This document shows, one piece after another, positions 1 through 64,000 of a stretch of DNA of 64,000 nucleotides. The notes below the pieces were generated by a model. The model did no database searches, was not told the origin of the DNA, and saw only the letters and a program-made list of their open reading frames with translations. The position numbers and the translations under genes were made by a program. The DNA is taken from assembly GCA_033807695.1 (NCBI GenBank), contig CM066304.1, positions 4,154,001 through 4,218,000 of the forward strand, read 5' to 3'. The number at the start of each line of letters is the position of its first letter. Positions within the stretch are counted from its first letter, which is position 1. Source of the stretch: Daedaleopsis sinensis. Lineage: Eukaryota; Basidiomycota; Agaricomycetes; Polyporales; Polyporaceae.

Positions 1-760
1 CGGCACTAGCTTAGTCTGCGTCGCCGCAGCGGTCGACAAGTTCCGCAGATGTGTGGTCTCGGGTGGCCGCTCACTCGCTGGATCCCCGTGTCCTTGCACA
101 ACTGTCTTCGAGTTTGGAGTCTGGTTCTTGCTGTTATAACTATTCGTCAGAAGTTTGGTAGAACTTGAATGTGGTGAACCTGGCACGCACTTTTTCGCGA
201 CTCGACGCATCGCAAATTGAGTCTTGTGCTGGTAGTCTTATACCAGGCGCATATGCCGAAGCCTGAGTAGTGTCGGGTAGTAAAATCCTTCGACATGATC
301 TCAGGCAGTCGATGCGAGGGTGAACAGTGAATAGTGACCAGCGAACATTGTCACGATACGTTGTAATTACTACTCTCCAGACTCCACTACGTATCCTGAC
401 TTACTATCTGCTTGATCAACGAATACTTGATAAGTCAACCCGGGCGATGCTTGAGAAACTGCAGCTGCACAGCACAAGTACATTAAATCAACGAGGGTGA
501 GGATGTCCAGCATTCCGCAGCCGGTAAGATGAGAGATGATGGGAGAACTGAATATTGAATTCCAAGCCTTGGACGAAGGCTGACAGTGAAGCGCAGCTTG
601 TCGGAGGCAGCGGGGAGCACAGCATCGACAGTGTCCGGTGTACCTTCTTGTACCTCCGCGCCGACATGCATTCCTGCTCGCCACAACTTCTTCATTCGAC
701 CTCTCGCCACATATCCCCTCATCTTCTACGCTGTCGTAGACTGAAGACAACATAAGCGGG
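1..760. other. Upstream region without a supported gene
   Basis: No open frame here has codon use, splice signals or recognisable motifs of a real gene. The short overlapping frames at 370-755 lie on both strands and look like chance. The part nearest 761 is probably the promoter and 5' leader of the following gene. Confidence 0.5.
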
Positions 761-2830
761 ATGAGCTTGGATCAAGGCATATTCACCCTCAATGTCACCC
801 AGCGCCCGGACGACCGCAATGTCACGGACCTGATCGACGCAAAGGGCGTCGTGCACTACACGAAGAGACGGTTTGGAGGAAACGAGTACAAGATTGAGGT
901 GTACGGTGCGTCCTTCTGAGACACCCCACTCTCAAACCGTGCTGATTGGCAATCTTTGATCCAAATCGCGGTTCCCGCAGATCCATTGTCCCAGAGTCTC
1001 CTCGCCACCGTGAGTGCGCCGAACGCAACGAGCAAGCACAAGACTCTCCAGCTGCACAATCCGGACATCATCGTCGAGCTCAAGTATACCGGGACGATCT
1101 CGTTTCGGTGGGGGTTCAAGTGGGAAGAGTGAGTACCAGTCCATCCGCGATCATCGTCTCCCTCGTATACCGACCGACATCGGAACAGGCATGAGTTCGA
1201 GTGGAAGCGGGAAGAGTGCTATATCCTGCGCAAACCGGACCCTGCGGTCCTCATCGCCTCGACGAAGGAGCCAGCAGGGCGGTTGCAGACGAGGAATGTG
1301 CAGCTGCTGTACTACAACATCAACCGGTGCGTGTTTTGGTTTATACATTCGCGCTTCAGAGGGGTGCAGGACGGTGGTACACATTTTTGCGTTGGAGTGC
1401 TTCGCGACCGTTATCGCAGGATGGCTATGGTCAGGCAGCATATTGATCTCTCGCCGCCTGCTTTACTAGTTTCGACGTCGCGGACCTAAAGGGGCTCGAG
1501 ATCGTCATCCTCACTGCTCTCCTCACGTTCCAAGACCTCAACGAGACCTACCATACCCCGAAGGACGGGACTACACCGCCGGCAACGTCCACATCGACCT
1601 CAGCACCGTCAGGACCCCTGGCGGCGCCTGCGCTTCCACCCAAGCCAGCGCCTCGCAAAGGCATTGACCGCGTCGCGGAGCTGCACGCTGTGCGGACTGC
1701 GCAAGGCGAAGGCGATGCGAATGAGATAGAGGTTTGGGAGGAATGCGACATTGAAGACTACGCACAATACGCCGAGCGGTTATTGAACGTGAGTGGAATC
1801 GTCCGATTGCATGCACCTCGAGATCAACGTGCCTATTCCCCTAGGACGAGGCCATGCTTTTCGTCTCGATTCGCTCCGCATCGGCTGCAGAAGTGCCTAA
1901 GGTCCTACGAGTCGTGGAGGAGACGAAGCGCCTACGACACAAGTCGGGTGAGTCCCGGACTCTGCATGCATGCACGTATCTTGCTCACACATCGGCTCCA
2001 AAGGCATTGCCGAAGACGAGGAGTTGCATCAGTATGTCTTATACGACACGGATAAATCGACCCCGCGCAAAGGACCCAAACGCATCAACCTAAATGACCC
2101 GGGCCCGAAGAAGGGGAACGACAAGGACAAGTACGCGCCGCCGACGAGTCTCGTCGTTCACCTGAGCAAGATCGACATGCCCGAGTTGCGTCCGAAGGCG
2201 GTCGGCTCGCGGCGTCCCTCCGAGACGGGTACGGGGTGGCTGAGTGCGTCCGAGCGGCCTCCTGCGCCGCTTCCTGAGCTGTCGGACAGGGAGCGGAAGA
2301 AGCTGGAGAAGGACAGGAAGGCAGATAAGGGCAAGGACAAGGAGAAGAAAGCAGAGAAGGACGGCAAGAAGCTGGAGAAGGGCAAGGAGGAGAAAGACGG
2401 CAAGAAGAAGAGGGACAAGGAGAGGGACAAGACGAACGCATCCCTGGCTCCTCCGTCATTACACTCAGGCAACCACCACCTCCCCGCGCACCAGCCGCAT
2501 CCTTATCAACCCTCGCCCTCCCCGTCGCAGCTGAACAACCCCGCAATCTACGCATCGCCCCCACCGCCGCCGCCGCCACACACCCGTCCCCGCCCCGTCT
2601 CGATGGCGTTCCCCGCACCCAATGCGGCGTCCTTCTACGGGTCGGGTGCTGGCTCCGGGTACAACGTGATGCCCGCGCCGTCCCCGTACGACCCCCATGC
2701 ACCTCTAGGCGGCCCGACCGCGCTGTACCGGCCGCCCGTGCAGGAGAGCACGCGGCCGACGTCTTTCTTCCAGTCCTCTAACGGGAAAGGGCCGGTGTCC
2801 ACCCTCTTAGACATGTGGTCGAAGCACTAG
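761..2830 (+). CDS. Conserved basidiomycete protein, possible tubby-C-like/DUF6593-type fold
   Basis: Six exons (761-905, 981-1128, 1189-1326, 1470-1788, 1845-1947, 2004-2830) join in frame to 559 aa. Residues 1 to about 145 form a beta-rich globular domain with the local motifs LQLHNPDIIVEL, FRWGFKWEE and CYILRKPDP, followed by GLEIVILTALLTF. This ordering resembles the tubby-C-like/DUF6593 proteins common in Agaricomycetes; the resemblance is from memory and is an inference. Residues from about 360 are very Lys/Glu rich (KKLEK-type repeats, about 2290-2440) and the tail is Pro-rich. The ATG at 761 is the first in frame and a stop codon lies upstream. The function is unknown. The charged middle and Pro-rich tail suggest a cytosolic or nuclear binding protein. 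No enzyme motif is visible. Confidence 0.82.
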
Positions 2831-3460
2831 GGTTTTAAGCAGATCTCGCTCGGGTTTGTGCTCGGATGTAATGGTGAGTGCGTCCATGCAGTCTCGTGAT
2901 TGTGCCAAGGCTTACCCTCGTGCTCATCGTTTGGTTATGGAGGCTATATAATGGACGGCTACGGAATATGTACCTACATCTATGTACCACTTTGTTTCGT
3001 TATTCTGCTCAACTACATACTTACTGTCTGTTTGCTGCTCGATCGCTCGCTTCTGCCTGCTTCCGCCTCGCTACTGTTATCTGCGCAGGAACGGGAGGCA
3101 GACGGACGCAGATCAAGAACCATCCCTCCTCCCCTCTGGGACGCAAGATGCCATCAAAAGTTGCCCTGTCCCCTCTGGGACTCAGGTGAGGTTCAGTCGA
3201 GGCTTCCCCATATTGCGCTCACCCGGTCTTCTTCGAACTCACGTTTGTAGAAGACAGAAGCAGCTTCTTCGACATCTTCATGAGAACGCAGACTCGGACG
3301 AAAGCTTTCTGGCGGTGGTGGCTCAGTACCTGCTCCCTTAGCGTTTGGTAGCCAAACGTCACGGTCGTGCTAGTAACCGTGCCGTATCATTAAGTATGTT
3401 CCGCTGCCTCGGCCCTCCTCGGATACTTACGAGATCGTTCCTGAATCCAGACGACGGGAA

Positions 3461-3500
3461 CGTTCAAGCAGCGTTCAGCACTGTTCAGCAGCGTTCAGCA
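3461..3500. repeat. Short tandem repeat, cgttcagca-type unit
   Basis: Four imperfect copies of a 10-11 bp unit around cgttcagca follow each other directly. Confidence 0.7.
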
Positions 3501-3550
3501 TCCTCTCGCCGTGAGATTGCCGATCTTTGCCGATCCCCAATATCCGGGCG

Positions 3551-3580
3551 CCTTGACAGGCCTTGACCTGCCTTGACGTG
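3551..3580. repeat. Three 10-bp ccttgac units
   Basis: Three consecutive 10-bp units each start with ccttgac and differ only in the last three bases. Confidence 0.75.
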
Positions 3581-5224
3581 TCCGTCCATCCTCAAGTCCT
3601 CCTTGGCACTGGCAGTTACTGTCGCCCGTCGACGTCGTCGACACGCTATCTGCTCACCTTTTCATGCAGGTTCTTCTGAATTCACAAACGCAAGTTCCAA
3701 GCCGGAGGTGCGTCGCCAAACGGACTCATGGACACACATCAGCGGCCGGGGGCGGCGGGCCTGGGTGGCTGAAGATTGACGCACCGTCGACAGCTGGTGC
3801 TGATCGCAGGCCACCACGGCGGCCAGTAAGTAATGTATCTAATGCGCTCTGATCGCGTTCACTAGTGCTGCCCTGAAGCGCGGCTTATAATGATCAATAC
3901 TTACCGCGTCCGCTGCTTCCCTTTTCCAGCTGGCCACGCGCAGCGCAGCGCCCGAGTTCCAACACTCACCGCCCCCGCGCACATCAAGTCTCTCGCCAGT
4001 GACCACAGTCATGCTCACCGACGGCGATGGCCATGACAACTCGCCTGCGGTTGATCTGGGCCACCGTCCACGGTCTCACCACAGTGACGACACTCGCCCA
4101 CCGTGCGCCATATGCGACGCCGACTCGGCGATGAGTCCAATGCGCGTTGACAGGTCTGTCATCGGCGCGCTGTGTCTTTCTTCGCACCCTCGTGGTCGTT
4201 CGGCTGGCCTGGGAGCGTACGTATGATACGGTGCATATGCACGGCATAATCATACGCGCGCGGCGCGCGTCCCGAGCAGCGCTGCCGCAAGATGGGGGCT
4301 GTCGGGGGCTGTCAGTGTGAATCGTCATCCGCTCCGGCTATGCGTATGTACTTATATGATATCGTCTACGACACGTAGCGAGGGAGCCAACAGGTTACAG
4401 GCAATAAGTGGTTCATAAGTAAACGATCCTGTTGAGGGTCGACAAACGCCTCCGGTATGAGGGAGAATGGCGATGCATTGAATCCGATTATGCGGGTGCA
4501 GTGCATCTGCGTCCTCCGTTTGGCTGGGTGTTTGTGTCGAACCCATGCTGAACGTGGCAGGAGATGTTCTTGAACAAAGGAATGGGAATGACTGAACGCG
4601 ATGCTATCGAGTTCTTGTCCTCGACAGCATACATCTTCCGTTTGCCACTGCTCATTACTTCCCTGCTCAGTAAAGGAGATTCGAGAAAGCTTCCGGCGGC
4701 ATGCCTTGGCCGGCGCCGATGTCATCAACGGCCGATTGTACAAGATGCAAGATGGCCGCTGAACCCCTCCGGCCCGTTGGCCTACCAACCGCGCAGCGCC
4801 ACAACACCCCGGGGATGCTGGGCCTCGAGAGCACCGCCAGGACTTTCTGTGCACCTCTCAAGGCGAGAAGCAGGATGATGGATCCGGAGAGATGGCGACA
4901 TCTAATCTGCTCACTTGGCTACGATCACGGTCTCCTGCATCGCAAGCACGGGCAGGGAGATCTCGCGAATGAACACACTCCGACGCGCTCCACAACGGCC
5001 GCTCGCAAGGAGGCTGGCCGCTGAATTTGTTGGCCTGAAACGCATGACCGGGGCTGCCATATGGCTATCTGTTTCGCCTCACCCAATCACTGAGCACCGT
5101 GCTCGCCGGCCGCACCGCACCGCCATCCTCCATCAGGCGCATCACGCCCTAGCGGCTTTGCACCTCCCCATACAATCTCGATTGTGTCCACGATTACCCG
5201 CGACGGGCCACCCGAGAAGGGGCG

Positions 5225-5232
5225 TATATAAA
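5225..5232 (+). promoter_or_regulatory. TATA box for the CBM19-like gene
   Basis: A tatataaa box lies 189 bp upstream of the ATG at 5414, followed by a pyrimidine-rich leader. This suggests a strongly expressed gene with a leader of about 150 nt. Confidence 0.55.
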
Positions 5233-5413
5233 CCCCCAGGGGCCCGCCCTTTGCTCCTTGTCCGGGCTCTTCACCGCACATCCTCTTCCCTTTCGCGATC
5301 CGGGATCGCCTCTGCAGTTTCCTATCGACTTCTTCCTGTGGCCTGGTTTCCGCCCGCACCGACTCTCTTTTACGCGTAGACCGCCTAATTACGACCAGAT
5401 TATCTAAATCACC

Positions 5414-6778
5414 ATGAAGTACTCCATCATCGTCGCAGTCTCGATGGCCGCTGCTGCCGCCGCTCGTCCAGGGTTCATCTCGTCCAAGCGCGCCGCGTTT
5501 GACCAGAAGAACGGGCAGGATGCCATCGCACTCAAGTGAGTATTGTCTTCTGCCTGAGCCACCGCGAGCACTGTTGACGCGTGGTTTCCTTCTCCAGCAA
5601 CAAGTTCAAGACTCTCACCGCCAACTCGCCATGCCAAGCGGGCGAGCAGGCTTGCGTCACTGACCAGTTCGCGCAATGTGTGGGTGGCAAGTTCGTCCTC
5701 CAGCCCTGCGGCCCTGGCACGATGTAAGCATCTCCCTCTCGTCACCTACGCCGATCTGCTCACGGTTCCTCTCCTCGACAGCTGTGCTGCCCTCCCTCTC
5801 GTCAACTCGGCTGGAACGAGCATCACTTGCACAACAGCTGCTGACCGTGATGCCCGTATCGCCGCGACCGGTGCCACGGCCGCTGCCCCCCCTCCCCCGC
5901 CCGCGCCCCCGGCCTCGTCTGCACCCCCGGCCCCGGCCCCGTCCGCGAGCGCCCCTCCGCCGCCCCCTGCGGCTGGTAACAACGCAGGCAACGGTGCCGC
6001 TGCTGGCGGGGATGACCCGCAGACGTCTCTGACGCTCTCGAAAGATGCCCTCCAGGACTACAGCAGCAACGGTAACGCAGAGTGAGTCGACTCCCCCCAC
6101 TACACGCCCCGCCCCGAGCCTTTGCTGACGTGCCCGCAGCGCCTCCGCCGGTCAGGAGCCCTCGATCACGTCCACGAACAACTTCATCAACTTCTGCTTG
6201 ACTGTCCCGGGCAAAACGAAGACGAGCGGGAAGCAGGTCATCGAGGGCTCGTGCAACCAGACGCCGATGGGCGTCATCGCCGCACAGGCGCAGATGCCGT
6301 TCGCGAAGTTCACGAGCCCGGCGAACCTCGCGAAGATCCCCGCGAACAAGGACTTCACGATCTCCGTGAACGTGCAGAACATGGAGCTCGGCCACTTCAC
6401 GAACCCGGCCACGACGTTCCACATGGCGCCCCAGCAGGTGAACGCGGCGGGGCTCATCAAGGGCCACTCGCACGTCACCGTGCAGCGTCTGCAGGCGATC
6501 GACCAGGTCGCGCCCGTCGCCGCGACCGACTTCGTGTTCTTCAAGGGCCTCAACGACGCCGGCAAGAACGGCGTCCTCTCCGTCACCGTCCCGGGCGGTC
6601 TCCCCGCCGGCATCTACCGCGCTGCGACGATCAACTCTGCGGCGAACCACCAGCCCGCGCTCGTCGCGGTTGCCCAGCGTGGCTCGCTTGACGACATGGT
6701 CTAGTGAGTGCTCTCGTGTCCGTCTGTTCTGTTGCTGCGTGCTGATCCCGCCCGCGCTCTAGCTTCACGGTTGCATGA
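5414..6778 (+). CDS. Secreted protein with CBM19-like N-terminus and fungal 'S17-like' C-terminal domain
   Basis: Five exons (5414-5535, 5598-5723, 5782-6081, 6140-6703, 6763-6778) give 375 aa. A signal peptide rich in Ala (MKYSIIVAVSMAAAAAA) is followed by a cysteine-bearing module (NGQDAIALN, CQAGEQACV, QFAQCV, PCGPGTICAALPL) of the type annotated as CBM19-like in Agaricomycetes. Next come an Ala/Pro linker and a domain with SCNQTPMGVI, GHSHV and INSAANHQPAL. That second domain is often labelled 'ribosomal protein S17' in fungal annotations, which is surely a misnomer for a secreted protein. The last exon is only 16 nt: an in-frame TAG at 6702 lies across the donor site, and splicing restores the family C-terminus MVYFTV plus one Ala. 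A cell-wall or chitin-binding role is inferred from the CBM19 resemblance. Confidence 0.88.
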
Positions 6779-7366
6779 ACAAAATACACTCTTTTTACGT
6801 TCGCGTCTTTATAATCTGGTCGTATTTATTGGAGAGTGGTACCGGATACCATAACTTATTGCCATGGTATCACCTTGTCTCTTGTATCCCTAGACATGTT
6901 GTCGTATATGAAGTCGATGGTTCTGCAGTCCTTCCGTTTGTTTGCGCGTGCGAGTGCCATTGACGGACGAGTGGCGTCTCTTTGAGCCCTCAGAGACACG
7001 CGAGGGCGATCCTGAGGTTGTCGACTTTCTCCTACGCGACAGCTTGGACCACATACATGCCAAGTATCAGGCCAGCTGCGAGCATGTTGTGTCGATAGAG
7101 ATGAGATACTTAGGCTTTTTGGACTTTCTTCAACCGACGTTTGATTGTCGCAACCACAGTGCTTCGCGCGAGCATATTTCACATTTGCCAGCATCGTCAC
7201 TGGAGCGACGCAGAGCCTCAGCGATGCCCTGTTGATATGCAATGTATTACGCCGTACGGCGACGAGTATAGCATGATCCATGTCCATGTGCGCAACAATG
7301 TGGAAACGAAAAAGCGAGGAGGGCTGCCGGTGGATCAGCAACCGTCGAGAGGGAAACGCGTCAGAC
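6779..7366. other. Convergent intergenic region
   Basis: This is the 3' flank shared by the plus-strand gene ending at 6778 and the minus-strand gene ending at 7367. Open frames here are short and unsupported. Nothing else is seen. Confidence 0.5.
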
Positions 7367-10300
7367 TCATAGCGGCGGCAGCGCCCGTCGACACTGCGGG
7401 CATATGTTCTTGATCGCAAGCCACTGTGTAGTGAACAGAGCGGATCCCGTCAGCAAAGCGTCGCGACACGCAATCGCACAAATTTCACTCACCCGCTCGA
7501 GACACTCTGTGTGCTATAGTGACGGCGCTCTCAGCACGAGGACCATGCACAAGACAAGACGTGAAGGAGCACTCACGAACAGATGGTGGCACGGCGCGAG
7601 ACTGTACGTCTTGCGTCCGCCGCCCGCAGCTCTGCTAAAAAGCCCTGTCCCGATCCGTATTCCAAACCCGGCGCCGACGCCGATGCCGCCTGTGCCGCCC
7701 TTCTCGGTGCCGCCCACGTCTGCCGCGGACGACGACCGTGGGTGGCGCAGCGAGGGATCGACGACGATCGCATCCATGCAGATCGCGCAGTCCCCGAGCG
7801 ACTGGTCCGGGGCCTCCGCGTCCGGGAGCGGGAGCGGCGGGTGGTAGTCGTACGACTGCGCGGGGGCGACGCGCTGCGGGAGGAAGAAGGCGGGGTCCAC
7901 GTGCTCCTGCAGGAGGATCACGAGCACCTGCGCGAGCATGAGGAGCGCGACGACGTATAACCAGCCTGTGGCAACGGGCTCAGCATGCATGTCATAGGGA
8001 GGCGGGGGTAAGAGCTGGGCGGGGACTCACTGCGTGGTTCGATGTCGAAGATGTTCTTGGGGCACCCAAGGAAATCTGCCTGTGTGTGAGTGCTATGCTA
8101 CGACACGCATTGAGGTACTCACAGCCCGCGAAGAACAGGCGGCCAAGCGTCGTCCCGACGAGGTACTCCGCGGACAGTCCGCTGCTTCTCGCGCGGCGCG
8201 TCGAGCGGTACACCTGCGAGCTCCACATGAACGAGTGTAGCGCAGCGAGGAAGAGGACCGGGAGCGAGAGCGCGATCACGATCCGGGACACAAAGATCAG
8301 GCAGAGCGACATCGTCAGCCCTGGAGATAATGCATCAGTAACCTTCGGATCAGGCGGAAACGGGGAGGAACGGACATATGCGAGCCGCGGGGTCCGTGCG
8401 GATGTGTGTCCAGAGGAAACGCAAGAAAGTTGGACGGTCTTGTGCGGGCGTCGGCGTCGGAGCTGCAGCTGCAGCAGGAGCCGGAGGAACAGCCTGTGCG
8501 GGTAAAGGTAGTGCACCTGGGAGGGGTGCTTCAGCGGGAGCGGCTGGGGCAGGAGGCGCTGTAGTCGCTGGTTGTGGGGCAGGGGCGTCCTCAGGTGCTT
8601 GGATGAGACCGATCAGGATAGCGAATTGCTATGAGGGGGTTCAGCGTTGTGTCGAGGGCATCACGAATATCACTCACCGCTTCATATACGAAGAGCAGAC
8701 ATGCAAGGCCAGCGGGGGCAAGCGCAGACAAAGATGATCGACCGTCGGCGATAATCGCAATCGTGACATGCTGCAGTCGTCATCAGCGAAAGACAAGATA
8801 TCACCACAGATCACTCACTCCGACAAACGACACAGAGTCAATGAGACTCTGGACGAGGAACGTGTAGCGAGAGACCCGCGAGAGACCGGCTGCTGAACTG
8901 CTCTGCCCCGCCTGTCTGCGGAAGAGGACGAGGAGGAAGAAGTTGACCAGAGTGGCGGAACCGGAGTCTGCAGCGCGAGGTTAACGATCACTCTACTGGA
9001 TAAGTAGAGAAGCGTACATGTAGTGATCTTCCCGTACAGCTTCCGCGTCCTAAGCACGCAGTCAGCACGAGACAGTTTGGAGAACAATTCGGGACGTACT
9101 GCACGCCGACTACATGCTTGATCTCATACAGGATGCCACAGTCCTGGCTGAGCAAAATGCCTTCGAGGGCAAGCTCGTTAGCACTGGCTGTCGAGATGCC
9201 AGTCGGCTCGTCGAGCTCGCTCTCGAGCTCATCCATCTGCTCTTTCGTCACCCCACTTCGGTCGAGTTGCGCGAACAGCTTGAAAGAGCACTTGGTCTTC
9301 GGATTGTCGTCTAGACTGCGGATTCAGCGGATCCTTACATATATGTATATGAGTAGAACGAAGACCATACCGGCGGATGACGGCTCCTCGAACACGCCGG
9401 AGTTGATTTTCTCCTGGAGCTTGGTGATACGGACTTTCATTTCAGACTCTACCGCATGGGCACTTTCGTTTCGATATGCGTCGGGCACAAGCGCAGGAAG
9501 ATGCCTGATATCGATGCCATGTCTGCGTGAAAGTGATTAGTGTTGTGTGGCATATGTGGGGAGGACGTGTGGTCTAGTGCGCGCTGGTAGATGCTAAACT
9601 AGCGGGTGAGTACGAGACAGGAGCGAGATGACAGTATACATCTCTGCTTCGCTATTTTCCACTTCTTTTCCCTTCATGTATGCGCTACAACGTCTATCGC
9701 GAATTGCGGCAACTTAGATGCGAGAGTGACGGTGTAAAGGGGACACTTGTTCAGGTGTTCAAGAACACCTGAACATGGCTTTCTCATGTTGCGGGCTTGG
9801 GATGATTCGAGACTGGCGAATTATTGAGAGGCACACAGACGCGCCAATCGCACGCGTATATGTGCCTCTCAAGACTTGTGGCAAACATATCATGGCATAG
9901 ACGAGAAAGACTCGGTGTATGTGCCCAAAGTATCGTGCCTCGAGTGCAGACAACACAGACATCGTTGCCGAGGAGCGGATATGAAGACGTACCCAGTGCA
10001 CTCTGCATACGCGTACACAGATCCCGTCGACAAGATATGGATTCCCTCGAAGTCCAGCCTCATCTCGTCAGAGCTCTTCGGATCTGCTAGATCCAGCTTC
10101 CCCTACCCATCGCTCAGTCTATCGGCATGCCGTTCGATGTAAACAAGTACTCACATGGATTATGGCGATGTTCTTCGCCTGACTCGACTGCGACTCGTTT
10201 AGCGAAACAAGTTTGTCTCCGACATTCAGCGTGAGCTTGTTCGATCTCGTCCAATTCCAAGTGCCCAACAACTCCGGAATTGCGCTCAGGTTTGTTGGCA

Positions 10301-10795
10301 AAATGAACTGTTCAGATAAGTGTCGCCACGGAGACATTTGCTCGGTGGCGTTGAGCGCGGTAAGATTGTGGACTTGGAGGTCGCCGTGCCAAAACCCGGT
10401 CATATTCGAGTAGTACGACTCGTGCTTCGGGTCGACCTCATGGCCAGTGGGTATGAAAGCGGCAACAAGCGGTGTTGTATTGGGGTCTTGTGAAGGCTAC
10501 ATACACAATATCACTACGACGCGTCGCACCTGATGAAGCATGTACTAACGAGCGTGAAGTTGGACTCCGTGCCGTTGAGCCATGCGGTGTAGTTGGACAG
10601 TTGATGTTTGAGGTTCTGAAGGCCGTTCACGTAGATGTCTCGAGTGGACGCATACTCGTCTCCACGGCCGCTCATGAGCATGAAGAGGACGAAGCTGATG
10701 AAGAGAAAGGAGGGGACAGAGCTGCGAGGTTGTCGTGCTGGGCTGTCGAGGCCATCCTCGAGGTCTCGAGTTGGCTCGTTGCTTGGGGTGCTCAT
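7367..10795 (-). CDS. TUL1: DSC E3 ubiquitin ligase complex subunit 1 (Tul1/Dsc1), RING-H2 membrane protein
   Basis: A multi-exon gene; exons worked out include 10550-10795, 10155-10496, 9993-10102, 9371-9522, one starting at 9310, and 7493-7513, ending with a last exon closed at 7367. One hydrophobic segment lies near residue 35 (FLFISFVLFML). A large Asn-glycosylation-rich lumenal region follows, then KLYGKITTY and several transmembrane segments, a Pro/Ala-rich loop, and a C-terminal RING-H2. The RING starts CAICMDAI and continues APCHHLF-HTECLER-WLAIKNICPQCRRALPPL. In yeasts Tul1/Dsc1 is the catalytic subunit of the Golgi/endosome DSC ligase, which degrades membrane proteins and in S. pombe activates SREBP. 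The RING is split over three exons, one of 21 nt. The intron 9523-9992 is unusually long (470 nt). Exon borders between about 9100 and 7900 were checked for frame but are less certain. Confidence 0.92.
9749..9774. repeat. Perfect 12-bp-arm palindrome in an intron
   Basis: gttcaggtgttc is followed by aa and then its exact reverse complement. It lies inside the long third intron of the Tul1-type gene. Confidence 0.85.
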
Positions 10796-11734
10796 GGCAT
10801 TTGAGATATAGATACAGAAGAGGGCTGGCCAACACAAGATCAAGGGTGGGACCGCGACAACAACGAGAAGTCGGGGATGGTGGTGGTCGAACGCTGAGCG
10901 GGCTGCCGGTGCCCCCGGACGCGTAACAGCCTACAGGAATCGACGGCTTCCGGGAGCTTCCGGGCCGCTGCAGTCGCCCGTCTCGCACGTGATCGACAAC
11001 ACTCCTCTAGGCTCTGACTCCTCCGAGTCTGACTTGTCCGACTTTCCTTTTCTCCCCAACTCGGACTCCTCATCGGACCTTCATTTGTCTCAGGCCATGC
11101 ACACATTCAACCCTATCGTTCTCCTCTCTATGCGATCACTGCAAAGTAGTAGTGAGTACAGTTGTTTGAAAGGAAGTAGGGCCGCATTGATTAACGGTTA
11201 ACCCACTGTATCTCAGCGACTTAGTCGCGATATATGGCCTCAGTATGTCACTGCGAGTGCATCATGATCAGCACTAGTGTTATAGCTCTTGCTATGTGTA
11301 CAGTTTCTTTCTTCTCAACGCAGATTCACTGCGGCTCTAGATGCTCTCAAAGTAACAACCCACCATGAGTACCTGGAACGTTATTTATGCTTGATACGGC
11401 GCCCAGGCTTACCTGACTGAGTAACTCGTTGTGTCTGCCTCCAGTACTTGCCACACCGCATACGCCTTGAGGCACACAGGCGACCCACTAGTCACCTTAC
11501 ACGCTAGAACTAACATGTACATCTGAGCTATACTCCTGGTCCCCAGTGCACGACCTGCCCAAATCCACGCTAATGCTTCATGGCGATACACCTCTTGCCT
11601 CTTTCGCTGCTTACACCTCCTCCAGAAGACCCCTCACTGCGTCTTGGCTGTGAGCAGTAACCGATACCGGGCTCATATAAAAGGAGCACCCTCAAGATGT
11701 GCGTAGTACAGTTCCCTCACATCATTCTTGTAAC
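10796..11734. other. Divergent intergenic region
   Basis: The region between the minus-strand Tul1-type gene and the plus-strand gene at 11735 has no supported coding frame. It should contain both promoters. The TATA box of the right-hand gene is at 11676. Confidence 0.5.
11676..11683 (+). promoter_or_regulatory. TATA box for the gene at 11735
   Basis: tataaaag lies 59 bp upstream of the chosen ATG. An upstream in-frame ATG at 11699 is only about 20 bp from this box and would probably not be transcribed, which decides the start. Confidence 0.6.
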
Positions 11735-12547
11735 ATGCGCCTCTTCACTCATCGCATGTTCAGTCTCCACTCAGAGCCTCACCACAGCAGGAGCCACAGT
11801 AGCTCGCGGTCGCTGAACTGGTTCGCGGATGTCAAGCCCAATACACGACGCCGCTGGAATCCCTTTGGCCGTCAGCGTCGCACGAGTGCCAAAGAAGATG
11901 GTGAAGACAGTTACATCCGTGACACCGATGTTGCCAAAGAGGACCCGGGACATTACCAACTGACCGGGCTGCCTCGACTGAACACAGTATTCACGCCACA
12001 GGACTTCCCGGACTACCTCTTCGTGCACTACGCCGCCATCTCTCCAAAGCCCGTCCTCTACATCCGCGCCCTGCCCTCGCCCACCGCCCTCGTTCCGCCC
12101 TCGGACGCCGACGCAAGGTGCCAGAACGTCGCACACCTGCACATCCCCGACGACCCGCACGTCTCCCCACACCGCCCGTTCGCCCTAACACGGCTCGCGT
12201 CCTTCACGTTCAACCCTACAGTCGGGGAGTACAGGGCGCCGTACCGCGCGCGCGTCATGGCGATGATGTCCCCGCCCGTGTGCTGCGCGCGCGATGCGCT
12301 GTGCGAGGTCGCCCGCAAGAGGTACGAGGAGCGGAGCAAGTGCCATGCGGAGGGTAAGGGATTCGAACTGGGGGACCCGAAGTTCTATGGGCTGTACGTC
12401 CCGCCCGGGTGTCTCGGGAGGGAGCTGCACATCGGTTGCAACCCGCAAGGCTGTGGAGAAGGGACACCCATTCTCCTCATGGAGGACCCTTTTGAGGAGT
12501 TTGTGGGTGCCCAGCAGTACCGTTCAAGAGTCACGTCCTCGGTCTGA
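11735..12547 (+). CDS. Hypothetical single-exon protein
   Basis: An intronless frame of 270 aa from the ATG at 11735. The N-terminus is Ser/His/Arg rich. The middle has FPDYLFVHYAAISPKPVLYIRALPSP, and the C-terminal part has CCARDALCEVARKRYEERSKCH and FYGLYVPPGCLGRELHIGC before ILLMEDPFEEF. Its high GC, TATA-led start and absence of stops over 800 bp support a real gene. I do not recognise the family. The cysteine spacing (CC, C, C, C) could bind a metal or form disulfides, but there is no signal peptide. A degraded fragment near 15570-15755 weakly resembles its last 60 residues. Confidence 0.65.
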   Translation: MRLFTHRMFSLHSEPHHSRSHSSSRSLNWFADVKPNTRRRWNPFGRQRRTSAKEDGEDSYIRDTDVAKEDPGHYQLTGLPRLNTVFTPQDFPDYLFVHYAAISPKPVLYIRALPSPTALVPPSDADARCQNVAHLHIPDDPHVSPHRPFALTRLASFTFNPTVGEYRAPYRARVMAMMSPPVCCARDALCEVARKRYEERSKCHAEGKGFELGDPKFYGLYVPPGCLGRELHIGCNPQGCGEGTPILLMEDPFEEFVGAQQYRSRVTSSV

Positions 12548-12756
12548 GGTCTCAAGGACCGTTGGCAGTACTCAACGTTGTCCCAGCGAGGCTTTCGTGA
12601 CTCGCCCGGCTGGTCGTTTAGATTTGTGTGATTGTATGCAAGCATAACTAGAAGTTGGTACCTCAGGCCTCAGGCCTTGGCAGGCCCTCACTGGCAGGCT
12701 TCAGCCAGTGTACAGCCGGCGGACGGACGGTTCGGGAAGGGCTCTCGAATATAATC

Positions 12757-14552
12757 TCAGTGCTCGCACAGATTCATGTGTACCTCGAACACCTCCTCGT
12801 TGTGCGTCATGACGAAGTTCGCCCGCTCCTCCATCAGCTCCTCCCTGATCTCTTCGGCATCCTCGTGCTCCATCGTCCCCTCCAGCGCATACTCCGAGAT
12901 TATATCGAACAGCTCTTGCGGGAGCGCGTGCAGGGCGGGTATCTTGTCGATCTCCGCCTCGTACCAGTCGCGCTGCTGAGGCGGGACGTCCGCGGTGGAA
13001 TAGATGCGCACGAACGGGTCCACCAGGAAGAAGCACAGGATCTTCCGGTGCCCGGGCTTCGTCGGGTCCGCGAGCGCGAACGGCTCGACGCGGTGCTGCC
13101 ACCGGTTCGGGAATGCGACACACTTGTCCTCCGCGGCGACGACGTGCCCGAGCTCCTGGTTCATCGGGTCGTCGCCGCGGAACCCGTACGCGATATGGTA
13201 GCCGCGGTTGTCGTTCTGCACGTACGGCATGTCCATCCCGTCCTGGTCCAGGCCGACCTGCGCGCGGAACGCGAGGCGCGACTCGGTGATGTTCTCGCAC
13301 GCGTAGTAGTAGAGCCCGGTCGCGACGATGCGCTCGTTGAGCATCCCCTCGACGTGCCACGACCCGCCCGCGTACTTCGGCTTGTCCGGGGTGAGAACGA
13401 TGTTTGCGAGTTTCGTGATGACCTGTAGAGTGCGCCCTCGCAGGTTGACCTCGATGCGACCCTCGGTACTTGGGGGTCTGAATGGGGGAGGGTCGGGGAT
13501 CAGAGGGATGCGTTCTTCATACCAATTCCAGTATCCCTCGTCCGTGTATCCGCTTTCTTCCTGGCTTGGAAGGTGATCGTACCAGCGATATGGATCGACT
13601 TCGATCAGGAGGGGCGGCTCGGGGGAAAGGTAGTCTGACAGCACTCTCTCGAACATAGGGACGAAGTGACGAAGGATGGATGTGATTGCAGGGTAGAGTG
13701 CCTTGTGCTCAATTGGGTGGAGGTTGTTGATGTAACTTTTGCATTCGACTTCCCCTGTAGGCGAGACGCTGAAGTCGGTCGGAAGCCACTGGAAGTCCCC
13801 TGAGATACTTTCGTCTGCTGCGGCGTCAGGTCCGAAGTCCGTACGCGCATCAGCATAGCTGTCCCATCGGCATTTCTCGAACACGACACGCGAGGGATCG
13901 TTTGTCTGCGGTCGGTGCATGATCATGCTCTGTGTGATGCGTAGACAATACAGAGACGGATGAACGAGATCGAGGACTTGCTCATCCGAGCCCGGGTGCC
14001 AGTCCTTCTCATCGTCGGGGACGGATTCGAGTGCTGCGACTCCGCGAAGGAGTGGCGCCTTCAGCTCCGCCGGGATGAGCGACATGGACTGATACACCGC
14101 ATGAACAGATGCAGCCTAGTCGAGACTCGTTAGCTGCTGCAACTCCATCTGAGTACTGGACCTACGTGGATTCCGGTGGCCTCATCTCTCTGAGACGCCG
14201 CATACCTCAGCTCATCGAAGACGTAATCGAGTTGTGGGACCGTGATGGGTTGAATCGGCCATGTCTTCGTGGCTGGCTGGTCCTCGTCGTAGTCTCCACC
14301 TTCCCTACGTGTGTCATCCCAGTTCCGTTGGATTTGGTCATGGTCGAGCGCAACCATCTCCGCTCGCCACTTGGCAAGGAGATTGTCGTCGCGAATCTTC
14401 TCCCACCATCTTGGCTTGTCGCGGACCATCGCAGAGAGCTTCCCCATGCGAAGCTCGACGAGCGTGGTGGGATTGCGAGGGTGGAAATGGTAAGGTAAGA
14501 TGAACGTGTGATCCCTTGAAGGGTCGCTCATGTTTGACGCAGGAGTCATCAT
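12757..14552 (-). CDS. DUF4246 family protein, candidate Fe(II)/2-oxoglutarate oxygenase
   Basis: Two exons (14166-14552, 12757-14115) give 581 aa, the usual size of fungal DUF4246 proteins. Family landmarks are FHPRNPTTLVELRM near the N-terminus, DEATGI at the exon junction, KDWHPGSDEQVLDLVHPSLYC, YNWYEERIPLIPDPPPF-like text and GGSWHVEGMLNERIVATG. I see a plausible 2OG-Fe(II) site: the H and E of WHVEG, a distal H in RWQHRVEPF, and the R of GHRKILCFFLVDP as 2OG anchor. That reading is my inference; the family is officially of unknown function. A second in-frame ATG at 14531 could be the true start. It is convergent with the gene ending at 12547. Confidence 0.9.
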
Positions 14553-14994
14553 GGGCTACTTTGAAGTGGCTTGCGTACGTATAGCACTATGTACGACACT
14601 CGTACCACTTGCTGCAGATCACGACTATCAGCTCAAAACGTTGTCGCAGGATAGTAAACAATTATCTTCCACGGACATCACCTCTACGAACTGGCACCAC
14701 TGACACGGTAGGTTTGGCGATGCGTGCACGGAGCACCCACTAGCAAGCGAGGACGAGCGCACCCACTGCCAGAGGATGAGATCTAGAGGAGGATCCGCGG
14801 AGGAGGAGGGCAGGGTAAATAGTCGAGGCGCCGCGTCAGCGTTTGCCAGACCTACCGTGGGAAATGACATACATAGCGGCAGTGCTCTCCATTAACAAAC
14901 ACAAACATAAATGTGCTTCGCTTCTTTCCGTCGCGGACTGAAGCTATACACCTCGTCTTGCTGGCTTCAGGGAGCATACCATTTTTCTCTTGAC

Positions 14995-15480
14995 ATGGGA
15001 CGATCACAAGCATTGGATTGTCGAGCAAGTTTGCTGCTCTATTGAGGCTATCCATGGTATCGAAGTTGTCATTCTCCAAAAGGGTCTTCTGTCTTCACAC
15101 ATCCACATCGACAACTACTCCAATTCACACTGTCGACGAATTTCTCAAGTACGGCAAGACTATCATTAGTGTGAGTGCTATCCTCGAAATAGTTAGCTAA
15201 ATGCTCATGATGATGTATCAGAGTCTACAAGACGCCTCGAGCTGGCACGGCGAAACTGAGGACCGTCTCTCGCAGAATATCGCTCAAGCGAGTAGCCAGG
15301 AACTTGGAAGCGACATTACCGCCCTCGAGCGCTGCGTTGACGACCGACAATGCAAAGTGCACACGGCCGAGTCTCAACTCTCCACATCGCGCCTCGAGCG
15401 AAAGTTGAGCGCTCCAGTAAGTACTGAAGCCGAAAATCCCTTCGCTAAAGTCTTTGCACTTCAGCTTTAGCCCATGTCAT
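14995..15480 (+). pseudogene. Decayed copy of the coiled-coil/hydrophobic-segment family
   Basis: Reading frames here match the genes at 29-37 kb. A frame starting DDHKHWIVEQV with SIEAIHGIEVVIL matches their first exon (DDHKPLIVEHV, SIEAINGIVV). SLQDASSWHGETEDRLSQN matches the start of the second exon, and ALERCVDDRQCKVHTAESQL matches the third. The start codon is displaced by one base, the first exon shifts frame after about 45 codons, and the hydrophobic segment with most of exon 2 is missing. It is therefore a non-functional relic on the strand opposite to its intact relatives. Confidence 0.75.
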
Positions 15481-16470
15481 GGGTGAGTACTCCGCTTTCA
15501 ACGTCATCTCGATTCGGAATTCGGTGTCTTTTATACTTGACGCGTAGAGGCAGATATCCGGCTCGCGAAAGGCGCTCCGCGAAGCGTTGCCACGGCTCGG
15601 ACCAGCGTCATGGCAGGGTTTGAAGAGGCTCTCCCCGGAGGACACGTCATCCTAGGTATCCCGGGGGTTGTACGATCCGCCGGAGTACTCGAGTGACGAG
15701 GGAACTGCAATCCAATGTCTTCTGTGCGAGGATCCATTCGAGGTGCTAGGATGGGTGAGTGGTGCGCTAGACCTTCGGAACCTGTGACGACGAACCTGAC
15801 CTGAAGAACTGACCGGCGGGCGCAATCTCATATAACTAGTGCACGAATAACGGACGTTACATTCCAGCAAGGGAAAACCTCTCCGCGAATGCTCTGCTGT
15901 AATGGCAGGCAGCCATCATCAGAGTTAGTACAGCGGTGTGTCCTTGTATTCTGCTGGCAGTGCCCTGTATCAGGCTCCGGATGTCCACTTACTAGCATCA
16001 CATGCCTCCATTTCGACCACATCGGCGCTGGTAGGAAGACTCTTATCGATCGCACTGCTACTCGTCGTGACGACGCTCCTTCGGACTCGATGGGGCACGT
16101 AGAGTACCTTGGCCAGCGCGTCGTGTCGCAGTACATTCTCGTTGTGTCGCGGCGCATTCGTGCATTTTCCTAGGCCCGATTCGATACTACCTGCACGCTA
16201 TGACTGGCAGGCCACTGGCAGTGCAGCGTGGTGAACAAGCTTCTCACGCGTTTCTGTGACCCGGCGTCCTAGTGGCCCTCACTAAACAATAAGGTAACAT
16301 ATCGTTATATGTATCCATTCTACGAGCATCATGGGTCTGCACATAAAGGAGCAGAGCGTCAGCCTGAGGCGATAGTACCCATCGCTTATCGGGTCCCTAT
16401 CGAATCGCCCACCTCGAGGGTGGACACTGGATAGTCGTCTACGTTACCGTGGACCATCCTAGGCATAGCA

Positions 16471-16478
16471 TATAAAGG
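16471..16478 (+). promoter_or_regulatory. TATA box for the small frame at 16537
   Basis: tataaagg lies 66 bp upstream of the first downstream ATG. Confidence 0.5.
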
Positions 16479-16536
16479 GTCCATCTTGGCTGCTGCATTT
16501 CTACTCCCACTCTCGTCCCTTGCTAGGCGGCTTTCT

Positions 16537-16791
16537 ATGTCCGCAGTGCACAAGCTGTTATCCGCCCTCCATGCTGCGTATCGCGACGTCTATGGCGCCA
16601 CGCCTCTACCCTACACCCTGGGAACGGGTATTCTCAGCGCAGCGAGCCTCGCGTGTGCCTTCGCAAACCCTGAAGCGGCCACCCAGGCCCGTCTAGTGGT
16701 GGGGTCGTTGGCTCCAAGTTCCTCTCAGAAAGTGGACGATAGTGAACGCGGCGCGGCATTGTCGGACGAGACGCACGACCGGAGCACCTGA
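16537..16791 (+). CDS. Small hypothetical protein (84 aa)
   Basis: A short intronless frame starts at the first ATG after a good TATA box. The protein begins MSAVHKLLSALHAAYRDV, has a moderately hydrophobic segment (LPYTLGTGILSAASLACAFA) that could span a membrane once, and ends in a polar acidic tail. I recognise no family. Support is the promoter and protein-like composition only; it may be spurious. Confidence 0.35.
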   Translation: MSAVHKLLSALHAAYRDVYGATPLPYTLGTGILSAASLACAFANPEAATQARLVVGSLAPSSSQKVDDSERGAALSDETHDRST

Positions 16792-17655
16792 GCATGATAG
16801 TACGTGAGATCAGATCATTCCCTGTCTGATGTGAGCATATTCTGACAACATCTGAATATTATATGACGACCAAAAGACCGCTCAGATACAGCCGCAACGA
16901 GCACGTACCTGCGCAGCACATCGGGCCGCCACAATGCCCACGAACACCACGCATCACCGGCAGCTACGCACCACCCTCGCACCGCTCGTTCAGCACCCCG
17001 AGCTCTCTCGCAGACTCCGGCCGTGGCCTGTTTCTGCAGCCGCTACAACATTGTTCGACGACAATCATATCTAGGTCATCGAATAGGCTTTTGCAGAGAC
17101 CGCGCGGAAGAAACGGAGCTGGCGGAGGATGGGACGAAGTCGGTGAGACCTGGGGCGGTCTCTGACGACACAAAGGTCGCGTACTGTCTGTCTCGCGAAT
17201 CGCGATGGCCAGCGCGGTTGTGCGGAAGAGTCACCTTCATACAGGAAGGACTCAGCGTGGCGCTCTGTGATCTTGACTTGCGTATGCCCGCGAGGTGCGC
17301 GGGCTCGGTGTCGGTATCGGTGCCGAGGAGGTGGAAGTGCGCTTACTGTGCTCCCGATCAAGACGTGTCCGAATGCGTTGAGCGTCCGCGACGAGGACAG
17401 GGCGTTTGGTTGCGAGGAGAGCGGATCAATGGCGAGAAGAGCGTGGTAGCTGAAGATCAGAGGCGTAGGAGAAAGACGGGGCTTAACATAGAACAATGTT
17501 TTGATATGTCGGATATCTACTAGCAGCGAGCGTGTCGTGAGTACCTCACAGACAACTGAGTACGAGCAGCCAGAAATCCCGAGCGGTCGGAAGCTTGACA
17601 AATTGACGTTTAGGTCGTGCTTGTCGTGGGAGACATAATAATACCTCACCTTGGT
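16792..17655. other. Intergenic region, nothing seen
   Basis: Open frames on both strands overlap each other (for example 17023-17523 and 17071-17649) and none has recognisable content or splice structure. The right end is the 3' flank of the methyltransferase gene. Confidence 0.5.
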
Positions 17656-18783
17656 TTACAGTCGCGTGACCGTCCACTCCATCACCCACGTCCGACTACT
17701 AGACTCCCCACTCTGAGTATCGTCTAGCCCGGTCTCTACCTGCGTGAGCGTCGTGTTCACTCTGACGGTGTCTTTCAAGAAGAGGCCGCCGTCCCATAGC
17801 TCAGTCCAGCTTTCCGGCGAGTGATAGAAGAATTCGCTGGATTGCGGGCCGTCGGCGTGACGTGTCGGTTGTGCGTAATGAGCCCCAATCACCATCGAGC
17901 CCGGCTCTGGCGAGAGCAGGCCGGCGATCGCGCGTGCAAGCTGAAGCTGATGGGCCTCGTCGAGGAGGTGGAAGACGTAGCAGGCGACGACAACAGATAC
18001 TTGCCCGTGGAGAGGATTGAGCGAGGTCAGGGTGGAGAGTGCGGGCGCGGGAGAAGAAGGTGGCGAGTCGAAGGGATATACGGCCTCTAGGAAGTAGGGG
18101 CTGAAGACGTCGCCAGCGAGGAATGACGTTGAGGGTCCACTAGCACTAGTGGGCGACTTGAAGAGATTGAGGCTGAGGTTCCACGGGTCTGCGCGTCGGG
18201 TCATAATGGATCCTCAGCGCGTTCTTTAACATGAACGGACCTCGCATGACGTACCGGAAGCTGCATCGCAAGCGAGTATACTGGAGGCAGGGTATCCGTC
18301 CAAGATTGCCTTCCTTACATTGATACCGACTGTCACGTTCATATGAGTGCACGCGAATGCAGTCTGTCTGCGATATCACGTACATTGACAGCCAACGTCT
18401 ATCAAGATGGGATTCTTGCGTGTCCGTCCGAGCTTCAGCACTTCGTTATACGCGGCCAAGCGGGATAGAGTAAGACTACAGCAGGAAAGTTCGGGTCAGC
18501 TGCTCGTGTCAGATGTACTAAAAAGCCTACGTACTCGAAGGCACGGGGATGTCTGATAGAGGGCGTGGGTAGGATCTGTGAGCTCTCGTCAACCTGTCTG
18601 CAGAACACCCTCGAGCTAGTGAGTACACACCTTGTACGCCTCGCGCTGAAAAGCAGCAATATGCTCTCTCAACGCATCACGGTCTGCTATACCGGTAGAC
18701 ACTCTATAGAACTGTAGATCTTCGCCGTCGTAGTTCAGAGCCAGGGTGTCTGCGGGCGACAGTGCGCGAACCAAGCCGGGCAT
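17656..18783 (-). CDS. SAM-dependent methyltransferase of the AusD-like fungal family
   Basis: Five exons (18631-18783, 18535-18593, 18384-18475, 18255-18329, 17656-18188) give 303 aa, the normal size of this family. The motif I region reads ILIDVGCQFG followed by VRKAILDGYP and ILACD. Later come FLAGDVFSPYFL, LTSLNPLHGQVSVV, FHLLDE, LLSPEPGSMVIGAHY and HSPESWTELWDGGLF, all characteristic of the small fungal methyltransferases related to AusD. Those act on polyketide or meroterpenoid acids in some ascomycetes. No biosynthetic cluster surrounds this gene, so its substrate cannot be guessed. An in-frame ATG at 18822 is an alternative start. Confidence 0.87.
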
Positions 18784-20768
18784 GGTGACTGGGTGTGGAT
18801 CGATCGGACGGATGGAGGGCAACGAGACGAAGACGCAGGACTTATACCCACCCCAATAGAGTTCTCGGGGAGAAGCTCGCGGATGCGATTCCCTTCAGGG
18901 CCACCGGTAAGGCACCGAGGTGCCTTAAGACTACAGCTGTCGACTGTCAATTGCCGAAGTCGACTACACCCGGGCCTTCCATCCTCAGTCAGCGCTACTT
19001 CAGCGGGGAGTATAGATGCCACATTCAACGGGAGTACCGACCTCTGGGTGGGCGGTAGCCGCAGTTGGCCATGACCAGCCGTTTTCGAACTATGAGATTG
19101 TCTCCGAGCCAAGTTCTAAGACAACCAAGTTATCGATTTGACTCGGACGTGAGTATGACCTGTAGGTGAGCATCAGGCCCGGGCCCTAGTAGCAGCTAGA
19201 TGTCGGTCCGGTAGTACGGGTCTTCTGTCCTTTGGCTCAGAATTGCCAGCTGTTGATACGTCTGCAACCGGCGTGTGTGTCAAGACTAGTACGCTGCTTA
19301 AGTATGCACCGCGGCAGTACGTGGACAGGCACATCGACGTGTCAGGGAGCTTCGACCGTCTGAGCTGGCAGTTGCAGACGACTTGATGGCGCCCCTTACA
19401 ACTTGAAGTATTCTGGAGTGGTAGAAAGTTGTCAGCAGGCAACAGGCAAAGGGTTCATAGTGTGACTCGACCTGCACGTTCGAACACGCAGTGCCATGGT
19501 AGTCTAGGTAGGACTAGTAAGTAACTAGACATATACCAGCTATCTGAGTATGCGTGGAAACTATCAAGCGCTGACTCTCGGATAGGCCCGTAGGCGCCTG
19601 ACATTGTCGCGTCTGTCCTCCTGAGTGAGTCAGTGCTCTTTATGTTAGTCGGCGATCTCTTGGTTCTTCAACTTCCTTCTCTCTCTCCTCCTCCTCTATT
19701 TCTTTTGGATGTCTCTGGGATGTGGTGCACTTTTCAGTCGTAATCGTTTTGCAAAATACCCTAATTAATCAAGTCGAAGGTCGAGAACAATCGCCAGGAA
19801 GGTTCTTTGGGGAATGAAATCTGATTTCCAAAACATTTGACGGTGATGCGGGACTTGTGTGCTGGGAGCGAGTCGTACAGGTAACGCATCTTGGTGAGCC
19901 TCTTCATAATATGGGTCTTTCAATGCGCTGCCATCCCCAACTCTTCCTCCTCGACCGGGTTGCATAAACGCCCTGTCGGTTTCTTGTTGATCACACACTG
20001 TACATGTGCTGTACATTGCTGAATTTCCCCATGAGTGGTCTATCTTTACTCTTTGATAGTTGTACATTTCCTTACCTCGCCTGTTCAAGCTCAAGCCTTA
20101 GGACCCGGCCCTCTGTCCCCGAGATTTAGAACCTAATTCTTCCGGGTTGCTGAGAGCCCGACCATAGTCGGGAGTCGGGACCAGTGCAGTGAGCCTGTAA
20201 GCTTCACAGCCTGTACAAACGGCGGACGGGTCCGCTGAGAAGCGATACTCTGCGGAGATTTGGGTCCGACCTTTCCGCAATGCAATTGGATTTCTGCTGA
20301 GGCCCTGACGACAGCGACGCAATATCTCCTGGTGAGCCCGTTGGTTCGCTATCGAGAGACCAAAGACTTACAATACATCGGTGGTAGTACCGCCTATGAC
20401 TTCAGTACACCTTATGGCGTGTTTGATGCGCTACGTGTCATATGACAACTGACGAAGACTTCTGGTGAGAGTGCACCTCATGTTCATCCTCGTCATGAGC
20501 GTGCTACTGCAGGCTACGACTCGCCATCAGGCTTACACAGGTGCGTGTTCCAGGGGCAGACGTCCTTACTGCGATCCCGAGAACCTTTCAAGCTATGCAC
20601 GTGCGGCAGGATGGGATCTGAATACTGTCCAGCGTGATCAATCATGAGGTGTTCTTAGATGGGGCGGGCACAGATGGCCCCTCCTGGCGTCACAACCTTT
20701 CCACCCTGGTATATATTTTGTGAGTCTTTGTATACTCTCACTTGAAGCTAAACGCCCCCACGCTCTAC
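18784..20768. other. Intergenic region, no gene seen
   Basis: About 2 kb with only short frames (for example 19765-20094, 20098-20322) that I cannot support. The rightmost 60 bp is the promoter of the GH32 gene. Confidence 0.5.
20710..20716 (+). promoter_or_regulatory. TATA box for the GH32 gene
   Basis: tatatat lies 59 bp upstream of the first ATG (20769). Confidence 0.55.
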
Positions 20769-22568
20769 ATGCTCGCCGTATTCGCGATGAAGAGGATGGT
20801 CACCGTGTTATTTGTAGCATTAGTCCAGCTGGCTTTGCAGGGGAGCGTGCACGGGCTGGACTCCGTTCCGGCGACCACCCCTGTACGGCTTGACAGCACC
20901 GCCAACTATACCGGTCCATATAGGCCACAGATTCATTTTTCGCCTCCAGAGGTGAGTGCCATTCTTTCGAATTGATCTCAACTGACGTATCCTCCTAGCA
21001 CTTTATGAACGACCCGAACGGACTCTTCTTGGACGGGACGGGAACCTATCACCTGTACTACCAATGTTAGTTGAATTGACAACTCATTTCCGCTGAATGT
21101 TTACTGACTTGTTCTGTCAGACAATCCAACGAATATAGTCGGCGGTAACCAGCATTGGGGCCATGCGACGAGCACCGATCTTTACCACTGGGTCAACCAG
21201 CCCGTCGCTATAGCCCCGCCTACCTCAGATACCCAGGTGTTTACCGGGTCTGCAGTCATCGATGTGAACAACACATCTGGTTTCTTCCCGAATCAAACCG
21301 ATGGCATCGTTGCCATCTACACTCTCAACACACCGAGCGCCCAAGTGCAGGAAATTGCCTACTCACTCGACGGCGGCTACACGTTCTCGCGCTTCGAGGG
21401 GAACCCCGTTATAAACAGCACCTCCACCAACTTCCGCGACCCGAAGGTCATCTGGCATGAAGACACTCAGCGTTGGGTCATGTCAATCGCCTTCGCACAG
21501 GACCGTGTGATTGGCTTCTACACCTCTCCTGACCTGAAAGCCTGGACGCACGCCTCGAACTTCACCCATCCGGAGGGCCTTCAGCTGCAGTACGAATGTC
21601 CCAACATCGTCCGCATGCCCGTGCGCGACCCGAACACCCTCGAGCTCATCGAGAACGAAGAGATGTACGTCCTCACATCGGGCATGAGCTCTGGCGCGCC
21701 CTTCGGCGGCTCAGCGACGCAATACTTCCCGGGCACCTTCAACGGCACGCACTTCACGCCCGTCGACAGCTCGACGCGTCTGGCGGACTTCGCAAAGGAC
21801 TTTTACGCCGCCCAGTTCTTCTACCTCCCTTCCGGCGCTAGCTCGGACCCGCTCTCCATCGCGTGGGCATCGAACCTCCCGTACTCAGGTGGTCTGCCGA
21901 CTGCGGGCGAAGGCTGGCGCAGTACTATGTCCCTCCCTCGGCGCACCTTCCTCGCGAACATCCCGGGCGTCGGCTGGGACCTCGTCTCCCGCCCGGTCGA
22001 TCTCTCCCCCGTGCTTGGAACACAGCTCGCCGCACGCGACGGACCGGGCAACGACGCGGAGCTGCTGACGGTGGACTTCTCTCAGGTGGAGAGCAAGGCG
22101 CTCTACTTCGAGGCGAACGTCACCGGGCTCTCGTCCGGCGTTCTGGACCCGACGGCCGCGCTCAACTTCACCTTCCTCAGCCCGACGACGGGCGAGTCGC
22201 TGGTGGGCGGGTACTCCTTCGGGGGCGACCACGCCTTCTTCCTGGACCGCAAAGGCACGCTCGGGTTCAGCGACGCGACGTACACGAACTCCACGCGGTT
22301 CTCCACTGTCGTGTCGCCGCGGGAGGACGGGACGTGGACGCTGTCTGGAGTCATAGACCGCAGCATCGTCGAAGTGTTCGTGGACGGGGGTGCTTACAGC
22401 GGGACTTCGCTGTTCTTCGCGACAGAACCATTGACAGTCTTGACGCTCGCCACCGCTGGGCTGCCGGCAGAGGTGTCTGTTAGCGTGGCGGTGTACGCCC
22501 TCAAGAGCGTCTGGGTTGACGTTGAGGCTGCGCAAGAGCCTGAGGCTGTCCTTGTCCTTGGTGGATAA
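20769..22568 (+). CDS. Secreted glycoside hydrolase family 32 enzyme (invertase/fructan hydrolase type)
   Basis: Three exons (20769-20951, 20999-21065, 21121-22568) give 565 aa. A signal peptide (KRMVTVLFVALVQLALQGSVHG) leads into the five-bladed propeller. The catalytic motifs are all present: MNDPNG with the nucleophile Asp, FRDPKV with the transition-state Asp, and YECPNI with the acid/base Glu. The C-terminal beta-sandwich carries RSIVEVFVDGG. Family members hydrolyse sucrose or fructans outside the cell. There are many Asn-X-Ser/Thr sites, as expected for a secreted enzyme. Whether it is an invertase or an inulinase cannot be read from these motifs. Confidence 0.95.
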
Positions 22569-22851
22569 GAAGCGAGGTGCTCGTAGTTGAGGTCGAACAG
22601 TTGGATGCTCTGTACTGCATGTGAGTAATGGGAAACGGTCTACTTGTCTGTCGACTGATGCATCTCCCTAAAGTGCATTATTGTGGTTCTACTCACGCAT
22701 GTCGTCTCTGAATTCAAATCAGAGTTTAATGTGCTTCTGACGTCTTGAGTCACTGCCATCGCCTAAATCAAAGTGAGCTTGTCCGGATTCCCATATATAC
22801 TGACGAGAATCGTCTCAGAATGGTCTGCGACTCGACAATCCCCTCGCTATC

Positions 22852-24459
22852 ATGTCCCCCAGTGAAACGGTGCTCTTAGGGTCCAGCTCTACGTTTCCTA
22901 CGGAGATCTACGAGCACGTCATCGACTCTGTGCCATGCGTGCCTATGTACTGGCGCCAATTCGTCCGCACCCTCCTTAGTTGTGCCCTAGTCAGCCGCGC
23001 ATGGACGCCGCGTAGCCGACTATACCTCTACACCGCCATCCAGTTCGACCAGGGTGGACACGGGATAGACAACAGTGCGCGCAAGTTGGCACGGACCCTC
23101 GTCGCGCAGCCGTATCTAGCCCGGCTTGTGAATGAGGTGTCGATCGTCGCTCCTGGCTTGACGATCGTTCCAGTAGCCACTGCGCTGCAGAACGTCCCTG
23201 TGTTGCTCGCAGGCAAGCTCCACAATCTGACCACCCTGTGCTTCAGCGGTGTGCCCCCGCCGACACCACGCGGGATGACATTCCTCTCTGCCCGACCGGA
23301 GGTCCTCCACCGGTCGTTCTTCGCGTCCGTCGCGACGTTCCCGAGGCTTTCCAGGTTGGAATTGTACTGCGCCAGTTTCAAGTCTCTCAAGCAGCTTCTG
23401 CAGCTGCTGGCGGGGCTACGGGAACTGCGTACATTGTCGATGGTCGGCGTTAACGTGATCAAGTGGCACGCCGATCCAGTTCATTTCCTCACGCGACTGC
23501 CGGAGGTCACGAATCTTGCCGTGGGGGAGCCCAAGGACCGGTGGTCGGTAGGGTGTTCAACTGCACTCTGACCTGCACTCCTTTCCTGACACTTCAGTCG
23601 CAGAGCTCCGAGGCCGTCCCAAAGCTATCGTGGGCAATAGTAAAGCTCATGGCGCCGACGATCGAACGCTTGAGAGTGGATATAGCGCACAAAGGCTGGA
23701 AAGGTGCGCACAGGGCCGGCTGGTCGTTCATGCGAGCTCGGTCTCAGCTTGAATTTTAAGAAATTCTACCAACGGTCGGACACGAGACAACCCATTGTCC
23801 ACGCCTTGCGTCGATGAGCCTCTATATCCACAACTGTGGCCTCCACGACATGCACGAGGCCGTCTTGCGTCAGGTAGACGCACCCAATATGCGATGCTTT
23901 CACTATTTCGCAACTTTCCCGCTGTCAGCGTTCCTCCACTCCAGCGACGATGGATACCTCCGCCCCACGTATCCTACGGAAGCGGCGTTCGAGAGACCGC
24001 TCCGGTCACTGCAACACATATACATATTCCACCGCCTCACGCAGAGGCTCCCGGAGTACCTGCGATCTAGGCCTCCGGACACATACAACCTGAAGGGCGC
24101 GTTCGAGCAGATCTCCACTTCGGTCTGGAAGGCCTGCACGGACATCAGGCGTGGATTTCCGCGTCTCGACAAGGGCGGCGCGCTCAAGGTCTCCTTCGCC
24201 GCAGAGCCTGGTACGTGCGATCTACCCAGGGTACTCCTCGTGCTGATCTGTGCCGTGCCTGCGAGCAGATCCCCTGATGATGGAGATACGCCTGGGCGTG
24301 GATCCGACGATGAGCATGTACGCGGACCTCGAAGACCGCACGAAGATGATCAAGTTCGGCTTTGGCGCTATCGACTACGGCGCGCAGGTCGCGCCTGGGA
24401 TGTTCCTCATCCCGTGCCCTGAGCCGGGATTCAGACGGGTCGTCGTCGATGCAGCCTGA
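22852..24459 (+). CDS. F-box domain protein
   Basis: Four exons (22852-23547, 23598-23703, 23761-24210, 24269-24459) give 480 aa. Residues about 14-55 form an F-box-like helix set (FPTEIYEHVIDSV, LLSCALVSRAWTPRSRLYLY). The rest is leucine-rich and degenerate (LTTLCFSG, LSRLELYC, LRELRTLSMVGV), as in the large agaricomycete F-box expansion. Such proteins recruit unknown substrates to SCF ubiquitin ligase. The DNA at 24460-24788 downstream has a 15-bp tandem repeat and otherwise nothing. Confidence 0.82.
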
Positions 24460-24728
24460 TGATGACGACTCTGGGAGCTTGGGTCGAGCGGATTGGAGAT
24501 CCATATGCACCTGCCACCACCATGATCTCTATGTAGTTCATACGATACAAACCCGTCGGTCCGCGTGATTCTCTGCGGTAATCTTCTCATCATGTACTCG
24601 AATCGAGGGAAACAAATCAGGTCGCGCGCACTTGGAGGTCCCGTCATGACTGATTTGTGTTCTTCGTCTTGCAGAGGCTCGGTACAGCGTAAATGTCACA
24701 AATACACAGTGCAATTGATACATACATG

Positions 24729-24771
24729 TGTTCAAGAAGACGAAGTTCAAGAAGACGAAGTTCAAGAATAT
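24729..24771. repeat. 15-bp tandem repeat, ttcaagaagacgaag
   Basis: Nearly three copies of a 15-bp unit lie just past the 3' end of the LRR gene. Confidence 0.85.
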
Positions 24772-24788
24772 AGTCCCTCCAGCCCGCC

Positions 24789-27098
24789 CTAGAATGCCTC
24801 GTCGAAATCCGCGGCATCCGCCAGGCCACCACCGAGCGAGAAATCCTGCATCTCGACATCCATGTCCACATCCAAATCTCTGTCCGCGTCCGCGTCCGCG
24901 TCGGCACGCACGTCCTCGCCCGCGTCGGGCACGGGAGAGGGGCCAGACGAAGTCGCGGGCGGAGGCGGAGGCGGCGGGGGTGGCGGGTCGAGGAACGCCA
25001 GACAGCCGCGCGCGCAGCCGCGCCAGCGCACGGGGACGCGGACCCCGCCCTCGGTCTCCGTCACGCGCACCCCCGCGATCTCCTCCTCCCACGTATAGCG
25101 CTCCTCGGCGTGCCGGACGAACACGGGCACGCGGCCGTCGCGCCATGCTTCGGCCCCATCTGGGGAGATTGTGCGATGCCGCGGGGAGGGACAGGTGCTG
25201 ACCCCGGTGATTTCGTCCGCATCGTCGTCGGCGTCGTATGTGAGGGTGGTGGGGGAGGGTGTGTGGTGAGCACGGGGCGCGAAGACGTCGTCAGCGTCCG
25301 AGTCCGAGTCCGAGTCATGGAGGTCTGCGCGCTGGCTCCTCCGTGTCGCGTGCACGTCGCGTCGGCCATCCGCACGCATGATCTTGGTCGGGAGGGGGTT
25401 CTCCGCGGGACGCGAGACGGCGGCGGGCACACATGTGCGGAGAGTCGCGAAGATGGGCGGGCTGATGTCGAGGTCTTCCGTTAATGGGAGATCGTAGCGC
25501 GCTTCGAGGACTGTCGGAGGGTGTGGTTGAGGCTGGGATGCGTGATGAGGTCGTGCATCCACGTCCGTAGAACGCGTCGATCCTGATGGACGGGGAGAAG
25601 CCACAGACGCAGGTGGCTTTGACGATCGTGGGGGTGAGTGTAAGGGCGGGGGTGGAGGCGGCGAAGTATATGGCGCAACGAGGGACCGGAGACAGAACTC
25701 CGTAAGTGGTGGAATCGAAAACCGCACAACCGTCTCTGAGACAGGGTGTTGACTGCTCGCGACATCGGCATCACCATCGTTGGCTGTTGTGTTAGGGGTG
25801 GAGGGCGATATCCATGGGTTTCCGGACAATGCGAGTGTCGTGATACGCATCTGCAGCATCTCTGCCGGTAGCCAGCGTAGCTTGTTCTGTGCGATGTTCA
25901 GCTCCCTCAAGGCGGTGAGCTGAATGATTTGCGGGGGAACAGTCTTGAGCCGATTGGATCCTGCGTGTCGTCACGTTAGTAACACAAACACCGGAGTGGA
26001 CATAGAACGACCCACGAAGACTGAGGACGGCTAGCGCAGAGACTCGAAAGAGCTCTGCGGGAAGTCGTGTGATTGAATTGTTAGCAAGGCACAACTGGAT
26101 TCCTCGTTTGTGATTTTGAGTGGTCTTATGCGGTCCGAGTTCATCTGCAGAGGCTGAACGAATTGTATGTGTACCGCGTACAGCTAAGTCATCTAATCGG
26201 AACAAGGGATGATCGAGTATCGTCGCGGGCACAGTCGTCGCCCGTGCAAAGGGTCTTGATGATGGGGTCGTGGATGTAGAACACGGCGGTACGCTGGAAG
26301 GCACATGGCCTGGTGGGAGTATGGTGAGATCCTCCAAGTCTGCGATTTGGTCGGGAGGTATATGGGTGATGGTGAATCCGCCTAGACCGCTTGGCCTGTA
26401 GTGCGCTTGGTCGAGCTCGTAGCGGCCAGCGATGAATGGAAACCGGCGCACCTAAGATCAATCATACAATCCTGCCTTTCAATGGCACTCGAGATAGCCT
26501 CCTCCCATTTCTCGTGCTCAATCTCTGCCTGACTCTTCGGCTGTTTCCACGCCCGTCTCCCTTCAGACTCTCCATCGGTGAGTTCGAAGTCGTCCATACT
26601 GCTCACATCCGCCGAGTGTGGGCACGTAGCAGGGATAGTCTCCGGGGCGATCCGGTGTCCGTATGCGTACGACGACTGCGAAGACGACGCGCTGCCCGTG
26701 TCCTCGTCCATATTGACGCGTTTTCTCTTCTTCTCGTACATCGGGGGCCTCCATTGCTGCTTGGCAGACGCAGAGAATGGGTCCAGTACACGTATGGGAC
26801 GTGTTGGAGTCGCGTCGACGTACTTGCTTCCATCTGGTCGTGTGAGCCCTGCAACCGCGTCGTCGTCCAGGTCCGACGCGCCAAAAGTCTCAAACGACTT
26901 CTGTGAGACACTACGCTCGTATATGCGCGGTTTTCGGTTGGATTTTGTCGAGCCTGCGAAGGGGTGTGTGGGTCCAGGTGATCCTGGAGGTGTACATATT
27001 GCCGTGAGGCCGGGCGACGACGGCGGAGACGAGTCAATCGGAGCAAGAGATGGCGAGGATGATGGAGAACGGCCGTTTTTGCTGGATTCTGCGTGCAT
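24789..27098 (-). CDS. Leucine-rich repeat protein with Ser/Pro-rich flanks
   Basis: Three exons (26452-27098, 26016-26395, 24789-25960) join in frame to 732 aa. The N-terminal third is Ser/Pro rich with basic patches (KKRKR). Central LRRs read LCLANNSITRLPAELF, LAVLSLRSNRLKTVPP, LRELNIAQNKLRWLPAEML and TTLALSGNPW, the SDS22/Ras-suppressor-like type. The C-terminal part is disordered, with a proline run and a DADADAD tract near the end. It resembles fungal LRR proteins of unknown role. It is divergently arranged with the GH16 gene, sharing the 225 bp at 27099-27323. Confidence 0.82.
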
Positions 27099-27215
27099 TG
27101 TTCACCGTAGTCGTGGACGTCGAGGAGAAAGGAGTTCCAAGTGCCAGCCGAGCGAAAGGTGTAAGGCTGCTAGGCGCAGGTATTACGTAGTCGGATCACG
27201 GGATCGCGATCCGCG

Positions 27216-27223
27216 TATATAAA
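27216..27223 (+). promoter_or_regulatory. TATA box for the GH16 gene
   Basis: tatataaa lies 108 bp upstream of the ATG at 27324, within the bidirectional promoter shared with the LRR gene. Confidence 0.55.
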
Positions 27224-27323
27224 CAACACTCGCGAGGTGGTTGGTCTTTTCGATCTTTCCACCATCCCCCAACTTCTCCCTCTGTATCAGCCCTCTCTAC
27301 GCTGGGTCTCGGATTGCTGGACA

Positions 27324-28270
27324 ATGACTCCCAGGACATCTCTAGCGTTTTTTTCTTTTCTCAGTCTGGCACTCGCTCTTGCAACGCTGCCGATGTTCGC
27401 GGTGGCCAGGCATCTTTCTCGTGCGGATCAACCTCACTGTAACCCATTCTATATGAGCTTTGACTCGCACACCCCTACTCCCGAGTTTGAAAGGAACTTC
27501 GCACCTCTCAGTGAACCTAGCTCGTACTCACTCGGCTCTGGCGGACTGAAGCTCTTTCTGGACAAGCCTGCTGGGAAGGTTACGACTACCGGAAATGTCA
27601 ACGACAAAGTCGGAGACGGGGCCACGTTCAACTCGACGTTCACTGTGCGGTATGCGAAGGTCACCTTCTCGTACTCTGCTCCCGCGGTCGCCGGTGTCGT
27701 CTCCGCGGCCATCTTGATCGGTACGTCTATCATCTTGATTTCCTCGTTGTCTCATTCTGGCAAACACATCGAAGCCCCGGAAATGGACGAGATCGACATC
27801 GAACTCTTGGGCGGCGACACGTCACACTGGCAAACGAACGTGTTCTCACCGGCCCCGGGCGAGACGCAGCCGCTCTACAGCGCTTTCAACACGATACAAA
27901 CCTATCCCTACAAACCCAAAACTGTCTCTACTGTACATTCCTACACCGTCGACTGGAGCCCGGAGCGCATCGTCTGGAGCGTGGATGACTTTCAAGTCAG
28001 GACTCTGCACAAAGGTACGTTCGATGACGCGAGGAACGTAAACCTTCTGCGGCCCGCTGATGCTGAGTGCCCGGTGTCTCTGCAGACGACACGGAGAGGA
28101 ACGGCGCGCTGCACTTCCCGACGCACGTCTCGCGGCTTCAGTTCGGCATCTGGGACGCGAGCGCACCGGACGGCACGTCTCGGTGGGCGCGGGGGCCCAT
28201 CGATTGGAGCAAGGCACCGAAGAAAATGAGCGCGGTATTCAAGAGCATCAAGGTCGAGTGTCCGTATTGA
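27324..28270 (+). CDS. Secreted GH16 family glucanase/transglycosylase (Crh-like)
   Basis: Three exons (27324-27720, 27775-28014, 28086-28270) give 273 aa. A signal peptide (SLAFFSFLSLALALATLPMFAVA) precedes a jelly-roll domain with the hallmark catalytic motif DEIDIELLGGD (nucleophile and acid/base Glu). SYTVDWSPERIVWSVDD and WARGPIDWS are conserved substrate-cleft segments. Fungal Crh-type GH16 enzymes cut and religate chitin and beta-glucan in the wall. No GPI-anchor tail is present after ECPY, so it is probably released. The Crh subgroup assignment is an inference from size and motif context. Confidence 0.9.
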
Positions 28271-29047
28271 GTTCTCCCTCCGGGGCGGTCTACCCCTTCC
28301 ATCCGCGGTACTGGATTGCACTCCTGGTCTTGAGCCTACTATCCTGACTTACTCGACGTCACACACTATGGTCTGGTGTTCACAGTACCTACTCTGTCTT
28401 TGTACAGCTCCATACTCGCAACAGATTCTATTCTGATCTCGATGAGTTGGTTTGTGGCAATTGCAGATTTGACAGCCAAAGGCTGCACCATTTCACGGCC
28501 GGACTCTCATTCAACACTCCCTCGTGAACAGATCTCGACTTCGTTGACCTAGTCACTGTTTGAGAGTAGGACTACCATAGTCTCAGGGTGACCTACCGCA
28601 GCACATACGTGGCCTTACACGCCATGGTCCACCTGCCTGTAAGGTTTGCTACGTTTGCCGCGAGTTCGACTTGCAAGTATTCTTACATCCGGCTCTTCCC
28701 TAGCTTCCCTACTCGGACCTCGCGCTGAGTCGCGGTCACTTCCTTCCTCCTTCACGCGTGAGAGGACGTGTGAGTTCAGCATGATCGGTTTGTATGGGGT
28801 TCATCCGCAATTAATCACGAGCAGCTACCTATTCTCGTAAGGTGCAGGTCTCCGAATCTGACTTAGAAACTCGAGGGGGCCCATGCCCAGATTTTGCGGA
28901 CAATACTGAGCTTCCAAGGAGGAGGGCAAGTTTGATCGATCGATCCCCCATACGTGCGTACTCGGCTTCACTTTCACTGGCAGTAGTAAGACGAAAAGAG
29001 GTTGACTATCGTCAAAAGGAAAGTAGGGAGGGGTGCTACTAAATACT
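28271..29047. other. Intergenic region with a duplicated flank
   Basis: No gene seen. About 45 bp near 28748-28792 (ctccttcacgcgtgagagg followed by gtgtgagttc and atgatcggt) also occurs near 35886-35928. Both copies lie downstream of a gene of the coiled-coil family. Confidence 0.6.
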
Positions 29048-30254
29048 TCAAACCAGCCCGAGCCACGACCGGAAAGCAGCGTATCCGACTTTCGGAGTCG
29101 GCGTATACAACACTAGTGAACGGAAGCGAGGGCGACGAGCAGCGAGCTGCAGACGCCTGAGAGACCCGACGTGCAAGTCGAGCTTATCCAGCGCGGCGTC
29201 GTCCAGCAGAGCAAGCGGCCCCGCAAACATCGCGTCCTCCCCCAGGGCCCCGACCACACCCCGCACCCCGCTCACGACATTCCGCATCGAGCACATGTCC
29301 GCAATCGTCTTCGAGCTGCTCAGCGCGGCGTCCACCGTGTGCAGGCAGTCGTTGATGCGCACCGAGAGTTCTGCGAGCTCCGTGCGCGAGGCCTGCAACC
29401 GCTGCGCCTCTGCGGCGAGCGTGGCTGCCTGCTCCCGGAGCGATGACATGCCCGCGGCCAGGCGGTCGCTCGAGGCGCGCTCTGCGGCGAGTTGGGCGTA
29501 CTGCGCATCGAGTTGGCTGCGCGAGGCGGCGAGCAGGGACTCGATCATGTGGACGTCGCGATGGCGGTCATTCACAGAGCGCTCGAGGGCGGCGATGTCA
29601 ATGGCGGCAAGTGCGATGGAGAGCAAAGGGGCGAAAAAGAACGTTGCGACGGCCTGTAGAATAAGTATACGCGTTAGCTGCTGTACGCGGGCGACATATC
29701 CGAGAGACTGCCATGGGAGCAGCGGGACGTACAGCAATGCGCACGGCGTCGCGCGTTGTTTTCTCTCGGTTCAGTTGGTTCACAGCATTCGCGAGTGCGT
29801 TATGAGCGGCGGGAAGGTTAGCTTGGCCGTTGTTGATCTCTGCTTCGAGGACGTTGATGCGCTCCTGAGTCGCCTTTACGTGCTCGTCGGCCTCGCGGAG
29901 GCTCAAAGACGTCTCTCGGATGGACGCCTCCAGGCTGCCCGCTTGAGCGACGTTTTGCGCGAGACGGTCCCCAGTGTCGCGTAACCAGGTCGAGGTTGTA
30001 TTGGAGGCACTTTTCAGACTCTGAATATACCTTTATGAGCATACACCAAACCTCCATCAGGATTGGACGATGGCACCTACGTTGACGACGGTCTTGCTGT
30101 ACTTGAGGAACTCGTCGACAGTGGATTGTGAGTAGTTGATTTCGAGAATGTCTGATGATAGAGGACCGTCGCTCTGCAGACAGACAACGATGCCGTTGAT
30201 AGCCTCGACGGAACGGTGAACGTGTGCAACGATGAGAGGCTTGTGGCTGTCCAT
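29048..30254 (-). CDS. Coiled-coil protein with hydrophobic segment, paralogue 1
   Basis: Three exons of about 58, 98 and 203 codons, starting at 30254 (MDSHKPLIV) by analogy with the copy at 37526. The predicted fold is all helical: an amphipathic N-terminal exon, a coiled coil in exon 2 (EASIRET, INVLEAEINNGQ), one hydrophobic stretch at the start of exon 3 (TFFFAPLLSIALAAIDIA), and a second long coiled coil rich in Ala/Arg/Glu. The conserved C-terminal block has RINDCLHTV, SSSKTI, VVSGVRGVVGAL and DAMFAGPLALLDDAAL. Its C-terminus runs about 30 residues past the point where paralogue 3 stops. There is no signal peptide. The coiled coil / hydrophobic segment / coiled coil order is that of alpha-helical pore-forming proteins; this is inference and no homology was tested. 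Confidence 0.75.
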
Positions 30255-30685
30255 TGGAGGGAGAGGCAACGCGGGCTTTGAGCCTACTAGTCAGGATACA
30301 CTAGGTATACTGAGACGACTACCGCAGCATCGACCTCGTGTATTGCTCCATGGGAAGAAGAAGATGGTTTTGCATAAACCTTAGGTTGTGAGAAGCAGCC
30401 ATGCCAGCGTATTTCAAGTGCATCGGCATCTGTTCAGGGCTCAATGGACAGGCGAGGCAAGTTTCCTCGTGGTTTCCGGGGCGGAAGGTACGGCGTTCTT
30501 GGGAGATAGGGCTCGTCTTGTTCAGCAATGTATCACCTCATGTTCCTTGGCTGGGCTACGAGCACGGAGCACAGAAGAATGGCGACGAGATCTCTTCCTA
30601 CGCTATCTGTGACGGAGTGGAAGACTGCGGAAATTACTCGTGCGCCTTCGTGCATTTCATGAAGTTACAACAACGGGGACTGCAC

Positions 30686-33430
30686 CTACACAAACGCCTT
30701 CGCCTTTCTATTCTGGAAGACTGGGTTCTCGTTCGCCGCGAGTCCTATCTGCTCAGTCATCTCCCTGACCTGCTCCTGCTCCGCACGGTGGACAATCTCT
30801 TCGACCTTTGATGCATGCGGCAGAATGCTTCCCAGAGAGCGCTCCAGCTCCTTCATCCGGTTTTGGATGTCCCTCTCGTTTGCTTGCATGCGCTGCGACA
30901 TCGTTCCACGTTCTGAGCATACACTACGGTCACGAAGACTGCAGCACGTAGACGCACCTCGGAAACCAACTGAACGATCTTGTCGCTCGCGTCATTTGCC
31001 CAGTCCTGGATCTCTTGGCCCGCAACGGCCACCGCCGCGTAGTCGTCGGATCCGACGAGCTTACCCATCCCGAGAAGCATGTTCACGCCTGGGTGAACGT
31101 GGCTGTCGTACAGGGTCACGTACATCTGCGTATTGAATCGCATGAGCCGTCGAGACCTCGGTTGCGCGTATGTTCGAGTCAGCCGAGTACTCACGCCGCT
31201 GATATTCTCGACGACCTTGCTGATCTTGGCGGCGGAGAGCGCATGGTTGTAAATAGCCTGCATGTATGTGAGACGTCGCTCTCCTATGGAGAAGCAGTGG
31301 TACACATACCTGCCGCGCCCAAGCGTCGAGAGAAATGCTGCCCAGCTTCTTAGGCTTTTTTCCGGGCTCGTGCTCGATGGCAGCCGTGTCCTTGACAATC
31401 TGTATAAACTGATCTGCCGCATCCTTCAGCGTGATCGAAACGAGATTATTGACGGCGTCGAAGAAATGGACGAGGTTGTTCAGATATTTCTTCAACTCGC
31501 ATAGAAAATCGATCGCGCGAATCAAAATGCCGGTGATCTCCTCCCACTGCACCGTATGTCAGTAATGGGCATCCTGTACGGCGAGCAAGCCAGACTTACG
31601 TTCTGCTTCTGGAAGTCAATCTGAGCGATCTGCCCGAGTATCTCTCCGAGGTTACCAGTGACCTCCACCAGCTTATCCGTTGCGGCCTTAGAGCTCTCCC
31701 GGCTGGCATTCAGCTGTGCCTGCGAGGTGGCAATCCGGTACTGCGCCCCACGGACGGCAGCGTCGGCAGCGCTCCCACTCTGCGAGTAGCTTGGCTGCGG
31801 CAGGAACACGTTCGACCCGAGCTGAGAAGTGCCGAGTTTCAAATCAGCGGCTGCTGCGAACGCAACGACTTCCTCGCGCCATGTTGAGACTTCGGCGGTG
31901 AGTTTCGCAATATCTGCCTCGCTCCCAAGCGGCCCAAGCCTCCCTAGACGTTGAGCGAACTATATCCCGATGGGAATGAGCACGAGCTGTTATTTGTAGA
32001 CGGTTTTAGCAGGCACTTACCCCAACGCCCTTTCTTGCGAGCGAGAGCGCATCGGTGGTCGCCTTGCCGGCATGCTTATGGTTCGGCTTGATGCTCTTGT
32101 AGACCTGCTCGAACCCTACCCTGATCGTCGTACACCCGCCGAACTCCGAGGACCTGACCGCATTCCAGTCGAGATTGCCGTTCTCCTTCGGGACAAGGAG
32201 CGTGTCGAGCATTTCGGCGTAGTTTCGTAGACTCGACGCCTTCCCGTATGCTGGGTCGAGAGCGTCCGACATGTCGACGGACGGCTCTGGACGGCTTGCG
32301 GCGCCGGTGCTTGGGTTGCTAGTGCCACCGGACGACCTCTTTCTACCACCCGCGAGCCCGAACGTCACTGCGCTGAGGGCGCTCTGCAGCAGACTATTAA
32401 ATAATAGCTTCACCGAGTCGATACCAGGAACCATCGCACCTTTCCTAGGTCAACTAACTCGGCAACAGCGAGCTCCAACGCTGAACACCCGTGCATGAAT
32501 TAGCGAAGATAAAACATACACACAAGTGTCACGGATACGTACCTCCCGGAGGCGAGTCGAGAGCCTGGTTGAACTTCTGCTGGGCGTTGGCGAAATCCTC
32601 ACGGGCTTGCTTCGCAACCTCCTGGCTGATTTCCCTCATCTTCTCCGCGGCCTCCTTCTCCCTGGCCAAGACCTCCTGGCGCTGCTTCGCCTCTCGAATA
32701 CGACTGTCGTTTGTCTCTACGGACACGGATATAATGAGGTCTAGAGATGACGGAGAAGCATAGAGAGACGTGCCTTGAGTAGCAGAGCACGCTTCGTGTA
32801 TCTCCATCGTGAGCTCCAACAAACCGTTGAACACCTGGTCGGTTTCCTGCGCCTTGTCCAAGCACGCCTGGATCGTCCTACTGAGCGCGTTGATCTGGTT
32901 CGGTAGGTGCCGCTCGATGGCAAGATCGTTCTCTCGCGGCGTGTTCCCTTCATGACCGACCAGTAGCTGGATGATGTTGTTGACTCCCGGGCGGATCGCA
33001 CCACAACGCTTGTTGATCTCGTCGAAGTTGACGAAAGACTTGTTGAGTGCAAGACAGCCTGTGTTGACGAGCTGGCTGATCGTCGCACGGAAGCTGTCTG
33101 GGTATCGAATGTGCTGGAAGTCGCCCGAGGGTTTGGTGAGGTTAAAGTCCGCGGCAGTGGCGACTAGGGTGAGTTGACCTGTAGTAGACGATGGTGAACA
33201 TGTCATCGGAATCCCGTTAGTGTTTACGCTGCGTACCGAGTATAGACACGGCCATTGGTGCCGGAACAAGGACGTCAGCGGAGGGGAACGCATAGGATGT
33301 TCTGTCTCAACTATCAGCGGGTTGCTAACGAGCGACCTTGGGCCACTCACTTCAGCGCAAAGTCCTGAACCTCGTCTGCGCCGGACTGGGTCTCAGCGAC
33401 GCGATCCTCGAATTCTTGGGCGGAAGCCAT
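30686..33430 (-). CDS. Large helical coiled-coil protein with central hydrophobic segment
   Basis: About ten exons, roughly 730 aa, start MASAQEFED at 33430 (exon 1 is 33351-33430). The first third has helical segments (FRATISQLVNTGCLALNKSF, VNNIIQLLVGHEG, QVFNGLLELTMEIHEACSA). A charged coiled coil (KQRQEVLAREKEAAEKMREI) leads to a hydrophobic stretch at about 32340-32430 (VKLLFNSLLQSALSAVTFGLAGG). Further helical parts follow (AKLTAEVSTWREEVVAFAAA, FLCELKKYLNNLVHFFDAVN, GVNMLLGMGKLVG) and a C-terminal coiled coil. I know no named family. It sits inside the run of three smaller coiled-coil genes on the same strand and shares their coil / hydrophobic / coil plan without obvious sequence identity. 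Several internal exon borders are approximate. Confidence 0.7.
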
Positions 33431-34602
33431 AATGACAATAGCGAAGGTGAGTAAGGTGTGTCGAGTGTCGGCCACTGGCAGCTAGTAAGACAACAAGAAC
33501 AGATACCACACGGTGGGCTACGCGTGATTGAGGCATGCAAACACGAGAAGTGTAGAAGCAGGGAACGAGGAAACCTAATATCGCTGAATAGACGGAGATG
33601 AATTTGGTTCACACTTCTTGGTGCTGCAGGTGGTCTCAGTGTGAATCGAAGCAGAAGCTTGAGGCTACGTGTACGTACCTTTCAGGGATGAACTTTTGGA
33701 CAAGTATGGCAAGGTGAAAGCTCTGCTGCACCGAGTCCGTGTACGACTGCACCCACACGTTTCGGGGTGACAAGAAGCAACAAAGAGTGACTGATATCCG
33801 ATGAGCGTAGGGTTCAAGTGACATGAGCGGATGTGCCTCGAATAATAATGGAAGGCTGGCGCGTACATTCAGTCACCCGGCGTTTTGACGGACAAGGTCT
33901 ATTAGGTTCAGTCAGAGGCAGTGTGCAGAGCAGCGAAAAATGGTCCCTGAACCTGAACTGCCGAGAAGTCAACAACGATGACACGTACAGGGTACCAACC
34001 ACGTCGACACGCCTCAATCTCTTCGAGGGCCGGGCCTTCGATCTGGTATGGGTTTCTTGTTAACCCTCCTTCCGCAGAAAGGACCGATCGTACCTCATGG
34101 CGGGCCGCGGTAGTCTTGTGTGGCATACTGACATTGTAGTGGTGTTTGTTGGCTCATTATTCTTAACTACGCCAAATAACTCGACGGTTAGCAACTTGAA
34201 TGTGGGACCCTGACAGCAGAGTCCGTTTGAGTACACCACATGCACGGTCGGCGCGGAGCTGCCGCTATCGATTCGCGCGGATCAGTCAAGTGGGTTGCGT
34301 GCATCTTCCCGTAATATCACTCACACTCATGAAATTTAAGTATTTCTCCTCCGAATAGCCTATCGGGTCTAGGTTTGCAATGAGGCGTGGAGGGATGTAG
34401 GGTCGTAGTCGCGGTTCGTGGTCAAGGGCTAAACACTGCATTGGCGCCTGATATTTGTTGCCAGCCCGGGTACGCTAGCCCGTTCGCATATTCATTCAAC
34501 AAATGGCCTGCATGAACTTCCAGAGGTAGACAGACGTTGAGGATCAGCGAAACCATACCAGACATCCTACCAGGCCTATGCGGGGCATCAAGCACAGGAC
34601 CA
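33431..34602. other. Intergenic region, nothing seen
   Basis: Between the large helical gene and paralogue 2, only short overlapping frames on both strands are present, none with recognisable content. Confidence 0.5.
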
Positions 34603-35697
34603 CTACACCATCAAGCGCAACACCCGGATCGCCGCAACACGCTTATCCAGAGCACCCAACGCAGCGTCGTCCAGCTCAGCGAGCGGCCCTTCAAACATCG
34701 CATCCCGTCCCAGCGCATGCACGATACCCCGGATGCCCGTGACGACGGAGCGCATCGAGGACATGACTGCAATCGTCTTCGAGCTGCTCAGTGCGCCGCT
34801 GACGGAGTACAGGCAGTCGTTGATCCGCGTCGAGAGCTCCGCGAGGTCCGCCCGCGCGCTCTTCAGCTGCTTCGCGTCCGCAGAGAGCGTGTCCGCCTGC
34901 CGCCGCCGAGCTGCCGCCGTGGACGAGAGACGCTCCTTCTCCGCGCACTCGCACGACAGGGTGTCGCGCTGAGTCTGCAGCTGTGCGCGCGTGCTGGAGA
35001 GCTGGGACTCGGCAGCCCAGACCGCGTCTTGTTGGGTGCTGATTGAGTTGGCCATGACGGCGTTACCGATGGCCGTCGCGGCCCAGCCAATTATGGGGAC
35101 GATGAAGAAGGTCGTGATGGTCTGCGCATGAGTATGAGGCGCAATATTGTAGAGAGGGTCTGGAGCGAGAGATGGTGATATACCACAGCGTTCATGATCG
35201 CGCGCGCACGCTCCCGGTCCTTGAGCTCCTCGCGTGCATCCGATAGCGCACGCTCAGCGAAGGAGAGGTTGTTCTCTTCGTCTTCGACCTTTGACTGCAG
35301 GACGCGGATCCGCGACTCACTCGCCCGGATGTGTTCGGACGCAGCGCGCATGTTTGAAGACATTTGGCGTATCGAGGCCTCGATCTGCCCTGCCTCGCTG
35401 AGGTTGCGGGAGAGGTCGTCTCCGGCCTCTCGAAGCCAGTGCTCGGCCGTCTGGGACGCAGAGACGAGGCTCTGGAGAGCCGTATAAGCAGGGTGTACCT
35501 CGGCAGGGAAGGAGGAGACTCACGTCTATGACCGCTTGTTTTGATGTGTGGAAATTGTCGATGGTGTTCTGCGTATAGTTGATGTCGAGAATGTCTGAGG
35601 TCAGAGGTGCATCCGACTGTAGCAAGATGACAATGTCGTTGACTCCAGCAACGCAGCGTCGCACGTCGCCGACGATGGACGGCTTGTAGTCTTGCAT
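34603..35697 (-). CDS. Coiled-coil protein with hydrophobic segment, paralogue 2
   Basis: Three exons, about 330 aa, start MQDYKPSIV at 35697. Exon 1 keeps the family pattern (VNDIVILLQSDAPLTSDILDI). Exon 2 is a coiled coil (IRVLQSKVEDEENNL). Exon 3 opens with the hydrophobic segment FFIVPIIGWAATAIGNAVMA and then a Gln/Ala-rich coil. The C-terminal block is conserved with the other copies (RINDCLYSV, SSSKTI, VVTGIRGIVHALG, DAMFEGPLAELDDAAL). It is the most diverged of the three intact copies. The intron positions are the same as in paralogues 1 and 3, which shows common descent. Confidence 0.75.
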
Positions 35698-36429
35698 GGT
35701 ATCGAAGCTAGAGAAAACGGGGTCAAGATAATCAACGTGTCGTATTTGAAACTATGAAGTTCACGCGATGACTTGCACACTTTCCGTGCGATGACTGTGA
35801 CATCCTTGTCAGAAGCTTATAACTGCGAAGGAGAAGAAAGATGCCTTGTGGTTGCGGAGGCGATTGAGAGACCCCGCTTTCCTCACTCCTTCACGCGTGA
35901 GAGGCTGTGTGAGTTCGAAATGATCGGTACAGCCAGGGTCCAGCATGTCTATGACAGGCCTCGAACCTTGGCTGGCGCGCTCAATGCGTTGAGGAGACGT
36001 GACGGTGAACAGCCGGGGTCTTTAGCTCTGCAAGGTATCTCCGAAGTACTGCGGCGTGACCTAGAAGCGATGGTAGGGGTCCCTTCAAGTTCGAGTAGGG
36101 CAAGTAAGTAGAGAAGGCGCGGCCGAGTGGTCCCATGTCCAAGTCTCGAGACTCGCGTAGTAAGCCTTCGATGCTGGGATCCTGCTGTACCCTGCCTTAG
36201 TGTTTTGTTAGAAGTTAGGAAGACAGAGTTGAACCTTGATATTTCGAGAGCACCCGGATGACCATATCATACACATGCTCAGGCTCCAGCCCGAGCCACA
36301 AACAGAAAGTAGCGCATGCGAGAATAACAACCCGATCATCAGACATCGACTTCGTGTGCAAGGGGCCAAGGGCGAAGGGGAGCAAGTCGAGGAGGGGAGA
36401 CAGGCCTAGAAAGGGAGGCCACTGGCAGT
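35698..36429. other. Intergenic region between paralogues 2 and 3
   Basis: No gene is supported. It carries the second copy of the duplicated flank (about 35886-35928). A stretch at 36115-36180 begins like a class II tRNA A-box but has no B-box, and was rejected. Confidence 0.5.
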
Positions 36430-37526
36430 CTAGACGGCGATCTGCAGACGCCTGACAGATGCGACGCCCACATCGAGCCTGGACAGCGCAGCGTCATCCA
36501 GCAGCGCGAGCGGCCCCGCAAACATCGCGTCGGCGCCCAGAGCTCCAACGACGCCCCGAACTCCGCTCACAACGTTCCGCATCGAGCACATGCCCGCAAT
36601 CGTCTTCGAGCTGCTCAGCGCAGTGTCCACCGTGTGCAGGCAGTCGTTGATGCGCACCGAGAGCTCTGCGAGCTCCGTACGCGAGGCCTGCAGCCGCTGC
36701 GCCTCTGCGGCGAGCGCGGCTGCCTGCTTCCGAAGCGAAGACACCGTACAGGCGAGGCGGTCGCTCGAGGCGCGCTCTGCGGCGAGTTGGGCGTGCTGCG
36801 CGTTGAGCTGTGCGCGCGAGGCGGAGAGCTGAGACTCCGCCGTGTGCACGTTACGTTGGCGGTCGTCGACGGAGCGCTCGAGGGCGGCGATGTCGACGGC
36901 TGCGAGCGCAACGGAGAGTACTGGGGCGAAGAAGAGCGAGGCGACGGCCTGTAGAGGGACAAGGATCAGTGGCTGGCAAAACGGTAACTCGAACGGATAC
37001 AACGGAACATACCCCGATGCGCACGGCATCGCGCGTCTTCTTCTCCCGCTTCAACTTGTCGCGAGCGTTCGAGAGCGCGTTATGAGCAGCGGAGAGGTTC
37101 GCTTGGCCGTTGTTGATGTCCGCTTGAAGGACGTTGATGCGCCCCTGGGTCGCATTTGTGTGCTCGTTGGACTTGCGGAGGCTTGAGGACGTCTCTCTGA
37201 TGGACGCCTCTACGCTGCCCGTTTGAGCGACGTTCTGCGAGAGGCGGTCTCCAGTTTGGGAGAGCCAGCTCGAGGTCGTGTTAGAGGCGCCTTGCAGACT
37301 CTAGATGCATCATCATGAATATTCAGCTGACTTCTTTGAGGATAGGACTCACGCTAATAACAGTCCTGCTGTGATTGAGGAATTCGTCGACGGTGGATTG
37401 AGAGTAGTTGATGTCGAGGATGTCTGATGACAGAGGTCCGTCATTCTGGAGAGAGACAACGATACCATTGATAGCCTCAATTGAACGACGGACGTGCTCG
37501 ACAATGAGAGGCTTGTGGTCGTCCAT
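36430..37526 (-). CDS. Coiled-coil protein with hydrophobic segment, paralogue 3
   Basis: Three exons, about 330 aa, start MDDHKPLIVEHV at 37526, about 50 bp after a TATA-like element read on this strand near 37577. Exon 2 has EASIRET and INVLQADINNGQ. Exon 3 opens with LFFAPVLSVALAAVDIAALE and continues with long stretches nearly identical to paralogue 1 (AEAQRLQASRTELAELSVR). The C-terminal block matches the other copies and ends RRLQIAV. Its close identity to paralogue 1, 6 kb away, points to recent duplication or gene conversion. The same pore-former-like architecture applies and is likewise inference. Confidence 0.77.
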
Positions 37527-38036
37527 GTCAAGAGAAAGACACTGTGAGGTGGTAGATTCTCTGAAGCCAGCAAGACGGGTTATATAGCCTCAGTCCGCAA
37601 CGGAAATAAGCGAAGCGTGGGCATGCGTCTTATGTGCGTGTGGTACGGTGCAAGAACCCCCATAGCTTTGATCTGCGAGAAGGACTAGTTCGAGGAACAG
37701 AAGCATAACAGAAGCAAGCGGTCTGTTCGTGGTGCGACCGCGCGGGGACCTGGCGGACGATCGTGCAAGCGACTTCTATACTCGGACCCACATACTTGCG
37801 ACGTACTTGAAGACACCATAGGTTGGCCACACTCAGTCGATGGCTCCATCGGCTGTGGCTTGAATGAAAAGGGGTATCAGCCAAAAAGTAGTGGAGGATG
37901 ACTGCGAACCTTAGAATATGTGTCCCCCATGACACGTAGCAGATGGTTGTGACTTTCTCTTCGCCAAGTATCGCTTCATGCGATACTCGTCTGATTTAGG
38001 GATCTGTCGAATCCGAGGCCTGGAGACCGTATCGAG
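37527..38036. other. Intergenic region
   Basis: It contains the promoter of paralogue 3 (TATA-like element near 37577, minus strand) and otherwise nothing recognisable before the NACHT relic. Confidence 0.5.
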
Positions 38037-38665
38037 ACTCCAACATGTCTTCGCATCAGGACTCGGTACCTGGAAGCGACTCGCGAGGAGGTCTTTCAGA
38101 CTTTTGAAGAGTGGGCTGGAGGGAGTTTCGAGGGCAAGCCTGTTCTCCTCCTCGCCGCCTTGGCGGGATCCGGGAAATCGACCATCGCTTGGGAGTTCTG
38201 CCGCCGAATGGCCGTCAAACGCAGCTTCGGCGGGTCGTTCCTCTTCAGACGCGGAGAGAGATCACTTATCCACACAAGACCTTGTCCCCACCATCGCACA
38301 TGACCTTTCGGAATGCCAGATGACGCTACGTCCCCACATTGTGGCTGCCGCGCGGGAGTATATCAAGCCGTCTTCTCCACAGACGATGGAGAACGCATTC
38401 GAGCAGCTAATCCACGGGCCCTCTTCGAGCACTACCGCCGTCCCACCCTCCCATGTTCGTCGTCGTGGACGCGCTCGATGAGTGCGCTCACGATACTGCT
38501 CTCCACGCTGCTTCGCCTATTGATCTCATGTGCCTCCTCGTCCCCTCTTCGCGTGCTTCTAACCTCTCGACAGGCCGCGCTTTGAAGCTTGAAGGACGAG
38601 GACACACAGACATCTCCGAATCGTCCTCGGAACCTGGGATTTGGTTGCCGTCCTCGAATTGTTGA
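38037..38665 (+). pseudogene. Fragment of a NACHT NTPase (NLR-like), frameshifted
   Basis: Frame one reads LEATREEVFQTFEEWA and then a Walker A loop LLAALAGSGKSTIAWEFCRR at about 38145-38200, followed by GGSFLFRRGE. The match then moves to a second frame (TQDLVPTIAHDLSE, HIVAAAREYI) and to a third carrying Walker B (FVVVDALDECAHD, about 38451-38490). This is the usual order in agaricomycete NACHT proteins. At least two frameshifts break it. No N-terminal effector domain and no repeats follow, so it is a truncated pseudogene. Confidence 0.82.
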
Positions 38666-39109
38666 GATGCAATCATGCGTAGAAGTGTCTCAGTTCTTCT
38701 AGAGATCTAGCGTTTAGCAAAGCCTTAGCGTGAAGGCCAGTACTTGCCATGGTGGAGGAGTGAGTAAGAAGAGCGCTAGACGCCGGTGGGCAGAATATCA
38801 TAATCGGTATCTGATTAGATACTTAAGATAGCCAACCCTAAGTACCGATTAATTCAGACTACACCGCCGCTGTTGGGTCCAAAGTCGTACGTTTGGATAC
38901 AGCCCCGCGACATAGTACTGCTTATTACCGCGGTCTCCATAGGACCAGAACAAGATTACGTATTGTAGACATTTAAACCAGTCATGTATCCGAATTTATC
39001 CGACTACTAGAGGCTCAACATCCAATACTACGCCGATTGCACGCGCTCTAGTTGACCTTGGTGTCAAATGTGGAACGGTAGAGACCCATACGGCGGCTCG
39101 CAAGATGCG
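38666..39109. other. Intergenic region, nothing seen
   Basis: AT-richer than its neighbours. No frame or motif found. Confidence 0.5.
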
Positions 39110-41528
39110 CTAAATAGGGAACGCGACAGACAACGCGGTCAGCGCCGCCATAGCCTTCAGCCGCGCGTTGTCGTTCCCGATCTGGAGCCCATCCGAAACA
39201 ATCGAAAGCACCTTGCGCGACGTGGTGTCGTACTTCGGCCAGGGGATCGTCCTGTTCGAGCCGCCGTTGGGGTCCTGCGTCGCTACGAACTGGATGATGT
39301 AGTCCGTGAGCTCGTCTGCCATCATCAGGGCAGCACCGAAGTCGGAGCCGTGGGCCTGCGATGTGAGTAGTGAGTCTCCTGCCGCAGCGTGTACACAAGG
39401 TGTCGCATAGAACGTACCACACCAAGACCAGGGAAGCTACCACGACGGCTGACTGTTGGAATCATCGCGCCTGTGAGTCGACTGTCTGGGCACGTTGCTC
39501 ATGCCACTCACTGTAGGACCAAGTCGGCTGCTTCGACGAGACCTGGTTGAGCAATAACCGCCTGGGGGCCTGGAAAGTCATGTCGCCTTGGAACGCCGCC
39601 ATCCGCTTGTACATCGGCGCGAGCTGGTTCGCGTCGCCGGTGTCGAACGGAGAGCCTTGAGCGGGGTCGTTGGGGTACAGCCGAAGGAGCGGCGAGATGA
39701 GCGCTTTCGGTGCGCGATGGAAGTAGAATTCGTCAAGGTAGTCAAGGAACTCCGTGTCGGTCCTGTGAAGTGAGATCAGTTTTAGCTGTTCATAGTATAG
39801 ACTACCCTGAGGGCACTGACGTCACATTCCAGCTGCCGGTCGCAAAGGCCGTACCCTCGTCTAAAGCATCACCTGCCATTGAATGTCAGTGAATGCGAAT
39901 GCAGTTACGCAAACGCTATTGGCATACCGGTAATAATTGGGATCTTGGCGACACTCCCGGCGAGGACGAGATGTTGAGGAGGCGCCTTTAGAAACACTCC
40001 ATCTGCGCGCGGAGCCCAGGCAGACGCGAGACCCTGGTCCGTGAGTATGATTAGCATTCTGATCTGGCACCAACGGAACTGGGCGGCTCACAGGATATCC
40101 GAGGAGGTTAGGAATGGTCGCAGCGGCCGTGACGAGTGTATCTGCAGAGACGTGGCGTAGGCAGTCCAAGGTGTCTGTCGCGTTCGCGCAGCCTGCATGC
40201 TCGACAATCGTGTCGTAGTACGGCTGCTGGTTCGTGGTGTCCCCGGTAGGGACCGGTGAGCCGGCGCTCATGACGGCGCCTCGGAAGAGGCCCTCCGTTT
40301 GTCCACCGTTCGTGAGCATCTGTAGGGACGTGGACATAGAGCCAGAACTAGCGCCCCATCTGTTTAGGGACGTGGGTGAGCATACGACACCATGAAATGA
40401 CAGGAATTCCGCGGCGTACAGGGTGACCTTCTCAGGATCTCCGCCGAACGCTTCGATATGTTTCTGGATCCACCGAAGTCCCTCGCGCTCTGCGAAGACG
40501 ATGGTGTGAGATCATGCATACACGGTCGATGTGTCGACTCACGATCGTGCAGACCAAGGTTTCCGACTCCTTCCTCTTTTACCTCCTTGCCGCCGAGGAA
40601 TCCGAACACTGTGATAGATATCAGTAAGTGCCGGACGGAGGATATAGATATCCTACCATTGATCCGATGGTTCATCGCAGCGAAGATGACGGGCTGGTTC
40701 AGTTCAATCGAGCGCTGCACTACTGAAATGCCGCTCGACCTATGAAACGCATGAGCATGTTCTCATTCATGCCGCGAAAAAACAGACTTACTGTGCGGTC
40801 GAACCAATCGTGAAGCCACCTATGACAACGCTGTGAGTATTTCTTGCCTGAACTTGATCGGACTGGTCTCACCGCCGAAGATAAACTACAGACAACATCA
40901 GGATACGCGAATTCAAATATTCAATTATCATGATGATGGTCACTCACAGCAATGACGGGCAGCTTATCCCCAGGCTTTGTCCCTTCCGGCACCTGCACGT
41001 CGATTGTGAGACCTGCCAGTGGTGTATGACCCCACGCCATGGCCAAGTTCGTGAGCGATCTGCGCGACAGCGAGGTGGCTTGGCCGAGTTACTTACAGTC
41101 CTCGCTCTGAGGTAGACTGGCGCCCTCTGCGAGCCCGTCGCCGAATCCATCCATGAGCTGCTGCATCTCGGCAGGCATGTCCGTCCGGATGGCCGGAAAA
41201 AGCTGCATGCATTGTGTAGCGGGCTTGGTCGCGTCGATGGTGCCGCTATACGAGCTCAGCGGCTTCGGGAGATGAAGGCGCAGATCGCCCAGTCTGCCAC
41301 ACTGGGAGTCAGTTCATGCAGCGGCGTACAGGAGAGAAATGCGTACGGAGGCTCTGCAAACGGGATGCCCGTGAAGCTCGTCACCGAGTTGTTCGTAGCG
41401 CCGACGACGGTGGCCTTGTCAAGCTGGACGGTCGCGGTGTCTGCTCGGAGGGTCGGATGGGACGCAAAGACAGTGCCGAACGCGAGAGCCAGTTCGACGC
41501 ATGCTACGAGGCGAGAACTGGAGAACAT
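39110..41528 (-). CDS. Secreted type-B carboxylesterase/lipase
   Basis: A multi-exon gene, start MFSSSRLVACVELALAF at 41528 giving a signal peptide. The N-terminus has VTSFTGIPFAEPPY, typical of the COesterase family, and later FGFLGGKEV with GNLGLHD. The nucleophile elbow is WGASSGSMSTS (family form G-x-S-x-G). After it come GLFRGAVMSAGSP, the CANATDTLDCLR segment and VFLKAPPQHLVLAG. Near the C-terminus DFFG-like text is replaced by EFYFHRAPKALISPLLRLYP and WPKYDTTSRKVLSIVSDGLQIGNDNARL. Such enzymes hydrolyse carboxylic esters outside the cell. Many exons are short and their borders were not all verified. Confidence 0.85.
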
Positions 41529-42846
41529 TGCGGCAAAGAGGGCAGGTGCTGAAGCGGAGAAGTGGTTGCGTTTAGCCACGACAGGCCGGCCGTATATATA
41601 CTTGTCCGCAACCTCCGCTCGGAATGCGTTAACACAGTACTAGTGTTAACACCGGCAAGAACGCGCGTCGTCTCGCGTCGTCCCGGAAACGCCAGCATGA
41701 CGCGTCGTCTTCTTTGCCGTGCAGTCAAAGAGATGAGCGTAGGCTAAGTTGTAGAGTTACCGACTCCGAAGAGGAGGTCTCAGGAAACCCCCGTAGGAAC
41801 GTCGGAGCTCGAACTTGCCGGCGGCTGGCCTCGTATGTACGACGCGCCGGAAGAGCGCGCGTCATCCCGGAACGGCAGGAGGCCGCAGGACGACGCGTCT
41901 TCTTTGCCGTGCATGTCCAAGAGATGAGGGTATTCAAACGACTTAGAATTAGAGGCTGCTTTACGAGCCTAGATGAGGGTACGGAGGTCAACGGCAATTG
42001 GAAACATTGTCAGCGAATAGGGATAATCACCTGAGCTGGCGTCCTGTCTGCAACAGCAAATACTGGCCTCGTCTCCAGTTGAACATTGAGACAGGTTGAG
42101 ACCTCCAGTGACGCGCGAGATTGCAATCGTATGGGGTACGTACAAGGGCGGTGCAAATTCGTTGTTGTGGTTGTGCCGATGGATTGCGTATGAATATCAT
42201 CTCCGAGATGACCAGGCGGAGGAGGTGATCGATGATCAGTGGGGTTTAAAGCAAGTTTAAAGATGTTTAAAGTGAGGATTACATGAGTCAAATCAGCGTG
42301 CGCGGCCGCCTTACGCGGCACGCGCCGCCGCTCAAGCGGCTCGGGCGAGGTTGACTACAGCCATGCGCCGCCCCCTCTCTTCCTCTTTCGGAGCAGCCGT
42401 GCTCTGCCGTCGGCTCCGTGCCGCGTGCACAGAGGGCCAGTGTAAGTCGTGAGCGTGAGGTTCGAAATCACTTCCTTCCTTCCGACTTCCAACTCACGAC
42501 TCGCCAGGTACGCACCACAGCCCGTCCCTCGTGCGCCCGTAGACTTCCTGTTGGCCGTCTTCCAACTCTCGACTCGCCAGCTCAGGCTCGAGGCGATCTC
42601 GCGTCCTAATCCAGCTACCCTCCGTGAGAGCGCCGCAGATTTGAATAGGTGGGGCGACGACGAGAGACCTACATCTCCTGCTTGTGCATTTCGAGAAATG
42701 ACGAGAGAACGACGAAGATCAGTAAGAGCTTCTATAGCCAGAGACGATGATTAGACTCGACGTACCGAGCAAGCTGTGCCAGTGGGGCTAGGCTCGTAAA
42801 CCAGCCTCTAGTTCAAGTGTCGGAAGACAGTCGTTCCTTTGAATAG
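41529..42846. other. Flank with transposon-end relics and local duplications
   Basis: No gene. It contains a diverged copy of the transposon end (41754-41823), a segment occurring twice about 190 bp apart (tctttgccgt at 41711 and 41901, each followed by an agagatga tract), and a duplicated tract around cgactcgccag (42497 and 42571). The right end carries a hairpin-forming inverted repeat (42801/42844). Confidence 0.6.
41754..41823. repeat. Diverged solo copy of the transposon terminal repeat
   Basis: The block agaggaggtctcaggaaacc and cccgtaggaacgtcggagctcg aligns with the left terminal repeat at 42853-42920 in the same orientation, with several substitutions. No matching opposite end was seen nearby. 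Confidence 0.8.
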
Positions 42847-42853
42847 AGGCTGG
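42801..42853. repeat. 10-bp inverted repeat abutting the left transposon end
   Basis: ccagcctcta at 42801-42810 and its exact complement tagaggctgg at 42844-42853 flank a 33-nt loop. The right arm overlaps the first bases of the terminal repeat. Confidence 0.8.
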
Positions 42854-42920
42854 AATCACCAAAGAGGAGGGGTGCAGGAAACCCCCGTGGGAACGACGGA
42901 GCTCGAACATGCCGACGGCA
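42847..42920 (+). repeat. Left terminal inverted repeat
   Basis: Begins aggctggaatcacc and runs through gaggaggggtgcagg to gccgacggca. It is the inverted partner of 50883-50956. Confidence 0.92.
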
Positions 42921-43013
42921 ACTTTGACCTCGAGTCTTTGGGCGTCTACTGACGCGTCGCGACGCGTGTATACGCTTCCTTCCTCTGCATCTCTCCCTTG
43001 AAACTTGCGTGCT

Positions 43014-46000
43014 ATGGCTAGCGAGAACGTGGCATCCGACACTGATGAAATAGAAGAGCGCACAGTGAGTATGAGCAGCAGCCGTGAGAAGCCGGACGCT
43101 AACATGACTACAGACCGCGCCGCTGAGTGAGGGAGTTGCCAGCCTGCAGCTGGGCCTAATGGATGATAGTATGGATGACATAGTAAGCACGCTACCGGAG
43201 GCGGTCAGAGCAGTGCTCTTATGCTGCTTGTCTCCAGTCCGAAGGCTCCGAATCACAAGACCTACGTCCAAGACTCGGAGGGCCTTCAAGTTCAACTGCG
43301 TTGCTGAATCCAGGTGCCGCCGCCACCGCACCTAGCCCGCGATTCGTTCCTGGACCATTCTGGACACCTACGTGGATCCCTCCTACCCCTCCAGCCTCAC
43401 AGAGCTCTCGTATCCATCCGCCTGTTCCAATATCTGCCGTATGGCCCCCACCGCCACCAGTGTTTACCTCGAACACACCGCCTGGAAGCTTGCTGTTCAC
43501 GTTCCCCCCCAGTATCTTTCCCCCCCAATCTCAATTTCCACCTGAGCCATTGCTGCCACCATTCGAACGCCGTACTGGAGACCCGGGTCCGTCTGCGTCT
43601 GCACGCACTGACGTCGAGAATGAGATTATCAGGGGACTTCTGGACGACATCCCATTCCCTACGCTCTCTTCGACCCAGCGGACCCGATGGACTAGTCGGG
43701 TGACCGAGCAGCAGCGGCTTGTCATCGTCCTACGGTGCATCAAGAACTGCGGGTTTGATCATATCGGCGCATTTCTCGTTTGCCTCCTCACGCCCGCTAA
43801 ACAAGAAGACGCAATGCCTACTGTGACAAAGTCTGTGTCGACATTTCTGCAGAAGCGAACGTATGCAGGCTCGCACCCTATCGACGTCCTAAAGCTCATG
43901 TATTCACACCCTAAATCCGAGGTGTACGACACGATGGGACAACCTATACCCGTGTCTTTCTCCTCGCTCCCTCGCCATGCGCGCCCGCGCCAGGAACGCT
44001 GCCTGAAGACTCTGCCGCCGGGAACGCGGAACTCTACACGTGGGGACTTTCTCGAATGGACTCTCGCTGACTTGGTGATCCCCCGTATCGATCTCGAGCG
44101 CAATCGTCTCCTTCAGCACGACAACCAGTTCTCCATCCATGGCTCGACTGTTAAGTGGAACTCCATCCTTGGGTGGAACGCGAGCGACGTCCAAGACATC
44201 ATGGCTACACAAGTACGTCTGCTACCGACATGAACCATCATGACTTATTGCTGACATGTGTATAAATGCGAAGGCCCCGGCTATATTCACTTGCATCTCT
44301 ACCCTTTGCATCACGAAGGAAACTCGGAAGAGACTCAATAATGCGGTGGCTCAACAGTTACGGTGAGCTTTACCAGTGTCTAAAAGAAACGACGAGGCAA
44401 ATGCTGACCGCTACGTCTTCAACCTGGCAGCCCATCAGCCCGTGACGGTGATCCGGGCGTGGCAGACGAAGCAGACTTCGAATTTCAGCAGTGTTTACGC
44501 CGTGACCCTTGGCTGGCAAGTCATTCACGTACCAAACGTGAATGACCGTGTACTTACCTGTATCTCTACAGGTGACGACAACGCAAATCTTGAGCGCCCT
44601 CAACATTTCTTACCAGTACGCGACCGGCTTCCCGACTTTTATGGGCAGTGTTCTCTTCGTCACCAATGCCCCCGGACGAATCTACCGCATTCTCGGGCGC
44701 CTCGGCATGTGTGTGTCTTACTCTACCACGTTGAGGCGGCTCGACGCCCTCGCAGAGGATGCATCTGATCGAGCTCGCTCCTGGGGTGAGGAGGTGAAGG
44801 ACGGTCCCCCGGGTGTTTTTGTCTTATGGGACAATGTCAACAAGCGGAAACTACCGTCACAGGTCACGCTCGCGACACAGGTATGGTACTAGTTTGTGTC
44901 GCAGGGGCCCCTGGACACAGCTAATGCTGCGCGCGTTTGCCGTTTCAGGATCATATGAACAACGGTACCGCCGCGACTGTGATTAGACTTGAGGATGTGC
45001 CTCCGGGTGCTCTAGACCTCAAGCCCCTGCTGGACAACATCGCGCAGAGGAAACGACTTGCACTCAAGCTAGAGGACCTCGAGGCCGACGCCGACTGGGC
45101 GCACTTCCGTGGTATTGGTAGAGGCACGATCCTTCGCATATGGATCAAGTATATCACGTCCCTGTCTAAACACCACGGTGCAGCCGAGAAACTGTTCTCA
45201 GAGACCCACAAGAAGCATCCGCTTCGTCTCCGCAAGACTGACATTCAATCCCTGCGGTGCTCGGCCATCGATGAGTCCTCGGCCAAAGGAACCTGGAATC
45301 TCCTGCACGACATCGTCGAGAAACAGCTCGGTATCAAACTCAGCTGGCTGAAGGACAAGATACTACTCATGGGCGGCGATCAGCTCACCGTATCCCTTCT
45401 CCGCAAGGTCAGATCATACCGTTCGACGGCAGATGCATCAGGGAAAACCTCTCGCGCTATTGAGAGATAATTATCTATAATTTGAGACTTTAGACGATTA
45501 GTATAATTCAGTAAGTCCTCTGCTAATTAGTGCGCGATAGCACGGAGAGAGATGAACATTATCATACGGTTACCAGCTGTAGCTATAGCGCGACATTGAT
45601 CACACATCATCATATCCAAATTGTAAGACACGGAAGATGGCAATATATTAATGATTCTACTATGCTACAACTGTACATGATCGCACTACACTCGTATACA
45701 ATGGACCGTATATGTACAAGAACATGAAGATGGGTAAAATAACTCACTGTGACAATTTGCTATGAGCACTGCACGTTGCACAACCACCTGCCGAAACATC
45801 ACCCAGGGCGTATACGATTCGGCGCGCTAGCCTCGATCCCCTCAAAATATCCACGAGCATAAAGAGGGAGTGACGACGTCCATGGCCAAGAGTTCCGGGG
45901 CAGATGATCGACGATCATGTAGGGGAGAGATGGCGCACCTTTCACAAGGAGAGGAGTTTCAGCATCCTGTGTGCAGCCCGCATGCACCTGCACAGCTAAC

Positions 46001-48414
46001 TTCCTTGATTACGGGATAAAAGCGATTAGTAGCCCTCTATATCCTGGATAATGACACATACATACCACCATTCCGGGTATTGATAACATAGGAGCTTGAG
46101 GGTAGACAACATCAGTACAGCTGTTCGGAGGGTGAACATCGAAAACCTCACGACAGACACGGCAGGTTTCTAGCCTGACATACAGGCACTCAATGACTCG
46201 ATCAGGGTTGTGCTTTGTTCGGCCAGAGCCAGTCGCAAACTTGTCAATGCGCGCAGCTAAGCCTAAATGTGCTGTGAGTACCGTCATCCAGCACAGCACG
46301 ATGCCATCCACCCCACATTGGACCTCATGTATCACTTACCTTGATATGAGTGCCCATATAGGCTCCATTGGATGTATCCTGGATGGACGGAGAAGTCGAG
46401 AGGGAGGTTTGGTGGTCTAGGAGGGCATATCGCAAGGTAGCCGTACAAGGCCGTGTATGTAGTGTCGTGCAGGGTGTGGGCCGGCAGAGGTTTCTACTAG
46501 ACGCCGGTGATCAACAGAGACAAACAACGGACTTAGGAAACAAGTCGAAAGATGTGTTTATTGCTGTGATGCTCACCACTGTTCTCTACTATCAGCAGCG
46601 CATATTCTTTTATTTTCTTTCACAGAGAGCTTGTCTGAGCTTTATAAATGTGCTAAGGACTGGTGAGTACGAGAATGAGATTGCATCCACTTGGTTAGTG
46701 TCCAATATTTACTCGATAGCATGGGTAGTGGAATTATCGAGGGTACTTCTCTAAATTATCTATAAGTAGGGCGGGCAGTTTTTCCTGATGTGGATCAGCG
46801 GCGGCAGCACAGTCTTACGTGCCGGTCATCCAGCTGTGGCACATGAAGTGGGCGCTGATGAAGTGTATATTCCGCGTCGGCTACCGACCGGAAACTGCTG
46901 GGCAGGGGGTTGGAGGCATTCACCACGACTGTACGCTCCTTGGTCGCGAGAAGTTTAACCACAAGGTCTGCGAGTTTTACCCCGGTCACCGTATTCTCGA
47001 GGATCGCTTCGAAGCTCTCCTACTGCATGCATTACGGTACGTTCTCGCTCCATTGGCAGTGGTAGTCTAGAGTGATTGGCTGAATGATGCTCTGTAGTAC
47101 AATTTGCGAAGAGAAGACCGGTGTCATTTACGGTGTTGATGTGACGCTTCTTGACGCTGTTAACCGCTACTTCAGCGCCGAAGGGCCCCTCTCTAACTGC
47201 TCATACGACACACTCGCAGCATATGCCGACACTGCATATGAAAGGTATCTCACCCTCGCTGCGTGGGAGCATGCCCATGACGCTGCTTTTTGGGATGAAC
47301 CGACATATGGTCCGCATGTGCCATCTCCAAATCCGGGAAGTGGTATGTACTACCTGCACCTATCTGTGGTTAGTGTACTACCCTGATGGAACCCTTGCAC
47401 ACACCGTTGCCCTACTATCTTGTACTAGGTCACGCTGGAGATCACACCCTCCTAAATAACATAGCTTCACTCCGCCTCACATTTTGGTACATGGAGTTCT
47501 GTGCCGCGACAGCGGAGGGAGACATAGGAAGGGTCATGGAGGTTATCAAGGTGTGTCCATGTGCGATGCATTTGCAACAGCCTGACAGATCCTACATGTC
47601 ATATAGCTCTTGCGGCTCTCGTTCTGGGGTGCGGGTGCGAGGAACTACGGCAACGAGCTCCTTGAGCTCGCGTGCAACTTCAAATACGAATACACACCAG
47701 AGCTCCAAGAGGCAATCCTCAATAACTATCTTGTCAACACGTCAGGCCTCCCGGGTCACTGGTACGAGCTCGACTTGCTTCAGGAGCACAACAACTTCTG
47801 GCTCAAACGCTTTTTTAACCTGAAGAGCCTCAGTTTCGACTCATCCTTCTTACGAAACGTTGTCAGCCTCAATCTCCGTGGATTCTGTGACCTGCGCGAG
47901 ACTATGTTGGACTTCTTCGGATGCCGACGTCCTGGTCGGCGACACACTGACGCCGACACGCAAGCTGACCTAAATAGGCTCGGCACGCACTACAAAGAAG
48001 ACGATGTTCTCCGCCTGCACAGCGGCCGCACCCAGCCGTTCGTGATCATCAACGAGTTCCATCAGGGACTTGAGAAGCTCAGAGCCGGTATACTTCAAGC
48101 CTTCCTCCAGCGGACGACAGCACCCTTAAAGCGGCCTGTTCCCTGGGATGTCCACTGCGACTCGGATGATGCAACCGAACAAGAAGAAGGACTCCCACCG
48201 TCTGATGAGGTATTTGCTCAGCATGTCTGTGACATCCCATCTCAGTAGCAATCTGACAATCGTACATGACATATTGTAGGAAATCATTCTCGATCCCGAT
48301 GAAGAAGAGCTGGACTTTGATTACGTCGAGCCTCCTAATCCGATCATAGCACATTCCGCAGGATACACCACACTGGACCCGTTTGTCTCCCTTAGCAACA
48401 CTGTCGATCTATGA
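43014..48414 (+). CDS. DUF6589 protein, probable transposase, interrupted
   Basis: Many exons starting MASENVASD at 43014; the last one ends at 48414. The early part is Pro-rich, then ENEIIRGLLDDIPF. Family motifs follow in order: VLWDNVNKR (Asp codon 44830-44832), NNGTAATVIRLEDVPPGA, LLMGGDQLTVSLLRK (Asp codon 45378-45380), PVIQLWHMKWALMK, FWYMEFCAATAEGDIGRVME, NELLELACNFKYEY and WYELDLLQEHNNFWLK. The DN and GDQ aspartates with a later Glu (FWYMEF or AEGD) are candidates for a DDE-type RNase-H-like site; that is inference. Between about 45409 and 46800 the frame is lost for 1.3 kb, far longer than any other intron here. The allele is therefore probably disrupted unless this segment is spliced out. 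Confidence 0.8.
45409..46800. mobile_element. Foreign-looking insert splitting the DUF6589 gene
   Basis: Homology to DUF6589 stops after LTVSLLRK and resumes at QSYVPVIQLWHM. The intervening DNA is AT-rich, has stops in all frames and carries the 12-bp direct repeat aattatctataa at 45469-45480 and 46754-46765. This looks like an insertion with duplicated target or terminal sequence. No transposase or LTR is recognisable in it. Confidence 0.6.
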
Positions 48415-48499
48415 GAGGCCGGACAGCGAGTGAGTGCATATGCATCATATCAATGATGATTAACCGATATCGTACAAATACAGTGCTCATCTCCGACGC

Positions 48500-50764
48500 T
48501 CAATCCCGCCCATTCAAGGACCCGCACCCACGCCCACGGCCTCTGCCCCTCCTTCCCCTCCTACTTGGACCTGCAACTGCCTCAGGCTGCTCATGTTTGA
48601 CTTCGGAATTGCCGTTGCGCCTTCCTGTAATGGAATCTTCGCCGTTTATCTTGCGTCGTTTGTGAGTGAGAGAGATTGTATCCGATTTTGAATGCGCGCC
48701 CGAGTCACCGCCACCATTCGGAGTCGCCGCAGCCTGATGCTCTGATCGGGTACCCATAGTAAGTATGACCCGTCGCACAGTAGTTTGAGGGACTGGCGCC
48801 TCGGAGATCTACAGCGAAGTGGTCAATCTCTCTCTATGAATACTAAGTAAGAGGGTGGCTGCAGTGCACTCACCGTCGTTGGAGTATTGCGATCATGTTT
48901 TGCTGATGTTGGAGACTCGAACACCACCGGCGCAGAGTCTGATGCCAACTCCGCCGCTGTGGCACCCATGTCCCGCTCGTTCACGATCGCCTTGATTCCC
49001 TCCAGCGCCACTATGAGAAGATCCACGAGAGCTTGTCCTTCAGTTTCGAAGTAGGCCCATGGTGCTAGTACAGGCCTGAGGTTGTCGGTAGTGATGCTGG
49101 CATGTGCGCGATCAAGGAGGCGAGAAATCTGTGCATCGGATAGGAACTTGAATGATGGCATGTCGCTCGTAGGGGGACGCAGAACCTTCCACCGCTTGAT
49201 CCGGTAGTGTTCGAGAGTTCGACGGAGGAAGGGCTTCTGATGGGCCTCTAGTGGCGGATATGTTCCATCAGAGCGCGGCATAGAAACTTTAGCACGAGGC
49301 GGGATTGTAAGTCTTCGGGACCACACGGCCACAGCTGCTTTGTTTAACGAGGTCTCTGGTTCGGGATGATGTATACTACAACATGGATTGGGGCGGTCAC
49401 CTAGAGCTTCACAGTTGTAAGCAAGGTGGACGTCGCGGGGACACGTGGTGGGTGTCGCATTAAAGAAGTCGAGCACCACTTGAGGCACATTCTTGCGTCG
49501 TGTTGCTTCTTCTTGCTGCGACTTCTTTACAACCATCTCCTTCGGAACAATGCGGAGCCAGCTAGGGACGAACGCATACACCAGGCCAGCTGAGCCGTCT
49601 CGTGAAACACGGCCCCATTGTTGATACAGCTTCGAGTATACCGGCGAGTGAGAGAGCGTCAGAGTGACGACACGTGTAGCCGAGATATTGTAGCCATAGG
49701 TGCAAGCGTCGGTCACAACACCAATCCGGATAGAGCCAGAGTCCATGGCGGCCTTGAATTGGTTGCGCTCTTCGAGATTCATAAGCCCATTACAGGGCAT
49801 GACGAGTCGAGAATGGTTGGTGATCGTAGATGGGATCAGAGAGTCCAGAAACAGCTGAACGCGGTGGCCTTGCTCGATCGTTTCGCAGAAAACGAGAGTG
49901 CGTTCAATCTCACTCGGAGATGTGAAGGAAAGCGGGATGAGAAAGCTCAAGTCTAGAAACTGGGTGCCTGAGACCGCATGCTCGAGAAAGCGAGGGATAA
50001 ACTTGACATTCTTGCGGTCGACAGTGTGCCGTGCGTTGACAAAGTTCCTGAAGCCCAGAGAGCGTGCAATATCTATCGTCTCAGTAGGTGTCGCAGTCCC
50101 AGTCATCCCGGCCCAGATAGTGCGAGAAGGCAGACGATCGCGCATGTGCAGAATCGCCCGATAGGGTTCCAGCCAGACACTCGGATCCTTCTTGTTTGCA
50201 AGGTGGATCTCGTCGATAATGCACCAGCGGATCTGTGAGCGGATCTTGCCCTGGCACAGAATATCCTGCAGGTAATCGTTTTTGAGCATCCACGGTGTGA
50301 CCACGGCGATGCGAATGCCGGTGCGCCCAGCAATCTCCTTGATGAGATCTATTTTGTCGTACAGGGCGTTGCGAAGAGTGTCCTGATTGATGGCTAGCGC
50401 GAAGAGGTTGTACGAGCGGAAAACATAGGCCTGCAAGTGTGTCGCACAAGTCAGCGGCGAGATCTATCACTGGCAATTTCAAGTTAGCGTCACGAAGACC
50501 GACCTGTTGTTCCGTGAGTATCTTTGAGGGGACCACAACGAGAGCGATCCCATTTTCGCCGGCAGACTGAGCATAGATCCATGGTGCCGCCATAACAATT
50601 GTTTTCCCGAGCCCCGGGGCAGCGACAAGGAAGAGATCGTTGCCATAGATGAGGTCGAGTCCGTGGGTGAGCTGGAAGTCACGGACTGTCGCGATGCGGC
50701 ATTCCTTTTGAAGGAGCACCTCAAGATTTCTAGAGCTAGCGGTCGAAGCTGACCGATTATCCAT
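48500..50764 (-). CDS. RecQ-like superfamily 2 DNA helicase of the transposon
   Basis: Three exons (50471-50764, 48874-50430, 48500-48808) join in frame to 719 aa. Motif I is AAPGLGKT, motif Ia region VVVPSKILTEQQ, motif II IIDEIHL (DEIH box), motif III GMTGTAT, motif V VTDACTYGYNI and motif VI QQWGRVSRDG, the RecQ-type order. A cysteine-bearing segment follows (CPRDVHLAYNC, NPCCSIHH), then a tail with KRRK and RGRRGRGRGCG that may bind nucleic acid or direct nuclear import. All key residues are intact, so the enzyme could be active. It probably assists DNA unwinding during transposition of the surrounding element (inference). It is convergent with the DUF6589 gene. Confidence 0.92.
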
Positions 50765-50882
50765 GGCTAGAGTAGAATTACAGAATCATAGGTCGTGATA
50801 CAGGCATCCGTGGGTCGTAGTAGGTCGTAGTCGATTGCTGCTGAGCAGCGCGAGTCCCGGCGCCTCGTACATCCTAGGCCAG

Positions 50883-50956
50883 TGCCGTCGGCATCTTCAC
50901 ACTCCGACGTTCCCACGGGGGTTTCCTGCACCCCTCCTCTTTGGTGATTCTAGCCT
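50883..50956 (-). repeat. Right terminal inverted repeat
   Basis: The reverse complement of the left end, with six differences over 74 bp; the 43-bp core at 50908-50950 is identical. Confidence 0.92.
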
Positions 50957-52237
50957 AAGTGGGGCAACCAGATTTTGCAGCGGACTGCAGCGGACTGCAG
51001 CGACGCGACGCGGCGTGACGCGACGTGACGCGAGAGTGAGTATAGACGCCAGTGTTTAATAGCAGGCGCCGGCAAAGCGCCCGTCGCTGCCTGTCGTTCG
51101 TCTGAGATTACACAGGTACGACAGGCTATACAGACGATATGATACATCACAGGACTCTTATAAGAGTCCGATGGTGTTCCATCCCGTACTCTAGTTACAG
51201 TCCACGGCTCTGGATGCATCTAGAGCAGGGACTCTGAATGCATCCACAGTTGCCTGCCCCTCTAATAGGTATCCCCGCGCTCCCTCCCCTTTTGGGGCCA
51301 GTAGCGCTCTCCTCCGTTTCCCTAAATGGTTGGCTAGCGCGCTCTCCCCGTTTGGGCCCGCCAGCGCGTTGATGGGCCCCCGCCGCATGCTACCCCTTTG
51401 GGACGGTCTGCACTTCAGCAGCAAGCGGACATTGAAATATAGCGGCCTCGTGGGTATACCCCGGATCTGGATCGCCTTAGGTCTGCTTTCGGCCAGCTTC
51501 CGATCCCACATACAATAGAACATACCTGTGAAACAGCCCGAATCGGCGGCTCTATCCCTTCCCTATCCGGACATATGTTCCGGACATATCATACGGCTCG
51601 ACATATGAGCCTGAAAGGTATGGATCGACTTCGAGCTACTGGTATACGTCGCCGCAGAGCACATACTACAAACAGTGTGTCATATTGCGAATGGAGGGTT
51701 TACTTCCGTGACATACCATTATGTCAGATCATATCATTGCACCCAAAGTCCAATTCTCGCTGTATGATGGAGACTAATGTATGTGAATAATGTACCAGTG
51801 AACCGAACATGTATTGTTCGAATTGACAACATAGTCCGTATGCTTTTCAGTCGACCTATGACATCATATCGTAGGAGTCAGTCCCGGATTTGGACATGCA
51901 AGCGCGCGTGCGTTGATATACTCTAACACCCACAGCAAACACAAGTATTATGCATACGAGTACAAGTGCGGCACACATTTTATATGACAGCATGGGGAGC
52001 ATATTATTGGAAGCACTATTATCACAGAGTCATCGATAACTACAACAACGAAGTGTCAGGTTTTTGGAGTCGATACAGTACGAGTCCGGCTAGCAATCAG
52101 ACAGGAGATGAAGTGCATCATAACAGGCATTTTGAGCGAGAACGAGAGAGCCATACGTCAGGAATTGACAGGCATTTTTAGACATACATTGCGCGAGAGC
52201 GCCTTTGGGTAGGACAGCCAAGTCGAAAGCCACAACC
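50957..52237. other. Intergenic region between the two mobile blocks
   Basis: No gene is supported. Directly right of the transposon end the unit cggactgcag occurs twice (50980-51000), followed by a cgacgcg-rich tract. tccggacatat occurs twice near 51560-51590. The remainder is AT-rich and unassigned; it may hold the left border of the KDZ-associated block. Confidence 0.5.
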
Positions 52238-54487
52238 TCAAGCAGTACGTGTACGCTTAGAAGGTCTGCCTACATCGCCTGAGGCGTGCGATGCGTGCGA
52301 AGGAGAAGCGTCTGCCCGGATGGGAGGGCGACGCTGGCGCTGTGATCGCCTGGCGGTAGTGGTATCACCCGGAGCGTCGACTTCGCTGGGTGCGGAGTCA
52401 GGGGGTATAGCGAGAATGGCGGGCGCGGCAACGGAGACGGCGGGAGCGACGGGAACAGCGGGGAAGGCGGGAGCGACGGGAACAGCGGGGACGACGGGAG
52501 CGATGGGAACGGCGGGGACGATGGGAACGACGGGAGCTATGGGAGCAACGGGAACGGCGGGAGCGACGGAAACGGCGGGAGCGGCGGGAACGGCGGGAGC
52601 GGCGGGAGCGGCGGGAACGGCGGGAGCGGCGGGAACGACAGGAACAGCGGGAACGACAGGAACGGCGGGAACGGCGGGAACGGAGGCGGCAGGCGCGGCG
52701 GGAACAGCGAACGTGGCGGGAACGGCAGGCACGGAAGAGTGGATGCCGGCAAGCGGGTCAGGAACAGGTATGGTAGGGAGGGCGGTAGTGAATGCCGCAT
52801 CGAACATCGAGACGTCGGTGACCGCATTTGGGGTGGCCACGATGCTGGGTAGAGCCGGCAGGAAGGGATCCGCGGGTGTCATAGCTGCGAGCATGGCATC
52901 CCGGGCCGCGCGAAGAGGGTCAGCTGCGTCCATTAACATGGACGCCTCCCATTCTTCTTGTGGCGTGGCGATGGGGGAAAGCTGCCACGAGGTCGGCAAC
53001 GAGGACGCGTCGCTGAAAGTGAAGGTCGCCCCTGGGGCCATGAAGTCGTATCCGAGCCCAGACGGTGCAGCTTGCGCGACCGCGGCGTCGGCGAGCATGC
53101 TGAGAGTGCTGGCGGGCTCGGCCAGATGGGTCGATGGGCCGGGAGGCGGGGAGGAGGCGGGAGGACTTGTCGAGACATCGGGAAGCATTTCCAGCGTGGC
53201 GCTGGGAGTGACAGGAACCGATGGGCCAGACTTCGCCGATGGACCGGGGGATGACTCAGATGCTCCCCGGAGGCTGTCGGCGTTATTCAATATCGCCCTT
53301 TGGAGCCGTGCTTCTTTGGCTGAGACGTAGTCACTCAGCTAACGCTCAAACGAAGAGATCTTAACCACTTACGGTAGACGCCTTTCGCGAAATGAATCAT
53401 AGGGCGGATGTACCTTTCGCGAAAGTCGGGGACGGCCTGATCAAGGCTGTGGCCAGACGCATTGACCCCAAGATGAACACTGAACGCGTCGTGAGTAGTG
53501 CTCTAACGTGTGCGGAAAAGGGACGTACGCAAACGTCTTGATGTCGCCACCCTCTACGGGGGAAGGGCCGGCAGCGATAACGGTCATACACCAGCCCGTC
53601 TCCTTGAAGACGGGCCCGAGTAGCCGATCGATGAGTCCGGGCGCCGTGGATATCGACCTGGTCATAACGGGTTCAGAGACGAGCGTGCGGAGAGCAACCG
53701 GAAAATACTCACTGTTGATACTCTTCGGGAGTACGTTCAGCAGAGGTGTCTGGAGTCGTCGTCGTGGCGCGCTTCGCCTCCGTCTCCTCCACCAACTTGG
53801 CTGCCACTTGAGCCTTGATCTCGTCGCTCGATTCCGCGTACCAGGTGTCGACGCAACGGCGCGTAATAGACATCGTCTCGGCGCGGGTGAGTTTGCGGCC
53901 GAGACTGTTGCGCTCGGCTTTGAGCTCTTCGTTGACGGTATTCTTCTTCTGTTCGTCGTAGAAAAGGCGACAATAAACCTCCCGTGCATGAGGCGCGCGC
54001 CCGGGCTTCCCCTTCTTGAGCTCAGCGGTTATGCTGGCTGGGATACCGCGGGCTGCGCGCGATTCGTTGTGGTGGTTCCGGAACCAGCTTCGGAGTTGCT
54101 GTGGTGGATGAGAGTTAGCTAGAAAAGCGTGATAAGTGAACAGAAACTCACCTTTTGACGTTTCGTAATCGCATCGCTCAACGCTTTCTTCTGCTCGGGT
54201 GTGAGCTTGTCTTCGGGTACTCCTGGAAAATGAATGTTGCGCTCGGGCCAGTTGATGAACCAGTCGTGATACAACGCGGTGAGCCAGGTGGTCAGTCGCG
54301 AGTGCTTCTGGGCGTCCAGGTATTCCCCTTTACGCTTCCAAAGCCACTCGGTCTGCTCGGGGGTCGTCCAAGGCGGGGGGGCCATAGGCACGTAAGGGGG
54401 GCGACGGCGAGGTTTACGTGAGGAACGTGGGGGGTGCTCGAGAAGGGCGCGAAGGTCAGGCGTGCCTCTTGGAGGCCGCGGGCTCAT
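52238..54487 (-). CDS. KDZ-associated protein with Val/Pro/Ala repeats
   Basis: A multi-exon gene from MSPRPPRG at 54487 to a stop at 52238. The N-terminal half carries WTTPEQTEWLWKRKGEYLDAQ, YHDWFINWPERN and LTPEQKKALSDAITKRQKQL, the signature of a protein type often seen beside transposases in Agaricomycetes and possibly DNA binding. The middle has LRSWFRNH, EEIKAQ-like segments and VVFKETGWCMTVIAAGPSP-like text, then YIRPMIHFAKGVY. The C-terminal 350 residues are low complexity, with many VPA-type repeats (about 52420-52740) and a basic end (RRSQRQRRPP, SKRTRTA). Its start lies 175 bp from the start of the divergent gene at 54663. The molecular function is unknown. Confidence 0.75.
52420..52740. 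repeat. Coding minisatellite (VPA-type repeats)
   Basis: Tandem 9-15 bp units of the ggaacggcgggagcgac type encode repeating Val-Pro-Ala/Val-Ala-Pro in the minus-strand gene. Unit-number variation between strains is likely. Confidence 0.85.
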
Positions 54488-54662
54488 ATATGAAGCCCAA
54501 AATGGGAGCTGCAAGGCCCGACCCGTTCTGGCCGCTGTTGGACGAATGGGGGAGGGTGGGAAATGCCCGCTGAGCATAAAGTCCCCTTCGTTGCTGTCAG
54601 CGCGAAGTTCAACGGTTGTTTCTCCCTCCTCACCTCGAAGTCGCTCACTCCTCGCCCTCATC
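54488..54662. promoter_or_regulatory. Bidirectional promoter of the divergent KDZ-associated pair
   Basis: Only 175 bp separate the two start codons, so both genes must share this control region. A tatat element sits next to the minus-strand start. Confidence 0.6.
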
Positions 54663-56057
54663 ATGAGCTCCCTCGCTGCACCCGAGACCGGAGACCCAGT
54701 GCCGACTACTGAGTCTCTGGGCTTCACAGTTGGGGAGTTCCTGCGCATGGCGATGATGGTCACCGAGCGGTTGGACGTTCAGAACGTCCACGAGGCCACC
54801 GTAGGCGAGTACTTGAGGCTCTGGGTTGATATGCTGGAGTTGTATGAATGTAAGTCCATTGCTCATTATCATACGGCTTGTTACTGACCACAATATGCAT
54901 CCTCTAGCCCAACACGGTGCGAAGCTCGACGATCCCTGCCTGGGATGCTTGAAGTGGGTGTTGGTTGGTAAGTCAACATGGTTCGTATCGAACCGCGCAT
55001 GCCTGACGCTCGCTCTCAGAAGGCCGGCATGGGCGTCCCGACCATGCCGCCCACTTGGCGCCTTCCCACCTTCCGCGGGTGCCTGCCTCCTCCTCCTCTG
55101 TTCGCTCTCAACCTCTCGCCGCCCATCCCCCTCCCGACGACTTCGACGGCTCAACCACACTGTCCTCCATATCGTCTGTCTCGTCTGGTCTCAGCGACGA
55201 CGAGACGGACGCCAATGTCGAGTACACTGACCAAGGGGTTGGTGACTTCTCCATAGACGACGACTACGACGACATTGACGACCTCATTCAGATTGCTGGA
55301 CGTTCGGGGCACGTCAACGTCGGCCTTCCCATCGTGAATGTTATCACGCCAACGCCCGCTCCTACTCCCGCAGGCACACCGGCTCAGCGCGCTCCTGCTC
55401 TTGCTGAGGAGCGCGCTGAGGCAGGACCTATCCCTGGGCGGTGGCCGAACCCAATCCCCCCTTTGCTCCCTCCTGTTCGTATCACACGTTACGCTGATCA
55501 GCCTGCGACTCAGGCCGGTGCCCCCACTTGGCCCATTGGGGTCAACATCCACGCTCAGCCCGCCGTCGTCGTCCACGCTCAGCCCGCCGCCGTCGTCCCC
55601 GCTCAGCCCGCCGTCGTCGCCCCCGCTCAGCCTGCCGTCGTCGCCCCCGCTCAGCCTGCCGTCGTCGCCCCCGCTGCAGCCGCCGCTGTCGCTCCTGCCG
55701 TCGTCGCTCCCGCTCAGCCCGCCGTTGTCACTCCGGTCCTGCCTCCCGCTGTCGTCGATGCTGTGGTGGCCGCAGGTATCTCCGTTAATAACGTATTCGT
55801 GGCCCCGGACAGCATGGCTACCAATTGGTATGTCGTCACTCGAGGACGCCGGCTCGGCGTCTTCGACAATTGGTGAGTGTGCTACAACTCTACTTGGGTA
55901 TTCCATTCACACCACATTCCACAGCATGATGATGACCCATTCGATCGCTCGCGTCAGCGTGGGATCCGGTGGCGGGGGCTATGCGACCCGTGCACTTGCG
56001 CTGCAGTGGTTTCTGAAGTTCCTCGGGCAGGGCATCTGCTCCGTCGCGCACTCGTAA
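54663..56057 (+). CDS. KDZ-associated protein with C-terminal viroplasmin/RNase-H1-N-like domain
   Basis: Four exons, beginning MSSLAAPETGD at 54663. The first 60 residues are a helical region (LGFTVGEFLRMAMMVTERLDV, VGEYLRLWVDMLELY). Exon 2 holds a short cysteine pair (DDPCLGCLKW). Exon 3 is a long disordered region with acidic stretches and PAQPAVV repeats. At the end of exon 3 comes NWYVVTRGRRLGVFDN and, after a 61-nt intron (55874 to 55923 or nearby), SIARVSVGSGGGGYATRALALQWFLKFL. This matches the plan of the caulimovirus viroplasmin/RNase H1 N-terminal fold (Y-x-V-x-x-G-R-x-x-G, then a gap, then ALxxF). In eukaryotic RNase H1 that fold binds RNA:DNA hybrids. No nuclease domain follows. 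Role in the mobile block is unknown. Confidence 0.72.
55555..55690 (+). repeat. Coding tandem repeat (PAQPAVV)
   Basis: Repeats of about 27-30 bp of the gctcagcccgccgtcgtcg type encode PAQPAVVA units in the viroplasmin-like protein. Confidence 0.85.
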
Positions 56058-56466
56058 AATGTTTTGGACATCTCCCTATCAGCTCCTGATCTTGTCGTTC
56101 CGTTGCTCTCCTTCCGTTGTGCTGTGTGTTGTGTAGCGTCTCGTTGTGCTCCCCTTCTTGAACCTCTGATGCCTCTCATCGTCTCCATCAAAGAAGCATT
56201 GCGCTGACCACTGAATGTCGTTTCGGACTGTCACTGCTCGTATACTCCCTATATAAACCAGATCCTGACTGTTCCCCCGTATCTGTCGTGTTAGGTATAT
56301 ACTTGTAGTATATGCTACGCTCCGTGTATGTTGTTTGTGCTATACTCTGGTAGTCGAACGTACCTGTCGCTCGTTACTCATGTCACTTATATTAGGCAAT
56401 GCACGTGTTTGCATTGCCGCTCTGTCTGGAGTTCGACCCCAACCCTCATCATCGCACGTCATTCTC
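56058..56466. other. Spacer between two KDZ-associated genes
   Basis: No frame supported. It contains a tatataaa element near 56250 that may serve the gene at 56467. Confidence 0.45.
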
Positions 56467-57250
56467 ATGGGTCGTCGCGCTAAGCATCTTACCACCCAAG
56501 CCAAGCAGGCTGCGAAGCGTACGCAAGCTGAAGCGTACCGGCATTCTGATAAGTAAGGTATCTAGAAGATGTTAATTGAACACATGAACTGATTTACGAT
56601 TCGACAGGGGCAGGGAGACCAAGCGTTGCGCCAACAAGAGGAGTTACGACAAGCGACAGGCGGCATGTCCGTCAGACACGGCGACTCTCGCACTGGATAT
56701 CATCCCTCCTTCCGAGCTATCTGTTCGAGGGTGCAAACGTCTGCACGTCTCGTTCGCTCATCTACGCCTAGACGCCGGACCGCTCTTAGGATTGTGGTCG
56801 CCCCCATACATATATGAACCTCCCTTGCTCGGTACGCTGCTGGACGAGGTCAAAACTGTCGGTGAAGACGATGAGGTGGAAGAGAACAGTGCGTGGACGT
56901 CGCGAGCAGCCGTCCTCGGGACTTTCCAGTACAGCGAGATAATGGCAGCCGGGATCACTCGGGCGAAACAGTGGGAGGCTGAGGAGGATGTCCGGGTTTT
57001 GAGGACTGCAGTCATCAAGGAGGTTGAGGCGAGAGTGGCGGCATGGGTCACATTGAAGGACTGTGGGGAGACTGATGAAGACCGAGACACGGCATTGGAT
57101 TGGGGAGCGAAGCTAGTGTGTCTTCTGGTGGATGAGTGGGACATTCGACGAGAGGGCGTTGAGAGATATGCACAGGCTAGACACGATAGATGCTTACCTT
57201 GGCAGCGGTTTAGGAAGGAGACCATGCAGTGGATTACTGAGGATGCATAA
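56467..57250 (+). CDS. Small basic KDZ-associated protein
   Basis: Two exons (56467-56552, 56608-57250) give 242 aa. The N-terminus is strongly basic (MGRRAKHLTTQAKQAAKRTQ, then KGRETKRCANKRSYDKRQ), a pattern I recall from short proteins common beside transposons in Agaricomycetes and compatible with DNA binding. The rest is acidic and helical (LLDEVKTVGEDDEVEEN, AKQWEAEEDVRVLRTAVIKEVEARV), with a C-terminal W-rich end. A tandem plus-strand position between the viroplasmin-like gene and the transposase suggests membership of the same mobile block. No function can be assigned. Confidence 0.72.
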
Positions 57251-58367
57251 TGTACGACCTCCATCGAGGTCTAAAGTATAGCTTAGAACCTTACCGCGGT
57301 TTGCATACTCAACTGAGGTTCCATCTAAGGTTCTACATCAGACGGTGTACTAATGACCTTCCAGCCTCAAGAGAGCATATCCTAAACGTCGCCACACGAT
57401 TTAAGCTTGCTCGATTGTGCCTCGGACAACATAAACGAATGTTTTGGTTGTGGGATGGGTTCAGTCGCACCTTTATTCATCCTCTGATTGGCTGTCCAGA
57501 AGGATTGATTGGCGTCTGTCCTGAGAACGCCCTTCGAAGCGCCTGCGAAGTTCAACGTTCAACATTGAACACGACCTCCTGCATTAGGCTCCTAACAACC
57601 TCCTTCCCTTCATCTCACCGTGTCTTGGTGCCAGCGCTCCCTCTGAAGACATTCTCCCTCAGAACTGTCTACTTCCGAACCAATCGTCACTGTATTCCTC
57701 CAGCTCGGCACCATCTACCACCTCACCAAACCGAAGGGAGTCCCCAGCCAGCTCCCCATATCCCAAACCTTACTCCGGAGTCCGCACCGCACCCCTTCCA
57801 CGGCGGTGCACGCCGGTCGTCCGTGACATCTACCGCTTTGAGCATCGACATTCGCATTTCAAGATAGTTTCTGGTTGGCATCGCTCCGGCAAAGTGCGCC
57901 TGCAACGCTGGAGAACGTTCGGACACGTCAGTCGGGGTTTCGCGGTACGCCCCTCCGTTACTGATCTGCGACACCTACTGAACTCATTTCTGCGCCATTA
58001 GGAGTACTGGACAGCTATGGATGGTGATTTAGCTTGTAGAGGTGAGTTCATTGCCCATTGACGATTTCTCCGAATGACCTCGGCTCTAGGGCCTTCCTTG
58101 TGCCTAGCGTCCCGCGGACTTTGTGTGTCTGGGTGTAGCTCGCGACGATATTGCGCCGACATCGTCATCTATGCGCTAATACACGACGAGGAAGCCAGCG
58201 AAAATTTCTGCCACCGGATTTCCAATGAGAATGTGCGGTTACACGCAGCCGCCACCAGACCTGGGGACGCGTGTCGCGGGTACCCATTCCCTCTCCCATG
58301 GAGGTCACACTCGTCCCCATCCCCTCCCACCAGCTCGCCCGTCTTCCGCTCTACCCTCTCTCCGAAC
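57251..58367. other. Intergenic region upstream of the KDZ transposase
   Basis: An open frame at 57250-57867 lacks recognisable content. The frame 58074-58367 is continuous with the transposase, but its residues do not look like the family N-terminus, so I treat it as leader. Confidence 0.5.
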
Positions 58368-61300
58368 ATGAAACGGGGTCGGAAACCCCGTTTCACCTTC
58401 TACGAGCTTTCGGACGACGACACAGACGACGAACACTCTGGCAATAACTCCCGTGTTCGAACTGAAGTCCACACCCATGTTGACTGGTCTCGCCGCGAGG
58501 CGGGTCCGAGCGCACGCACCACCTACCACGACCTCCCCGGCTCTCCTACCAAGCGTCGAGCGCAGTCTCTCCCTCCGTCTACTACTTGCAACGACTTCGG
58601 CGACACGCTATACGACCCGGAGCGTGAGGCTATCGACATCGACTACCTCTACCAGCAAATCGAGGACTTGAAGGATGACCCACAGCCTCGGAAACGTACT
58701 GCAGGGGTAAGCCCTCGTGTTTGTGTCACGTTTACTTGTCGCTGAACGCAGCTTTAGGACAACCCGATGCTACAGTGGGTCGGAGAGGCCGATGCATACC
58801 TTGCCGAGCTCTTACGGTTGGAGGGGTGCGGTGACTTCGCCACCACGGACTGCCCATGCGGCGGTGGCGACGCTCGCTATCGCTGTGAGGACTGCACCGA
58901 CGTTCGATTACACTGCGAAGTATGCGTGCTCGCACGACACAGGGAAAACCCTTTGCATCGCATCAAGGTGAGCTGCTCGCACAGACATGCGTGATACTAC
59001 GCTCACTGCCTTGCACACAGCGTTGGGATCACGAGCAGAAGTTCTTCTTGCGCATCTCCCTCGCCGCCCTAGGCCTCCGTCTCCAGCTAGGCCATCCTCC
59101 GGGGGAAGAGTGTCTCTGCCCACGATATCCTTGGGGTCAAGAATTCGTCATCGTCGACACATCTGGTGTGCATGAAGTCAACCTCATGTATTGCGGGTGC
59201 GAACGTGCTCTCCCCCATTATATCCAACTTCTTCGTGCTCGGCTCTATCCCGCAACTTCACAAGCCCCCCGAACCGCCGCTACGTTCCAGGTCCTCGAGT
59301 TGTTTCACATTCTGTGCGCACAGTCGAAGGTCTCAGCCTTCGATTTCTACTCCACGCTCTCGCGGCGCACGGACAACACCGGCATGTTTACGCCTAGGGT
59401 ACGTTCAGTGTCCACATCGTAGTCACTCCCGTCTGATTCAATTGCAGGATCGATACCCCGCCTTCCTCAACATCATGCGCCAGTGGCGCCATCTCAAAAT
59501 GATGAAGCGCGCAGGCCGCGGCCATGATCCCGGCGGGATTGCGGCTACGCCGGAAGGTTCTTGTGTCGTCCTTTGTCCTGCGTGTCCCCATCCCGGCAAG
59601 AACCTCCCTCCTGACTGGGAGAAGGCTCCACCAGAGAAGAGGTGATGTTACCCCTGTGCTCGTCTCGTCGTCGCATATACTGACACCGTCAATTGCAGTT
59701 GGCTGTACAAACTCTACATCGCCATGGACGCCAACTTCCGTCTGAAGAGGAAGAAGGTCTCCTCCGACGAAGTCGATCCTGGCCTCAATCACGGGTACGC
59801 CTACGTCGTCGAGGAGAAGGCCTACAAGGCGCATCTCGCGAAACACAGTGACCTCGTCACGAAACCCTCCGACCTTTGCAATAACCACGATGCTGTCAAA
59901 CTCGCGCACTCCAAAGGCGGTCCACACCTGGCAGCGACCGGCGTCGCTAGTGTCGACTGCGCACGCCATGAGATGAAACGCCCATGCTCCACTGCCGACA
60001 TTCAGCGCGGTGAACGGTGCGTACTCTGCTCATCTGTCGTGTTCACTGCTCATAGCTGATTATTTGTTTCAGCTACGTCAACATGGACTACGTCCAGTAC
60101 TCTTCTCTACGCCAGAACGCTCCCCGACGTGTGCACTTTACGTACGATGTCAGCTGTATTTATAAGGAGAATATCGACGATCGATACTGCGACTACGGCT
60201 GGCCTTGTCTCTCGCTCGATTACGACATCGAGTGGGGCGTCCCCAAGTTTCACATCAACGGGCACAAGGACTTCTGTCGTGCTCAGTACAACCTCCACTT
60301 CATTCCTCACTCGGCACGCGACGACGGCGAGGCGATCGAACGAGGATGGTCTCGCACCAATGGCATCGCAGCCAGTACGAAGGAGATGGGGCCCGGCTCT
60401 CGCCGTGACCTCTTAGACGACATATTTGGCTGCCACAACTGGCAGAAGGTCATCCTTCTGCGTGAGTCCTCTTGAATGTCGTTCTGCGGGACCCACACTA
60501 ACCACACGACTTCTTTGCGTAGCTGCAACGTTCCTCACACGGATCAAGAAGGCCGTGCCTGAGCGCAACGCCCAGGTGCTCGCGTTTCAGCAGTACCACG
60601 CGGCCCTTCCCTTGGAAGCCACGTCGCGCTGGAAGCTCATGGTGGAAAGCTGGGAGAAGGACCGCTCGCCGTTGAGCAACCCCTACCTCATCAAGAGGCC
60701 AAGTGAGTACACTCGAAGCTCGAAGTTGATGCAGACCCTTACGATCTCCTTGTCAACAGCGATCACTCAGGCGGCGATCAAGCGTCAATTCGCCGAAGAG
60801 GACGCAGAGGCGCACAAGGCAGGGTCAGCTGTTGTCTTGCACGACAAATTCACGGCGAGCAACATGATCGTCGCTGGCCTTGAGCTTGAGGACGCACAGT
60901 ACGTTTTCTCTGCATTGTTCTTAATAGTATCGTGCTTCGAACTGATGCCTCCCCAGACGACGTCTCAAGACTGAGCTCGCCTCCCTGTCTACACATGCCA
61001 CGGACCTTCAACGCGCCAAGATGCAAGAGCGCCAGAACATGCTACAACGCCGGATCGACTCTTGGTTTGCTATACAACAGCTGTACGCCCCTTCCGTCGT
61101 CGCGCGACGCTCGCGGATGCTCGCCGCGAACGAGTCCGCAGGACACACCCACACCATCCCGCTCTTGCTCCCTTCCGCCACGCTCGACAACAGTTCCTCC
61201 CGTCCCTCCGAGTCTTTGATCTCCATCGAATGGCGACTGCGCTACGCACAGGCGTTCGACGCTCTCAGCGACCTTCGCGGTCATCTTGAAGTTCGGACAC

Positions 61301-62053
61301 ACCTCTACAAGCACAAGGATCGTTTCGTGCGGGGCCAGCGTGCCAACACTCGCGCTCAATCCGTCATCAAGCAAGTCGACGCGAAGATCAGCACCGATGC
61401 CGAGCGGTACCGGACCGCGTACAACGCTCTTCAAGTCCTCGCGACGCCACTCTCGCAGACTGAATGGCGTCACTACCTCCAGCCTCTTCTCGCGAGCGAC
61501 ATCCGACACATCACTGAGGGTGAAGACGGCCAGTCCGAAGGGCGAAAGACCATTTCGTGGATATGGCAAGCGTCCGCCTCGCCTTCGCAGACTGCGTCGG
61601 TGGCTGCCATGGGTGTCGGTGCGATGCACGAGAGTCTGCAAGAGTGTAAGTACGCATCTGTGATCGTTGTGCATGCACTACTGATACAGGCTCATAGCTT
61701 TGCGCCTCGAATGGTGCAAGGCGCGTGCACGCGCTTTTCGATGGACCGAGGAGGTTGATCTCCTTCAGGACGAAATGGGCCGCACGACTGAGCTCCACCA
61801 GTGGCTCGCGGGTTGGTGGATGGACTTGGTGAGAGACTCGGGCGTGTTTCTTGACAAGCCAGATTATCGTGAAGGGGCAGATGCGTACGCGCGTCGACAA
61901 GCGTCGCTCCGGCTCGCGATGCGCGACTACTGCTTGACCACATGGAAGGATGTCTCCGCGTGGATTCATCTCGGCGAAGAGGAGCAGGTTGACTCTGATG
62001 ACGAGGACCTCGTACCCGTGCAGCCCCTGCCTTTGTCAGACGAAGAGACGTAG
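58368..62053 (+). CDS. KDZ (Kyakuja-Dileera-Zisupton) transposase
   Basis: About ten exons, roughly 1,060 aa, start MKRGRKPRFTFYEL. A CxC2-type cysteine cluster comes first (CPCGGGD, YRCEDC, LHCEVCVLARHRENPLHRI), then LGLRLQLGHPPGEEC. The catalytic core follows: AMDANFRLKRK (Asp codon 59727-59729), NMDYV, HFTYDVSCIY (Asp codon 60146-60148), FHINGH, CRAQYNLHF and GEAIERGWSRTNGIA (Glu codon 60338-60340). The C-terminal part is a long helical region with IKKAVPERNAQVL and an acidic end. All family landmarks are intact with no frameshift, so the enzyme may be active. KDZ elements are known for large size and captured cargo genes. The borders of the element were not identified here. Confidence 0.93.
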
Positions 62054-62984
62054 ATAGCTGTTACGTCACTTTATCCACTCGTTCGCTCGTGTACCCATAG
62101 CGCATGTACTTCCTCTTTGTACTACGTGACATTGCCCGCTCTAGCCACTTTTGTATGCACGTGTATGTATTATTTTGGACATGGAGAGACTGTTAACTGA
62201 CCGAAATGGTCCACGCGATGGACATAAGACTACAGACCTCACTTCGCTAATAGGCGCCCACTCCAACTGACCCCCCGCTCGCCGCCTCTCTGCACTGTAC
62301 GCGTGTATTCTACTGGGTCCCTCTCTCTCTTGCATCTGTGTCGTCTCTCTTGCATCTGTGTCGCACCTAGAGCTCGTTCTACGCGTGATGCTACTATGCT
62401 CGACGCGTGATGTCCATCTCTCTGCCGGCCACTGTCAACTGCAATCTAGGGATCTTCTGGTCACTAGTACGTGTCTCCTATACACTCTTCTGGACTCTGC
62501 CGTCATTCCCACCGTGTCTGCTTGCATCCACAAGAGAACTGGAGGACTACTCTTGTGCAGCACAGGTGAGTACACGAGTCTCAGTATTGAAGGGTACCAC
62601 ATACACTTCGCTCCTGCGTATGCTCAGACCACTACGTCTCTTCGTGCTTAGAACTGTCGCTAGGTGGTCCCCGCTCGGTCTAGGACTGTCACTGAATCTG
62701 GCCAGTGCTTCAGTCTGTACTGGTCCGTCTCATACTTCTGCGATCTCACTGGCACAACTTGTTCATGTACGTGCTTTCATGTACGTGCTTTCTCCCAGCG
62801 CCCTCCCCCAGGCCCTTGATCCGGGCGCGTATGCATACGAGCAGCAGCTGCAGCACAGCGGTATGTCCCAAGCTCTGCCAGTTACTTCATCGCCGCCACC
62901 CCTATGTGCTCACGCGTTGATCAGTCGCGTAGGAAGGCCCTACAGCGTAGCAGATAGGGCTCAATGTTATTCTCGCGACCATTA
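62054..62984. other. Flank of the KDZ gene, no gene seen
   Basis: Short frames only. It includes a perfect 20-bp tandem duplication (62325-62364) and a 14-bp one (catgtacgtgcttt, near 62763-62790). Confidence 0.5.
62325..62364. repeat. Perfect 20-bp tandem duplication
   Basis: tctctcttgcatctgtgtcg occurs twice head to tail. Confidence 0.95.
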
Positions 62985-63590
62985 TGAGCACGCCGATAGG
63001 CTGCTTGCTCGAAACGATCCTAGGAGCGCGCTCACGCGAGGACCAGGCGCGCTCGGAAGGCGATGCCCTGCTCGCGACCACAACCATGCGCGACGATCCT
63101 AGGAGTGCGCGCTCGGAATGTGCTGCCCCGGCAGCGCAGCAGGTAGGTCCCCAGCTAACTGACGCGAAGGGGTCCTGCGCGGGAGCCCCACACGAAGGTC
63201 CCAAGCTCGCGCCCCCCCCTGGGAGCGTGCTCACGCGAGGATCAAGCGTGCGAGGAGTGCCCCCGAAAGCTTACCAGGTAGGTCGCGAGCCCGCTACAAG
63301 CACGCTGATAGGCTCCAGGCTCGAGACCATCCTAGGAGCGCGCGCTCGGACCTGACAGGCGCGCTTGGGCGCTGCCCCGGCAGCGCAGCAGGTACATCCC
63401 CAGCTCACCGACGCGAGAAGAATCCTCGGCGGCATCTCCACATGTATACCCGCAGGTAGGTGCCAAGCTCGCGACCGCTACTTGGAACACCCTGACGCCA
63501 GGATCGAGCACGCGAGTGAGGTTCCGCGGCCGCCCCAAGAGCGCGCTCCTGCGAGGAGCATCCTGCGCGCACGCGGGCTGCCACCATGTA
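62985..63590. repeat. GC-rich degenerate tandem repeat, unit about 270-310 bp
   Basis: Two imperfect copies of the same order of motifs are visible: gcacgccgataggct ... gatcctaggagcgcgc at 62989 and 63301, and ctgccccggcagcgcagcag with cccagct and gacgcga at 63122 and 63373. The sequence is rich in CpG. Frames within it are repeat-driven and are not annotated as genes. Confidence 0.7.
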
Positions 63591-64000
63591 CGCCCTTCCC
63601 TATACCCTATTAAGGCTCGCGCAGATACAGAAAAAGGTGCATATACTGCAACATATAGTGAACCAGACCCTGCGATGCTGTGGTGTGCGCGCAACCCGCG
63701 CGCGCGATAGTCCCGCAGGTACCGCGGCGCGCGCGATGGTCGCGATCATCGCGCGCGCCGTGGAAACGATTCCGCTGGCACCCAGCACCCCTAATCCGTA
63801 CCCCTGCCATTGCGCGGAGTCCCAATAAATATTTGAAGTGGCAATGTGCCAGGAAAGGTAGGCGGGCGGGCTTAGGTAACATGTTAGACCTAGCGGGAAA
63901 CATACACCATTAATAGAATCGTGGGCGGGCTTAGCCTGTAAACGGGAGGGCGCTACGACCTCTAGTTAGAGTACGGGGATGTATCAGGGGGGTCTCTAAC
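63591..64000. other. Terminal segment, no gene seen
   Basis: It contains a gcgcgc-rich palindromic patch (63690-63770) and two copies of gggcgggcttag (near 63866 and 63922). No telomere-type repeat is present. Confidence 0.5.

Follow-up and report, generated by a model that had tools for sequence, protein, structure and literature searches.

The window, a stretch of 64,000 nucleotides of the Daedaleopsis sinensis genome, contains an element of 8169 bp that carries two convergent genes, as the earlier note had described: one on the forward strand, encoding a DUF6589 protein, and one on the reverse strand, encoding an SF2/RecQ-like helicase. The features of this locus are listed below.

42781..42788, unstranded: left target-site duplication (TSD), AGTGGGGC, a direct repeat of 50958-50965 at the copy-defined boundary
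42789..50957, + strand: whole element (8169 bp), bounded where copies with different flanks start and stop
42789..42853, + strand: left terminal segment, beginning TAGGCTCGTAAACCAGCCTCTAG, with a foldback hairpin (CCAGCCTCTA ... TAGAGGCTGG)
42847..42920, + strand: left inverted-repeat arm, in subterminal position
43014..48414, + strand: DUF6589 gene, predicted model (12 exons, 1121 residues)
43014-43064, 43114-43182, 43238-44212, 44274-44362, 44431-44515 and 44572-44880, + strand: DUF6589 exons 1-6
44949-45407, 46813-47036, 47098-47342, 47429-47550, 47607-48209 and 48280-48414, + strand: DUF6589 exons 7-12
44830..44832, + strand: candidate catalytic D1 (WDNVN), residue 510
45378..45380, + strand: candidate catalytic D2 (GDQ), residue 670
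45436..46790, unstranded: nested element of 1355 bp, ends CATCAGGGAAAA / TTTTTCCTGATG, in DUF6589 intron 7
47784..47786, + strand: candidate third acid E (DLLQEH), residue 936
48500..50764, - strand: RecQ-like SF2 helicase gene (exons 50764-50504, 50430-48874 and 48808-48500)
50883..50956, - strand: right inverted-repeat arm (the element itself ends at 50957)
50958..50965, unstranded: right TSD, AGTGGGGC, 8 bp, paired with 42781-42788

The two arms of the inverted repeat match at 68 of 74 positions. This repeat, previously taken for the termini, is real, but its left arm is not the left terminus, which is found at 42789, 58 bp beyond the arm. The foldback hairpin is limited to the left end of the element, the right end having none, and the left 75 nt fold with an energy of -25.5 kcal/mol (calculated with RNA parameters and no shuffle control). 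The ends of the element are more common in the genome than expected by chance: the left terminal motif (with up to three mismatches) gave 75 matches, versus none for a reversed-pattern control, and the 74-bp arm gave at least 40 matches (40 of the 49 candidates being scored). Target-site duplications were scored in 15 end-pairs, the remaining arm matches standing outside this count, and a perfect 8-bp TSD was found in 14 of them; the single miss was a pair with decayed ends (pair L).

Other copies of the element are present in the host genome. Copy B (6812 bp) is flanked by its own TSD, differing from that of the window copy (copy A), and is identical to the latter at all 6812 shared positions, so that the sole difference between them is the 1355-bp insert in copy A. 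A third, divergent copy (Q), one of the 15 scored pairs, also contains both genes and is flanked by the TSD ATTTATCG. The earlier note had held that ends usually occurring without the genes would speak against its reading, and this is literally what was observed, as both genes were shown at 3 of the 33 exact left ends; for 15 of the other 30, the adjoining sequence was fetched and the gene pair was absent by alignment. Most of the end copies therefore seem to be gene-less, and they are read as ordinary non-autonomous derivatives. Widespread, gene-less elements were likewise described in another agaricomycete, Marasmius oreades, where non-autonomous "putative Academ" elements, known here by their description, were sorted according to the motif at their ends and the length of their TSD (PMC8290104). 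It is very likely that the window holds a genuine fungal transposon with two genes, and one that has moved recently.

The insert that distinguishes copy A from copy B has the termini CATCAGG..CCTGATG and is flanked by a TG duplication (45434-45435 and 46791-46792). Both its ends and the length of its TSD agree with those printed for PlavakaB, and by these features the nested element is Plavaka-like.

The exon frames of the DUF6589 gene were checked against the divergent copy Q from about position 43540 onward, and this comparison also pointed to a GC-AG intron 5. In a Pfam search, performed with an earlier version of exon 5, the spliced protein matched PF20231 (DUF6589) with 335.4 bits and an E-value of 5.5e-100, and this was its only match above the cut-off. 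A sequence-profile search of the PDB with this protein returned only two meaningless matches and hence no support for an RNase-H-like fold, and no relatives were found in scans of viral contigs. In the literature searched, DUF6589 is not mentioned and PF20231 was found only in an unrelated optics paper. The aspartate codons at 44830 (WDN) and 45378 (GDQ), pointed out previously as candidate catalytic positions, were correctly placed, and the DN and GD motifs are retained at all 15 loci compared (the short fragment C11:1239893 being left out). The later glutamate is kept at all 14 loci read at that position (C8:1745897 being outside this count). The protein thus presents three conserved acids in the order expected of a DDE transposase (DN, GD and a late E). 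Low pN/pS, a sign of constraint, was observed in the three pairs tested; for DUF6589, copies B and Q differ with a pN of 0.24 versus a pS of 0.76, the latter near saturation.

The values for the helicase gene are similar (pN 0.27 versus pS 0.72 between copies B and Q, again near saturation). Its predicted third exon is based on the presence of an acceptor and of an open frame, and the best solved relatives of its product are RecQ proteins (E-value 1.1e-4).

The matches to DUF6589 in the whole genome were grouped into 16 loci (the fragment C11:1239893 included). At 11 of these, a RecQ-like helicase match lies in convergent orientation within 2.3 kb, while about 0.03 such pairs would be expected by chance, and none of the 16 is near any of 44 chromodomain matches, which served as a control. 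With TIGR00614 alone the pairing is seen at 8 of the 16 loci, and none of the matches in this genome reaches the cut-off of this model. No helicase match was found within 5 kb of the five remaining loci (C9:3423332, C8:2292589, C8:1745897, C2:980816 and the fragment C11:1239893). The earlier suggestion that the helicase is a partner of the DUF6589 protein is therefore borne out as a recurrent association. Inverted repeats with TSDs of 8-10 bp were identified at 9 of the 11 paired loci; they were not found in the fetched sequence of the other two (C6:3072807 and C2:1673824). Among the sister two-gene elements, the duplication is 9 bp long in four (C7, C11, C1 and C3), 10 bp in one (C4) and 8 bp in another (C6:2005767), and its sequence varies from element to element. 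Two side observations concern these loci: at C9:3423332 a helicase match is present 10 kb away in another arrangement, and KDZ matches lie approximately 3.8 kb from locus C3:2548255 (by eye, among the matches listed).

The defined ends, the 8-bp TSDs, the identical copy elsewhere in the genome, the gene-less derivatives and the recurrence of both genes in divergent families together support a two-gene DNA transposon, in agreement with the earlier proposal. The best explanation, to which a probability of about 0.86 is assigned, is an autonomous DNA transposon with a probable DUF6589 DDE transposase and a RecQ-type partner, AcademH-like and probably a sister or variant of that lineage. The role of transposase, already suggested for DUF6589, is likely, since its acids are conserved and the gene lies within TSD-flanked inverted repeats at 9 of the 11 paired loci. 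It is very unlikely that DUF6589 is a passenger in an element mobilised by an unrelated transposase. The many end copies that seem to carry neither gene would fit such a situation, but DUF6589 is enclosed by TSD-flanked inverted repeats in nine elements (copies A and B representing one family) whose extreme ends differ widely (C1 versus the others), and both its conserved acidic motifs and the low pN/pS argue against a mere passenger.

More narrowly, and without contradicting the best explanation, the element may simply be AcademH, with DUF6589 as the name that Pfam gives to the transposase of fungal AcademH and with differences only at the family level; this is rather likely. AcademH (Kojima 2020, Mob DNA 11:15), compared here through the descriptions given in citing papers, comprises helicase-bearing DNA transposons found in fungi and animals; 9- or 10-bp TSDs are reported for it (PMC10045372), as is a low copy number in Basidiomycota, Ascomycota and Mucoromycota (PMC10799480). 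A helicase beside the candidate transposase gene was found in our element too, and the 9- or 10-bp TSD is shared by five sister elements, whereas the family in the window and the element C6:2005767 have duplications of 8 bp. The link to AcademH raised in the earlier note hence holds for the helicase and the similar TSDs, but not for the exact TSD length of the window family. The element resembles a helicase-carrying type of transposon that has already been published, and it is probably either a sister or a part of AcademH. Nothing found requires the new superfamily that had been considered as the other option. It is unlikely that DUF6589 defines its own transposase superfamily apart from Academ, with foldback-hairpin ends, a convergent RecQ helicase and helicase-driven strand displacement (peel-off/copy-out) in place of simple excision. 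KolobokH, described as a lineage known only from fungi and carrying a RecQ helicase (PMC9587614), is a very unlikely identity and was rejected because the TSDs found here are 8-10 bp long and varied, and not the 4-bp TTAA duplications given for Kolobok (3-5 bp for KolobokP); moreover, its helicase is described as lying downstream of the transposase domain, whereas the helicase of the present element has a gene of its own on the opposite strand. KDZ (Zisupton) elements also occur in fungi and share the 8-bp TSD with the window family (PMC12730594), but PF18758 had no match above the cut-off in the exons scanned (those of DUF6589 and the first two of the helicase), and KDZ was rejected. Likewise, hAT was rejected because its Pfam domains had no match above the cut-off in these exons. 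The nuclease of AcademX is XPG. AcademX, with this nuclease and a TSD of 3 or 4 bp, was set aside, as XPG was absent among the Pfam matches of the same exons and the TSD is 8 bp.

We infer that DUF6589 acts as a DDE transposase, with D510, D670 and probably E936 as catalytic residues. Such an enzyme would recognise the ends of the element, one of which bears the foldback hairpin, excise it and join it across an 8-bp stagger, while the RecQ-type helicase may assist in unwinding or remodelling DNA, either at the ends or at the gapped joint that strand transfer leaves. Transposition is most likely of the cut-and-paste type, the data being compatible with copying as well.

The main value of these results is that a Pfam family listed as being of unknown function receives a likely and testable job, with three candidate catalytic residues named and the substrates defined (the ends and the 8-bp joint). 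In addition, this two-gene family, very probably mobile until recently, offers a way to test what a RecQ helicase contributes to DNA transposition. Furthermore, fungal genes annotated as DUF6589, or RecQ genes adjoining them, may be transposon-borne and not host genes.

The inverted repeat claimed by the earlier note was borne out, with 68 of 74 positions matching between 42847-42920 and 50883-50956, while its role as the left terminus was not: the 74-bp arm has at least 40 matches in the host genome (G000, 51.6 Mb), in which the window spans C5:4154001-4218000, and when the ends of copies with the window-type left arm are lined up, a further ~58 bp of common sequence, opening with TAGGCTCGTAAACC in many copies, extends outward before they diverge. 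The scoring of target-site duplications (TSDs), which that note had proposed for other copies of this end, covered end-pairs A-N and Q (A being the window element). A perfect 8-bp TSD was found in 13 of the 14 pairs A-N, the sole exception being the decayed copy L, and, with the divergent copy Q (ATTTATCG), in 14 of all 15 pairs. Immediately left of the element, 41740-41971 holds a further member of this family (TAGGCT...AGCCTA), decayed and reduced to 232 bp, and its flanks, read by eye, form an 8-bp duplication with one mismatch (GATGAGCG/GATGAGGG).

Two-gene copies of the window family and the insert in A
Window 42789-50957 (copy-defined boundary): element A, DUF6589 gene (+) convergent with a RecQ-like helicase gene (-), flanked on both sides by AGTGGGGC
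Window 45436-46790: 1355-bp insert in A, within modelled intron 7 of the DUF6589 gene, ends CATCAGG...CCTGATG, TSD TG
C5:4220347-4227158: copy B, 6812 bp, TSD AGGAAGAC
Contig C3: copy Q, 6830 bp, both genes present

Copy B shows zero mismatches to A across 2647 positions left and 4165 positions right of the insert, whose ends and TSD length are those printed for PlavakaB in the part of PMC12730594 available. Being identical, differing in their TSDs and starting 23.6 kb apart, A and B indicate that the family moved recently. Copy Q is more distant (helicase 73% and DUF6589 core 68% identical to the window family). Substitution counts between B and Q (DUF6589, pN 0.24 and pS 0.76; helicase, pN 0.27 and pS 0.72), of which only the pN-pS contrast is meaningful given that synonymous change approaches saturation in most pairs compared, show both genes to be under constraint, which for DUF6589 was also seen in the pairs C7-C4 and C11-C6b.

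Most ends of the family belong to other copies. The left terminal motif has 75 matches in the host genome at up to 3 mismatches, 33 of them exact (reversed-pattern control, 0), and three exact ends are those of A, B and Q; 15 of the other 30 fall within fetched loci, where alignment revealed no DUF6589-helicase pair. Beyond A, B and Q, the helicase search gave just one other close match, C7:2632714. The helicase there (G000:C7:2631993-2633793, 67% identical to that of the window) lies 0.7 kb from a motif that resembles the left end with 3 mismatches, no DUF6589 match being listed nearby, and is, on this pattern, a partial or rearranged copy. Pairs C-N span 0.4-2.2 kb except I, a 0.65-kb copy that now reaches 14 kb through the arrival of a retroelement-like stretch inside it. 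At this locus (L033/L034, G000:C3:2798434-2812753) the non-autonomous copy is split by ~13.7 kb with open frames resembling, by look, reverse transcriptase and tyrosine recombinase. Ends usually lacking the genes had been named as evidence against a two-gene transposon, and by 3 of 33 this seems to be what occurs; the gene-less copies are read as ordinary non-autonomous derivatives.

Distribution was analysed in the host genome only, where 30 matches to DUF6589 (PF20231) were grouped by eye into 16 loci, and helicase matches (protein search plus RecQ model TIGR00614, none of its matches above the model's cut-off and exons scored separately) collapsed into 29. A convergent helicase lies within 2.3 kb, match to match, at 11 of the 16 DUF6589 loci, where a simple calculation predicts ~0.03 pairs by chance; TIGR00614 alone places a helicase within 5 kb at 8 of 16. 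None of the 16 is near any of 44 chromodomain matches, and the far commoner KDZ was seen by eye, among the matches listed, ~3.8 kb from one (C3:2548255). KDZ transposase matches number at least 175 in this genome, exons counted separately, and also occur in the window at 59706-60439 (+) (G000:C5:4213706-4214439); together with the Plavaka-like content, they would fit a basidiomycete host. Flanks were fetched for the eight paired loci other than A, B and Q, and six showed inverted repeats and TSDs.

Sister two-gene elements carrying DUF6589
C7: TSD AGTGTTGAT, 9 bp
C4: TSD GGTATGCCGC, 10 bp
C11: TSD CCATGCAAG, 9 bp
C6:2005767: TSD CAGTACCC, 8 bp
C1: TSD AAGTAGTTG, 9 bp, boundary ambiguous by one G
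C3: TSD GTCCTGGGC, 9 bp

Neither feature was found at C6:3072807 and C2:1673824 within the fetched stretches, which may be too short. The start T(A/G)G(G/T)CTCG is present in 8 of 9 elements with fixed ends, C1 having GGATAAATC. A foldback stem, CCAGACGT...ACGTCTGG or near that, lies just inside each end of C7, C4, C11 and C6:2005767; in A, B and Q it is kept at the left end only, and their right end looks like the product of a deletion between two AGGCT repeats. As to the earlier note's own counter-case, DUF6589 genes normally lacking helicase or repeats, 11 of 16 loci have the partner, nine of these with repeats and TSDs, and five have no helicase match within 5 kb (C9:3423332, C8:2292589, C8:1745897, C2:980816 and the fragment C11:1239893). 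Two of these, C2:980816-983608 (partly inside a 1216-residue open frame) and C8:2292589-2293743, carry a subtype with GDLGTYER, which may represent a lineage that lacks the helicase or else a gene domesticated by the host.

The aspartates of DN (44830, residue 510 of the 1121-residue model) and GD (45378, residue 670), previously suggested as catalytic, hold up as candidates, being conserved at all 15 loci with the fragment C11:1239893 left out. Each follows a mostly hydrophobic run (GVFVLWDN, KILLMGGD) that would resemble a strand end of an RNase-H core. A late motif, N-x-L-x-N...D-x3-E, offers E936 (47784) as candidate third acid, present at 14 of 14 loci read for that stretch, with the preceding D replaced by N at C2:1673824. 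The histidine of FH/WH after GD (residue 689) is invariant in all 12 rows of alignment A1; 19 residues past the second aspartate, it recalls the C/DxxH motif named in the available part of PMC9587614, although the C/D position is not kept.

The helicase has the Pfam domains DEAD and Helicase_C, and among solved structures its top-scoring relatives are RecQ proteins (E 1.1e-4). One loop reads IIDEAHCITQWGKDFR, the usual RecQ form, in the C7 sister and IIDEIHLANKKD in the window protein, and is therefore changed in the latter, which keeps a C...CCxxH stretch resembling the RecQ zinc site. Four matches to the RecQ model sit 19 kb (C7:18657), 29 kb (C6:28843), 30 kb (C3:4840825) and 160 kb (C3:4710528) from the end of their contig; these may be telomere-linked helicases of the sort reported from Agaricus bisporus (PMC7473861).

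In the full text of 5.39 million open-access papers, DUF6589 is absent and PF20231 occurs in one unrelated paper only; its link to transposons may be known elsewhere, in subscription papers or Repbase reports. KolobokH, the fungal Kolobok lineage with a RecQ helicase, was excluded on its TTAA TSD, as stated in the accessible text of PMC9587614. AcademH, the helicase-bearing Academ lineage, had been suggested by the earlier note and is known here through excerpts of citing papers: it has 9- or 10-bp TSDs (3 or 4 bp in AcademX; PMC10045372) and occurs at low copy number in Basidiomycota, Ascomycota and Mucoromycota (PMC10799480). Elements regarded as putative non-autonomous members of Academ are widespread in Marasmius oreades (PMC8290104). 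The helicase fits, and the best indication that the pairing of DUF6589 with RecQ may equal AcademH comes from the 9- or 10-bp TSDs of five sisters, but the 8-bp TSD of the window family does not fit. For this reason the window family is called an AcademH-like variant, one that works in the manner of AcademH, and is not assigned to that lineage.
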